Assembly (NCBI GenBank): GCA_019775845.1
Contig: JADQAV010000009.1
Coordinates: 434,001 to 498,000, forward strand
Reading direction: 5' to 3'
DNA from: Myrmaecium sp. VS I D KN 1
Taxonomy: Eukaryota; Ascomycota; Dothideomycetes; Valsariales; Valsariaceae
Length of the DNA stretch: 64,000 bases
Below are positions 1 to 64,000 of this stretch, piece by piece. The notes below the pieces were generated by a model. It had not been told where the DNA came from and searched no databases. It saw only the letters and a program-made list of their open reading frames with translations. Positions within the stretch are counted from its first letter, which is position 1. Each line of letters opens with the position of its first letter. The position numbers and the translations under genes are program-made.

Positions 1-404
1 GCAAGCCAGCTCTGGCGCGTGGTGTTCAGTATGGCTGTCGTGTCCAAACCGTAGTGGTCCCGATGGTCGCGGTCGAGCGAGGTCAGGGAGTAAATGTAAC
101 GCCGAATGGCCTCCGGATCGGTAAGCTCTTCGAAGTGGGAGTTAGTGAACGTGCCGCCTTTGCGGACTTTCGCCTCCCAGTGGCCGTCACGGAGACGAAG
201 CCAGACGCCGTGAAAGGCGAGGACATTGTTGCGGTCGTAGTAAGTGTCCTGCAACGTCTTGGTGCCCAGGTCGCGAAGGCTGCGGAACGGTGGAGTGCCA
301 GTCGACTTGGTGAGCGTGGGAACGGTGAGGCCGCGGAACTTGCGTTCCACTTCGAGCGTGCAGCGCTGCGTCGCCGCCGTCAGGAGTCGCGATGCTGCTT
401 TCAT
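1..404 (-). CDS. CYTH-domain protein, thiamine-triphosphatase-like (partial, runs off window start)
   Basis: The minus-strand frame opens at an ATG at 404-402 and stays open to the window edge, giving 134 residues of the N-terminal part. The peptide LEVERKFRG (residues 17-25) carries the ExExK signature (E18, E20, K22) that defines CYTH/triphosphate tunnel metalloenzymes. It is followed by TYYDRNNVLAFHGVWLRLRD and WEAKVRKGG, the alternating basic and acidic tunnel strands expected of thiamine triphosphatase. Known members hydrolyse thiamine triphosphate or inorganic triphosphate with Mg2+. The C-terminal half lies outside the window, so the substrate cannot be inferred from the whole tunnel. 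It starts 285 bp beyond the stop of the NMP kinase, on the same strand, and so belongs to the viperin neighbourhood. No intron is visible in this part. Other CYTH activities (adenylate cyclase class IV, polyphosphate enzymes) are less likely in a fungus. Confidence 0.85.
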   Translation of the reverse strand, partial: MKAASRLLTAATQRCTLEVERKFRGLTVPTLTKSTGTPPFRSLRDLGTKTLQDTYYDRNNVLAFHGVWLRLRDGHWEAKVRKGGTFTNSHFEELTDPEAIRRYIYSLTSLDRDHRDHYGLDTTAILNTTRQSWL

Positions 405-689
405 GGTGACAAGGCTGGCTGGTGTTGACTAGTTCGTGTCGGAGCGACGCTAATGGAAGAAACAGTATAAGTTGGTGGGTTCTTCGTGCCGGTGTTTACC
501 CGGGGTTGTTGGCATGTGAATGTTTCACAGGACTGCAGAAGTATCTCCTATGTGAACGGTCTGTGATAAACCTAGTGATGAATGGGAGTCACTTTCTTCC
601 AAACCAACCCGATTATTCTTTCTTAGAAACGGTGCTTAATCCGACTCCACCATCCCCAGTACTACCAGCCGATGCCACTCACGCCTATA

Positions 690-1511
690 TCACGAATTTT
701 GAATTACCTTCACCTCCCAAAGAACATCCACCAACTTTCCCCACGAAACCTCCGTCTCACCACTAGTATCAATCTGTAATCGCTATCAGCATCATGATCT
801 ACTTCATTAAATTCAAGGAGAGCAATTCCAGCTTACCTCTCTCAAAATCCCTTTCCTTCGATACCACTCCACAATTTCCCCATTCAGCCTCTCAAACTCA
901 CGATACCTCTTCTCAAACACCTCCTCTGTGTCATTTCTCCCGCGGATGCTCCGTGTCACAAGACGCTGCTTTGCGAGCTCACGGGGGCAGTTGAAGAACA
1001 GGACTAAGTCAGGGGATCCGATCTTTCGCCACGAGAGATAAAGTCAGTAACACAACGGATGAAAAAGGATACAGCAAGCAGCAGCAAGGGCAAGGGCACG
1101 GGTAAGCATATCTCACCATATCCTTCACCACCCCCACCTGATCCAGCCGTCTCGGAAAACCATCGAGAACCAGCACCTCCCCAGCACGACAAGGTATCTC
1201 CTCAATCTCCCTCCTCAATATCACCCCCAGCGCCTCAGCCGGTATCAACTCGCCCCTCCTCACGCAATCTACCACGCGCACATCAGGATAATTACGCTCC
1301 GCAGCGGTCAGCCGACGCAGCACGTCGCCGACGGAGAGGTGGTGGAAGCCGTACGTAGCCGCGAGGCGGGCGCACAGGGTGCCTTTTCCTGCGCCAGGGG
1401 CGCCTGGGTTGGGATAAGTAGGTATCTTGTTAGTTGGGTGTGCGGCGTCGGAGCGGGTATGTGCAGGTAGATATTGCACGTAGATTGCGTACCGATTACG
1501 AAGATGAGCAT
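690..1511 (-). CDS. Nucleoside-monophosphate kinase (adenylate/UMP-CMP kinase family), 191 aa
   Basis: Four exons read by splice signals: 1511-1493, 1403-1117, 1022-837 and 773-690. The introns (89, 94 and 63 nt) all keep frame. The ATG at 1511 gives MLIFVIG, joined across intron 1 to APGAGKGT, a complete P-loop GAPGAGKGT at residues 7-15. Next come the NMP-binding segment HLSVGDVLRR, the core motif DGFPRRLDQ, LVLFFNCPRELAKQRL and a short LID, RSIRGRNDTEEVFEKRYREF. These are hallmarks of the short-LID adenylate/UMP-CMP kinases, which transfer phosphate from ATP to an NMP. The length of 191 residues suits that family, and no targeting signal is evident. It is transcribed divergently from viperin with 390 bp between the start codons. 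The vertebrate counterpart arrangement is CMPK2 beside RSAD2, so supplying nucleotides to viperin is an attractive inference. Base specificity (CMP, UMP or AMP) cannot be read from sequence alone. The joined ends of introns 1 and 2 are supported by frame and motif continuity. Confidence 0.88.
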
Positions 1512-1901
1512 GATGCTGGATCTTGGGGTCGCGTGGGCGATGGTAGGCAGGGGAGGGAAGAGGAGATGGAGGGAGATAAGGTGAGTAAGTCACACAGGAG
1601 TGACGTTGGACGATTCAGGGGGTTGCTTGCTTCCGGGTACCCCGCCCGCTATGAGATTGATGAGGCTGAAGTTGCGAGAAGGGAGATAGAGAAGATGAAG
1701 GAGGAGATGGTTAAGTAGTGTGTCCTGCGTTTGCCTTTTGCTTATCACTTCGCTGTTCTCTTTCTCTGTCGACCAATTCACTGCCTCTTTCTCTCAGTGT
1801 GAGACATCTAAGCACACTCCGTGTCTGTGTCCGTTTGTCAATCCGGTTCCATCGTCACTTGTATACGTACCTCAGCTGCCAAGCTCATCAACAGCACTGT
1901 C
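1512..1901. promoter_or_regulatory. Shared divergent promoter of the NMP kinase and viperin
   Basis: 390 bp separate the kinase ATG (minus) from the viperin ATG (plus). No coding frame is supported here. The viperin-proximal half is pyrimidine-rich (CTTCTCTTTCTC-type tracts at about 1750-1800), a common feature upstream of fungal start codons. No clear TATA box was seen. A common intergenic region makes co-regulation possible. Confidence 0.6.
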
Positions 1902-2960
1902 ATGGCTCTCCTTGCCACCGTTGTTGTAGCCGCCGCAGTCCTACTCTTCTGCGTACGCACCTACATCTGCCGCTGTCGCAAAAACAAGACCAAGCGCAAC
2001 ACCACCACCACCACCACCACAGCCAGCACAACCACAACCAGTACCACCACCACTCCCACTAAATGCCCCATCTCCGTCAACTACCACTTCTCCCGCCGCT
2101 GCAACAAAACCTGCGGCTTCTGCTTCCACACCGCGACCACCTCTCACATCGAATCGCTCACCAACGCCAAGCAAGGCCTCCGCCTGCTCAAAGCCGCGGG
2201 CATGCGCAAGCTCAACTTCGCCGGCGGCGAGCCATTCCTACACCCCAAATTCCTCAGCCCGCTCCTCCGCTTCAGCAAGCAAGAGCTCGCACTCGAATCC
2301 ATCTCCATCGTCACCAACGGGTCTCTAGTAAAAGAATCCTTCCTTCGCCAGCACGCCGGGGACATCGACATCCTCGCCGTATCCTGCGACTCCTTCGACG
2401 AAGGGACGAACGTGCGGATCGGGCGGGGCACGGGGGAGAACGTGCGCACGCTGTATCGGATCCGGGAGTGGTGCGAGGCATGCGGGATCCGGTTCAAGAT
2501 CAACACGGTCGTGTGCCGGCTGAACGTGGGGGAGGACATGAACCTGCACCTCGCGGCCCTGCGACCCTTTCGGTGGAAATGCTTCCAAGTCCTCCTCGTC
2601 GAAGGGGAGAACGAGTCCGCATCGGCCGGGCGGCTGCGGGACGTGCGCGAGTGGCTGATCAGCGATGAGGAGTACACGGCTTTCATCCGGCGACATGAGA
2701 GCCATGCATTTTTGGTGCCGGAGCCGAATCGTTTGATGGCGAAGTCGTATTTGATCTTGGATGAGTACATGCGGTTTTTGGATCGGGAGGGGCGGGCGCC
2801 GTCGCGGTCGATTTTGGAGGTCGGGGTGGAGGAGGCGTTGGCGAGTGTGTATTGGGATGAGCAGGGTTTCCGGGACCGAGGGGGGTTGTATGAGTGGAGC
2901 CGGACAGCGAAGGAAAGTGGTGGTGGGTGTGGTGGGAAGCTGGATGGGCTTGACTGGTGA
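1902..2960 (+). CDS. RSAD2: Viperin-like radical SAM enzyme (ddhNTP synthase family), 352 aa
   Basis: A single-exon gene. The frame is open from a GTG at 1821, but the first ATG is at 1902, in good context (G at -3, G at +4), and gives 352 residues against 361 in human viperin. Residues 1-20 form a hydrophobic N-terminal helix, then come a Cys/basic patch and a Thr-rich linker (34-53). The radical SAM cluster motif is CNKTCGFC (C67, C71, C74), followed by FHTATT, NFAGGEPF (GGE 108-110), SCDSFDEGTNVRIGRG (161-176), FKINTVV (198-204), KCFQVLLVEGEN (227-238) and KSYLILDEYMRFLD (281-294). The chain ends in LDW, like human viperin, whose C-terminal Trp is needed for Fe-S delivery by the cytosolic Fe-S assembly machinery. 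Viperins dehydrate CTP or another NTP to the chain-terminating ddhNTP. All the segments I recall as conserved are intact, so an active enzyme is expected. The nucleotide preference is not determined. Confidence 0.96.
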   Translation: MALLATVVVAAAVLLFCVRTYICRCRKNKTKRNTTTTTTTASTTTTSTTTTPTKCPISVNYHFSRRCNKTCGFCFHTATTSHIESLTNAKQGLRLLKAAGMRKLNFAGGEPFLHPKFLSPLLRFSKQELALESISIVTNGSLVKESFLRQHAGDIDILAVSCDSFDEGTNVRIGRGTGENVRTLYRIREWCEACGIRFKINTVVCRLNVGEDMNLHLAALRPFRWKCFQVLLVEGENESASAGRLRDVREWLISDEEYTAFIRRHESHAFLVPEPNRLMAKSYLILDEYMRFLDREGRAPSRSILEVGVEEALASVYWDEQGFRDRGGLYEWSRTAKESGGGCGGKLDGLDW

Positions 2961-3095
2961 TGGTTGAGGAGAAGGGAGAGAGTGAGAGCTCAGAGTGAGG
3001 CACGGTACGGAGTAGACGTAGCCAGACATAGAGGGACGACGAAAGTAGTATAGAGCAAGTCACTATTCAAAATCACTGTCTTTTATCTCCACCCC

Positions 3096-4810
3096 CTAAC
3101 CCAGAACAAACACCCGACTCACAGCCCCCTCCCCATCCCTCGCATACAACGCCATAAAATGCCGCTCATCCAACGCCAGCAAACCCGGCCAATGTGCCGG
3201 CGCAGGCGCAGTCACAAACGGGCCCTTCCACGTCCTCCCACCATCCGGGCTAACAACCACCTTCATATCGCCCCCATCAATTTCTGTCCCAAGTCCATCA
3301 ATCAGCTTTTATTCTGCTCCGCTAAAAAAGGTCAAACACATACCATTACCCCCGCTATCCTCGTTCGTCATGAAGCTCACGACTAGGCGGCCGCCGACGT
3401 TGCATACCTGCGGCGCGCCGGTCTTTTTTCCCGGCGACGGGATGTAGACGGGTGTGCGCTCGGGCTCCCAGGTGAAGCCGTCGTCGTGCGAGCGCGTGGC
3501 CCAGATGCCCCATCCGCTTTGTGGGGTGGGGTCTTCGAAGACGGCGCTGGAGTGGGAGGGTGAGGGAGCGTTAGTGGGTGAGGTTTGCGGTCTTTGATAT
3601 GGGTAGGGGAATGGATGAAGAAGCGGAAAAAGGAATTAAAGAAAGGGAGAAAAGCTGAAAAACAGAGAAGGGCAATCCAAAGCAGACAGAAACATGCAAG
3701 AAGCAAACGAAGAACAGCAAAAAGAAAAAAACAAAACTCACAAAACCTCCCCCTCCCCCATCCCCTCCGCCAACCCAACCATCCCCTCCCTCCTCCCCCA
3801 TCCCCCAGGCGACACCCGCACCATCTCCCCCCACGTCCTCCCCCCATCCCCACTCCACCTCATCACCACCCTCTGCTGCGCCCTCCCCCTCTCATCCGCA
3901 AAAAAACACTGCACTCTCCCATCCCCCGCGCGTCTCAAAACCGGTTCCCACAAGCCCTCAAACCCCGCCGGCGACGACGCGGGGCGCTCCGCCACCGTCG
4001 CGCGGTACCGCCACGTGCGGCCGCCGTCGGGGGAGTGGCAGAGGGTGATGCGGTAGTGTGTGTACCCTGTGCCAGAGGCGGCGCGGTCGTGGTTGCGGAA
4101 GGCGGCGAGGAGATGCGGGGATGGGTTGAGGTGCAGGAGGGTTGGGTTGTCGAGGTCGCTGGTGGGGAGGGGGCGTTGGGTGATGTGGCCGAGGCTATGC
4201 CAGGGGTGGTCGGGGGAGAGGGTGTGGGTGAGGGTGAGGATGTGCTCGTTTCCTTGCTGGGTGGTGTGGATGCTGAGGAGGGGGCCGTTGGGGAGGCGGA
4301 TGGCGCGAGGGTAGGTGCTGCTACCGCTGCTGTTGGGGTTGAGGGGGTTGGGGGGCCCGATGGGGTGGGGGATGAGGCTGGGTGGTGGTGGGTGGTGGTT
4401 AGTTGTGATAGGGGAGTTGAGGAGGAGGGCGAGGAGGATGAGGATGGTGATGTAGATGCCGGTTTGGCGATTGCGTCGTGAGGTGATGGTGAGTTTGGGG
4501 ATGGGTTCTGCTGGTGGGAGAGGTCAGTGTGCTTCACGTACCTTGTGTAGGTTGTGAATTCGCTGGACTCACGACTTGGTGTGCGATGGTCGGTTTTATG
4601 GAGTCGCGATACCGCAGCAGAGCCCGGATAGTCATGGTCTCGCTTGTCCGAGTCCCCTTCCTCCTTGGACAAAGCAGAGGCGAAGAAGTCCTTCAGCCGG
4701 CCCATATTCAGTATTGTAGATGGGTCAGTGGCTTCAAGAATCCGTTCGGAGTTTGATACGACGGTTCGTTGACGTTCACTTAAGCTGTCATTGGGGCTGA
4801 AAATGCCCAT
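3096..4810 (-). CDS. Membrane-anchored Asp-box/BNR (sialidase-like) protein, 464 aa
   Basis: Four exons: 4810-4573, 4507-3742, 3546-3344 and 3283-3096. The introns (65, 195 and 60 nt) start with GTGAGT, GTGAGT and GTATGT, and the frame is kept throughout. Intron 1 has a CTGAC branch site. The product has an 80-residue charged N-terminal tail, a basic stretch (RRNR) and one hydrophobic segment (GIYITILILLALLLN, about 96-110). A beta-propeller-like region follows with four Asp-boxes: SPDGGRTW, SGDGGRTW, SHDDGFTW and SPDGGRTW. Such boxes mark GH33-type sialidases, GH93 arabinanases and related BNR proteins, so the true substrate is open. The topology predicts a type II protein with the propeller on the luminal or outer side. 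The ATG at 4810 is the first in frame, and an internal ATG at residue 36 is an alternative. The acceptor of intron 1 could be 3 nt earlier. It is convergent with viperin, with 135 bp between the stops. Confidence 0.78.
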
Positions 4811-5566
4811 GACGATCGATGGTTAGCAGACCCACAAGAATGACGCGAGCGCAGATCGTCACCCATTGAGTAGGATAGCCCTCGATAAATAAATAGAACT
4901 TTCGATATCATAATGAGATTGCTGAGCGACATGACAGAAACTGATAAAGAGTCTTTTACGACATGCGCCTGTCGCTGTCGCCGCAGCCGTCGTCGCTTCC
5001 TCCGCCTCGTTCAAACTCGCATTGGTTGCAAGGCAAAGAAGAGGGAAGTGATATGGATCGGAAGTTGAAGGTTGAAGGTTGAAGGTGAAGACGTGGTCGT
5101 AGAAGTCAGGCGACTTCTGGGCGATTGAAATGCACTGGCATAGTCTCCACGAGTAGGATTGGAGCTGGAATGTGCTGAGGTGAAAGGATGTTCGACTCTG
5201 GCAAGATGAAGAATACTGAGCCAGTGACCGAGGTAGGTACCAGCCCTTCCCTTCGCGATGATCACGTTTTACTTCTCGAGTCATCCATCTTGTCACCAAT
5301 CAACCACTCACACCTCAAGTCAGACCATTTCAATTTTAACCTTTTTTTCATTATCCCACCTATTATTCTAATCCTGAAAAAAAAAGAGCAAACCCACTCA
5401 GGGAGGTAACAACCCCAGTCCTCCCTGAGGAAAACAAAACCAAAAAAAAAAAAAAAAAAAAAAGCAGAAAACCCCAAAGACCCAAGACAAAAACAAAATC
5501 ATCAAATCATTAAGCCGTTAAGCCATCAAATCATAAAGCCATTAAGCCAGTAAGCCACCCATGCAT
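4811..5566. other. Intergenic, no gene seen; A-tract and short repeat
   Basis: No frame in this stretch has protein-like content. It holds a 22-nt run of A at 5442-5463 preceded by A-rich sequence, and a short imperfect tandem repeat (5501-5556). It probably includes the promoter and leader of the Asp-box gene (minus strand) and the 3' region of the His-rich gene. Confidence 0.6.
5501..5556. repeat. Imperfect tandem repeat, 24-nt unit
   Basis: Two copies of a 24-nt unit (5501-5524 and 5525-5548) differ at two positions. A partial third copy of the TAAGCC end follows (5549-5556). It lies just downstream of the His-rich secreted-protein gene. Confidence 0.75.
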
Positions 5567-5693
5567 CTACGAACCCAGCATCTCAGCAATAGAAGGGAAT
5601 CCGTTCACCCCTTTGAAGTCAGAAGAAGGCTCGTCTCCACTCGGCGCAATGGGTCCAGAAGCGGGAGGGATCGCAGAAGCGTGCGTGCGAAAC

Positions 5694-7040
5694 TCACGAC
5701 AAAACAGGAACAACCGTAACAGCAGCCCGAGGAGCCGCATCCGAAGCAGTCGCGGAAGCAACCGTGCCATTCGACACGACCTTGCCGAACACAAAGCCCG
5801 AAGGCGCAGCATATCCCTGGCTTTCCGAAGCGGCCAGGGTAGGCGCGGCGACAGCTTCGGTGACAATGGTGGTCACGGTGAGGTACTTGACGTTGGCCAG
5901 CTTCTCCTCGCCGGGGACTTGGGAGGCGGCGAGGGTGGGTGCGGCTGCGGCTTCGGTGACAGCGGAGGAACCGGCGCGGAACTTGAAGCCGAAAGGCTTG
6001 CCATTGGTGGGGACTTGAGAAGCGGCGAGGGACCGGGTAGCTGTGACGCCAGCAACAGTGGTAGTCGGAGTGCGAAGCTTGGCGTCGTGGTAGCGGGGCC
6101 AGCCGGTGGTGGAGGAGGAGGACGACTCGGCGATCCTGGTAGCGGGGGCCTCGGAGAAGACGGTGGGGACGGACTCGAAGATGCCGACGCTGCGGGTGAT
6201 GGTGGTGATGGTGGTCGTGCTGTACTGGTGGTGCCCGTGGTGGTGTCCGTGGTAGTGATGATGGTGCTTAGGCTCACGACGGAAGAGGGAGGCAGCATTG
6301 TGGGCGACCTTCACGACAACGGCACCAGCAGCAGGAGCACGGACGTCGGCGGGCTTCGCTGAAACCGAGGATCCAGGAGTGGAGCGGGTGCCAGTAACTC
6401 CAGCGACAGTCGTGGTCGGGGTCCGGAGCCTGGGGTCGTGGTATTTCGGCCAGGTGGTCGGGGTCGTCGGCTCGGAGGTGCCGGTGGTGCTGCGGGTCAT
6501 GACGGGCTTGGGGTTGTTGTAAAGGTGCTGGTGTTTAGAGGAGCCATGATGCCCAGGAGGGGTGCGGGTGCCAGTAACTCCAGCGACAGTGGTCGTGGGG
6601 GTGCGGAGCTTGGGGTCGTGGTATTTGGGCCAGGTGGTCGACTTTGAGGTGCTGGTGGAGCTAAGAGGCTCATCCTCACCCGGGAATCCAAAGGCGGTGA
6701 CGGTGGGGATCGACTCGTAGGCGTCGGTGGTGCTGGCGGTCACGCTGTACGAGCGGTGCTTATGATGCTTGTGGTGGCGAGGCTCACGGCGGACAAGGGA
6801 GGCCTGGCGGGGTTCGCCGGTGGGCCAGTCGGTTGGGAAGTCGACGTAGACGGTGGTGGTGTAGGTTGCGGTGGTGTAGGTTGTGGTGGTGTTGATTGTG
6901 GGGGTGTTGGTTGTGGTGCGCTGCTGGGTAACGGGACGCTTGTGATGGCCGTGACGGCCGGGACGGCCGTAGTGGTCATGGTGGTGGCCGGCGAGGGCAC
7001 TGCCGGCCAGCAGACCGAGGGCAGCGATGATGAAGCGCAT
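5694..7040 (-). CDS. Secreted His/Thr-rich modular repeat protein, 448 aa (471 aa if a 3' exon is used)
   Basis: The ATG at 7040 opens MRFIIAALGLLAGSALA, a clear signal peptide, and no other membrane segment follows. The mature chain has three copies of a WPxYHDxKLRTPTTTV-AGVTxTR block. Two larger modules each start with a dibasic RREP(R/K) followed by a His cluster (HHKHHKH; HHHHYHGHHHGHH), then ES(I/V)PTV and a WP block. The C-terminal third repeats APTLAAS. KR and RR sites are potential Kex2 cleavage points. I know no family for it; a wall-associated, metal-binding or Kex2-processed secreted repeat protein would fit. The frame stops at 5694, but a strong GTGAGT donor sits at the stop (exon end 5698). 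With an acceptor at 5640 it would add 24 residues ending in AEMLGS, stop at 5567. That intron (58 nt) lacks a clear branch site, so I give the unspliced end. A TATA-like box lies 95 bp upstream. Confidence 0.78.
   Translation of the reverse strand: MRFIIAALGLLAGSALAGHHHDHYGRPGRHGHHKRPVTQQRTTTNTPTINTTTTYTTATYTTTVYVDFPTDWPTGEPRQASLVRREPRHHKHHKHRSYSVTASTTDAYESIPTVTAFGFPGEDEPLSSTSTSKSTTWPKYHDPKLRTPTTTVAGVTGTRTPPGHHGSSKHQHLYNNPKPVMTRSTTGTSEPTTPTTWPKYHDPRLRTPTTTVAGVTGTRSTPGSSVSAKPADVRAPAAGAVVVKVAHNAASLFRREPKHHHHYHGHHHGHHQYSTTTITTITRSVGIFESVPTVFSEAPATRIAESSSSSTTGWPRYHDAKLRTPTTTVAGVTATRSLAASQVPTNGKPFGFKFRAGSSAVTEAAAAPTLAASQVPGEEKLANVKYLTVTTIVTEAVAAPTLAASESQGYAAPSGFVFGKVVSNGTVASATASDAAPRAAVTVVPVLS
6034..6638 (-). 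repeat. Internal coding repeats of the secreted protein (three WPxYHD blocks)
   Basis: Three near-identical blocks of about 72 nt lie at about 6565-6638, 6385-6456 and 6034-6106. The first two are about 180 bp apart and the third is about 350 bp further on. They encode WP(K/R)YHD(P/A)(K/R)LRTP plus the TTTVAGVT segment. High nucleotide as well as protein identity points to recent duplication or gene-conversion-like homogenisation. Confidence 0.85.
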
Positions 7041-7134
7041 TCTGTTGATGAGTGATGAGTGGTGGAAGTGGTTGGTGTTGGCGTCGGTAGGTGGTGGAAG
7101 GTAAGGATCTCACACAAGTAGGAGAGAGAGGGTG

Positions 7135-7142
7135 ATTATATA
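7135..7142 (-). promoter_or_regulatory. TATA-like box of the His-rich secreted-protein gene
   Basis: TATATAAT on the minus strand, 95 bp upstream of the ATG at 7040. Position and sequence fit a core promoter element; not tested. Confidence 0.5.
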
Positions 7143-9578
7143 GCTGAGTCCTGAACGGGAATTGGTTTCGAAGATTGAGGACAGCTGGCAGTTCGGAGTA
7201 CGGTGGCGCTGCGGTAGGCGCTGTATAAAGCATGCGCGTTGAGAGTTTGAAGTTTTTGCAGTAGGGGCTTCCGTTGTGCGTGGAGGTATCCTCGACTTCT
7301 GCAAGTGTTGGACTGAGACTTCGCGACCTGCATGATTCGTACACCGGAACCGGATGGTTTCTGCTCAATACATCCATCCAACGCTGCTCGCGAGTAATGG
7401 TAGGCAGGCCGGTTTTCGGATCCTCCCGCCTCGATCGTGGACCGGATACTGAACGGCGTATTCATCGATGAGGATGCTAGGATGCTTGGAACTAGCTAAT
7501 CCTTGTCCGTTTCGCGAATGCCCTCACTTCTGAAAAGTCGTTTCTTTCCTCGGCGGACCGATGCAAGGTGGTCGCATCTTTGACTTCCAAAGCTCTTTCT
7601 TTGGCTTTCCGGGGTTCCATACACCCAATCGTTTGAAAGCTAGATATCATGCACCGGCACCATTTGCAAAGCTTATTCTTCAAAGTTTTTACGTACTTCA
7701 CGCCGGTTGCAGAGAGTTCGAAGTCTGAATGATTGGGATAGATCAGCATATACGCCGTAAACTGTCACAGTCGTGCCACGCCGTAAACCCAGCGTCGCAT
7801 AACCTCTCCGGAGGACTTCGAGGGCGTGCGAAGCTTGGCGGAAAGTCAATAGGAACGATGTGTAGACACCGTGGCATCCCAGCATCGCCATGCCATGCCG
7901 GATAACAAGTATCATTCATGCGCATGCAACCGTCTGCGGTTCGGTATGCCGGGCGGAGGAGAGTTCGATGCAACCACAGCGTACTCAAACCTTGGGCAAT
8001 GGAAGCTTTCGTCAGGCCCGATGGACGACGATTTCTGGTCTCCATCGCTGCGCAGGTAAAGTTGATAAGCTTTGTAAAAGCAAGGTGGCCTATTGTGAAG
8101 TACGAGATATCCCAACCATTGTTACCGCAACGGTGAACCATAGGGCTGAGGTGGGGACGAATGTCTTCCCGTGGAGATTCCCGTCGCGTCGCGGCCCGAG
8201 GCCACAACGGTCGGCGCGGAGAAATAATAATCCTCAGGGGCTTTCCAATGCCCGTTTCAGGCTCCACTGCCATCTCCACCTCCACAACTCGACACACCTC
8301 AACCACCACCCATCTTCCAACCACCATTTCTATTCCCCATCGTTCCATCATCACTGCACCTTCTTCTGCATCTTTTCCATCCCCTTTCCATCCTTTCAAC
8401 GCGCGCATCGATATCGCCTTTCGAACTTCGCCAACCACGACCGAAACACGACCCCGACCGTACGCTGACCGCGACCGACGAACGAACCAACCGACCGACC
8501 GACCGATCGCGACATTCCATTCACAACACCACCTGTCATCGCCATCACAACCACAACACCGACCTCGCAACCTCTTCCCTTCGAAAACGAAAAGAAAAAA
8601 AGGGAAGGAAGAAGAAAAGAACCTCGAACGGAAGACTCCTTGACCCTCTGGTTGCCAGTGCCTTTGGTTCAGCTCGGCTCGGCTCGACTTCCGTCAGCCA
8701 TCTCCAGCTAGCCCGCCTCAACAGAGTCCTTTTGGTCAACGGCAGAGATCCGTCGTGGTTCTTATCTTCTTCCTTTCTTTCTTTCGTCCTTCTTTTTCGT
8801 CGGATTGGGTTGTTGCTGAGCGTCGCTCGAAACACCGGAGTGAGTCTTTTGGGGAGGAGGGAAATACACCGACTCAGCGTCTTCTCGCAGCGAGTTTGTT
8901 TTTCTTACTCCATTCCGCATCGTCTTCTGGCGATTTGCCCTGGTTGGAGTGAGGAAGCTTGCTTGCTTGCTTGATCACGCTTTTGTGCGCTGGGAAAGAA
9001 AGGAAGAGAAGAGGAGAAGGCTGTTCTGCGTTGGTGGAGTGAATTCGCGTTGTCTCTTTCTCTTGTGGTGGCTCTGTCGTCGCACGTTTCTAGGCTCGTG
9101 TCGAAGGTTGACTGCGGTTCCACTACTCTCTCTTCCCGGGAATCAATCCCTTCTCATTGCTGCCCTTGCGTTCTTTTCCCTGGTGGATAAGAAACGCCGC
9201 GCGTGAGGAAGGTTTTCTTCCCGCTTGGAGAGGTGGTGAGTTCCGTCGTCTTTTCGGCTTGAGCCTGGTTCGTGGCGGGCTGACTTGAACTGAGCTGTCG
9301 CGTCGGGCTTGGGGAGGGAGCTACGTGTTGGACACATCGTTTTTCTGTATGTCGCTTTTTTTTCTATTTATCTGGTTTCCATCACCTGTCTCGGATGGAT
9401 TCTTGGCGACATGAAATTCATGGTCCTCTTTTCTCAGATAGCAAAGCAAATCCAACCAACTGCTACACACCACACACTTTCAACCCGGCGTCACCCTTTG
9501 CATCAGCGTTGTTTCGTCACAGTATCAACCAACACTAACATGAATTAACGCCATCGTGACCGACGCACACTCGCAAGC
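7143..9578. other. Long intergenic region and probable long 5' leader of the next gene
   Basis: No supported gene. From about 8250 the plus strand becomes C/A- and then CT-rich, typical of a long fungal promoter and leader. A short (ACCG)n microsatellite lies at 8489-8506. Two overlapping upstream ORFs precede the main ATG at 9579. One starts at the ATG at 9395 (about 47 codons, ending near 9538) and the other at the ATG at 9411 (45 codons plus stop, ending 9548). If the leader is transcribed unspliced they could restrain translation. Confidence 0.5.
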
Positions 9579-11504
9579 ATGTCTGAACAACAAGTCTGGA
9601 CCACCCACCTCAAAGAGCGTGCCGTCGTGATGTGGGAAGATGAAACGGACGAAATGGACGACGACAACGGAACGAACCCCCACCACAACCACCACCGCCG
9701 CCGAAAACACATCCTTGGCACCCTCACCCCAACAAACAAATACAACGACGAGCTGACCATCCAACTCGTCTCCTGCTCCACTTCCTCAACACTAGCCCTC
9801 CACCTCACCCTCCCCATCGCCTTCAAACGATGGCCGCAGCGCCGGAACCTCACCCGACTCACCTTCCAACTCGCCCGGCGCATCGCCGTCCCGCCCTCCT
9901 ACGCCGACCTCCCCACGCGGTCCCTCGGCCTCGACGAGGAGGACGTCGCCGGCGCCATCCATGACGTCGGTCTCGCGGGGGAGGGGAGGGTGATAAGGAT
10001 TGTGCTTCGTCTTGCCCCTCTTTCCCCATCCTCCGCCTGCGTCGTAGCAACGGAACCCGGTAAGAAGGCGGTGGGATTGCGGCCCGCGACGCGGGGGTCG
10101 CGGCGCGCGTTGGCGGGACTGAGGGAGCTGGCGTTGACAGCGAGGACGAGGGAGGTGGTGGTCTTTGTGAGGCCGAGTGATTATGCGAGGTGCGGGTTGA
10201 GGGGGGTGGAGAGGCTGATTGGGAGGGGGTTTGGGGTGGGAGATGTGGGGTTGGAAGGGTTGTTGTTTGGGGGGAGGGGCGTGGGTGTGGATTGGAGTGT
10301 TTTTGGGAGGGAGATGGGTTTGGACGGAAAGGAAGAGGGTGAGAGTGGTGAGGCGGAGGCGGAGGCGCCGCCGCCGGCGTATGAGGATGTTGATGATAAT
10401 GGCAATGAGGTGGAGAAGCACTCTGCCGCTGCGATCGCAATCCCAGAGAAAGGCGCGAGCGGAGAGCGACCAGCCCACATCGCAGCCCTGACAAAACGAC
10501 TCCGAGCGCTGGAGAAGGAGCAGGAGGTGCTACGGGATCACAACGGCGAGATCGGGCGGTTGCAGCGGGAGTATGAGGAGTTTCATGCGGAATGGCTGCG
10601 GAGATCGAGGACGGTGCTGGGGGAAGCGGCGGTGGAGGTTCGTGGGGATAAGGAAGAGGAAGAGGAAGTGGTTCAAGTTCGGCGAACGCCTTCAAGAGCG
10701 TTGACTGCATCGCCGCCGCCACCGCCGTCGAGGCAACCGCCGATTTCTGGTGTTGCGGTGCAACAGCTGTCTTTCATCCCGGAGTCCTCGCCGGAAAACT
10801 ATCGGCAGGCCAGTCTGCCTTCACATCTTAGTCCTACTCCTCAACCACCGGTACTACCACTACTGCCTCCAGCAGGAGGAGGAGAAGCAGTATCACCGCC
10901 ACCCCACCGCCCAGCAAAACGCCGCCGGCTTAACAGTCCCTCCACCATCAACTCCGACCTCCAATCCTCAACCAACGCCCTCCTCCCTCCACCACCACCT
11001 CATCTCCAAATCCGCACCCTCCTCACCACCTTCCTCACGCACGCATACCCGCTTAACGCCAATGCGCACGCACATCCTTGCATCCGGCCTGTTTTGCATA
11101 TGCTGAAAGCCGCCGCCTCATCTCCCGCCAGCACAGCTCAACCACTCGCCCTTCTCGCCGGGGCGATTAGTGGGTTTTACCTCGACCCCAGCGGTAGCAC
11201 TGGTCCTGCTACAGTTTCAGAAGCAGAAGCAGAGGCAGAGGCAGAGGGGCGTGATGCGGTGAAGGAGGAGATGAGGGATTTGGTCCTTTGGGCGCTGGAG
11301 GAAGCGTGGGGTGAGCTGCCGGGGGGGTTTTGGAGGCTGATGGAACGTGTGGGGGAGGTGGGGAGGGAGAGGATGGGGAGAGAGAGGATGGGGAGAGAGG
11401 GGATGGGTATGGGTATGGGTAGAGGTATGATGGGGGGAGAAGAGGAGGGGGGGTGGGAGAGGGTGAAGGCGGAGGTTGTGGGTTGCGTTGTTTTTGGTGG
11501 GTGA
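9579..11504 (+). CDS. Unknown protein with PPxY, coiled coil and NLS-like motifs, 641 aa
   Basis: One long frame from the ATG at 9579 to 11504, with codon use consistent with neighbours. I do not recognise a family. Visible parts are an acidic and His-rich N-terminus, and a moderately ordered region at about 55-240 (including ELTIQLVSCS, LTRLTFQLARRI, REVVVFVRPSDYARCGL). A PPAY motif lies at 265-268 (possible WW-domain ligand), followed by a heptad-like segment at about 300-343 (ALTKRLRALEKEQEVL...). A Pro-rich stretch with a basic NLS-like RPAKRRRL lies near 445-455. A C-terminal helical region (about 470-600) ends in short RERMG/GMGMG repeats (about 596-620). Together this suggests a nuclear or regulatory protein, but that is inference. 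A small intron inside the frame, for example in the low-complexity stretch near residue 150, cannot be excluded. Confidence 0.62.
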   Translation: MSEQQVWTTHLKERAVVMWEDETDEMDDDNGTNPHHNHHRRRKHILGTLTPTNKYNDELTIQLVSCSTSSTLALHLTLPIAFKRWPQRRNLTRLTFQLARRIAVPPSYADLPTRSLGLDEEDVAGAIHDVGLAGEGRVIRIVLRLAPLSPSSACVVATEPGKKAVGLRPATRGSRRALAGLRELALTARTREVVVFVRPSDYARCGLRGVERLIGRGFGVGDVGLEGLLFGGRGVGVDWSVFGREMGLDGKEEGESGEAEAEAPPPAYEDVDDNGNEVEKHSAAAIAIPEKGASGERPAHIAALTKRLRALEKEQEVLRDHNGEIGRLQREYEEFHAEWLRRSRTVLGEAAVEVRGDKEEEEEVVQVRRTPSRALTASPPPPPSRQPPISGVAVQQLSFIPESSPENYRQASLPSHLSPTPQPPVLPLLPPAGGGEAVSPPPHRPAKRRRLNSPSTINSDLQSSTNALLPPPPPHLQIRTLLTTFLTHAYPLNANAHAHPCIRPVLHMLKAAASSPASTAQPLALLAGAISGFYLDPSGSTGPATVSEAEAEAEAEGRDAVKEEMRDLVLWALEEAWGELPGGFWRLMERVGEVGRERMGRERMGREGMGMGMGRGMMGGEEEGGWERVKAEVVGCVVFGG

Positions 11505-12290
11505 TGTAGGGAAGGTAACAGGGTTTGGGCGGTAGGATAGTTAGATATGGTATATGGGCGAATTTGGGGCTTGTGTGGGGGAGATGTGGCTGATCGTGGT
11601 AGTGAGGAGCTACGGCGTCCTCTTGGGATGTGGAGGATGATGGAAAGAACCTTGGTACCTATTGATATGGAACGTTTCGTAGGTGATGGATCGGTGGTGA
11701 AGTGGCACAGTTACATCCACCTTCATTAATCCTATAGTGATTATTGACGTTCGCCTTTTTTCCTCTATTGAGATACACGATATCATATCCTTGAATATTA
11801 GATGTCCGCTCCGCATCATCCGCATCATCCGACCAAAAACCCGGCGGGACTCAAGATTGATCCACGCAGACGCACACAATCCGGAGGCGAAGGAAGCCCA
11901 ATGCACGACAGAAAGAAAGAAGTGGGCCGAAGGAAGCAGATCGACATCAAGTCGGCCGACCTCTTCGTACGAGGGGAGGAGGAGGATATATCCGAACGAA
12001 GGTGGTTGATATAAAAACACCTTCCATCGTCATCTCTTCAGTCTTGTGTAACGATAGATCCTCCATCAATCCACCGATCGATCCTCCGCCTCGTCTTCGT
12101 CGTTATCGTCGATCCAATATCAAAACACCGGGATACATACGCATAACCCCCTGCTTCCATCCTTCCATCCTTCCACTCCACCAAGAATCCAACATCCGCA
12201 AACCGACCTTCCCAATCCAGCCACCACCGCGAGGAAAGACTAAACCCAAACAACCCAAACAACCCAAACTCACATCAACCACCGGGGACC
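11505..12290. other. Intergenic: 3' region of the unknown gene and promoter/leader of the O-methyltransferase
   Basis: No gene supported. A TATAAAAA box at 12010-12017 lies 281 bp upstream of the O-methyltransferase ATG. The following leader is C/A-rich with short repeats (CAACCCAAA-type at about 12248-12270). Confidence 0.5.
12010..12017 (+). promoter_or_regulatory. TATA box candidate of the O-methyltransferase gene
   Basis: TATAAAAA on the plus strand, 281 bp before the ATG at 12291. The distance implies a leader of roughly 250 nt if it is used. Confidence 0.45.
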
Positions 12291-13157
12291 ATGTCAACCA
12301 CCACCACCACCGTCCACACCCGCACCCCCAGCCCCAGCACCCCAGACACCGCCGCAGCAGCAGCCCTCCTCCCCCCCACCACCCGCAACAGCATCTTCAA
12401 CGACGGCCGCGAAGACGCCCTCTACACCCAGCTCCTCAGCAACCGCGCCACCTACCAGCACAACCCCCCCGCCCTCCTCCACACCATCGAAACCTACGCC
12501 CGCGATCCCGCCCACCTGCTCATGATCTTCTCGCACGCCAAAGCGAACAAAGCCCGCGACGTCCTCCGCACCTCCGGCGGCCCGCTTCCGCGCACCATCC
12601 TCGAGCTGGGCACCTACATCGGCTTCTCCGCCATCGCCTGGGGTGTGATGCTGCGAGACTTCCACGGTCCAGACGCGAAAGGGATCCGCGTCTACGCCAT
12701 CGAAGCAAATCCGCACCTCGCCTCGCTGGCACAATCCCTCATCACCCTCGTCGGGCTGGACGCCATCATCGAGGTGCTGCCGCTCTCCTCGCAAGACGCC
12801 ATGGCCGCGCTGCACGCCCGCGGGGTGCCCGCGCCCGACATGCTCTTCCTCGATCACTGGGAGGAGGCGTACGTGCCCGACGTGCGGGCGGCGGCGCGGT
12901 TGGGTTTGTTGAAGCCAGGCGCGTTGGTCCTGGCGGATAATACTGATTTTCCGGGGGCGCCGGAGTACGTGGAGTATGTGAGGGGCGGGGGGGAGGAAGG
13001 GTTGAGGGTTGAGTCGCGCGGGGTTCTGGCGGAGGAGGAGCCGGTGGAGTGGGTGAGGGCGATTGAGGTGACGAGGGTGCTGGAGGTGGATCCTGGGAAG
13101 GTGGGGGAGGGGATGGGGGAGGAGGGGGAGAAGGGGAGGCAGCGAGGGGGTGATTGA
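12291..13157 (+). CDS. Catechol-type O-methyltransferase (SAM-dependent), 288 aa
   Basis: Intron-free from the ATG at 12291. The SAM-binding motif is ILELGTYIGFSAIAW (103-117). The acidic ribose-binding segment is VYAIEANP (134-141). The metal-site segments are MLFLDHWEEAYVPDV (184-198) and LVLADNTDFPGAPEYVEYV (212-230). Comparison with catechol O-methyltransferase places the Mg2+ ligands at D188 and D216-N217. Animal COMT has the very similar FLDHW and LADN...PGAP segments. The enzyme should methylate a catechol or a related ortho-dihydroxy phenol, such as a host phenolic or a secondary metabolite. The N-terminal 35 residues are Thr/Pro/Ala-rich and the C-terminal 30 Gly/Glu-rich, both probably disordered. 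It is convergent with the giant DUF3638 gene. A flavin halogenase lies 12.6 kb away with only the giant gene between, but no biosynthetic cluster is evident. Confidence 0.9.
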   Translation: MSTTTTTVHTRTPSPSTPDTAAAAALLPPTTRNSIFNDGREDALYTQLLSNRATYQHNPPALLHTIETYARDPAHLLMIFSHAKANKARDVLRTSGGPLPRTILELGTYIGFSAIAWGVMLRDFHGPDAKGIRVYAIEANPHLASLAQSLITLVGLDAIIEVLPLSSQDAMAALHARGVPAPDMLFLDHWEEAYVPDVRAAARLGLLKPGALVLADNTDFPGAPEYVEYVRGGGEEGLRVESRGVLAEEEPVEWVRAIEVTRVLEVDPGKVGEGMGEEGEKGRQRGGD

Positions 13158-13436
13158 TTGGGATGGGGATGGCTTGCTATAGAGGGCTAAGTAGCTCCCC
13201 CGCAGAGACTTATCAATCTACAGACGCTGATTCAGATCGTATCCTTCCCTCTCTTCTCGCGTCTATCCATCCTTTCATTCTCATCTTTCACACTAACGAC
13301 AAACGTGGTAGAGGAATAAGCCTGAACATTGAACGCTACGGACCGACTCTCCCACATCAAGTTCACATCATTCGATCTTCACCCTCCTATGTAAACAGCA
13401 GCCACTCTTCAGCGGATACTTCCACGAACCCAAGCC

Positions 13437-16400
13437 CTACACATCCTCCATCTCCACATCCGAGTACCCATCACTCTCATCATCCACGCTTCCACCCTCC
13501 GACACCTCAACCGCCGCCCCTCCAGCCAAAGCAGGCCGCGATGCATCTATTCCTTCGCCCGCAACGGCACGCTCGGTGGAGTGAAAGAACGCATGATCCG
13601 CCCGGAGCGCAAGGCGCTGACAGAGGAAGCCCATCGGCGTATGCGCAAACTCCTGATCTTTCCTTCTTAAGGCCAGCCACTCCTGCAAAAAGCTTAGAGG
13701 CGTCTGGACGAAAGGCTGCTCTTGGGTGCCAACATCAGAGTCACAAGACGCGGCGTCGTGATGGAGATATGCCGTGACCTCCGGGAGCTCATCGGCGTGG
13801 AAGTACAGTCGGCCGGCGAAGAGACCGAGTTCCATGCCCAGCCATGCCGGTATCGCGAAGTCGTCCGGCAGAGCGGGGAGGGCGTAGTATTTAAGGCGGT
13901 TGAAGTGGAGCATCGCCTTGGTCACCGGTGGTGCGTAGAGAATGAGGTGCGTCTTTGCTTGCTTTCCCTGCCGTCGGAGGATCGGGATCACCGCCTCGGC
14001 CTCTTCAGGGATGATGATGAGCGCCGTCCCGTCGCGTGGGCCAAACAGGATCCATGACACCGGTCGCTTTACGTGAGAAAGTTAGCCCCGTTACCTTTCC
14101 AAAAGCTTTCGGGATGAATGAGAGAACTAAACATACCAAAAAGTTATCCTGCGCCCGACCCTTCGTGACCACCGTTCGACTCATCTCCGTCGAGATATAA
14201 AGACGAGACTTGGCAGCCGCTGGATTCGATTCGTACTTCCGACCCGGTCCCGTCCGCGCGATGGCCTCGAACGCATGTTCGAATCCCCATTCGCTCCGGA
14301 GCTCCCCCGTCTCCAAAAATCGCTTGATCGCCTTGCTCAGTCCCGGGAACACCAAAGCCTTATACCGCACCGGCCGTTGTACCTCCCTCGTCTGCTCGAC
14401 CTCAAACGCCACCTCCCTTTCCTGCTCGACCTGTTCGAACGCGGAACCGAAGCGGACCTGACCGATCCGAGACGTCCGCTGTCGATCGCGGAGTTCCGAG
14501 GCTAATGCACGCAAGCTGGGGTGGGAGACATGCCCGACCATCTCCGGGCAATCAGAGGCGGGTGTGTAGAGCTGTTCAAGCGTCTGCTCCTCAGGACGAC
14601 GAAGCACGCGCAAGAACGCCTCGCGCTGCCGCCGATCGGTCAGAAACTTGCGATGCTTCCACGCCGCATCCATTCGGCGGCAGAAGTCCGTTCCTTGGGC
14701 GAAGTATAGTTGTTGCAGCTGTTCGTTCGCCTTCACGGTCTGCCTGATGAGCCAAACGAGGACATCGAACGAATCGGGCCACTCCCCACTGCGCTTGCCG
14801 CGCAGATCCATAATGCTCTGATGGACTTCCGGACCGGCGAGGAAGGTGACGCTCTGGGTCGTCCCAAGCTGTCGTAGTCGCATGGCCGCTTGCACGGTAT
14901 GATCTTTCGTCTGGCCGAGGCCTAACGTCAAGGCGCCGCGGGCGGCTACCGGAAGTCGAAGATCGGTGCCTCTGGTATGCGCCTCGTCAAGATAGACGAG
15001 ACAGCCTTCGAGGTTTTCGGCATAGGGCGAGGCCTGCAGCGGCACCGTCTTATTATTCCGATCCAGGATCCACGGCTTATGCGCCGAGTCAAAGTAGACT
15101 GCGCCGGCCGCTTCATGGTCAACCTCTAGCCACGCCTTCGCAACGCTTTGGTTGTCCATCTCGAGGATATGCGCGCCCACGTCAATCAAAATCCGGATTC
15201 CTCGAGCATGTATACCTTCCAGAAGCCTCCGTTCCGACAGGTGACGGCCTTTCGCATCGGCAGCGAGCATGTACGCGCGGTTCCGGCGGAGCAAAAGGTG
15301 TGTTAGGACCAAGGCGCTGGTATGTGCGAGTCCAGGAAGGTCTGCCTGGCGAATGTTCAATGGCAGCATTCTCCGGTTATCATTCGTTCCGCTGAAGCCG
15401 GTCGTCAAAGGTCGCGGTTCCTCACTCAGCATCGGGATGTCCCAGCCGGACACTTGAAGCTTGACGGAGAACTGCTTGGCATGGGCCGGGAAGGCGAAGC
15501 TGTTAAGGTAATAATCGATGACAGGAGTCGCGTATCGCAGATGCTTGTGGATCTCCGCCAATTGGCCATCGTCATCAACGTTGATAGCATGCCAGTCCCG
15601 CAGCGCCCCGGGTAACGAGGAGCTATGGGTCCATCGATCGTATACGTTTGATGGATCGTCCGCACTTAACACGCGCTGCAGACCTTGGCGAATCTGATCG
15701 TGACTCAGACCGGTATAGTAAAACGCGAGACATGTGAGCGTGATAGCCACATCAGGATGGCCCCACTCAGCCTGCTCGGACGGGACACCTTTCGCGCTGA
15801 ACGGGACGGCGATCGGATCACGGGCGGGATGGAGCCCGTACTGAAGATTCCACCGCTTCTTCAAGCACTGTTTCAGAATGTCATGTGCAAGGAGCCCTCG
15901 TAGCAGCAGTAGGTTTGTCCTGGACTTTTGGTCCTCGGCCTCCTCGACCTCTAAAGCTCGGCAAGGGACCTTCTCGGAAACAAAAGCCTGTATCGCGTCG
16001 CGTTTGAGAGAACAGAATCCCGGGGAGAGTATGTTAGCACTCCCCATGCAAATATCGGCCGTGAGCCGCGCGGTCAGAGCATCTTCTACGTCGTCACGAA
16101 GCAGGTGGATGACTGGAAACCCCCCTGCCCTTGGGACTACTTCGATGCTTCCTGGGAACTCTCTTTGGAGATCCGGGAGATGCCATTCGACGAGCTTCAA
16201 CAGGGCCTGAACCGTCTCCCAACGATAGGGTCGACCGTCGAAAGACGTCAGGGCGCCACTTGGATAGACCAGCTGCGTCTTGACCGCCAGCGTGACGTCG
16301 CACTCGTCGAGAACATCTCTGCAAACGCTGTTCAACCAAGCCTGAGCCTCGATCATGGCAGTCGCCTCGGGGATTTGCTCATCCGAAAGGCGCTGTAGTC

Positions 16401-19400
16401 CGCTGAGATTGAAAGACAACGTGTGCTCGGGGAGCCCCAGCATGACGCCGCACGAGCCCATTATTTCTTCATGAATCTTACGGTAGGCTTGGGTCATATC
16501 CACCGACGAAGGAGTCCTCCTGGAATATGGCACATGCCTGACCTCCCTTCCGACCAAACCGCCGAGGCGGGATAGCAGCACTTGGGCGGTCTGTAGGAGG
16601 AGAGATCTAGGCACGATTGTTCGACACAGGTTGACACCATTCGCCAGTACCGCAACAACCATCGGAATGACGCATGATGTTTTGCCTTGACCCATATTCA
16701 TCTGGAGTACCGAATTGGTGCCAGCGGCCGGGGAGATGGTTGCCAGCGCCACCTCGACCTGCGCTGGGCGGATGAGAATGTCCGCATCGACCTCCAAGAG
16801 CAGCCAGTCGGGGTATGACCTTGGGTTCCAATTTACGTGACCCAAGTTGTTGAGCTCCTCCTGCGCCACGCGATCGTTACGTTTCATCAAGGCATCCTGG
16901 ATTCTGAGAAGACGCTGAAGCGAGGAGATTGACAGAGCATATGTCAAAAGGACGTCTTTGACGACGTCACGTAAGTTCTTGTTCGCAGTTGAACGCAGCT
17001 GCTCCAAGATTGTGACCGGCGATATCGTGGGCAGTAGACCACTCAGTCGCAACCACTTGTGCCCGCCACTCTCCCTCTGCAGCGCCGCGGAGATGCTCGA
17101 GTCATATGCTCGCATCTTCTGCCGTGCCTCAGCGACCTTCTCATTTACCTCTTTCAGCGAAAACAGCGGTTCGGTTATCTTCGGTATCAGCTGGAATCGC
17201 TTCAACGCCACGAGACTTTCATGTAGGTCTTCACCGTACTGCGCTTGGGTCGCGTTCTTCGACGACTGCAGTTCGTCAACAATAGTACCGAGCTCGATGA
17301 TCTCTGGACTGGGCGCCACGTTGCTGATCGTTCTCTGCTTTGGCCGCTCGCTGGACGGACGCTGGGATTCGGGGTGCCAGATTACGATGTCTCCGAAGTC
17401 GGCCGAATTCAGCATCGAAGAGAGCGTAGGCGCCTTGTAAGAAATTTTGCGCATAGTGCACGACTTCTGAGCACAGCCGGGCATTTTGGGGAGCTCCTCC
17501 TCAATGAGCTTGGCCCAGCGCCGATCCAGTATCTCCTGGACTTGATCAAGGTAGTCCGATAACTCCTGGTTATGCCAAAGGCGACTCCATTCCGGCGTGA
17601 CATCGCTTAGAACCCTACGTTTCTCAATAAGAAAGGATTCAAACCCATTGAGCGTGGGTTCAGCGCACGGCCACTGGCGGTAGAGGAAGTCCAGACAGCG
17701 ACAGACCTGGTCCTCCATGAAATCTTCTGAGACGACCTTCCTTGCTTTATTAAGCTCCTCCATACAGCCAGACCGAATCACCTCAAGCAACCAATCAGCC
17801 GACGGCCGCACCCGGTGCTTAAAGCCGACGAATGGAGATGGAGACGGCAATTCCAAAGCCCGCAATTCCGGGAAAATGCAAAAGGCCAGTAAGGTCCTGA
17901 TCAGCTCCATGTCAGCCTTCTCATCGAAGGCGAGCATCGAAAGTTGAAACATGGCACGATACAGCCCTTCTTTGTCCTCGCTCTCTCGGCATAGGTTGAC
18001 CAAAGCACCCCAATAGAGACCTAGCTCGGCATGGTCGACTTCAAGGAGGTCGCTGCATGTGACATCAAAGCCACCGATGGTCGGGAATGCTTCCAGTTTC
18101 GAGGCAAGGCTTCGCGTGGTGCTCAGGGCGCTCGGTTTGTTTAGAAGAATCATGATGGCACAATGCGCGTTCTTAGAAGCTACCGACTGCTTGATACCGC
18201 CCCAAAGCTTATGTTGGATCTCACAGTAGCCCGCCGGCGCTTCAGCGGACGGCTCAGTGCGCTCGTACGCCTGCTGTCTGGAAGCCGCGCGGAGGCGTAA
18301 GTGCGGGTTATCGCGATTATCATACTGCGTGACTTGCGGGGGGACGCTGAATGCAGCAAGCTGGTTGGACTTGCCGAGAACGCGGTCGATAAGGGGCCGA
18401 TAACTTTCGTTTTGTATATGCGTTGTGAGGCCTGCCTTCCACCGAACGGTCTGTTGACACTTCAACTCCGCAGGGTACCATTCTCTCACCGGGGTGAGGT
18501 CGCGGATCTTCATCAAAGGAGTCAGATGCTTCGCATCAATCGGTGTCCACGGTTGAAAGCAGCCAGATCGGAGGCTGTGCAAGGCCTCTTCCGCTCCCGT
18601 TCGCTGAAGAAGCGGGTCGGGGAGGACGAAAGATGTGTACGCGTGGTATAGCGCTTTCCAGTAAAGCAGTAGAGGCTCGGGAGCGCACTTGAGCCTCCCA
18701 ACAATATCATCGATGAAGTACCTGCCGTAAATTCCGCAGTCTCGACTGAGTACGGACACGTGCATCCCGTTACGCTCGTACGTGATATCACCTCCGAGAG
18801 GCACAATGATGCTCCTTCGTTGATGATTCACCGAGTCACGGAGGACGATCGCGCTCTGCAGGCCGTACCAGGTCCCGGCGTCTTGGTTCGGGTCGATCTC
18901 GCTTCGCAGCTGCCTGGACTGCAACCGCTGTGCGCGGTTGACGGCGAAGCGCATGTCTAAGCGCTTCAGCTCGACCGCCAGATTTGATCTCGGTGACTGA
19001 GTCACCGTCAGCATGCTTGCGTCCTCAAAATGCCGGAAGATCGTGGCAATCGACTCGGCGACCGCGCTGTGGGGGTCCACCAGGAAGATGTCCCGACCTC
19101 GTCCCTTTGCCCCTCGTTGTGCATGGACATCAATGATCCAGTTGCTCGGCCTGTTGCCACGCCAGATGTGTGGCTTCCTCCTCGCTTCCAGCTTTCCAGA
19201 CGACACATCAAGCCAGTGCACGCAATCGTTGACTAGAGGAGCGGGCAAGTCGAGGCTGCCGAATATGCTTCGCTCGATGAACTCCAGCACGGTGCCCTGA
19301 ACGCAGGCCCTGATGACCAGCTTGCCGCCGCGGAATCCGAAGTGGATCTGATGTTTCTCGAAAGGCTCCGAGTCAGCGACTACGTAGTCCATCCCGGGAA

Positions 19401-22400
19401 GGCTGGAAGGTAAGGTCGAAAGATTATAGTCCCCGAATAGTTCCTGAAAAGCGGCATCGTTACTGATCTTCGCTGGAAGCCTACCAGCCGGCTTTCCATC
19501 GACTAGCAAGTGACCCAGGAGGCAGTTAAAATATACAGTCTGCCTTTTGTGGTGTAAACCCGAAGAGACGGTCGCCCTCAGCCAACCACTTTCCTCTTCC
19601 ACCCAGCCTGAAAAAGTTCTTCTTTCACCATCACCCCAGAGTGCATCGCTGACCGCGGCTGAAAGGCCTGACTCGCACGAGGAGATGCAAGCGAGAATGG
19701 ACGAACGCATCCGGCGGACCATCTTCCAGTCCCGGATCAACATATTCTTAACCGCAGGCGGCAAACTGACCAAATTGGCAGTCAGGTGCTGCTGCAACGC
19801 GACCGAGGCGCGCACGAATCCCGTGCACTCGTCATCCGTCCACACATCCTTCTCCGCGGCCAGTACACAAGCCGCCCGCCGGCACAGCAATGCCGCGAGC
19901 GCGGTGTGCATCCGCATCCGATCTGCCGCAGCCGCATCGCGCGCGCTCCGCAGCTCCGCTCGAAGCAGGCCGATCCACCGCAGCATCATCCCCTGCACCG
20001 TTTCCAGCAGCCGTGCCCCTTCCGCCACCATCTGCGGCGTGCCCAGCTCGCGCAGCCGCACCGTCAACGTGACCAGCAGCTCGACGCAGTAGGCTTCGCG
20101 CCAGTTGTCCCAGAGACAGGAGAGCCGCCGCTCGATCTGCTCTACCAACCGCTGCCCAAACCGCGCATCACTGAATGGCTGGTGCGCGGCGCGAAGGTCG
20201 GGCGACTGGGGGTCCTCGGGGCCGGCTTCCAGCGTCAGGCGCGAGAGCAGCAGCATGGTGGCCTCGGAGCCAAAGTTGAGGTTGGTGGAGCCGAGCTCGC
20301 GAAGGATGACGAGCCAGCGCGTGTGGCTGCTGCCTACCAGTGTCTGGTAGGTGGTGAATTCATTCATATTGAGGTGGCGGGGACACTCGGTTTGATTGGC
20401 GATGACTTGGTAGGAAGTCGGCGGTCCGCCTTCCTCGTCGAAAGGACCGAGTGCGCTCTGCCAGAACCAGGCCGTTTGGGTGATAGGCTGTGGGAGCTTC
20501 AAGTGGTGAGCGAAAGTAAGTCGAGTCGGAAGTGCCCTTGCCCATCGCCGCGTGCTGCTATCGTAGTAACTGAACGTCAGTCCGAGTGGTCTGACGACTT
20601 CATCGCGGGTGAACGCGCCCACATTCTTGTAGTGGGCGATTAAGAAAGACTTGGTAGATGATGAAATGCTGAAACTGTGAGGAAACCTCGCTTGGAAGGG
20701 GCATAAATTGTCGTAGTTGTTCAGATGCATCACCGGCTCCGTGTGGTTGTGAAGAGGTACTGGCGGCCAAGCGAGGAGCGTGAGAATTCGCCAGGTCACA
20801 TCGCGGTATGTTGCAAAAGCCTTAGGGATACCAAGCTCGAATATAATCAGCTTTCTTTGGACGATATGACGCTCTGAATCGGTCTTCGGGAGAAAATCCT
20901 CGTGGTTAGTAATCTTGAGCTTGCGTCTCTGCCGAACCCAGTAGCACCGGCTGCATCTGCAAAAGTTCTTTCTGATGGGGCAGTAATCACCGCTACAGCT
21001 TGTCGTATTGATTCCTTCCGTGAGCTCTCGATGTTCCTTCAACAAACGCTCGAATTTCTCTAGAGTTTTTTGTCGCGAAGCATTGGAAGCTGCTTCAACC
21101 TGTCGCTCCAGCGCCCGCAGTTTCCGGCCAGCGTCAGCCTCGTCCCGATAACGAACCGCGAAACATGTGGTGCTGGGATCAGCGAAAATCGTTTCGTCCG
21201 TTGAGGCCTGACACCGTTCCTGCAAATACCTCTGAATCTCGCCCAGCCGGCGCAGGTCACAGCGCTGCTCCACCTGCAAGACGTCAAACAGGTTGGGTGT
21301 GAACGTCGGATGAAATTGTCCGAGCAACGGGAACTCAGCAGTGGCTGCCTTGTCCATCGCCATCCACAGCTCCATCACGTTCAAGATGAAACCGCTCATC
21401 TGCTCTGGATCGCCATGATACACGTCGCCAACGGCATCCAAATATACCGAGATGGCTCCAGCAGCGTCTCCGCAGGAACTTCCATCTCCCCTGGCTGAAG
21501 CACGCTGGCGCCATGCGCCGGAAATGATGTCGGCAGCCTTGTCATCCAGATCAAAATGGCGCTGAGCCAAGGTGCCGACAGATCCTTGAGCCGCAGCCAA
21601 AACGCTGGTTGGCAAGTCTCTCGAACCGTGATCGAGGGACCGATTGCTCGACATCCCCAGCACACCCTCACGTAGGACCATCCGGAGATGATTCCCGCTA
21701 TTTGCCAACTGCAGCCGCAAATCCTTCGGATGTGCCCTGAACGGCAACGCCGGCACCCGTCTCACGCAACCCTTTTTGAATTCCTCCCAATTCTGTTCGA
21801 GCGTCCACCTTGCCTCCCGCAGCACATCCGCCACCATGGGCCCCATCGTTCCCAGAAGGAAATCATAAACTTCCCGCAGCGTGTCCTCTGCTATAGTCCT
21901 CTCATGCTCCAGCTTCGCCATCCGGCGCCCGAGCTTCCGGATCAGGAATTCGCACTCCTCCGCCTCCAATATCGTTCCCGCATCTTCCAGCAGGCGCGCA
22001 AGCACCACACACATCCACACTTTGTACCGTACGCGCCCTAACTTTTCTTGTTCCGGCTGCTGCCCACAGTTCCCCAGCACGCCCAATGCTCCCGCCCTCA
22101 GTACGCCCCACAGGCCGGTTCGCCGCCACGGCAGCGCCGCCCGCTCGTAACACACATCGTCCCTGACCTTCCTTTTCGAAGAGGCGCTTCTGGGGACCGG
22201 CGAATCATCCTTGTCGCTCTGACCGAGCGCCCTCATCACCGTCGCCAACCACCCTGTCACCGCCTCCGGATCGGCCGCCACGTCGCGAGGCTCCACGACT
22301 CGCACACCGGCCTTACGTGCATGCGCCTGCGTGTGAGGCGTCAGACTGAGCTGCTCGAGCACGGCAGCGAGGGCACCGGGGAGGCCCGGGGGTAGCGAGT

Positions 22401-23037
22401 GGCCGAGCGGGATGCCAGGGTGAGTGGAGTGTAGATGTAGGGCGGTGCCGGAGAGGATGATCTTGTTGGGCGCGGCAGTGGCCGGAAGGGGGTGCATGTA
22501 CACGCTGAATGTGCTGTTTTTATTTCTGGGGTGGATTAGAGTGTTAGCGGATTTGGTTGGCTAGGTATGTGGCGATTTGAAGGGATTCCGCACTTACTCG
22601 CTGTTGCGGTGGCAATGGAAGAGCAAACCCGCGTTCTGCGCGGGAAGATGCAGGATTAGCGGCGTGCAAACGTTGTCGTTGCCAGCCAGGTGCTCCTCCA
22701 GTGCGGCCTGAAGGGTGGCCCGGTTGAGGCGGTTGTCGGCATTCAACAGTGCGCTCAGCTCCAGGGCTCGATGGAGGGTATGCCAGTGTGAGGCTTCCGA
22801 ACTGCTGCTGATACTCTTGGTGCTGTTGCTGCTGCGGCTGTCGTTGCTGGGAGGAGGGGACGGAGAGGAAGGGGATGAGTCGGTGAAGAACTGGCGGTGC
22901 AGGTAATCGGCTGCGTCGACCGACCGCACGAGTATGTCACCCTCGACATCCGCAGTGTGCACCCCATCAGACTCGCCTGGCAGCTTGGGCGGCAGGGCAA
23001 GGTGGTTATACACAGCTCGCAGACGTGAGAATGGCAT
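13437..23037 (-). CDS. Giant DUF6606/DUF3638/DUF3645 protein with SecA/SF2-like motor motifs, 3152 aa
   Basis: Three exons: 23037-22598, 22525-14137 and 14066-13437. The introns (72 and 70 nt) keep frame, and the second has a CTAAC branch site. The first in-frame ATG (23037) gives MPFSRLRAVYNHLALPPKLP, the usual N-terminus of this family (DUF6606-type). DUF3638 contains LQMNMGQGKTSCVIP (P-loop at about 2090-2097) and VLDECDVTL (DExD at about 2220). DUF3645 follows with DEAHTRGTDLRLP (about 2660-2672), QTKDHTVQAAMRLRQLG and then the conserved C-terminal RPVSWILFGPRDG. Homologues of about 3000 residues occur across fungi and are often labelled ubiquitinyl hydrolase, but I see no Cys-His peptidase motif. 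The ordered GQGKT, DECD, GFSGTND, RGTD and QxxxRxRQxG elements look like a helicase or SecA-type ATPase (see findings). A Cys cluster CRCSRCYW lies in the N-terminal third, and a charged tail ends in MEDV. Cellular role unknown. Confidence 0.9.
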
Positions 23038-27727
<4,690 letters not shown>

Positions 27728-28875
27728 GATGGGCGTGGATGTTTTTTTCGGTTGATGTTGGGCTGGTGGTTTTATACGATTTAATATTCTTTTTTTGTGT
27801 GTGTGTCGTGCATGAAAATTAGATGGAAGAGGAGGATGCATCGGATGATGAATTGGAGGGAAAGGTGGGCTTCATTCAACATGGAGCTGCAAAGTGAAGG
27901 AAGGGGCTTTTTTCGGTGTACAGGAATGTATTGAACACTAGTAGTATCGAGATCTTCAAATTTCCCCGATCGTCTTGAAAGAAGACAGCGTGACAACCGC
28001 GCGCTTTCCTCCATACACTTGCGCTGATCGTAAGCTGATTGCTCCGAGGTACCAAGGTACCTTACGAACTCCGAGCCCGCGCGGCGGCTGACGGAGGCGA
28101 CATGGATTGCGGATCGACATGTGGCGCATGCATAATACCTGATTTGCTAAGTACATACACGAACAAGACATGCTTTAAGAGGAGGAGAGACTCCTCCAAC
28201 CACTTACATAGTTACATACATACATACTCACCCCAACCCCTTCCCCCATTACAGGTGCAGGTGGGGGGAGCCACAAGGCTGAGCCAGAGGGCGCAGGTCA
28301 TCTTTTCTTCCCCCTTACTTTTCCCGCTTGGAAAAACCATTTCCACCCTTCCAATCATTCTTTATTTCTCTCTCTGATCGACCGGACCGCTCTCCGATTT
28401 CAGCGGAGGGACCTGAGAGCTTATGTATGTACGTCCAGTGCGTGGACCTGCGCTGTGGTCTTCTTCTTCTTTCTTTCTTTTCTCTCTTTCTTCTCCTTTT
28501 GCCGCTGCTTCCAGTAGAAGGTCCTAAGATGTGGTGGACAAATGGCGCAATCATACCGCCCGTGAGCAGTCAAACAGATAAAACAAGAAAGAAAGAGAGA
28601 GAGAGACGCAATACCTAGCTAACACGGGTATCAATATCTACACTTCCCCCATCGACACTAAAACACCATCCATCCATCCATCGCAAAGCAAAGCAAAGCG
28701 ATACTAGTAGTACGTAGCCAGAAACAACAGCAAGTTAGCAAGGGTAATATAGAAATACACAGGTCGAAGCAATAATCGCTCAGTCAATCCTCCATAACCC
28801 GCCACAATCATCAGCAACCTACCACTCACTACATTCCATTCCCCACATCGCCGGTCGACTAACCTACCAACCTAC
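27728..28875. other. Intergenic between convergent halogenase and F-box genes
   Basis: No gene supported. Contains duplicated GGTACC sites at about 28048-28061, T/CT-rich runs at about 28290-28500, and microsatellites (CCATCCATCC and AAAGC repeats at about 28668-28700). Presumably the 3' UTRs of both genes. Confidence 0.5.
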
Positions 28876-30758
28876 CTACGTAGCCAGCAGATCCTCCCCG
28901 GTAATCGTGTCGCCAGGATCCATATCGTTGTTGCTCAGATCGCTCAGATCATCCGTGTCATAATCGCTCGCGGAGGAGGAGGAGGAGGACATGACGTAAT
29001 CTCCTATCACGCGAAAAAAGAAAAGCCAAACAACATCGAGTCAGAAAAAGAAGAAGCAAAAGGTTTTCACGAAGCAAACGCCAACTCACCCTCTGACGAC
29101 AACCGCTCCGGCGCCTCCGGGTGGATGACGGCCAACTCCCTCAGCACCAGCTCCCGACAGCGGCTCATCTCGAACGGGCCGCGGAACTCCCGCGTCGACG
29201 ACACCCTCGGCCGCCGCCGCTCGCCACGGCAATGGAAGCAGATCCACTGCCAGCGCATCCGCGGGTCCGCCGGGTCGTCCGACCGGAACTGCTCCCGCAG
29301 GCAGCCGAGCGAGAGCGACTCCAGCCGTCCGGGCCGGTCGCCGCCGCCGTCGCCGCCGTCGTCGTCGAAGGCGGGGAAGGTCCGGAACAGCTCCCGCCAC
29401 AGGCTGTACTCCGTCGGGACGTCTTCCGTCAGCTCGGCTTTCAGGGTGACGTGCCGGAAGCTGAGCGCCTTCAGCCGGGGCGCGTACGCGCGGATGATGG
29501 TTCGTATGAGCGGGGTCGGCACGATGACGAAGCCCAGGTCGAGCCGGGTGAGGTTCGGGAGCGGGGCGGACTCCGGCGCCGGCGGGAGCGGCGGGAACAG
29601 CGAGTGCAGCGCCGCGCTCATCCTGTTGTCAACGCTGCCGTTCTCATTGCCGTTGTGAGTGGAGCCCTGGTCGGGGACGCCGGCGAACCACCGCAGGAAC
29701 TCCTCGATCCGTGGCTGCGCCCCGCGCACCCGGTCGTTGCGCGCCAGGTTGAGCCGCAGATGGCGCACGCCCACCGCCTTCGCCAGGAAGCGGCGCAGGT
29801 GGTAGGCTTCGCATCCCGGCACCGCCTGCCGCTCCTCAACCCGCCAGGTCAACAAGAGCGTCTCCAACCCGCGCACCACCTCCCACACCCCATCCGCATC
29901 CTCATCCTCCTCGTCATCGAACGCGAACGCCCGGTCCTCCAACCCCGTCCGCCTGAGGATGACCTCCAGCGTCTTGACCCTCCTCTTGCTCCTTCCCAAC
30001 GCCATCATGACCTTCGCAAACACCTCACTCACCCAGTACAGCGTCTGTTTCTCCGTCCGATCCTTCCGGCCAATCAAATCAACATCCATCTCCTTCCGCA
30101 CCGTCGAACTCCCCCAGCTCCGCCACTCGCGCGGCGGGCCATCCCTCACCCTGCCACGCGCACAGTAATCCCTGACCCCCGCCGTCTCCAGCGCGTCCAA
30201 GCCGCGCAGCGCGCGCGCCAGCGCCCGCACGTCCCGGCCCTGCACCCGCCACGCCCACTGCTCCTGCTCGGCGCGCGCGCGGCGGGCCAGCGTCGGCGAC
30301 ACCGCCTCCGGGAGCAGCTTCGGCATCGTGGGCATCTCCTCGCTCAGCCAGCCGTCCGTGCCGAGGATGAGGTGCCGGACCGCGCCCGCCACCCCGGCGT
30401 GCCGGCTCACCCCGACCAGCGCCTCGAGGCTCCGTGGCACCAGCGAGAACTGCTTTTTCGCGAAGAACTCCCGCGTGAACGTCGGATGCAGCGTGTGGGC
30501 GATGTGCCGGCAGGTTAGCCGGAGCGAGCCCAGGTCCACGGTGGTGAGGTAGGAGGCGGCGTGGACGAGCAGCTCTGGGGGAAGGGTGAAGAGGGTGGAC
30601 GGGGATGTCGGTGTCGTTGGTTTGGGTGCGGGACTGGTGTGAGTTTTCCTCTTTTGGAGGGCGGGGCCTTGGTCCTCATATTCTTCTTCCTCCTCTTGTT
30701 CCTTCATCCTTGTTTCGCCAAAAAATAACGATGGCGCTTGCAGTGGTGGCTGATCCAT
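28876..30758 (-). CDS. F-box protein, 598 aa
   Basis: Two exons: 30758-29090 and 29003-28876. The intron (86 nt, GTGAGT donor) joins SSEG to DYVMSSSSSSASDYDTDD in frame and the chain ends GEDLLAT. Residues 1-55 are acidic and Ser/Thr/Pro-rich. The F-box is LFTLPPELLVHAASYLTTVD followed by LGSLRLTCRHIAHTLHP (about 56-95), the Skp1-binding fold of SCF ubiquitin ligases. The rest is Leu-rich with irregular repeats such as LRHLRLNLARN and LPNLTRLDLGFVIVPT, consistent with a degenerate LRR substrate-recognition region. No substrate can be inferred. The start is uncertain: an upstream in-frame ATG at 30911 would add 51 residues that read like untranslated sequence, so I prefer 30758. The acidic Ser-run tail would be missed if the intron were ignored. 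Confidence 0.83.
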
Positions 30759-31097
30759 GGTGTGGCCCAAGGTTGCAATGAAAAAGTCTGTCCTGGGTGA
30801 ATAGAGGATGGTGTTGGTGTGGTTGTTGTTGGAGGAGAAAAGAAGGAAAGGAGGAGAGCAGAGGAAGAGAAGAGGGAAGTAAATAGTCGTTGGCGGTGGT
30901 GGTTGCCTCATCTGAGAGGGTTGATTGCGATGACTAAGCCTAGGCAGCAGCACCCTGGCCAGAGGCTACAAGGCTGAAAGGCCGACAGTACCACATCACA
31001 GCGCCACGCGAGCACACACAACAGCCAGGGACGAAAGCAAAAGCAAAGGAAGAACAAGGAGGACTCCATCACCGTAGCCCTTCCTCCGGGCCTCAGG
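30759..31097. other. Short intergenic, F-box promoter and PARP 3' region
   Basis: 339 bp between two minus-strand genes. Nothing beyond A/G-rich sequence upstream of the F-box gene was seen. Confidence 0.5.
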
Positions 31098-33288
31098 TCA
31101 CGTCTTAATCCGAAACAAATAGCGCAGCCGAACCTGGCGCACATCATAACAGATATACTCATTATACTGCAGACACGCGCCCTCCACCTTCGTCTCTCCC
31201 GGCGGCGCGCCCTCCACATCCGGCATGCGGATGCCGCGCAAATCCGGGTGAACGGCCGCGGCATCCTTCCAGACCGTGGGGCCGGTGCGGCCTTTGCCCC
31301 AGGTGGACAGGGCGCCGAGGGCGCGCGCGGACTCGGCCGCGTCCGACTTGGCGACCGTGAGCTCCTGCATGGGGCGGCCGAGTTCGGCTTCGCAGAGGAG
31401 GAGCAGGGCGTGGCCGCCCGAGGTGTGGCCGCGGCAGTAGCCCGCGCTCTTGGAGCTCATGTCCGCCAGGTAGATGCCCTTGCCGAACATGTACCCCGAC
31501 ACGGGCGCTTCCGGCGGCGCGATCCGCAGGCCTTGGCTGAGGATGCCGCCGAAGTTGGTGCAGCGGCTGCCGTGCCAGAGCAGCCGGCGGTCGCTTCCCA
31601 CGCGCGCCTCCGGCCATGTGGCCTCCGCTAGCCGGTCCGGCTCGCCCTTTCGCTCGATGCGGAAGATGTTTTGGACGTTGTAGTGCACGGCGTGCGTGTG
31701 GCCGCGGGTGTTGTGGAGGTACGAGAGCAAGTGTCGGTACTCGTCGCTCTTCTCCTCCAACGGCGTCATCTCCTCGAGGCCCAGCTGGCGGTACTGGCGG
31801 TCGAGCGGGTGCTCCCCGGACGCCTCGGCGTCGGCGGCGGCCTGCTTGTCCACCTTCATGATGAGCGCCGCGTCCTTCATGTCGCTCAGGCTCTCCAACA
31901 GCTCCACCTCCTTCTTCAGCAGGTTTGCGAACCGGATGATGGGCGGTCGGTTGCGGCCAAAGTCGTGCGGGATGAGCGTGTAGTATTGGTTGGACAGCTG
32001 CTCCGTGGCCCGGTCGAGGGAGGTGCCGTACTTGCTCATCGCAAGCGTCGTGTCGTCCAACAGCTCGGACAGGTCCTTGAGCGTCTGAAAACCTCGGCTG
32101 ATGGTCGTCTTCGACAATTTGCCCAGAGGCAGCTTGTTGGCGTCGTAGTTGAGGTCGCTCATCGTGGCGGCAAAGTAATCCTGGTTGAAGATGAGAGCCA
32201 TGAGGTCCTGCACCGGCTTCTCGAGCGTGCTTTTCACCGTCGGTTTGAGCTTGGTCTCATCTTTCTCTCCATCCTTCCCTCCATCCTCGTCCTCATCCTC
32301 AGAATCGGAGGCGTAGTTCCGCTCAATGAAGGCGTACTTTCCCGGTTTCGGGTCTTTGCCGCGGTCATCCCATTGAAGCCCGGACTTGTCCTTGAACTTT
32401 TTTTCAAATTGCTGGCGTGCAATCGTCAGGGCTCCACTTCCCAGCATCGCGCTCTGCCCGCGTTCGCCCACGCGGCCCCAGCGCGTCCAGGTCTTGTAGT
32501 CGTCACGAGCAGGATCGTGCAGCAACTGAAGCTGGGTCAGAAAGCGCTCACGGACCAATGATCGAGGAACCTACCTGGAGTCGATAAAACTTGTTGTTGT
32601 TTCCCGTCGAGTTGGTCAAGTTCAGCGCAGCGTCGTAGATGGTTCCGTCCGGATCGATATAGACTTGATATAACTGGAGCGGACAGGCTTCGTCAACCGG
32701 GACGTGAACCGGACGACTGGATTTCACGTCTGTCTTGTCAGGGACCGGCTTGCTTTGCGCCTCCTCCTTGACTTTTTGCTGCTTCTTTGGCGGTGGGGCC
32801 TTGGTCTCAACATCGGACTCCGACTCCACCGACGCCACCGGCGCCGTACGCTTCTTTCCCCTCAAGGGCCTCTTACCTCCGTCAGTCACTTTGGTGTCTG
32901 CCGCACCGTCAACTGCGCCATCCAGCGCAGCATCATTTCCGTTCTTCTTCAGCAAGAAAAACGCACCCTCATCCGCCTTCGCACCTTTCTCCACACATTG
33001 ACTCACCCACTCCGCTCCGACAACTTTGACGTTTTGGCCCTTCTCCAGGGCATCCTTCACTTTCTTGCTCCCTTTCTGCACCTCCTTCTCCGTGGTGACC
33101 AGATGGGTTGTTTGCGGTCCGACGGTCTTGTCCACCTCACCGCCGAGACCCAGAACGTCTTTCTGCAAACCGGCTTGCGACATGCCGCCGCCAAAGGTGC
33201 CAGCGAAGGCGGCGTGACATCCGGTCAGCGGCGGCTGTGAGGGTGCTGATGCGGGTTTCGCGGCGGTACGCCGAGTGGTGCGCGACAT
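31098..33288 (-). CDS. Poly(ADP-ribose) polymerase (BRCT-WGR-PARP), 715 aa
   Basis: Two exons, 33288-32575 and 32531-31098. The 43-nt intron joins NKFYRLQ to LQLLHDPARDDY in frame, inside the WGR domain. Order of domains: BRCT (about 22-105, with VGPQTTHLVTTEKEV and VVGAEWVSQCVEKG), a basic Lys-rich linker with NLS-like KRPLRGKKR, WGR (about 205-310, TRWGRVGERGQ), the helical regulatory domain (LEKPVQDLMALIFN; KLPLGKLSKTTISRGF) and the catalytic domain. The H-Y-E triad is intact: LLWHGSR (H558), GKGIYLADM (Y592) and QYNEYICYD (E696). This predicts true poly- rather than mono-ADP-ribosylation. There are no zinc fingers, as in other filamentous-fungal PARPs, so DNA-damage sensing would rest on WGR and BRCT. 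A nuclear role in DNA repair is expected. It is divergent from the ABC transporter gene. Confidence 0.95.
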
Positions 33289-34860
33289 CTTGCTAACGGG
33301 TGGGTTTTCTCCGTTTTTTTCTCTTCCCTGGTTTCTCCTGCTGATTGCGCGGCAGATTGGCTGATTGAAGATGCCTCAGGCGGCGGATCCGTGATGTAAC
33401 AAAGATACGTAGGAGTGCGGGGCGCCGGAGACGAAACGTGGACAGGAAGGAAGAGGAATGAGTGGACGAGAGGTCCAATCAAGTATGAAAAGTGAAAGAC
33501 GGCAGGTTCACCTAATTCTGACGGACAGTGAGGACGAGGAAGTTCGGTGGTGTCGGTGGGGTTATTTTGGCCGTCGTCGTCGGTTCTGCAATTCTCCCCG
33601 ACGTCGTGATCCAGACAAGGTGGAGTAGTTCTCAGTAGTAGGAGTAGTAGATGGGAAGAAATGCACGGCGCCGTAGATAGACCGATCAAAGGAAACGAAG
33701 CGCGTGAGAAAGCACCGCGTGAGGAGGGAGACAGACCAGATGAAGAGAGGAAGAGAAGAGAGGAGAGGGAGAAGCACAAAAGCGAAGAGAAGATGGGAGG
33801 TCGTCGCACGGTATTTGAAGTCGCGCACAACATCCAATTCCCCGCCGGAGCAGCGAGCTGAGCTCTGTCGCTGCCTTGCGATCAAGGGACCGTCGCGCGC
33901 CGTCACATGTTGCGCTCCAGGCAGCAGTGGCATGAGTGGGGAAGGTGCGCCCCGGTCGAGTGGCCCGACCGTTCAGGCAACAACGGGAGATCCAGGGGTG
34001 TGGAGATGTCAGGCTGTCAAGCTGTCAACGAGGCTTTGTGAGCCTCAGGCAGGAATACTGGAGAGACTTGACGGAGTCGGTTGACCTCCGGGGGCCGATG
34101 GCAATGAGAAAGCCGCTTCCCGAGTTTCTTCCTTCATAGTCCCGTCTTCCCTCCTCGCCGCGGGGATGGATGGATGAATGGTAGGCACGTACTTGTATTG
34201 TCAGGACGAGGATGAGGGGGAAGATGTGAATGACGACGAGAAATTCCAGGATATGGAGATGAGGCAAAAGTCCTGGATAAAGAAAAACAGGATTCCCGTC
34301 GGTTCTTCACAAGAAAAAAAAAACGAAGATGGCGTGGATGGAATGGATGGATGAATGAGAAGGCGGCGCGAGCGGATCAGATAAGGCGGGCCGCTCGCTC
34401 GCAAGCGCATACTCCAAATGGAGAGGACTGGACTTGACCCTGACATGAGCCGGACATACGCGTCGCCGCCGGCTAGCAAGGGCGGCAACCAACGACCGAC
34501 GACGACGTACGTATGTATGTACCTGGGTGGGTGGACCTTCTCCACCACCACCAACCACCACCCGGCCGACGTCCACCCGGATGAGCAAAAGATCCCAAAA
34601 GACACCGCATCCCCCACCATTCTCTCTTCCCATTACTTTCTCTCTCACTCTCTGTCTGCATTGACATCCCTCATGCCATCACTGTCGCTCTCCTCCGTGA
34701 CCGTTTCTCACGCTGGCATGCGCCTCATCTGCTTCCATCCCGCGTTTCTGATCTGACGCTCGTCGCCGTCTTCTGCTTCTACAGCTTCGGCTTCTTCTTC
34801 TTCTTCCTCTCCTTCTTCTTCTTCCCTTGCATCCTGTCCGCAAGCTCTCACCGCTCACCC
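33289..34860. other. Divergent promoter region of PARP and the ABC transporter
   Basis: About 1.6 kb with no supported gene. The plus-strand end (about 34760-34850) is a TTCTTC/TCTTCC pyrimidine tract directly before the transporter ATG. (GGAT)n-like runs occur at about 34160 and 34340. Confidence 0.5.
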
Positions 34861-37800
34861 ATGTCGCTGGACAATGACCAGCTGCCGCTCCATGCTTCCT
34901 CCATCCTCACCTCTCCGGCCGTGAACGCAACACAGCCGCTGTCGCAATGGAACCACACGTCGACTCTGGTACTCATGCGTCCTCTTCTTCCTCCAGCCGA
35001 CTTTGGTCGACCACCACCACGCCTGCTAACTCCTCCGCAGCACCCATCCGAATATGAAGTCACCACCTTCCAAACCACCATCGCCGCCCTTCCCGCCGCC
35101 GTAGCCGCCACCATCCTCCTCCTCTACGCCCTCGCACTCCTGCTGCAGCCGGTGCGGCCACAGTGGACCAGACGATTCATCACCGAACCCTACTTGCCCG
35201 CCGCCTTCGCCTCCAAGAGACTACCAAATGCGTGGCGCTACTCCCTGCTCGCCGTCTCGCTCGGCGCCCTCACTCTGCAAATTCCGCAGGCCATCCTCGC
35301 CGCTCACAGTTTCGTCGCCATCTCCCCCGCATGCGCTTGGGTACGTGCGGTCCGGCCGGGAATCCACCTTCTCCCTTGGATCTCACGCTGACAAGTAGCT
35401 ACCTAGGCAGTCGCCATCTTCCTCATCGCGATCGACCGGCCGCAAACACCCCCTCTCTCCCTCCTTCTCCTCTACATCTCCCTCTTCATCTCCAGCCTCT
35501 TCCGGCTCCTCTCATCCCCCACCCGCATCACCGCCGCCGACATCCCTCTCATCCTCGACGCCACCGCCGGGCTCACCACCATCATCCTCCTCCTCACCAA
35601 ATCGCTCCGGCACCCGCGGCTCCCCACCGACGGCATCGCCGATCCCTCCGAGCCGCCCACCTCCACCCTTCGCAGTCCCGAGGACAACCTGACGCCCTGG
35701 CAATGGATGACGGTGTCGTGGATGTCGGGGCTTATCAGCTTGGGCGCCCAGCGCCAGCTCAACGAAGACGATGTCTGGGACCTGCCGTACGAGTTCCAGC
35801 ACCGCCGGCTGCACGACGCGTTTCGCAGCCTGCGCGGGTCAGTCATCCGTCGCCTCCTGGTCGCGAATGGCATCGATCTCGCCATCACCACCCTGCTCGG
35901 TATTATTGAGATGGTTGCGAGTACGTCTCTTCTCCCTCTCCCTTCCTAGTCACCCCACGTTCCACCGCTGACACCATACCTCCATAACAGATCTCTCCGC
36001 TCCAGCGCTTCTACAGCAGATCCTCCGCGCCATGAGCGATCCCGACGCCCCCGCCAGCGCGCCCATCACCTGGGCCATGCTCGCCCTGCTCGTCCGCCTC
36101 GCCGCCGCCCAGTCGAGCGTGTTCAGCACCTGGTTCAGCCGGCGGGCGTACGAGCGCGCGCGGGGGGAGATGATCACGATGCTGTACGAGAAGACGCTTC
36201 GACGGAAGATCGCCGGTTCGGCACCGGTTCGGGGGGGAGATGACGAGGAGGCAGAGGAGGGGGAGGGGCGGAAGCCGGAGGATGAGCTGCTGTTGGAGCT
36301 GGAAGTTGAGGGCGACGAGTTCGACACGGCGGCTGCTGCTGCGGCGACAGAAGCGAGGAGGAGGTGGTGGGAGAAGGCGGGTCGGTGGGTAGGGAAGCTG
36401 TTCGGCCGGGCGCAGCACGGTGAGCCGTTGCCACGGCGGAGGACGCGCGAGAAGCAACCGCCGGCCTCGACGGGCAAGATCCTCAACCTCATGCGCAACG
36501 ACGTGTACGAGGTGGCGCAGCGGTTCTGGGAGTTCCCGAACCTGGTGACCAAGCCGCTCGGCCTGATCTTCGCCGTGTTTCTCGTGTGGCGGCTGGTGGG
36601 CTGGCCGTGCCTGCTCGGCATCGTGACGGTGGTCGTGGCGCAGCTGGTCGGGGGCGGGTGCGCGAAGGTGATGGTGGCGTACGAGCGGCGGCGGCGCGCG
36701 GCGACGGACCGGAAGCTGCAGAAGGTGGGCGAGCTCGTCGAGGCGATCCGGCACCTGCGGTGGTACGGGTGGCAGGACTTTTGGCTGGCGGACATCATGC
36801 GGGCCCGGCAGCACGAGCTGCACCTGCGCGTCGTCGTGGGCGTCTGGAGCAACGCGATCATGGTCCTCACGCACTACTCCATCGGCTTGTTCCCCGTGGC
36901 CGCCTTCTGGGCGTACGCCGCGCTCGCCGGCCGCCCCTTGCACGTCGACGTCATCTTTCCCGCCCTCGACCTGTTCAACATGCTCTCCGAGAACCTGCGG
37001 CAGATCCCGGACCTCATCACCGTGCTGCTGAACGCGTCGGTGGCCATGGGCCGGATCGAGAGCTTCATGCAGGAGCCGGAGAAGGAGGAGCCGGAGACGA
37101 CCGGGCTGGCGACGGATGGGGAGGACGACACGCTGGAGCTCCAACATGCCAGCTTCGCGTGGCCGGGCAGCTCCTCCCTCGTCCTCGACGACATCACCCT
37201 CTCCTTCCCCACAGGCCTCACCGTCATCTACGGCGCCGTAGCCTCCGGCAAAACCGCCCTGTTCCAAGCCATGCTGGGCGAACTGGACCTGCGCCGGGGC
37301 CACATCCAGCCGCCGCCGTCGCGCGCGCCGATCGCGTACTGCGCCCAGACGCCCTGGCTGCAGAGCATGAGCATCCGGGAGAACATCCTGTTCGGGGCGG
37401 GGTGGGACGCGGTGCGGTACGCCGCCACCTTGGACGCGTGCGCGCTGCGCGCCGACCTCGCCCGCTTCACGCACGGCGACCGCGCCAACGTCGGCGAGAA
37501 CGGCGTCGGGTTGTCGGGCGGGCAGAAGGCGCGGGTCGCGCTCGCTCGCGCGGTGTACAGCCGCGCCCGCCTCGTCTTCCTCGATGATCCGCTCTCGGCG
37601 CTGGATCAGCCGACGGCGGCGCATGTGGTGCGGAAGTGTCTGGCGGGCCCGCTGATGGCGGGTCGCACCGTCGTGCTTGTTACCCATCGCACCGATTTGT
37701 GTCATGGGTTAGCGCGGCAGTGGGTTGAGATGAACGGCGGGCACGCACGGGTTGTCGAGCCGAGCCAGATCCCGGCTGCGTTCTCGCAGGCCGCCCCAGA

Positions 37801-39900
37801 TCCCGTGGAAGAGGAAGCGCCCCCGTCGGCTGACACCACCGCCGCCGCCGAGGGCGTGCCGGATAAGTTCATCGAGGATGAACATCGCGCTCACGGGGAC
37901 GTGCAGGCGCGCGTGTACTGGGAGTACATCAAAGCGGGCGGGCTCACGCTGTGGGTGCTGCTCGTGCTGGAGAACATCCTCTTCCGCCTGCTGGACGTGG
38001 CGCAGACGTGGTTTATCAAGGAGTGGGGGGAAGCCTACAACACCAGCAGTAGCAGCAGCAGCGCATCCACCATCTCACCCAGCAGCAGCAGCAGTAGCAC
38101 AACACTCCTCCACCGCCTCCTCTCCCACCTGCCCCCACCGGGCACCAACGTGCATCCCTGGCTGCTCACCTTCCTCGGCTTCGCGACGGCCATCAGCGGC
38201 GCCTTCCTGGTCGCGCGGGCGCTCATGCTGCTGCTCGTCTACCGGGCGGGGCGGCGGATGTTCGCGGCGGTGCTGGGGCGGGTGAGCGGCGCGCGGTTCC
38301 GGTTCTACGACGCGACGCCGGTGGGTCGGTTGATGAATCGGTTGACGTCCGATGTGAACACGATCGATGGGGATGTGGGGGGCGTGGTCCAGGCGGTGGC
38401 GTTTTATGCGGTGACGTGGGTGAGCTCGGTTGTGGTGATTGGGTCGATCGCGCCGGCGTTCTTGGTGGCGGCGGTGGGGTTGACGGGGGCGTTTTGGGGG
38501 GTGTTTCGGAGGTTTTTGGGCTGTAGTGGGGGGTTGAGGAGGTTGGAGGTTGGTTTTACTTTTGGGGTTTTTGCCTTGTGGCTCAGTTTTGCTAACGTGC
38601 TTCTTTGACAGATGGTCTCGCTGAGCCCGCTCATGTCTAACTTCGGCGCCCTGGTCGACGGGCTCACTACCGTTCGAGGTATGCCACTCCTTCTCCCCCT
38701 GTTCACGTTGATCTCGACTGACCATCTTCCAGCCTTCCACGCCCAACCCTCCTTCCAAGCCGCCGTCATCACCGTCACCGACCGCTTCCAACGAATGGAC
38801 CACTTCTACTGGGCCCTGCAAGCCTGGCTGACCTACCGCTTCGACGCCCTCTCCGCCCTCTCCACCTTCCTCCTCACCCTGCTCGCCCTCTACACCAACG
38901 TCACCCCGGGCCTGACCGCCTTCGCCCTGCTCGCCGCCTCCAAGTTCGTCACCGCCACCCACCTCCTCTGCCGCTTCTACGCCCAGCTGCAGATGGACTT
39001 CGTCTCCGTCGAGCGGGTGGTGGAGATGCTGCACCTGGAGCAGGAGCCGGCGGGGACGGTGGTGCCGCCGGCGCACTGGCCCTCGACGACGGGCCGGCCG
39101 GGCAGCGGCGGGGGGGACATCGTCTTCGACCACGTCACCATCCGCTACGCCCCGCACCTCCCGCCCGCGCTGGACGACGTCTCCTTCCGCATCCCCGGCG
39201 GGTCTTGCGCGGCCGTCGTCGGACGCACGGGGTCCGGCAAGTCCACCCTCGCGCTCGCCCTCCTCGGCGCCGTGACCCCGGAATCGGGCCGCGTGCTGAT
39301 CGACGGCGTGGACGTGGCGACGGTGAATAAGCAGGTGTTGCGGCGTCGGATCGTAAGTCTCCCCCTTTCCCCTCCCACAACCAAACTAACACTCCCGGCC
39401 TCACTCAGACCTTCCTCCCTCAAGACCCACACCTCTTTCCCGGCACCTTAGCCTCGAACCTAGACCCGCTCTCCCAGCACCCGCCCGCCGCCATCGCCGC
39501 CGCCCTCGCTCACGTCGGCGGCGCGCGGTTCGGGTGGACGCCGTGCACGCCCGTGGCGGCGGGCGGTAAAGGGTTGAGTCAGGGCCAGCGGCAGCTGGTG
39601 GGACTCGCCCGCGCCCTGCTGCGTGCGAGCGCTGTGGTCGTGATGGATGAGGCGACGGCGAGTGTGGATGTGCGGACGGCGGGGAGGATGGAGGGGCTTG
39701 TGAGGGAGATGGTGGAGGGGGGCGGGAGGACGGTGGTTGGGGTTGTGCATCGGAGGGGTGAGGGTGGGGATGGGGGTGAGGGGGTTGGGGTTAGGGGGAG
39801 GGGCAGGGGGAGGGTGTGGGAGGTTAGGTTGGTTGGGGGGAAGGTGGGGGGGGTTGGGTGGGTTGGTGGGGAGGGGGATGGGGTGGAGGGGAGTGAGTGA
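34861..39900 (+). CDS. ABCC/MRP-type ABC transporter, 1552 aa
   Basis: Seven exons: 34861-34968, 35041-35340, 35407-35920, 35991-38548, 38612-38678, 38733-39352 and 39409-39900. Most introns are 54-72 nt with CTAAC or CTGAC branch sites. The fifth exon is very short, and intron 4 has a weak GTTGGT donor supported by frame (RRLE joined to MVSLSPLMSNF). The chain has N-terminal membrane spans and two membrane/ATPase halves. NBD1 has GAVASGKT (about 721), LSGGQKAR (about 816) and LVFLDDPLSALD, with Asp in place of the catalytic Glu, as is usual for ABCC. NBD2 has GRTGSGKST (about 1347), LSQGQRQL (about 1445) and VVVMDEATASVD (about 1465). The H-loop His is in VVHRR. After it the sequence becomes a Gly/Val-rich low-complexity tail unlike the usual C-terminus. 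Likely substrates are glutathione conjugates, drugs or metabolites at the plasma or vacuolar membrane. Intron 1 is also in frame, so retention would add 24 residues. Confidence 0.9.
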
Positions 39901-41474
39901 AGGGTTTGTTGTTTTTTCCTTTTTTTTCTGGTCGAGATTCTCTTCATCTTGCCCTCTTTTTCCCCTTGCTCTGGTCACTTTTCTTTTTCCTTTACTCGGT
40001 TTCCTCGGGAGTGCCTTTCGCTTTTCTTTTGCGCAACTTTCCCGTTTTTTTTCGGCGTTCTTCAAACAACTTTCCGCTTCTCCTTGTTCTTTATTCAGTC
40101 CGAGGGAGTTTCTAGAGTTTATGGGCGTCCTTCAAAAGTGGGAAAAAGGTAACGAGGTATAGATACAACCTGCTAGACACAGAGAGGTTCAGATTTAGAG
40201 GGAGAATGTTTTCGACGTTTCTTCGTCTCAGCTTTTCCTGTCTTTCTCTGTCGTCCTTATCGCTTTTGCCTTTGCTTTTTTTGCTAGATGTTTATTTGTC
40301 TGTCTATTTTTCTATCTGAGACTGTTGAGGTTGAATATTATTTTCTCCTTACTTTCACTTTGCCTTTTTCGTCTTCTTCGTGAATTTTTTGTTAAGTCGG
40401 TGTGCTTACTCGCTCGCATCCTCCTCGAGCGGCTTTACTTTACTTTACTTTACTTCCGTTTCTTGCTTTTTTATCTGTGTATGCTTAAGGGGAAGTGGTT
40501 GGATGTACTTCGACTTATTTTCCCGCTTTAAAGCAGAATATTATCTTCTTTCCTTCCCTTTCCCTCTAATTCCTCTTCGGTCATTCTGCTTACTCTCTTC
40601 CTCGAGCAGCCCTACTCCCTCAGCTTTTCTTCCCTGTCTTTGTATGCGTACGGGTCAGGCGTTGGACCTCCTTCGGTTCATTATCTTTCGCTTCATGTGT
40701 ACTTTATATATTTATTTTTCTCGAGTCGATACTACCATCTTGTGTTTTCTGGCTACCTTTCCATGAAGTCATTCACACGTGCTTTCTTTCCCAACCGAAC
40801 GAAACAACCGAGTAATGTCATCCAATCGCCCTCCGCGGGCGTTTGCACTCGCAGCTTCGAAGCCCAGCTCGAGCACATTCACAGTTCCCGAACCCAACCG
40901 ACTTAACAGCCTGGCCCCGTTTGCACATCGCCCTTCACCCCAACCAGCCAATAATCTCAACGTACCTCAGTCTGCTCAGTTCCAGTCGGTCACCGTCGAG
41001 TCCGCGACGGTTTTCGCATGTGCGCGTCGTGTCAAACGAAGCAGCGGCTGGCCTCGCACACACCACAACCACCCTCTTCCATCCTTCCATCTTCTTACTT
41101 CCTTTCCTTTCCTCTCTCTCTTTTTTTGATTTAACATTTTGCCTGACAACTTACTGGACGCCTGTACTTTGGCTGCCACCGCTGCATAACGTCACGTCTG
41201 TCACCATCACCATCATCGCCATTGACATTCTCGACTTCTCTCGCCTTGTTCGTTGCTCCCACCATTGCTCGTTGCCGCGGTTTTGCGTTCGTCAAGTCTT
41301 CCGTGGGCACAACTATAGGTGTTGTTTGGTTGCTTCGTCGCTCTTTGCCTCCTCGTTGTTAGTCGGTTGTTTGATTGTAAGTATAAACGAAACTGCTCAC
41401 CGTCTTCGCTGCACTTCTGTTGTTCGCTGTCGACTGACTTGACTGACTGACGCGAGGACGCATATACCGCCTTC
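39901..41474. other. T-rich intergenic and probable 5' leader of the coiled-coil gene
   Basis: 39900-40700 is strongly T-rich with TTTAC and CTTT runs. Near the next gene a likely leader intron is seen: donor GTAAGTAT at 41377 and acceptor CGCGAG at 41456 (80 nt), with ACTGACTGAC just before the acceptor as branch site. An ATG at 40815 opens a Ser/Pro-rich frame of about 105 codons (MSSNRPPRAF...). It could be a first coding exon, but I could not join it convincingly. Confidence 0.45.
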
Positions 41475-41954
41475 ATGCTCGCCAACGACCGGGCGCTGGA
41501 GCTGGACATGATGCGCGAGGAAGTCGAAGACGCGCAGGCGGACGCCGAGCTCGCTCGCCGTGACGCCGCCGGTCTTCGGGAGCGCGAGGATAAGCTGACG
41601 ACGCTGCTCGCCACCCAGCGGGAGGACATTCGTGTGCTCCGGCAGAGTAGGAACGCGCTGAGCGCCGAGGCGCCGAGGCTGCGGAAGGGTCAGACGGCGG
41701 TGTTGAAGGAGTTGCGCGAGGTGGAGGCGGAGCATGCGGTTGCGGAGGAGAGACTCATCCAGGAGATTCGGTGTGAGCGCGTTCGTGTGGATAAGTACCG
41801 GGTGCGGCGGATGGGGGTTAAGCGGTTGAGGCGTGAGAGGGATGCGGCGCGTTGTCTTGCGGCGACGAGGAGACGGGAGGTTCAGGCGCTGAAGGATAGG
41901 AGGGGGTTCAACGATGAGGAGGAGGGGTCCGGCAGCAAGAGGAGGCGGTTGTAA
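41475..41954 (+). CDS. Small coiled-coil protein with basic C-terminus, 159 aa
   Basis: The frame from the ATG at 41475 reads MLANDRALELDMM and then an almost uninterrupted Glu/Arg/Leu-rich helix with heptad spacing (residues about 5-140). The end GSGSKRRRL is a probable nuclear localisation signal. I recognise no family. The frame stays open upstream through DAYTAF to an acceptor at 41456, so six extra residues and an upstream exon are possible and 159 residues may be the C-terminal part only. A long single helix with an NLS suggests a dimeric nuclear scaffold, but this is inference. Codon use is like that of neighbours. Confidence 0.6.
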   Translation: MLANDRALELDMMREEVEDAQADAELARRDAAGLREREDKLTTLLATQREDIRVLRQSRNALSAEAPRLRKGQTAVLKELREVEAEHAVAEERLIQEIRCERVRVDKYRVRRMGVKRLRRERDAARCLAATRRREVQALKDRRGFNDEEEGSGSKRRRL

Positions 41955-44708
41955 TTTTGGAATTTTTCATGGCATTCGGGTTCGATATGAAGAAAAAACA
42001 GAGAAGAAAAGGAAAAAAAGATGAAAACAAGAAAAAACCGAAAAAAAAGAGGAGGGAGTTCACACCAACCCAGCTCCAACCCGCCCATGACGCCGCAAAG
42101 CAGAAGAGCGCTCGAGGTAAGACGAGGAAACAGAACAAGGAGTGGGGAAGGGGAGTATCCACAAGCGCGAACCCACCGACAGTCCGCCAACCACCTCAGC
42201 CCACCGATCAAAAGCCAAAGAATAACAACAGAGCGACAAAGCCAAGATTCCCCAGGGCATACTACCGCGGATTGGGGTAAAAAGAAGGGCAGTCCCAAAG
42301 CCAACGCATCGTCATCGGCCTTGCTAGCAGAGGGTTCGCCTTTCTCTTCATCCTGTCGCATGTGGTATGCTCGAGGAAATCTGACCAAAGCGGTTGAAGG
42401 CATGGGATACAGGTTTGGAATCAAGGAGAGTAGGGTGGGTGGGAAAGGCGCTGGCACAGAGCAAGACCCTTGGTTTTTGCTCGCACCAGCGCTTTTTCTG
42501 CTTGCTCTCTCTTCTTCCTGACCTGTTCTCAATGGTCTCCTGCTTCCGAGCGATGTTCTTTTTTTGGTGCTGAGATTGGTGGTATATGGGGGGGGGGTTT
42601 TGGGGCGTTGGTTACCGTGAGCGTGGAGGAGAAATCGGATCGCTTCTTGATCTGTGACGCGGGCTTCCTTACTCTTTTCTTGCGGTCGTTGATAATGCGG
42701 AAGTGAGAGATCGGTATCTTTTCTTTATTCTCTGGATCCGAAAGCTCTTACTTGTCAATCTCCACCTCACCTTGAAAGGGAACATGAAGGAGAACAAGGC
42801 TGTCCGCCCGATGGGGATGGCGCTCTTCTTTCCTTGACCGTGAGGTGTGTGGGGCTTCGGTGAAGGGGGAGGACGAAGGAACGGTCGTCTTCTTCCATCA
42901 CGGGGACGGGCTGTGGGAAGTGATTCGATTTGTGGTTGCGGTTGGAGTCTTGAGGAGTTTTGGGGTTTGGTAAATGTGTGCTGCTTCGACTTTCTTCCGG
43001 CGTCTTTCTTCTGTTCTGGGGGTGTCTGGGTCTTTCGGATTCTTGCTTATTCATTCGGCTTGCGGTGGTTGGGTTCTGGATACTTATATTTCGACTTTCC
43101 TTTTTGTTCTTCCTGCGGCATGGTTCTGGTCTCAAATCGGGTAAGTCTCTCCCATTGCTTCCCTTTTCGAGGTCAGCTTCACTAATGGACATCAGGTCTT
43201 CTGGTTTCTCTGGTATTCGGCATCTGGACACTTTTCTTCTGGCTCGCAATCTGGCACCCTCGAATCCGCTTTCACTCCGTAATAACTTCCACCATTCTCT
43301 CTGCCTACGGGCATCACTACCAGCGGATCTCGAGTGGAGCGTCTGAAGGCCACATAAAAACTTAAATACATAATATTCTTAGCTTCTTTGGACTCGGGCC
43401 CGGACATGGAAGCTCCTCGCAGCATTTCCACCGCCACAGACCAGGACAAGGCGTTTTGGAACACGCCGACGGCTTTCTTTATTCCTCTTTCTCCTTTTTA
43501 CACCGATAACTGCAAGCGTATTATTACCCTTAATATTTTCCTCTTCGTGTTTTGAGGATATCCTTCTTCCAGAGCCTTTCCTGGAGTACCGAATCGGTCC
43601 TGTCTATTCATCTTAGCATAGTATAAATAGCCTAAATGTCGTATTCTTCCCTTTCTGTCAACCATTCTTGAACCTGATGGGCAATCTCTACAGATCCTGA
43701 CGAAAAGGAACGGCGAGAGGAATGAGGAGATTTCTCTCAGTTAGCGACAGGGATAAATGCTCGGTGTCTATCCGCCTGGTACAGCGTCTAGGGTGAGGAA
43801 AACGTCATTAGCAGATATCAAGCACTGAAAAGTGATGGTTGAGAGAAATGTCGGCGATGATGTATAAAGCCGGCTGAAGAAAGAAAGTATAAAAGGAAAG
43901 CAAGATAAAGCAGTTCTCAATACCACGATAGTCAGATCTCCCAAGAATTCTGTATTGAGCGAGCGGAGGTCAATATTAAAAGCGACCAAAGAAAAAAGGA
44001 AAGTGGAAAAAAGATAAAATAATAAACCAAATCTACTAAAAGCATAACGCAAAGCAGTACAGTGTCCATGAAGCCTTAGAGATTCTCAAGTATACCCTGC
44101 GAGCCACCATCCTCGATCTTACCGGTTCGGAGGGAGTTGTGCTAAGGTATGATGCTGTATGTATGGAGGTCGATCAGGCAACAAGGCATGCACATCCGCT
44201 TTATCAGCCTTGCGCGAACACCGAGTACAAAGAGCAGGGTACCACACACTTGATCACCTAAAAGAAGATACCGAAGAAAAAGCCGAGTGTCAAGCGTTTC
44301 CTACCGATTATAGCAAAAAGGGAAGGAAGGACTTGAGAAAGATCAAAAAGAAAAGATAGATAACACCTCCATACAGACGCCCACGAACTACCCTCGCTCC
44401 TATCGTTCATCTAGCTTATATAACCCTCTCTACTCCCCCCTTGCAACTTCTCTTCCTTTTTCTCTTCTTCTCCTCGCCAATCTCCCCACGGCAGCCATGG
44501 CACACATAGTACAGGCTTATACCACACGCGAACGAAACACCGGTACGAACGAACAGGAGCGGAGTGATATGCGAGAGAAGAGTGATCCAACCTTTCCCGC
44601 CTGCTGATGTGACGCCATGCCCATGCCCTTATTCCAGCTTTATTATTCTCTCGCGCATCGCGTTGTACAAAAGGTATCGATAGTCCCCACCTCCCTCATG
44701 CTTCCCGT
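41955..44708. other. Long intergenic region, no gene supported
   Basis: About 2.75 kb between the coiled-coil gene (plus) and importin beta-3 (minus), convergent. It begins with an A-rich run (41985-42050) and has a G9 tract near 42588-42598. Hydrophobic frames at about 42960-43350 and 43770-44050 have no good start or family resemblance. Nothing RNA-like was recognised. Confidence 0.5.
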
Positions 44709-47700
44709 CTATCCAAAGTAAGCGCGCACGATCTGTTGAGTCTCCGGCTGCAAAGTGGAGAGAAGCTGGTTCGCGTCCAGGCCAGCATTCTGAACGAGGC
44801 GCTTGGCAGCTTCAACAATGCGCTGGGCTGTCTGACCCTGCAGCGTCTCAGCCTCGAGGGCTTGGACGATATAGGTGAAGCACTTCGCGGCTTGGCTCAT
44901 GACGGCAGGGTTTTGTCTACAGCAAAACTGTGATTAGTGATTTGGCTCGATTATAGGGCGGATAATAAAACTTACTGGTCAATAAGCTGTGAGAGGAAGG
45001 AGTAGGCGTAGGGCGCGGCTTCCTCGTCGTTCGTAACCGGCAAGGTATCAATCCAAGCATTCACAACGTCCTGGGGGTTCTGCACTTTGGAGTTGTTGTA
45101 ATGCAGGATCTTAGCGATGGCAGCGCATGCATTCTCGGTCGCGAAGACATCATCATCATCACGTGCATTGGGACGCTGAGTGACCTGGAAGAGCAGTGGC
45201 AAACTGGCAGCAACAAAGTCCGACCAAGCCTCGCCACCCTTATGAGCGGCAACACCAACGCCATAGACAGCCGCTTGTCTATTAGCGGGCACATCATCGC
45301 GGATGCCATCGATCAGAGGTTGGACGATGTGAGACTGGTAGTTCCACGACTGAGGACCGCAGAATTCCAGGACATCGTCATAGATGCAGATGGCCCATTG
45401 TCTCTGGGTGGGGTCCGGGTTGACAATGGCCATGTCGTAGTAGTTGAGCAGTGTCTCCCAGTGAGGCAGGAAAGCAGTACCCATGTTCTTGAAGATGGTG
45501 TGGAAAGCCTTGTTCATATCGGACAGCAAGTTCTGGTCGTCCTCAATGGCGATCAAGAACTCTTCCGATTGCTCCTCGCCGTCCTCATTCTCGGCAGCTT
45601 CCTCAAGACGGGCCTTCACACGAGCCTGGTAATCCTCCAACACACCTTTGGCGGACTCGATGAATGATGCCATGTGAGCGCTGGTGAGGGAGTTCTTGCC
45701 AATGACTTCCACACATTCATAAAAGCACTCGTACATCTCGGCAAGTGTCTCGATTGCAGGTTCCGTGCTGAGGACCTCCAAAACCTTCTCAATGGTGCGC
45801 TCCCACAGCTGGCCAAGCTGCGTTGACTGCTCGCCGTGTGCCTTCTTGTAGGAGTTGAGAAGTTGAGGGACACACTTTGCCGATGCGACACGGACGGGAT
45901 CGTGGAAGAAGAAAGACAGACCAGGCAGAGCGATACGATCCATGATGTCGTTCACATATGGCTCAAAGGCGCCCTCAAGGACCTGTGCGTAGATGACGAT
46001 GAGCTCGATGGCCATAAACTTGTCATCGAGGGTGCTTGTTCGGATGCCGATCATCTTGCCCTTGAGCGGCACCAGCTCCCAGCCGTCTTCCTGCTCGAAC
46101 TGAGCAACCTGCTCATCGTCGTCAAGAAGCTGGATGTCGGCCTTAGCACCAGCAAGCTCGAGGAGAGGAGGGATAACAGCAGGCAGGTAGGGCAAGAAGT
46201 CCTGACCAAGGACGCGACACATCCTACCCCAGCAGTGCAGGAGGTAGGAGGCTTGCGGGTCGTCAGCTTCAGTGATGTTGGTTTGAATGGTACCAAGCAG
46301 CTGGACAAGCATGATGGCGTCCTGTCCCATGCGCTCCTTTCCGACAGCAAGAGCAATAAGGGTAGCACACTCCATGGCCTTGGCGCGAAGTAGTCTGTAC
46401 TCCTTAGATTGCTCTTCCCGAAGTACGTTGAAGAGCAGAGGCATCAGTGTATCGTAGTACTTGCCGAAAGCGGTCTCGGCGGAATCAGCAACGGTTGCGA
46501 TGGTGGAAAGAGCCTGCTCCTGGACATAGCGCTTGGGGCTTTGAAGGAGAACCAGAAGGTGGTTCAGCAGATCGTCGAGGTAAGGTTCCAGAACAGACTT
46601 CTCCGCCTCCTCGCAGAAGTTAACGAGCGCAGCCGCTGCATGTGCCTGCACACGGGGTTCTGCCGACTCTAGTACAGGGATGATGTTCGGAAGCACGACC
46701 TGGTGATATTTCTCCTGCATGGTCCCCGCAAAATCGGTGCTCATCTGACCCAGGGCGTTGCATCCAGCCCAGCGCACACGCGGGTGAGGATCCCTCAGGG
46801 CCGGAAGGACAAGATCAAGGACTTTGTCAAGCTCACCAACCATGAGAGCTTGGCAACCTTCGGAAATGGCGGAGATTGCCATCAGAGCGGCGTGCCGATC
46901 TCTCCAAGACGAAGAGGTCATCATACGGGGGAGCCAGTTGAATGTTGGAGGAAGGACGGATTGACCACCGAGCTTGTTGGCGAGCCTGTCCATGCATTGC
47001 TCACCGGCAACATGGTTCAAATCGCTCTCATCGACATCGAGATCCTCCGATGCGTTCCATTCTTCGGCATCCTCGTCATCAATGCCCACATCCGTCATCA
47101 ACGACAGACACTGAGTGACCATTTCATTGATGAAAGAGGGGTCCTTCCGGCACATCTGGGGGTTGTACTCCGCAAAAGTAGCCATCAGCTCCAAAGCATT
47201 TTGCCTTGTCTGGTCCTCGAGCTCCTTATCCTGGATGACAGTGATACTGAAGGTGACTAAGTTGTTGAACATAGGCTTGAACATCTTCGAAGCTGTTTCT
47301 GCCAACTCAATTAAGGAAACCAGCGCTTTGCTGAGGTTGTCAGAGTCGCCGGCCTCCTTCAGAGGAGGAAGAATATTGAGGATCTCGGGAATGAGCGGGT
47401 AATACTTCTGCTGCGCCTTCTTCGTGATAGAGTGGAAGAACGAAGAAAAGGCTTCCATCGCCGTGATGCGAACCTGTAGCAAGGTCAATTACCGAGCTTG
47501 TGGGGGAGATGCGTTTCAATAAGTACTGTAGTGTCATCATCTTTGAAACCCTTCGCGAAGGAAGCCAGGACAGTCTCCTCATGCTGCTTCTCTATGATCC
47601 CAGGAGTGGCGGCAAAGATTCTGAAGGCAGCTTCGCGCTGTCCAGCGTCGGCAGATTGACTTGCGGAAAAAAGAGCTCCGAGCAGTTCTGGCCAAGCCTC

Positions 47701-48306
47701 ACCTGTACACAAATCTCCGTCAATACTCAATACGAATAAAAAAGTCATCTAGGACCTTGCCTTCTTCGGTATACTCTCTCGCGATCTCAGCAACCACGTC
47801 GCTGATCTTGTGACGAACCGTGGTCTGGGTTTCGCTTCCGAGGCACTGCAACACTGTTTGGCGAATGACATTTCTCTGAGGCTGTTCAAGCGTCAGGAAG
47901 AGCTCCTTTGTACGGTCGGTCGCAGGATCTTTCTTGTTTCTCGTAGCTATCCGTCGGAAAAGAACCGCAGCGAAAGAGCGTGCCTGGGAAGACCTTCTTA
48001 TCAGTCATCATCATCCTACTAGCCCTTTTCCACTGCCCTCGACACTGAAACTTACCGCCGTATCCGGATTGCCATGTATCTGTTCTGACAGGCCCATGAG
48101 GAGGACGTCAGGCCTCCCTTGAATCCATTCCCCGTTCAGTTGTTCCTCCGCGGCGGTGCGAATGTTGTTTTCGGGCGACTGGAGGCCTGGACAATGCGTC
48201 AGAGAACCGATGTCTGCATGTTGACCCTGACTCTGAGAATCGAAAAGCACTCACCCTGCAGCAACTGGGCGAGCGCCGTATGTATTTCCGCCGGCAGAAC
48301 GGACAT
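44709..48306 (-). CDS. PSE1: Importin beta-3 (Pse1/Kap121, IPO5 family), 1095 aa
   Basis: Six exons: 48306-48255, 48186-48056, 47983-47761, 47702-47527, 47473-44976 and 44916-44709. The start MSVLPAEIHTALAQLLQGLQ and the segment ARSFAAVLFRRIATRNKK fit importin-beta N-termini. The rest is HEAT repeats, including the acidic loop DVGIDDEDAEEWN and PRVRWAGCNALGQMSTDF. The end is QQIVRAYFG. 1095 residues match yeast Pse1 (1089). It carries ribosomal proteins, histones and other cargo through the nuclear pore and releases them on Ran-GTP binding. Intron 3 (47760-47703) appears to be a GC-AG intron (AAG/GCAAGG donor). No GT donor nearby keeps the frame into EAWPELLGALF. The other introns are GT-AG, 53-72 nt. 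Confidence 0.97.
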
Positions 48307-48971
48307 GGTGTTGGTGTATCGAGGAGTGGCTCGACGTGAAAAGGGCGAAGTAGCAGACTCGGTGCTGCAAGGGCGAGGGCACCAGGATGATGCTGGCGGC
48401 TTGGCAGCGAATACGACGCGCAGAAAGAGTTGCGGCCCTCAGGGAAGGTAGAGGTACGGTAGATCGTTTGTATCGCGCAGGCCACCAGACTCGCGCTCAC
48501 AATGTGTCGAAGGTTGAAGATGGACAATATTTTGTTCCTTGGTGGGGTCGGCCAGCCAGGGTCTCCGTCAGTAACTTGGAGTTCCTCTGCCCCGTGCGTT
48601 CTTGTTACGGCTGCCGGCGTCGAGACCAAGCAACAAGCCGACCCGCTGGCAGCCGACGCGTCGACGTGTCACAAGCGAAGTCCGGCATATGTATGCGGAC
48701 TGCAAACAAGCCGTGAAGAAAGCGGTTCTTTATGCACATCACGATTTCCTGGTCAGACAAAGGAACCTATATTTGTTATTGAGAGTGGGCTACGAGCTAC
48801 GCCTGCCGCTGGTCTACAGTTGGACTTTAAACAAAAACAAAGTGAATAATTCTCCAACAAAACAGAATGACACCGAAAAGAGTATTAGAAACTTTGAATG
48901 CGCTACAATCTGGCGATGAAGAGACAAGTATCGTGCGAGACCTGCTATGATCAACGACCGAACCCCAAAGG
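48307..48971. other. Intergenic between two minus-strand genes
   Basis: Promoter side of importin beta-3 and 3' region of the CBS-PB1 gene. No gene or clear motif was seen. Confidence 0.5.
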
Positions 48972-51146
48972 CTATCGACTGGCCCGGCCTATCGCGAATA
49001 CCGCCACGATCACCACCGCCAGGGTCACAATTGCGCCAGGAAGGAGCAAATCATTCGGCACGCCGGCAATGACCTGTTCGGTTTGCTGGCTTTGATGAGC
49101 AGAACGCTTCCTGTGGACTTTGGGCCTCTCTTCGTCTTCATCGTCCTCTTGCTCAGAATCATCGGCACGTCGTCGACGTTCTCGGACAACAGTCGACTCT
49201 GCAGGGGTAGGCAGGGCCGGCTGTGGTTCGACGGTGGGCGGAAGAGGAGGAGTGTCCGGATCATGGACAAAGAGGTCGACCTTGTCATGATGGGCCAGAC
49301 GGGCAAGACTAATGGCCTCGATAAGGTCCTGATCGGTGGTAATGGAAACGCTGTCGCCCTCATTGTCGAGGTAGCTCATGGCGAACCCGGCCTTGCCCAG
49401 TTTGCCCTCCTCAACGGTTGGTACACCGCCAACGGCATCAGCCTCGGAGCCCAGCTTGGCTGCCACGCGTGAAACAAGTTCCTCAATGCCTGCTGAAGCA
49501 GCCACTTGGAGGCGGTGGACGCGACCGCTTGGAGCCTTGAACTTGAAAGCAAAGGGCTGGTCGCCAAAAAGGCTAGACCTTGCACCCGCGATGGCAGAGT
49601 GGTCCGGGGACTCGGCACCATGGTGCGAGGCCGAATCGTTGGGCAGGACGCTGTCCCCACGCTCCAGTCCATGACGAGTGAGATCGGGGGACATGAGAGA
49701 CCGAGCATCCGGCGTATGGGGATGGTGGCTACGGCCTTCCCCAGACATCATGGACTCTGTTTCATTGTCCAACGAAAGCCAAAACTTGTTCCATGCCGGG
49801 CCTTCATTATCCGCAGTGGACATGGTGTTTATCTAGACATACAATTAGTACGAAAATGATAAGACTCTATGTAGGCAGCAACGTACTTGGTCTAATGTGG
49901 CATATGTGAGCTTCAGTACGTCGACCATGCCAACGATTTCACCGGCCTCACTCATGACAGGCAAGTTAAGGTAGTGGCCATCTGGTCGAATCATTAGCAG
50001 CTATAACAATAACCTGAAACAGCGAGCGTCTCACCATGCATTTTGCGGAGAGCCGCTTGGATGCTCATGTCTAGAGGAGCAAAATCAGGGTGAGGAGTCA
50101 TGACTCGCACAACACTGCAGGTAGACGGGTCAAGTCCAGCGGCAATGACGCGAAGAACGACGTCCTTGCTCGTGAAAATGCCGGTGATCTGGCCCTGGTC
50201 TTGCACCAAGACAGCGGTGGTATGGTTCTCTCGCATCAACGCCGCAGCCTCCTTGACAGAGGTGCGAACAGAGACCGTGGTAGGTGGCAGTCCATTGAGC
50301 ACACTCTCGAGAGTTGGGCCAGACATCTTCGCCCTGATAGCTTCCACATATTGAATCACCTGTTGGGGCTGACTTGAGCCCAACTCCGCCTGCACACCCT
50401 CCAATGCATCGTAGAGCTTCCGGGAAGAGCTGTACGCGCGCTCTAATTTCTCCATCGCATCGTAAAAGCACTTTGTAATATCGAGGATACCAGAAATGTC
50501 GTGGTTCTCGTCCATAACCGGCAAGTGGCGGAAACCCTTACGAACCATGAGATCCAACGCATCGGTGGCACTGGTATCGGTCTTTGCGCAGAGAGGATTC
50601 TTCGTCATGATGTCGGCGATGGTGATTTCCCGAGCCTTAATGCCAGCACCCACGACACGGAAGGCAAGATCCTTCGCGGTGAAGATACCAGCAATGCGCT
50701 CGTCGTCGTCGGTTACAAGCACACAATCTTCTCGCTTCGCCGCCATGAGTTGAGCGGCTTCCGCCACGGTTGTGTTCGGCTTTATCTGAAGGGCAGGACT
50801 AGGCTTCAAAGCCAACACAGTCCCAGGAGGGGCCTTTTTCATCTGTCGTACTCTGGTGCCCGGATTTTTCTTCTTGTTGAGGTCGGTCTCGATTTTGCGA
50901 CGGATGGCCTATGAAATGGTCAGCAGTGAAACGACTTCAACCCATTTCTAGTGGGAATATCAATACCTCGTCACGTTTGGACTGCTTCTGCCGGCTGGCA
51001 CTAAGCGTCGAACCGCCAACATCGCTCGGGGCAGGGCCGTGATGCGACTCATGGGCTGGACGAGGAATTCCAGAGGGACTGTTGGTAAAGGGAGCCGGGG
51101 CCCTGTTGCTCTTGGGCGTGCCCCTGTAGGTTCCGGTGTGGGACAT
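48972..51146 (-). CDS. CBS-domain and PB1-domain tail-anchored protein, 669 aa
   Basis: Four exons: 51146-50967, 50908-50035, 49981-49887 and 49832-48972. The introns (58, 53 and 54 nt) keep frame. Residues 1-60 are Pro/Ser-rich. Four CBS motifs in two Bateman pairs follow at about 90-210 and 265-380 (MAAKREDCVLVTDDDERIAGIFTAKD-type, DLMVRKGFRHLPVMDE, MRENHTTAVLVQDQG, HYLNLPVMSEAGEIVG). A Ser/His-rich linker leads to a PB1 domain (about 476-562, with FAFKFKAPSGRVHRL and DNEGDSVSITTDQDLIEA). A basic/acidic stretch then ends in one membrane helix (LLPGAIVTLAVVIVAVFAIG) at the extreme C-terminus. The architecture matches the fungal CBS-PB1 proteins related to fission-yeast Mug70. CBS pairs bind adenine nucleotides and PB1 mediates dimerisation, so a membrane-tethered energy-sensing adaptor is plausible but unproven. 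It is divergent from RPS26. Confidence 0.94.
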
Positions 51147-52057
51147 CCTGAGTTTGCGAGAAGACTCTGTATAGTTCTCACGCTTGCAGGGCCACTCTTT
51201 TCTGTTTGGTGGTGGTCGGGCTTCCCCAGGATTCGTCTGGCGTTGAGGGGATGGGGTGTGATGGGTTCCTGGGTTCCCGGGTTTGGCTTCGCCCTCTCGG
51301 CCAAACAAAGGTAGCGGAGGGCCCAACATCGGGGTAACGCTAGGTGTCTCGGCGGAGGAGGCGCGTATTTTGCAAGCAACTTCAATAGCAACTACAATAC
51401 ACAGCACGGGGAATACATTGCAATATGTGAGAAAGGAGACGGCCTACATACTGTGGCATGTGCTACGAATAATGCATATATAGAAACAATTTTGTTCGCC
51501 AGCTCAAGCTCATTGCTAATGCAAGGTGCACGAACCTCAGCCAGCTCAGCGCAATGATGTGTACGGAGATCCAGCCCCAGGTGCACGATTCGGAGCGGCT
51601 CTCATTCGATGTTTGGCCTTGCATGCCTCACTCACTGACGATATATTCCCGGGTGAGGCGAGCCGCAGTTGGCCGGCCCAAAATTGATCACCTCAATATA
51701 GAAACTATTACCTCAGCGCCTTTGCACAGCATTCAAGTGGTTGACGAGTTTTTCAACGAACGGTGTTTCCTTCGTATGCGCAGTCGAGGAATACCTCTTT
51801 GAAGTGTGGCTTGTGATGTGGCTGGAGGATTGGCTTAGATAAGATTGCACAGTGCCAAGCCCGCTCCTCGCTTCGCACACAGACGGGCAGGCCGTCAAAA
51901 TCGACCACTACTCCCACCTACACGGCCGAACCCAAGCAACGAACAACCAACGACAACCCCCTCGCTGATTTAGATACCCGACTTCTAGGTATTTACCCTC
52001 GCGAGAGAACTATTCCAGCCGGATTATCATCTGACTCCAAGACAGAATCAGCCCAAC
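51147..52057. promoter_or_regulatory. Divergent promoter region of the CBS-PB1 and RPS26 genes
   Basis: 911 bp between the two start codons. No gene seen. The segment next to RPS26 (51890-52050) is C/A-rich, with TACCCG and TTTACCCTCGCG motifs of the kind found near strong housekeeping starts. Confidence 0.45.
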
Positions 52058-52680
52058 ATGGTCAAGAAGCGAGCATCCAAGTACGATATCACCGCCGCCA
52101 CACAACGAGGTTTCGAGAGGGACATGCATAAGCTAACAGCTACAACAGCGGTCGTAACAAGAAGGGTCGTGGTCACGTCAAGCCCATTCGTTGCTCAAAC
52201 TGCTCGCGATGCACTCCTAAGGACAAGGCCATCAAGAGGTTCACCATCCGCAACATGGTTGAGTCCGCTGCTATCCGTACGTCTCCTAGCCCTCGGCACA
52301 CAAACGCGCGCGCAAAAACGGTCGACTCCAAAATCTCTCGGCGCGCATGGAGGTGGACTGAAATGGGGCAGTCACTAATCGAAGTCTATAGGTGATATCT
52401 CTGATGCCTCCGTCTTCCCCGAGTACACTGTCCCCAAGATGTACTTGAAGCTCCAGTACTGCGTTTCCTGCGCTATCCACGGCAAGATCGTCCGGTACGT
52501 ATTCGACCCACACACAACGCACCAGCCGACGGAAACTCCATCCCGGACCGCTGACTGACATTCCATTACAGTGTCCGCTCCAGGGAAGGCCGCCGCAACC
52601 GTGCTCCTCCCCCGAGGGTCCGCTACAACAAGGACGGCAAGAAGATCGTTCCCCAGCCCCAGGGCAAGGTTTCCGCTTAA
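52058..52680 (+). CDS. rps26: 40S ribosomal protein S26 (eS26), 120 aa
   Basis: Four exons: 52058-52080, 52149-52276, 52392-52494 and 52572-52680. The introns (68, 115 and 77 nt) keep frame. The first exon has only 23 nt (MVKKRAS). The joined protein continues [22 protein letters not shown], then [39 protein letters not shown] and [14 protein letters not shown]. The four cysteines in CSNC and CVSC form the zinc site of eS26, which sits by the mRNA exit channel. The size and all conserved blocks agree with eS26. Dense introns at the 5' end are typical of fungal ribosomal protein genes. It is convergent with the VanZ-like gene. Confidence 0.98.
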
Positions 52681-53234
52681 ATGGCTTGATTGATGGGAAA
52701 ATGATCATGGAGTCGTAAGGCGGGAAAAAGGAACAAAAAAGCTCTCTTGTTGTTGGGGCCAATCTGCGCTGGAACAATCATGGGTTTACTGGTTATAAAC
52801 TTTTTCACGCCTTACAACGCGGAGTGCATGGGACATATTTTCGGGCTTTTTAACCGGTCAAATGCATGATATGAATCCGGTTCACACGAGGGGAAATGAA
52901 ATGAAAGTGCAGATTCCCAATAGCGAAATGGAGAGCTTGTTCCACAAGTCCGAACGAGGATGTCTTTGTCCGTCGGTGATGCTCATAGTTGCGCCAGCAA
53001 TGATTCCGCGCTACTCGTCCAGCAACATTGCACTATCAACCTTCAGGTTCTAATTACTTTACACCTCCGCAACAGAACGACACTTCTACTGATCCACATT
53101 ATAAACTTATCAGAACCACGAAGTAGCAATGTCTCCAGCATATGAAGTCAAACCCGCCCGAAGTGCATACATCAAAAATCGTCATCATAGCGTGCAAGTC
53201 ATGTCATAGGCTTCTCCCAACGCCGCCAATCCAC
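52681..53234. other. Intergenic between convergent RPS26 and VanZ-like genes
   Basis: 554 bp holding the two 3' regions; no gene or structured element seen. Confidence 0.5.
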
Positions 53235-54353
53235 TCAATCGCTCCTCTTTTTTTCCTCCTTTTTCGGCACCGCCGCCGTTGCCGCACCATCCGCCCCCTC
53301 TACTTCCGCTTCCACCTCCGCCTCATCCCAATCCTCCGCGTTCTCGTCCCAATTGTCCAACTCTTCCTCCACCGTCCGAGGCTCACCGACGACCCCTGTC
53401 TCCTGGCCCTCGGTCGGCAGCGACGCTCCTCCCACGCCTTCGCCCAGCTCCACGTCCACATCCCCAGGTTCCGCGCCTGGCACCGCGAGGTAGGAGCCCC
53501 GCGCCGCGCGCTTGCGCTCGAGCATGCGCTTGTGGTACCAGGTACAAAGGGCGAGCGCGAGACAGGAGCCGGCTTCGTTGGCGACGATGTCGTAGGGATC
53601 AAAGTCTCGTCCGTTCTAATCGCGAGTGGGGATGGTCAGGAACTCTTCCGTTGTTGCTCTCTCTTCGCGCAAAGTTGTTGGTATAAGGAACACGTACAGG
53701 CAAGACACCCTGGACGACTTCGGAGCCCAGGCCGAGGATAACGGGGCAGACGATCAGAGTGATTTGGAGGGTGCGGCGGCGGGTGGTTTCGAGGATCCAG
53801 TAAAACGTGAGCTTGTTTGGTGATCGTTAGCTAGTATCTCTTGGGAGAAGGCTCTGGGGAGCCTTTACCGTCAGGAGGAAGAAGGTGATGAAGTGGAGGG
53901 CCTTGTCGCTTTGTCGATACGTCGGGATCTTGTATTTGGAGTCTGCGGGAGCAAGGCCGGCAAAGGCCGCGAAGAGGAAGATGGCCACGAAGGCGCCTAG
54001 TATTTGTTTGAGGGGTGCACGCGTTAGCTAAAGGTGAACCGGGGCAGCGAGGTGGTTACGGTCGAACGAAGCGTGTGCATGGTGTGACAGCGGCAGGCAG
54101 GCGGCTGTGAGTATCCACGACGTCATGTCGTGTGCGGCTACATGGGGCCAATTCTGGGATATGAGTGTCTTCTGCTTCCATATTCTTGCGCAAACTCCTT
54201 CAGTGAATCTTTGAAGATGTTGGGAGGTGCGTGTGACTGTCTGTTTGTCTGCCTGTCGCGCCCTCCTACTCCAGGGCCTATATCGGATCTAAGGGTAAAG
54301 AGGTTCGGGAGCTACGGGCACAGCGTACCTGCTACTTGTTTACGGATGCGCAT
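53235..54353 (-). CDS. VanZ-like membrane protein with acidic tail, 215 aa
   Basis: Four exons: 54353-54329, 53996-53869, 53811-53698 and 53615-53235. Introns 2 and 3 (57 and 82 nt) are well supported. Intron 1 would be 332 nt, unusually long here, so the first exon (MRIRKQVA) is tentative. The body has the VanZ pattern: [17 protein letters not shown], then [37 protein letters not shown] with E/Q (SEVVQGVLP), and [17 protein letters not shown] (90-106), followed by a last hydrophobic segment. VanZ-family proteins are small polytopic proteins. The bacterial one gives teicoplanin resistance, and the fungal function is unknown. The C-terminal 80 residues are acidic ([18 protein letters not shown]) and end in KKEEKKRSD, probably cytosolic. 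It is divergent from Spt7. Confidence 0.8.
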
Positions 54354-54793
54354 GTCGATATATGCTTCGTTCCCAGCATTCCTCGTATGTATCGGAGGTG
54401 CGATTGGGCCACAGAGAGACCACAAGAGCACAGTGCTGTGAGGTCTTCGCGTGGTTGGGTGGTGGTGATGTTCGTGCCTGGCCGCTTTCCAGCTCTCAAA
54501 GCTGTTGTTCTTCTGCTACGGCCAGAGGAGAGTCTTGGCATTTACGGCCACCAACCTCGCTCCTCCTCCGTCCACCTCAGTCGATCACAGCGAAGACAGC
54601 TCATCCAGCGCAACAACCTCAGGCATCGAATTTCATCTCGAAACCTCGTCGGTGCGATCCTCAAGGCTGTCGTGTTCGATGCGAACGATTTCCACACCGC
54701 GCCGACAGTTGTACGAGGCCCTGGCGTCATTGCCAGCTTCCTCTCCGCGCGCAGAGGGGCGTGCCGCCAAGGCCCATTGAAGAACGACCCGTA
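54354..54793. promoter_or_regulatory. Divergent promoter of the VanZ-like gene and Spt7
   Basis: 440 bp between the start codons chosen here. The Spt7 frame is open through this region from an ATG at 54362. That part reads as low-complexity sequence unlike the protein proper, so it is more likely promoter or leader. Confidence 0.5.
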
Positions 54794-57700
54794 ATGTACG
54801 GTGCTTCCAACAACACCTATCGCCCACCATCCCGACACGGTAGTTATGGCGCGCACCGGTTGTCGAATCAGCTCCCGAACGCGATCCAACTCCGCACGCC
54901 AAATATGAACGACAGCGACGCCGTGTCGACCGGTTCAGGGAACAATCCGGTCGATGGGGGGGAAACCACCGCGGAGGAGGATATCAGATATGCGCAGCTG
55001 CGGGAACGCTACCTCCTCTCCCAGGCGCGTCTGTCGAGTGTCCTGGGCGACGAGCCTGCCGTCACAGGCGATCTCGAAGAAAGTCAAAACAAAGTGACAT
55101 CAGTCGATGACGATGACAATAACAACGCGCCGGCCTCGCAGCAACCAACGGTCACAAAGAAGCCTGCGAGAGCAATTGACGAGGATGACTATGGCGACGA
55201 TGACGAGGATGAAGAGGATGACGATGCGACCGCTTCGCCGCTTCAGTCTAGAAGCGGACCACTGCCTACCGTCGGCGCGTCTGCCATCACCGCACCCAAC
55301 CTTAGCCTCCAACCATACTTTCAAAAAAATACTTTGGAGAGGGTCAGCACCCAGTCCACCGACCAAGGGAAGTCCTCCGACGATGTCCGCAAGATGTTGG
55401 AGGAGGACAAGAAGGCGGCGGAGGATGCAGCGAAACGGAGTTTCAATACTATATTCTACACACTGGAGAATGACCGTGATGCCATGCTCGAGCAACAGAA
55501 GCTTGACGAGCTGGACCGTCAGGTTGAAAGCGAGACCTCGGCGCAGGGCAACAGCGGCTCCGCCCCGGGTCAACCGCAGCAAGGTTCTTTGAGTACAAGC
55601 AATCTTGGAGCTTCCAGTCTCACGCTCAAACACCTCATTGCTAGGATTGATGCGAAGAGGGACAAGGTGAATGCCACGGATGCTCAGCTACGCAGTCTCA
55701 TCAGCGAGGTCCGCAAGAACCGGAGCAAGTGGGCCAACGAAGACCGCGTGGGACAGGAAGAGCTATACGATGCATTGGAGAAGGTGCTCATGGAGTTGAA
55801 GGCGCAGGAACACGCGCATCCCTTCCTGCAGCGTGTCAATAAGAGAGAGGCCCCGGATTACTATCAAGTCATCAAGCATCCCATGGACATCGGCACGATG
55901 ATGAAGAAGCTCAAGCAGTTGCAGTACAAGTCCAAGAAGGAGTTCGTCGATGATCTCATGCTCATATGGTCTAACTGCCTCAAATACAATGCCGATCCTG
56001 CGCACTTTCTTCGGAAGAAGGCTCTGTACATGAAGAAGGAGACGGAGAAGCTCGTACCCTTGATCCCAGACATTGTTGTCAGGGATCGTGCGGAGGTTGA
56101 GGCGGAGGAGAGACGGGTGCGCCAGTCGGAGATGGAGGTTGACGGCGGCGAAGATAGTGACGACGGTGCGTCGGATGCTCCCCCCGTAGGCTTTACATGC
56201 TTGCTAATCTCTTGTCCAACTAGAAGAACCGATCATGGCATCCCGTGGACGAAAAGCGCCCAGCAAAGGGAGCAAGGGTACCACCACCGCAAGGAAAGCT
56301 CCTCCTTCCGGGATTGAAAGCACTCCTGGCGCCGAGGCTAAACCTCCCGTTCCGACGCTTGGCAGCTCGGTCACGCATCTCAAGAATGAGTTCGCGCGGG
56401 CTGATTCGGATGCTCCGATGGAGGGGAGTTTGAATGGCTTCACGACCCCGCCACCGGGGACATTAACACCTCTAGGACCGAACGGGACTCTCAACAGTGG
56501 TGCGCTTGGGAGCCAGATTGATCCATCAGAAGCTGATGCATCAAGCACTATGGTTGCCCCAGAGGATGCAGACGTGGAAGATCTCGAGTACAAGACATGG
56601 AAGCAGGTCACCAAGAAGGATCGGGCTATCATTGCCGCCGAGCGCCACCGGCTGTTCCGTGGGGATCAGCTCAACGTGGATGAGCCTGCCATTCTGAGGA
56701 CAAAAGCCGGGATGCGCCGCTGGATGCGCCACCAAAAGCAGTCTCAGGAAGGTGAATCTACTGAGGATGCTGATGCCACAGGTGAAGGGGAGGATGGGGC
56801 TGGAAAGACTGCGGGCGAAACCCTGGCGGAGGGTATGGAGGGCGACCAGGAACGGCAGCTACCCGATTACTACGATCCTGTCTGCGCGATTCCCGAGCTG
56901 CCAGATCGCCTCAAATGGGTCGAGGATTCCAATGGAAATCTTATCGACCAAGCTGAAGAGTTCCTTCGCGTTGTCCCTCAAGGGCAGTTCGTCTCCCCGG
57001 AAAGCTCGCTTACCAAGAAGATGGAGGCCAATATGCGCCAGATGCAGGAGACGCGCAAGGTCTGCGCGCGTATCGGAATTGTCCGCCAGATGCAGCTGCA
57101 GTCGCAGATGTATCAGAACCAGTTCCAGAAGTACGAGCCAACGCCGTTGGTTGAGCAGGATGTTGACCCTATGGTGGTTTCCGACGATGGTCCGATCATG
57201 GCTCGCCATGTGATCCGCGCCGCTCTTCAACGAAGCGTTGGCAAGATCTTTTATCATTCTGGGTTCGAGGAGTTTCAGCCGTCCGCCCTAGAAGCAGTCA
57301 CCGACATCGCTAGCAGCTTTTTCACCAAGCTGACTCAGACTCTATGCGTCTATCGCGATGCTCCGAAGGTGAAGGCAGATCCAGTCCCAGGCTCGACCGA
57401 GCCGCAATGGAAGCCGAGATTCACCCAAGAGGAGTGTGTCCTGCACTGTCTGCATGAAAACGGCGTGGATATTGAGAGCATCGAGACTTATATTAAGGAC
57501 GACGTTGATCGCTTGAATACTAAGCTTGGAGGCATGCATGAGCGCATGAAGGCCCATCTGGCAGAACTCTTGGTAAGTCAATTTGCGGGATCTCTACGAG
57601 GGAAAACAGCTAACCAGCAGCAGCGCCCTGCACTCGACGGCAGTGTCGGAGCCGACGGTGTCGGTGCATTCAACGACGGAAGCGAGCAATTTGTAGGAGG

Positions 57701-58385
57701 CGACTTTGCCGAGGACATCGGCGAAGATTTCTTCGGCTTCAAGGAGCTTGGGCTCGATCGCGAGTTTGGCTTGGAGAGTCTCAGCGTCCCGCTCCATCTC
57801 CTTCAAAACCGCATGCACAACGTGTATCAAGCTCAGAACACTGCGTATGTTCCCAGGCCATCGTATTACTCTCGTACCTCGCTAACAAGCTTCTCCAGTT
57901 CCATATCGGCAACTGGAATCGTCCTGGAACAGCCGCCGCCCTTCGAGCCCGTCACCATCGAAAACATCGTCAACGAGATCGGCCTCGTGCAGGACTTCTT
58001 CCTTCAGAAGCTCCACAAGAACAACGACCAGCCGCTCATCGAGGACGAGGACTTGCCCGTCAAGCAGCGCTTTCCCAAGCCGCGGCTTCCGCCCACCGGC
58101 AAGATCTCGAGCCCCCGCAAGCGACCGCTGCGCGAGCAGCAACAGATGGCGCGCAAGAAGCGCAGGATGGAAGAGGGCAAGGACGTCGACGGTGGCGGTG
58201 GCGGTGGTGGCAACGGGGAGAACGCCGCGGGCGGCGGCGGCGCTGGCGCCGTCCGGCTCCCCAAGCCCATCGGTAAACTCAAGCTGGAGATGCCGTCGTC
58301 GAACAAGGACAGCGCGTCGGCGGATCCGGAGAAGGAGGAGAATGGCGGGGTGGGCATGATGAGTCCGGAGAGCATCACTGCATAG
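54794..58385 (+). CDS. spt7: SAGA complex subunit Spt7 (bromodomain, histone fold), 1143 aa
   Basis: Four exons: 54794-56165, 56224-57572, 57621-57844 and 57899-58385. All junctions are in frame. An acidic N-terminal half ([14 protein letters not shown]) precedes a bromodomain at about 331-411 ([39 protein letters not shown]) that would bind acetyl-lysine. A Spt7-specific middle follows ([20 protein letters not shown]). The bromo-associated histone fold at about 782-830 ([20 protein letters not shown]) should pair with a Taf10-type partner. The C-terminal block is [20 protein letters not shown]. The tail is basic and then Gly-rich. Spt7 is the scaffold of the SAGA histone acetyltransferase complex. 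The start is uncertain: the frame is open to an ATG at 54362, but [12 protein letters not shown] (54794) begins the protein-like part. Intron 2 has a CAGCAGCAG acceptor run, so one residue more or fewer is possible. Confidence 0.94.
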
Positions 58386-60883
58386 AGAGGGGGCGCGAAT
58401 CGGGAGAGAGTAAGAGAGGGCTTTTCCCAGAATACCCCTGTTTGTTATTTTCTTTCTTTTTCTATCTTGCGGTTTTTCATTTTCCTCTTCTTCTTTTCTA
58501 CCGCACCAAGTCTGCCATTTGCATTTCCGGGTTCTGGGCGGGAGTGAGTGATTTGATCGGTTGGTTTGACAGGGACGGCAAGCGAATCGGCCTGAGGCAT
58601 TTTCTGGTGGGGATGGGTTCTGGGATTTTCATGGCGAGGGTGGTCGGCTGAAGGGAGGAGAAGGACACACCCCTTCGTTTCTTCTTCTTTTCCTTTTCCT
58701 TCTCTTTCTTCACATCGTGCGTTGCTTCTTTTTCTCTCTCTTTCTTCGACGATAACTGTTGTTCTTCCAACTTCTTTTCCTTTCCTCGTGACGTTCCGAT
58801 CTGGAACAGGTCTTTTCTTTCTTTTCCAACTCTTTTCCGTCAGGTTCCCCCTGTAGAAGGGATGATGCGGCGACGGAGGAGAGCAGAACGCCGGGGAGGC
58901 CATCGGGGTTCCCCCTCGTATACATACACCGATGGGATGCTTGGATTTACATACAGGCCTCCCAATCTTTCTTCTTCTTCCCTTCTCCGTTTCCCCCCCC
59001 TTCTGTATATTGTATCTAATCGCATCGTCTTATCGCATTGCATCAACACGCATGGTTGGCTGGGTACGTCCCGCAAGGGCGCGGGAGTCTGTTTGTTTTT
59101 AGGCCCTTTATCTTTATCTGCTTGTGTTCTTGTATATAGTCGTAGTATAATGAACGGACGCTGTCTTCGGTTCTCGATAAGGACTACTTTTTTCGCTGCT
59201 GGATGCTTCTGCCCCTGTTTGTCCATGGTATGGTGGGTGTACGAGAGATGGGTTTTATAGGCAGTGCTGAGAGAGTTGGGAGAGAACTCAACTTAAAAAG
59301 AGGTAATCGACCTATTGTGTATTAGCTATTCATCCGTAACTAATATTCCACAAGGACTGCACGTTTGGGGGAGAGAGTGTTTATCCTCATCTTCAGTTTA
59401 TTGAATATCTTTTCTATATTCGAAAAGAAGGAAGCATCGCAAAACAAAAAATAGATAAGAAACATATAAGAAGTCAAACGCACTACCTCTTGAACTGAAG
59501 AAGGATAAACATAGCTCTTATCCTCATCATTAATAAATAATACCGAAAGTCGGGCTGCAGAACGCGAACCTCTTGCCATCAAGCAGCATGGCTACGGGAA
59601 GCGGAAGTATATCTGTATGCTTCAGGCACAAAAACTCTCATCCATGGGATGCCTCACGAACGATTATCTACGATTACAGAATCCATTCACGTACTCCGAA
59701 CACTTGGGAAGCATTCAAGAAGATAAAGGAAGAAAAATAATGATCAATATTATTCACTCCCTCGGCGTATAGGTAGATACCAATTCCCTACCCTCCTCAC
59801 CCCTCGGAGATCAAAAAAGCAAAAAAAAAGAAGGCCGCACGGAAGCCGACCTTGCACTTGTACAACCGTGGCGCTCGGGATGGGCGTTCGCGCCACCGCC
59901 GCTACCGAGTGCCGACGCAAGCGAAGGTATGACGATCGAATGGGCCAGGGGCGCTGATGCAGGTACGACAAACCTCAAGGCTGCCTGAACTGAGATACTA
60001 TGTAGGTACAATACCTCACCTCCATGGAATTGATCTTATACATATTCCTTTGTTGTTGTTTCGGCCTTCGATGTGAGAGTTTACCTTGATATATATATAT
60101 GTGGTGGTGCTCGTTGGTTACGGTGTACGGTATGCGGTGTACGGTATCCCGTGCTATACGGTATGGCATAAGGTAAAAACATACGTACGTACTTCCATCA
60201 AGAGCAGAATCGCCTGTTAGCAGAACTGACTCCCCAGATTCCGCGCGTCGTGCGGACGAGAGAGAGAGATTGAAACAGCAGAGCTTCGCTCTACAACAAG
60301 ACCGTCGGACTATCTCCCATCTCGACCACCCGCCCGCCGTCCGCCGCCCGCCCGTTGCCGGCGCTGCCGACCGGCTACCGGGCGGTCTCCGGTATCGCTC
60401 GCGCCACGAAAAAAAAGATAGAAAAAGAGTGTCGTCGTATACAGTACCTACGTAGTTTATCGGGCGGTCCTCTTCACGGAGTGACGATTATACGTTATAC
60501 GAGCTAGCTAGGGTAGACAATTTCTCCATCCCGCTGTTAAACTTCACATCTCCTCCTCTCCTCTCCTCCTCTTCTTCCATTTCCCGTAACGCACCCACCC
60601 ACTCCGACTCCCACATCCACTCCCCACACCGCACCGCCGCAACAAACCGACCCGCATTGACCCTGCCTGCGTCATCCGAAAACCCCCTTCGACGACGATC
60701 CCTCGGTTGGCCTCCACCAGCAGCCGGAACCGAAAGAAAGAACGACCCAGTACCTCCACGCTCTCACACCCGCAAACGAACGAACCTCCCGTCTCGCACC
60801 TTCTCCTCCTCCCGCACCCGACGCGCTCTACCGAACACGCACCCTCCCTTCCCCTCCGCATCCGACAACCTGCCCTTTCATTC
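58386..60883. other. Long intergenic region, no gene supported
   Basis: 2.5 kb between Spt7 and the amino-acid transporter, both on the plus strand. The first 500 bp are T/CT-rich (58440-58850). A short (AT)n lies at about 60090-60104 and a small repeat at 60120-60168. The last 300 bp are a C-rich leader for the transporter. Confidence 0.5.
60120..60168. repeat. Imperfect tandem repeat, about 14-nt unit
   Basis: Two close copies of CGGTGTACGGTATG-like sequence and a third diverged copy (CGTGCTATACGGTATG). Non-coding. Confidence 0.7.
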
Positions 60884-62571
60884 ATGCACCCGCTCAGTCC
60901 GCAAATCACGCCCGTGTCCGAGGCCTTCGCCCTGGCCGAGCACGACCCGGCCTACGAGGCCGACCGGCGACACTTCTCCCAGCACGTCTCGCGCTCGCGC
61001 AGCCGACAGCGCTCTCGTTCGCGGCACCACGCGGACGGCCACGGTTACGGCCAATCACAGCAGCAGGACCTTGAAAAGGGCAAGGAGGGCCCGCCGTCGT
61101 CGAGCGAGGGGGTCTTGTCCCCCTCCCCGCCGCCGCTGCAGGAGGGCGTTGTCGACCCGTTTGGTGAGCAGGATGGCGAGGTCAAGTATATGACGATGGA
61201 GTGGTGGTATGTGAAGAGGCTGTCCCCCGCCGGGATCAATTGAGTGGAAGAAAGATCATATAGGCTGATGTGGATATTTCTTCGGAGTAAACAGGCAAGC
61301 GGCGATGGTCATGATTGCGGAGAACATCTCGCTGGGGATTCTGTCGTTGCCCGCGGTGCTGGCGGCGCTCGGCTTTGTGCCCGGCCTGATCCTGCTGGTG
61401 GGCATTGGACTGCTGACGACGTACACGGCTTTCATGTGGGTTTTCCACTTCTCCGCTTTCTTTTGCGGGACCATCGGTCGCTGACTGCTTTATTGCTTTG
61501 TCTAGGATCGGTCAATTCAAGCTCGCACACCCGGAAGTCTTCAACATGGCTGATGCCGGTATGGTCTTGTTCGGCCGGTGGGGACGCGAGATCTTCGGCG
61601 CGGCTCAGTTCATTTTCATGATCTTCTGCATGGGCAGCCACCTGCTCACTTTCACCATCGCCTTCAACACCATCACCAGCCACGCGACGTGCACCATCGC
61701 CTGGGGCGTGGTAGCCCTGGTCGCCTTCTGGATCCTGACGCTCCCGCGCACGCTCAAGAATGTGTCGTACATGTCCTTCCTGTCGGCGGCCTCCATATTC
61801 ACGGCGGTAATGATTACGATGATTGGCGTGGGCGTCTCGCCGGCGGAGTCGATCCAGCTGTACGTGACGAAGCAGTCCACCCTGGCACCGGCCTTCCTCT
61901 CGGTGGCTAACATCCTCTTCGCCTACGCCGGCCACGTCGCCTTCTTCTCCTTCATCTCGGAGATGAAGAAGCCGCACGAGTTTCCCAAAACCATCGCCAC
62001 GCTCCAGATCGCGGACATCTCGCTGTACATCCTCGTCGCGACGGTCATCTACCGGTACACGGGCGACAGCGTGGCCTCGCCGGCGCTGGGCAGCACTGGG
62101 CCGACGCTGCGGAAGGTGGCGTACGGGATCGCGCTGCCGACGATCGTGATCGCGGGCGTCATCTTCGGCCACGTGAGCAGCAAGTACATCTACCTGCGGC
62201 TGTTCGGGCACACGGGCCTGCCGGCGAAGCGGACGCCGTGGGCGATCGGCAGCTGGGCTCTCATCGCCCTCGTCCTCTGGGCGGTCGCGTGGGTGATCGC
62301 GGAGTCGATCCCCAGCTTCAGCGACCTGCTCGCCCTCATCAGCAGCATCTTCGCCAGCTGGTTCTCCATCGGCATCCCGGCCATCTTTTGGCTGCACTTG
62401 AATTGGGGGCGCATCCGGTCCAGCTGGCGGAAGTGTTTCCTGGCTGCGGTGAACTGGCTCATCATCCTCTTGGCGGCCGGGTTCATGGGCTTGGGCTTGT
62501 ACTCGAGTGGTAAGGCGATCCATGACGATGCATCCAGCGCGAGCTGGAGCTGTGCGGATAACAGCACGTAA
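60884..62571 (+). CDS. AAAP-family amino-acid transporter (N. crassa Mtr-like), 509 aa
   Basis: Three exons: 60884-61206, 61295-61435 and 61506-62571. Introns of 88 and 70 nt keep frame. The ATG at 60884 gives MHPLSPQITPVSEAF and a 105-residue hydrophilic, Arg/Ser-rich cytosolic tail. The first span starts at EWWQAAMVMIAENISLGILS, the usual opening of this family. About eleven hydrophobic segments follow, including FTIAFNTITSHATCTIAWG, FAYAGHVAFFSFISEMKKP and HEFPKTIATLQIADI, the last two typical of Pfam Aa_trans fungal permeases such as the neutral amino-acid permease Mtr. It should import neutral or aromatic amino acids across the plasma membrane with protons. The stop at 62571 follows SWSCADNST. 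No neighbour suggests a special substrate. Confidence 0.94.
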
Positions 62572-63398
62572 CACGCCATGTTTCTTTCCCTCGTTTGTCG
62601 TTTTTCCGTTTTCATCTGCAAAACTCGTGCACGTTTGGGCGTTTTATCAAAATTCATGTTTCACTGTATCATAACTTCCCCACTTGGACGTACCGACTGG
62701 GGCATTCTGTTACCCAGTCTTCGACGCGGAGCAGTCATCACCATGTGAGGTTTCAGGTGGTAGCCCGTTCACGTTCTGTTTTCCTCGCCTCAAGGCGATC
62801 GGGTTGGTGGTCGCTTTGTACGAACCGATTTGCTTTCTGGAGCGAACGTCATTTTATGCGTCTGTCATTATGGGGGAGGTGATGTTGGAAGGACCGCTGC
62901 GTTTTCTTTCTGGGAGTTGATTGATGATGATCGATGATCGACGACATTGGTGTGTGGTGTAGTGGAGGAGGAGATGACGTTGGGTCGGTCGCCGAATGTC
63001 GTCGGGTTCTGGGCGGGGTTCGGGTCGGGTGCAGTCCGGGGTTTGGCCTCAGGCTGGTCGGCAATATCTTTATATTCTTTAAAGATATCATGACTATCAC
63101 TACCACGTAACGTGGATGATCTACCTTTTTCTTTTCTTTTCTTTTCCTTCTTTCTCCATGATGGCAGATGGGGGAATCGGATGTTGTTATGGGTGGGCGA
63201 ACGATTTGGAAGAAGATGGTGATGGCGATGATGTGTTGACTGGATAACTGAGGGTTGGGAATGGAAGAAGGGTATGCTCTTAATGTAAGGATATTGATGG
63301 AACTGTATGTATATATGTATGAAGAGGTGTACGATATGAAAATGTCGGCGTCGTTAAGGTGAAAGGGGAAGAGCCTGGTGTCTCGGCAGTTCTTAATC

Positions 63399-63438
<40 letters not shown>

Positions 63439-64000
63439 AAACATATAAAGTATATCACGTATATTGACAGATCTCGATATATCAATATTTCTCAGTTCGA
63501 TGTTCGCACTCTCTCATTCATACCCTTCGGTTTTGCATCATATGAATACCTATAAAATGAAACTGAAGGTACATAAGTACCCTGTCGGATCGATCTGGTG
63601 CTCCCTCATCGGCGTTTGAACCCTCACCCCGCCTTTCCCACCTGCACCTCTCCACCATCTCCACCTTCCGACCTCCACCATCCCCGCGGCCCCCTCCCCC
63701 GCTTTTTTTGCTTCACATCTCTCTACCTAATCCCAACATACCGACCGACTTTACCGAACAACCAGCCAACCACCTATTCCGCACTCACTCACCCTACCCT
63801 ACCATTGCCTATTGGCTAATCGGAGGACGTTCATTTGCCGTCTGTTCGGTCGGTGTTTGAACTTCCTTGCTCTGGGTTTATCTATTGCTCTGGCTCGACT
63901 CCCGACAGTTATACGAGTAAATCCAGAAAGAAAGAGAGGAAAAGAAAGAAAGCAAGAGCATCTCGCATCGCTCAGATAATTGAAGTCATCGCCTGCTCTG
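62572..64000. other. Intergenic to window end, no gene supported
   Basis: Holds the 3' region of the transporter and an (AT)n microsatellite. After about 63600 there is a C-rich and then A/G-rich leader-like stretch, suggesting that a plus-strand gene may start beyond the window. No coding frame with family resemblance was found. Confidence 0.45.
63400..63436. repeat. (AT)n microsatellite, about 18 units
   Basis: An uninterrupted alternating TA/AT run of 37 nt, followed by further AT-rich sequence with TATATC and GATATATC motifs. Confidence 0.95.

Follow-up and report, generated by a model that had tools for sequence, protein, structure and literature searches.

The window analysed here, a stretch of 64,000 nucleotides (G000:C66:434001-498000), belongs to a genome of 25,660,682 bases in 66 contigs, which we take to be fungal from its closest viperin match, its introns and the neighbouring genes. 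Near its left end, a gene for viperin, the RSAD2 homologue (1902..2960, + strand), and a gene for an ADK-family kinase resembling UMP-CMP kinases (691..1511, - strand) are transcribed divergently, and 390 bp (1512..1901) separate the two start codons. A CYTH/thiamine-triphosphatase-like gene (1..404, continuing 250 bp to the left of the window) lies 286 bp behind the kinase gene, in tandem with it on the - strand. On its other side viperin is met tail to tail by a sialidase-like BNR gene on the - strand (3096..4523, limits approximate), which is apparently split by introns. The preliminary description of this DNA had named viperin, a divergent NMP kinase 390 bp away and, following the kinase, a gene of the CYTH/thiamine-triphosphatase type; family models and matches to solved structures confirm the three identities, and both the spacing and the gene order are as it gave them. 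The opposite strands of viperin and kinase, the tandem of kinase and CYTH and the sialidase-like neighbour are additions to that description. The 390 bp possibly serve as a shared two-way promoter. With gaps of 286, 390 and about 135 bp the locus is a dense stretch, and closeness alone proves little, because the kinase gene is apparently not even the nearest neighbour of viperin: the sialidase-like gene seems to lie 135 bp away.

The viperin gene is a single open frame without introns and encodes 352 amino acids. The protein scores 235.5 bits against NF038283, above the cut-off of 180, and 373.5 bits against TIGR04278, under the cut-off of 450; TIGR04278 matched only this gene in the genome. 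Among solved structures the best match is 6b4c (E 2.7e-127, aligned residues 54-338), a fungal viperin and the same enzyme, likened here by protein alone. Since 6B4C is tabulated in a row together with Mus musculus and Trichoderma virens in PMC8124187, we infer that it is the Trichoderma virens viperin. The CxxxCxxC radical SAM motif is present, and its cysteines (C67, C71, and C74) are invariant in an alignment of the window viperin with six prokaryotic viperins. The N-terminus is hydrophobic and leads into a Thr-rich linker; at the other end the sequence closes with LDW, which provides the C-terminal Trp within a tripeptide for delivery by the CIA machinery. The C-terminal signal for cytosolic Fe-S delivery is given as [LIM]-[DES]-[WF], and the terminal Trp of viperin is described as critical for maturation (excerpt of PMC10623007). 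As the LDW tail fits this signal, we propose that the CIA machinery supplies the Fe-S cluster of this viperin. Judged by its sequence, the protein looks like an intact, working enzyme, to which ddhNTP synthesis and an antiviral role may be ascribed. Searches of viral_contigs with viperin and with the kinase, each as a single-protein query, returned no relatives of either.

The kinase gene consists of four exons (1511-1493, 1404-1117, 1022-837, and 773-691 on the - strand, the end at 691 being worked out from exon lengths) that encode 191 amino acids, and its three introns all have GT..AG ends. We rejected the idea of a pseudogene, since the reading frame continues uninterrupted through all four exons and the introns have GT-AG ends; this is no proof of activity. 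Against PF00406 (ADK) the protein scores 97.2 bits (cut-off 26.8), and it carries the P-loop and the DG(F/Y)PR motif. The score against PF02223 (Thymidylate_kin) is 21.9 bits, below the cut-off of 27. An orthologue of CMPK2 was likewise rejected, because the family is the wrong one, ADK and not thymidylate kinase. The best NCBIfam model is TIGR01359 (UMP-CMP kinase) with 116.1 bits, and because this is under the family cut-off of 207.6 we call the enzyme UMP-CMP-kinase-like only. Its best solved match is the yeast uridylate kinase Ura6 (1uky; 103.5 bits, E 9.2e-29), followed by human-type UMP-CMP kinase (97.6 bits) and adenylate kinase 1 (95.8 bits).

At least four ADK-family loci are present in the genome (7 exon matches, these counts being lower bounds). 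The window kinase is the fourth, beside a Ura6-like protein on contig C5, to which it is 33% identical, and two long-lid proteins on C37 and C31. In an alignment of seven sequences it retains GAPGAGKG, GDxLR, DGFPR, the Ura6-like LFFxCP and KR after the lid; where the other six carry the lid Asp pair (DD), it has GR-ND. The branch of the kinase in the corresponding seven-row tree is very long (4.3) and its placement ambiguous, so that we use the term Ura6-like on the strength of best matches and of motifs and not of the tree. Yeast Ura6 and human CMPK1 have the P-loop, DGFPR, and LFFxC motifs in common with the window kinase, but the latter is without one lid Asp and its family score is below the cut-off. 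It is thus an additional, fast-evolving and possibly active member of the ADK family. Score and motifs bring it nearest to Ura6, and adenylate kinase 1 is not far behind. Considering the long branch, the ambiguous place in the tree, the missing lid Asp, and the score below the UMP-CMP cut-off, it may also have another substrate or little activity.

The CYTH gene is complete (G000:C66:433751-434404, ATG at window position 404; the 250 bp beyond the left edge are its 3' end) and encodes 218 amino acids. The protein scores 34.1 bits against PF01928 (cut-off 23.2) and contains the ExExK motif as EVERK at residues 18-22. Five solved structures match it at E ≤ 1, every one of them a thiamine triphosphatase. 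In the three alignments shown, W68 aligns with the Trp in HWLRQRE of thiamine triphosphatases, a residue that we take to bind thiamine and to mark thiamine specificity. The thiamine triphosphatases 5a65, 2jmu, and 3bhd thus share family, ExExK and aligned Trp with the window protein, although the overall match is weak (best E 1.9e-6). A protein search of the genome found only the gene itself; the single-copy statement belongs to this search, as the Pfam CYTH model missed even the window gene and cannot be used to count CYTH genes. The enzyme looks like an ordinary thiamine triphosphatase, and its gene is probably a bystander at the viperin locus.

Probably a bystander, too, is the sialidase-like gene. 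Its frame 3741-4523 scores 31.0 bits against BNR_2, just under the cut-off of 31.4, and is part of the only gene in the genome matched by this model. The frames 3309-3635 and 3099-3308 match no Pfam family and were assigned to the gene by eye on account of the Asp-box-like SHDDGFTW and SPDGGRTW. If the last exon is read correctly, its stop codon at 3096 and the stop codon of viperin are 135 bp apart. Further left lie genes for a sugar transporter and an FAD-binding protein, together with a portion of a beta-galactosidase of glycoside hydrolase family 2. The beta-galactosidase frame (L009:6735-7838) starts inside the TIM-barrel domain, matching positions 173-301 of a profile of 302, and its N-terminal half was not found in the neighbouring frames; introns may interrupt this gene, or it may be broken. 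Elsewhere in the window, a long frame at 5697-7109 combines a signal-peptide-like stretch with His/Thr-rich low-complexity sequence and has no Pfam match, and a large frame at 14008-15999 contains DUF3645 (60.5 bits).

A tblastn search of 72,556 plasmid records (PLSDB) with the window viperin gave 16 records, and 14 of these loci were inspected (H15 and H16 were left out). Viperin is the annotation at 13 of the 14 and a moaA/nifB/pqqE protein that at H2. In six (H1, H2, H3, H5, H7, and H10) the first gene annotated upstream encodes a deoxynucleoside or thymidylate kinase, and alongside the other eight (H4, H6, H8, H9, and H11-H14) no nucleotide kinase is annotated in the PLSDB gene table, which is incomplete. 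A scan of genome_contigs yielded 10 loci, and eight of the nine whose genomes were searched passed the viperin cut-off. Together with seven of the 14 plasmid loci (L024-L030) these 10 form a set of 17 (L033 is the H2 plasmid). This set is small, and since the query of genome_contigs was led by a Nostoc sequence, it is weighted towards cyanobacteria. By phmmer (E ≤ 1, frames of at least 80 amino acids), thymidylate-kinase/dNK-like relatives were detected in 7 of the 17 loci, while the window kinase, the Ura6-like protein of the same genome and the CYTH protein each had no relative in any of them. Two free kinases scanned with Pfam belong to PF02223/PF01712. In one of the seven, a Myxococcales MAG (L037:4836-6494), viperin (PF04055) and a following thymidylate-kinase-like domain (PF02223) are fused in one frame, and both families were confirmed. 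In three Pseudoalteromonas plasmids (L027, L056, and L057) a DUF4145 gene directly follows viperin, and two of them also have a kinase upstream.

In vertebrates RSAD2 adjoins CMPK2, which is thymidylate-kinase-like. The window shares with this pair a nucleotide kinase gene alongside viperin, but its kinase is of the ADK/UMP-CMP family and, not being of the thymidylate-kinase type, is at best analogous to CMPK2. The bacterial viperin operons of Nostoc, Sphaerospermopsis, Anabaena and the Pseudoalteromonas plasmids likewise have a kinase gene next to viperin; there, however, the kinase is of another family and lies on the same strand as viperin, whereas the window kinase is divergent. The earlier suggestion that the fungus has the same pairing as vertebrates and prokaryotes can thus be kept for the adjacency of viperin and a nucleotide kinase, seen also in 6 of 14 plasmids, and not for the kinase family. 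According to the excerpt of PMC11249213, the pairing has a precedent in bacteria, where 15% of viperin genes adjoin a CMPK2-like kinase gene, and a functional one in animals. Since CMPK2 is described as phosphorylating CDP into CTP (excerpt of PMC11218377), an NMP kinase would perform another step. As to the notion that the kinase feeds NTP synthesis, a Ura6-type enzyme makes NDP from NMP and does not yield CTP by itself. Fungal viperin is mentioned without gene neighbours in the excerpts of PMC10732462 and PMC5850085, and in PMC10089162, which names both viperin and mycovirus, viperin occurs just in a reference. No paper on gene order around fungal viperin was recognised in the open literature, which leaves most subscription papers outside the scope.

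How, then, should the locus be read? We put forward, tentatively and at slightly under an even chance, that viperin and the divergent kinase form a functionally coupled pair from which the CYTH gene stands apart. Viperin is intact and the sole match of its kind in the genome, the kinase is additional to the loci on C5, C37, and C31, and it keeps GAPGAGKG, GDxLR, DGFPR, and LFFxCP as in Ura6, its best match. The short distance between the start codons, the kinases beside plasmid viperins and the L037 fusion also argue for the pair. About equally likely, and by itself similarly short of an even chance, is that these genes are chance neighbours in a compact genome, with viperin acting alone, the kinase an unrelated diverged paralogue, and the CYTH and sialidase-like genes housekeeping or unrelated. 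The tight packing, two neighbours without an evident link to viperin and the eight plasmid viperins without an annotated kinase are in line with chance; against the pair also speak the single genome from which it comes, the lack of a relative of its kinase in all 17 prokaryotic loci, the apparently nearer sialidase-like gene, the strong divergence of the kinase, and the different step described for CMPK2. On the other side, kinase partners of viperin recur elsewhere, both in bacterial genes (excerpt of PMC11249213) and in the L037 fusion, and one of four ADK-family loci would come to lie immediately beside viperin by chance in about 0.1% of cases if 8,000-10,000 genes are assumed. The estimate is post hoc: although the hypothesis had a precedent, this neighbour was picked once the locus had been seen, and a different one would have drawn attention as well.

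The preliminary description went further and considered a module of three genes, in which the kinase would feed NTP synthesis, viperin would make the ddhNTP and the CYTH enzyme might act on triphosphates; in such a module the CYTH enzyme would hydrolyse triphosphates, for example by removing ddhNTP. CYTH enzymes do act on triphosphates, and the kinase and CYTH genes stand in tandem on one strand, but the exclusive matches to thiamine triphosphatases, the ExExK motif with the aligned Trp, the single match in the genome and the lack of CYTH relatives in the 17 prokaryotic viperin loci make the module improbable, and we do not retain the CYTH gene as its third member. Still more improbable, to the point that we give it hardly any weight, is that viperin has its working partner in the sialidase-like gene and not in the kinase. 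It is apparently the nearest neighbour and holds the sole BNR_2 match in the genome; its tail-to-tail layout, however, leaves no promoter in common with viperin, and in the open literature searched no paper names viperin, fungi and sialidase together.

For the coupled pair of viperin and kinase we propose the following mechanism. The cytosolic CIA machinery, recognising the LDW tail, would supply viperin with its Fe-S cluster, and viperin would then act on a pyrimidine triphosphate, either CTP or UTP, to give a ddh chain-terminating nucleotide; eukaryotic viperins yield derivatives of CTP or UTP (excerpt of PMC11249213). The kinase, presumably co-expressed, would raise pyrimidine NMP to NDP, from which a general NDP kinase would then make NTP. 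Alternatively, it could rephosphorylate ddhNMP. Either the substrate or the product of viperin would thereby be topped up on demand, and the CYTH enzyme would be a separate, ordinary thiamine triphosphatase.

With a little more reserve than for the coupling itself, we suggest that fungi independently recruited a fast-evolving duplicate of a Ura6-type UMP-CMP kinase as the dedicated partner of viperin, under a shared two-way promoter. If true, this would be another origin of the viperin-kinase alliance, with a kinase family that differs from CMPK2 and from the bacterial operons. A functional pairing would thus represent the independent recruitment of another kinase family, and should it prove conserved across fungi, kinases of different families would have teamed up with viperin more than once. 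Such repeated recruitment would argue that the local supply of nucleotides, or the rephosphorylation of ddh-nucleotides, limits viperin defence, and the pair would offer a tractable fungal system in which to ask whether viperin acts on mycoviruses.
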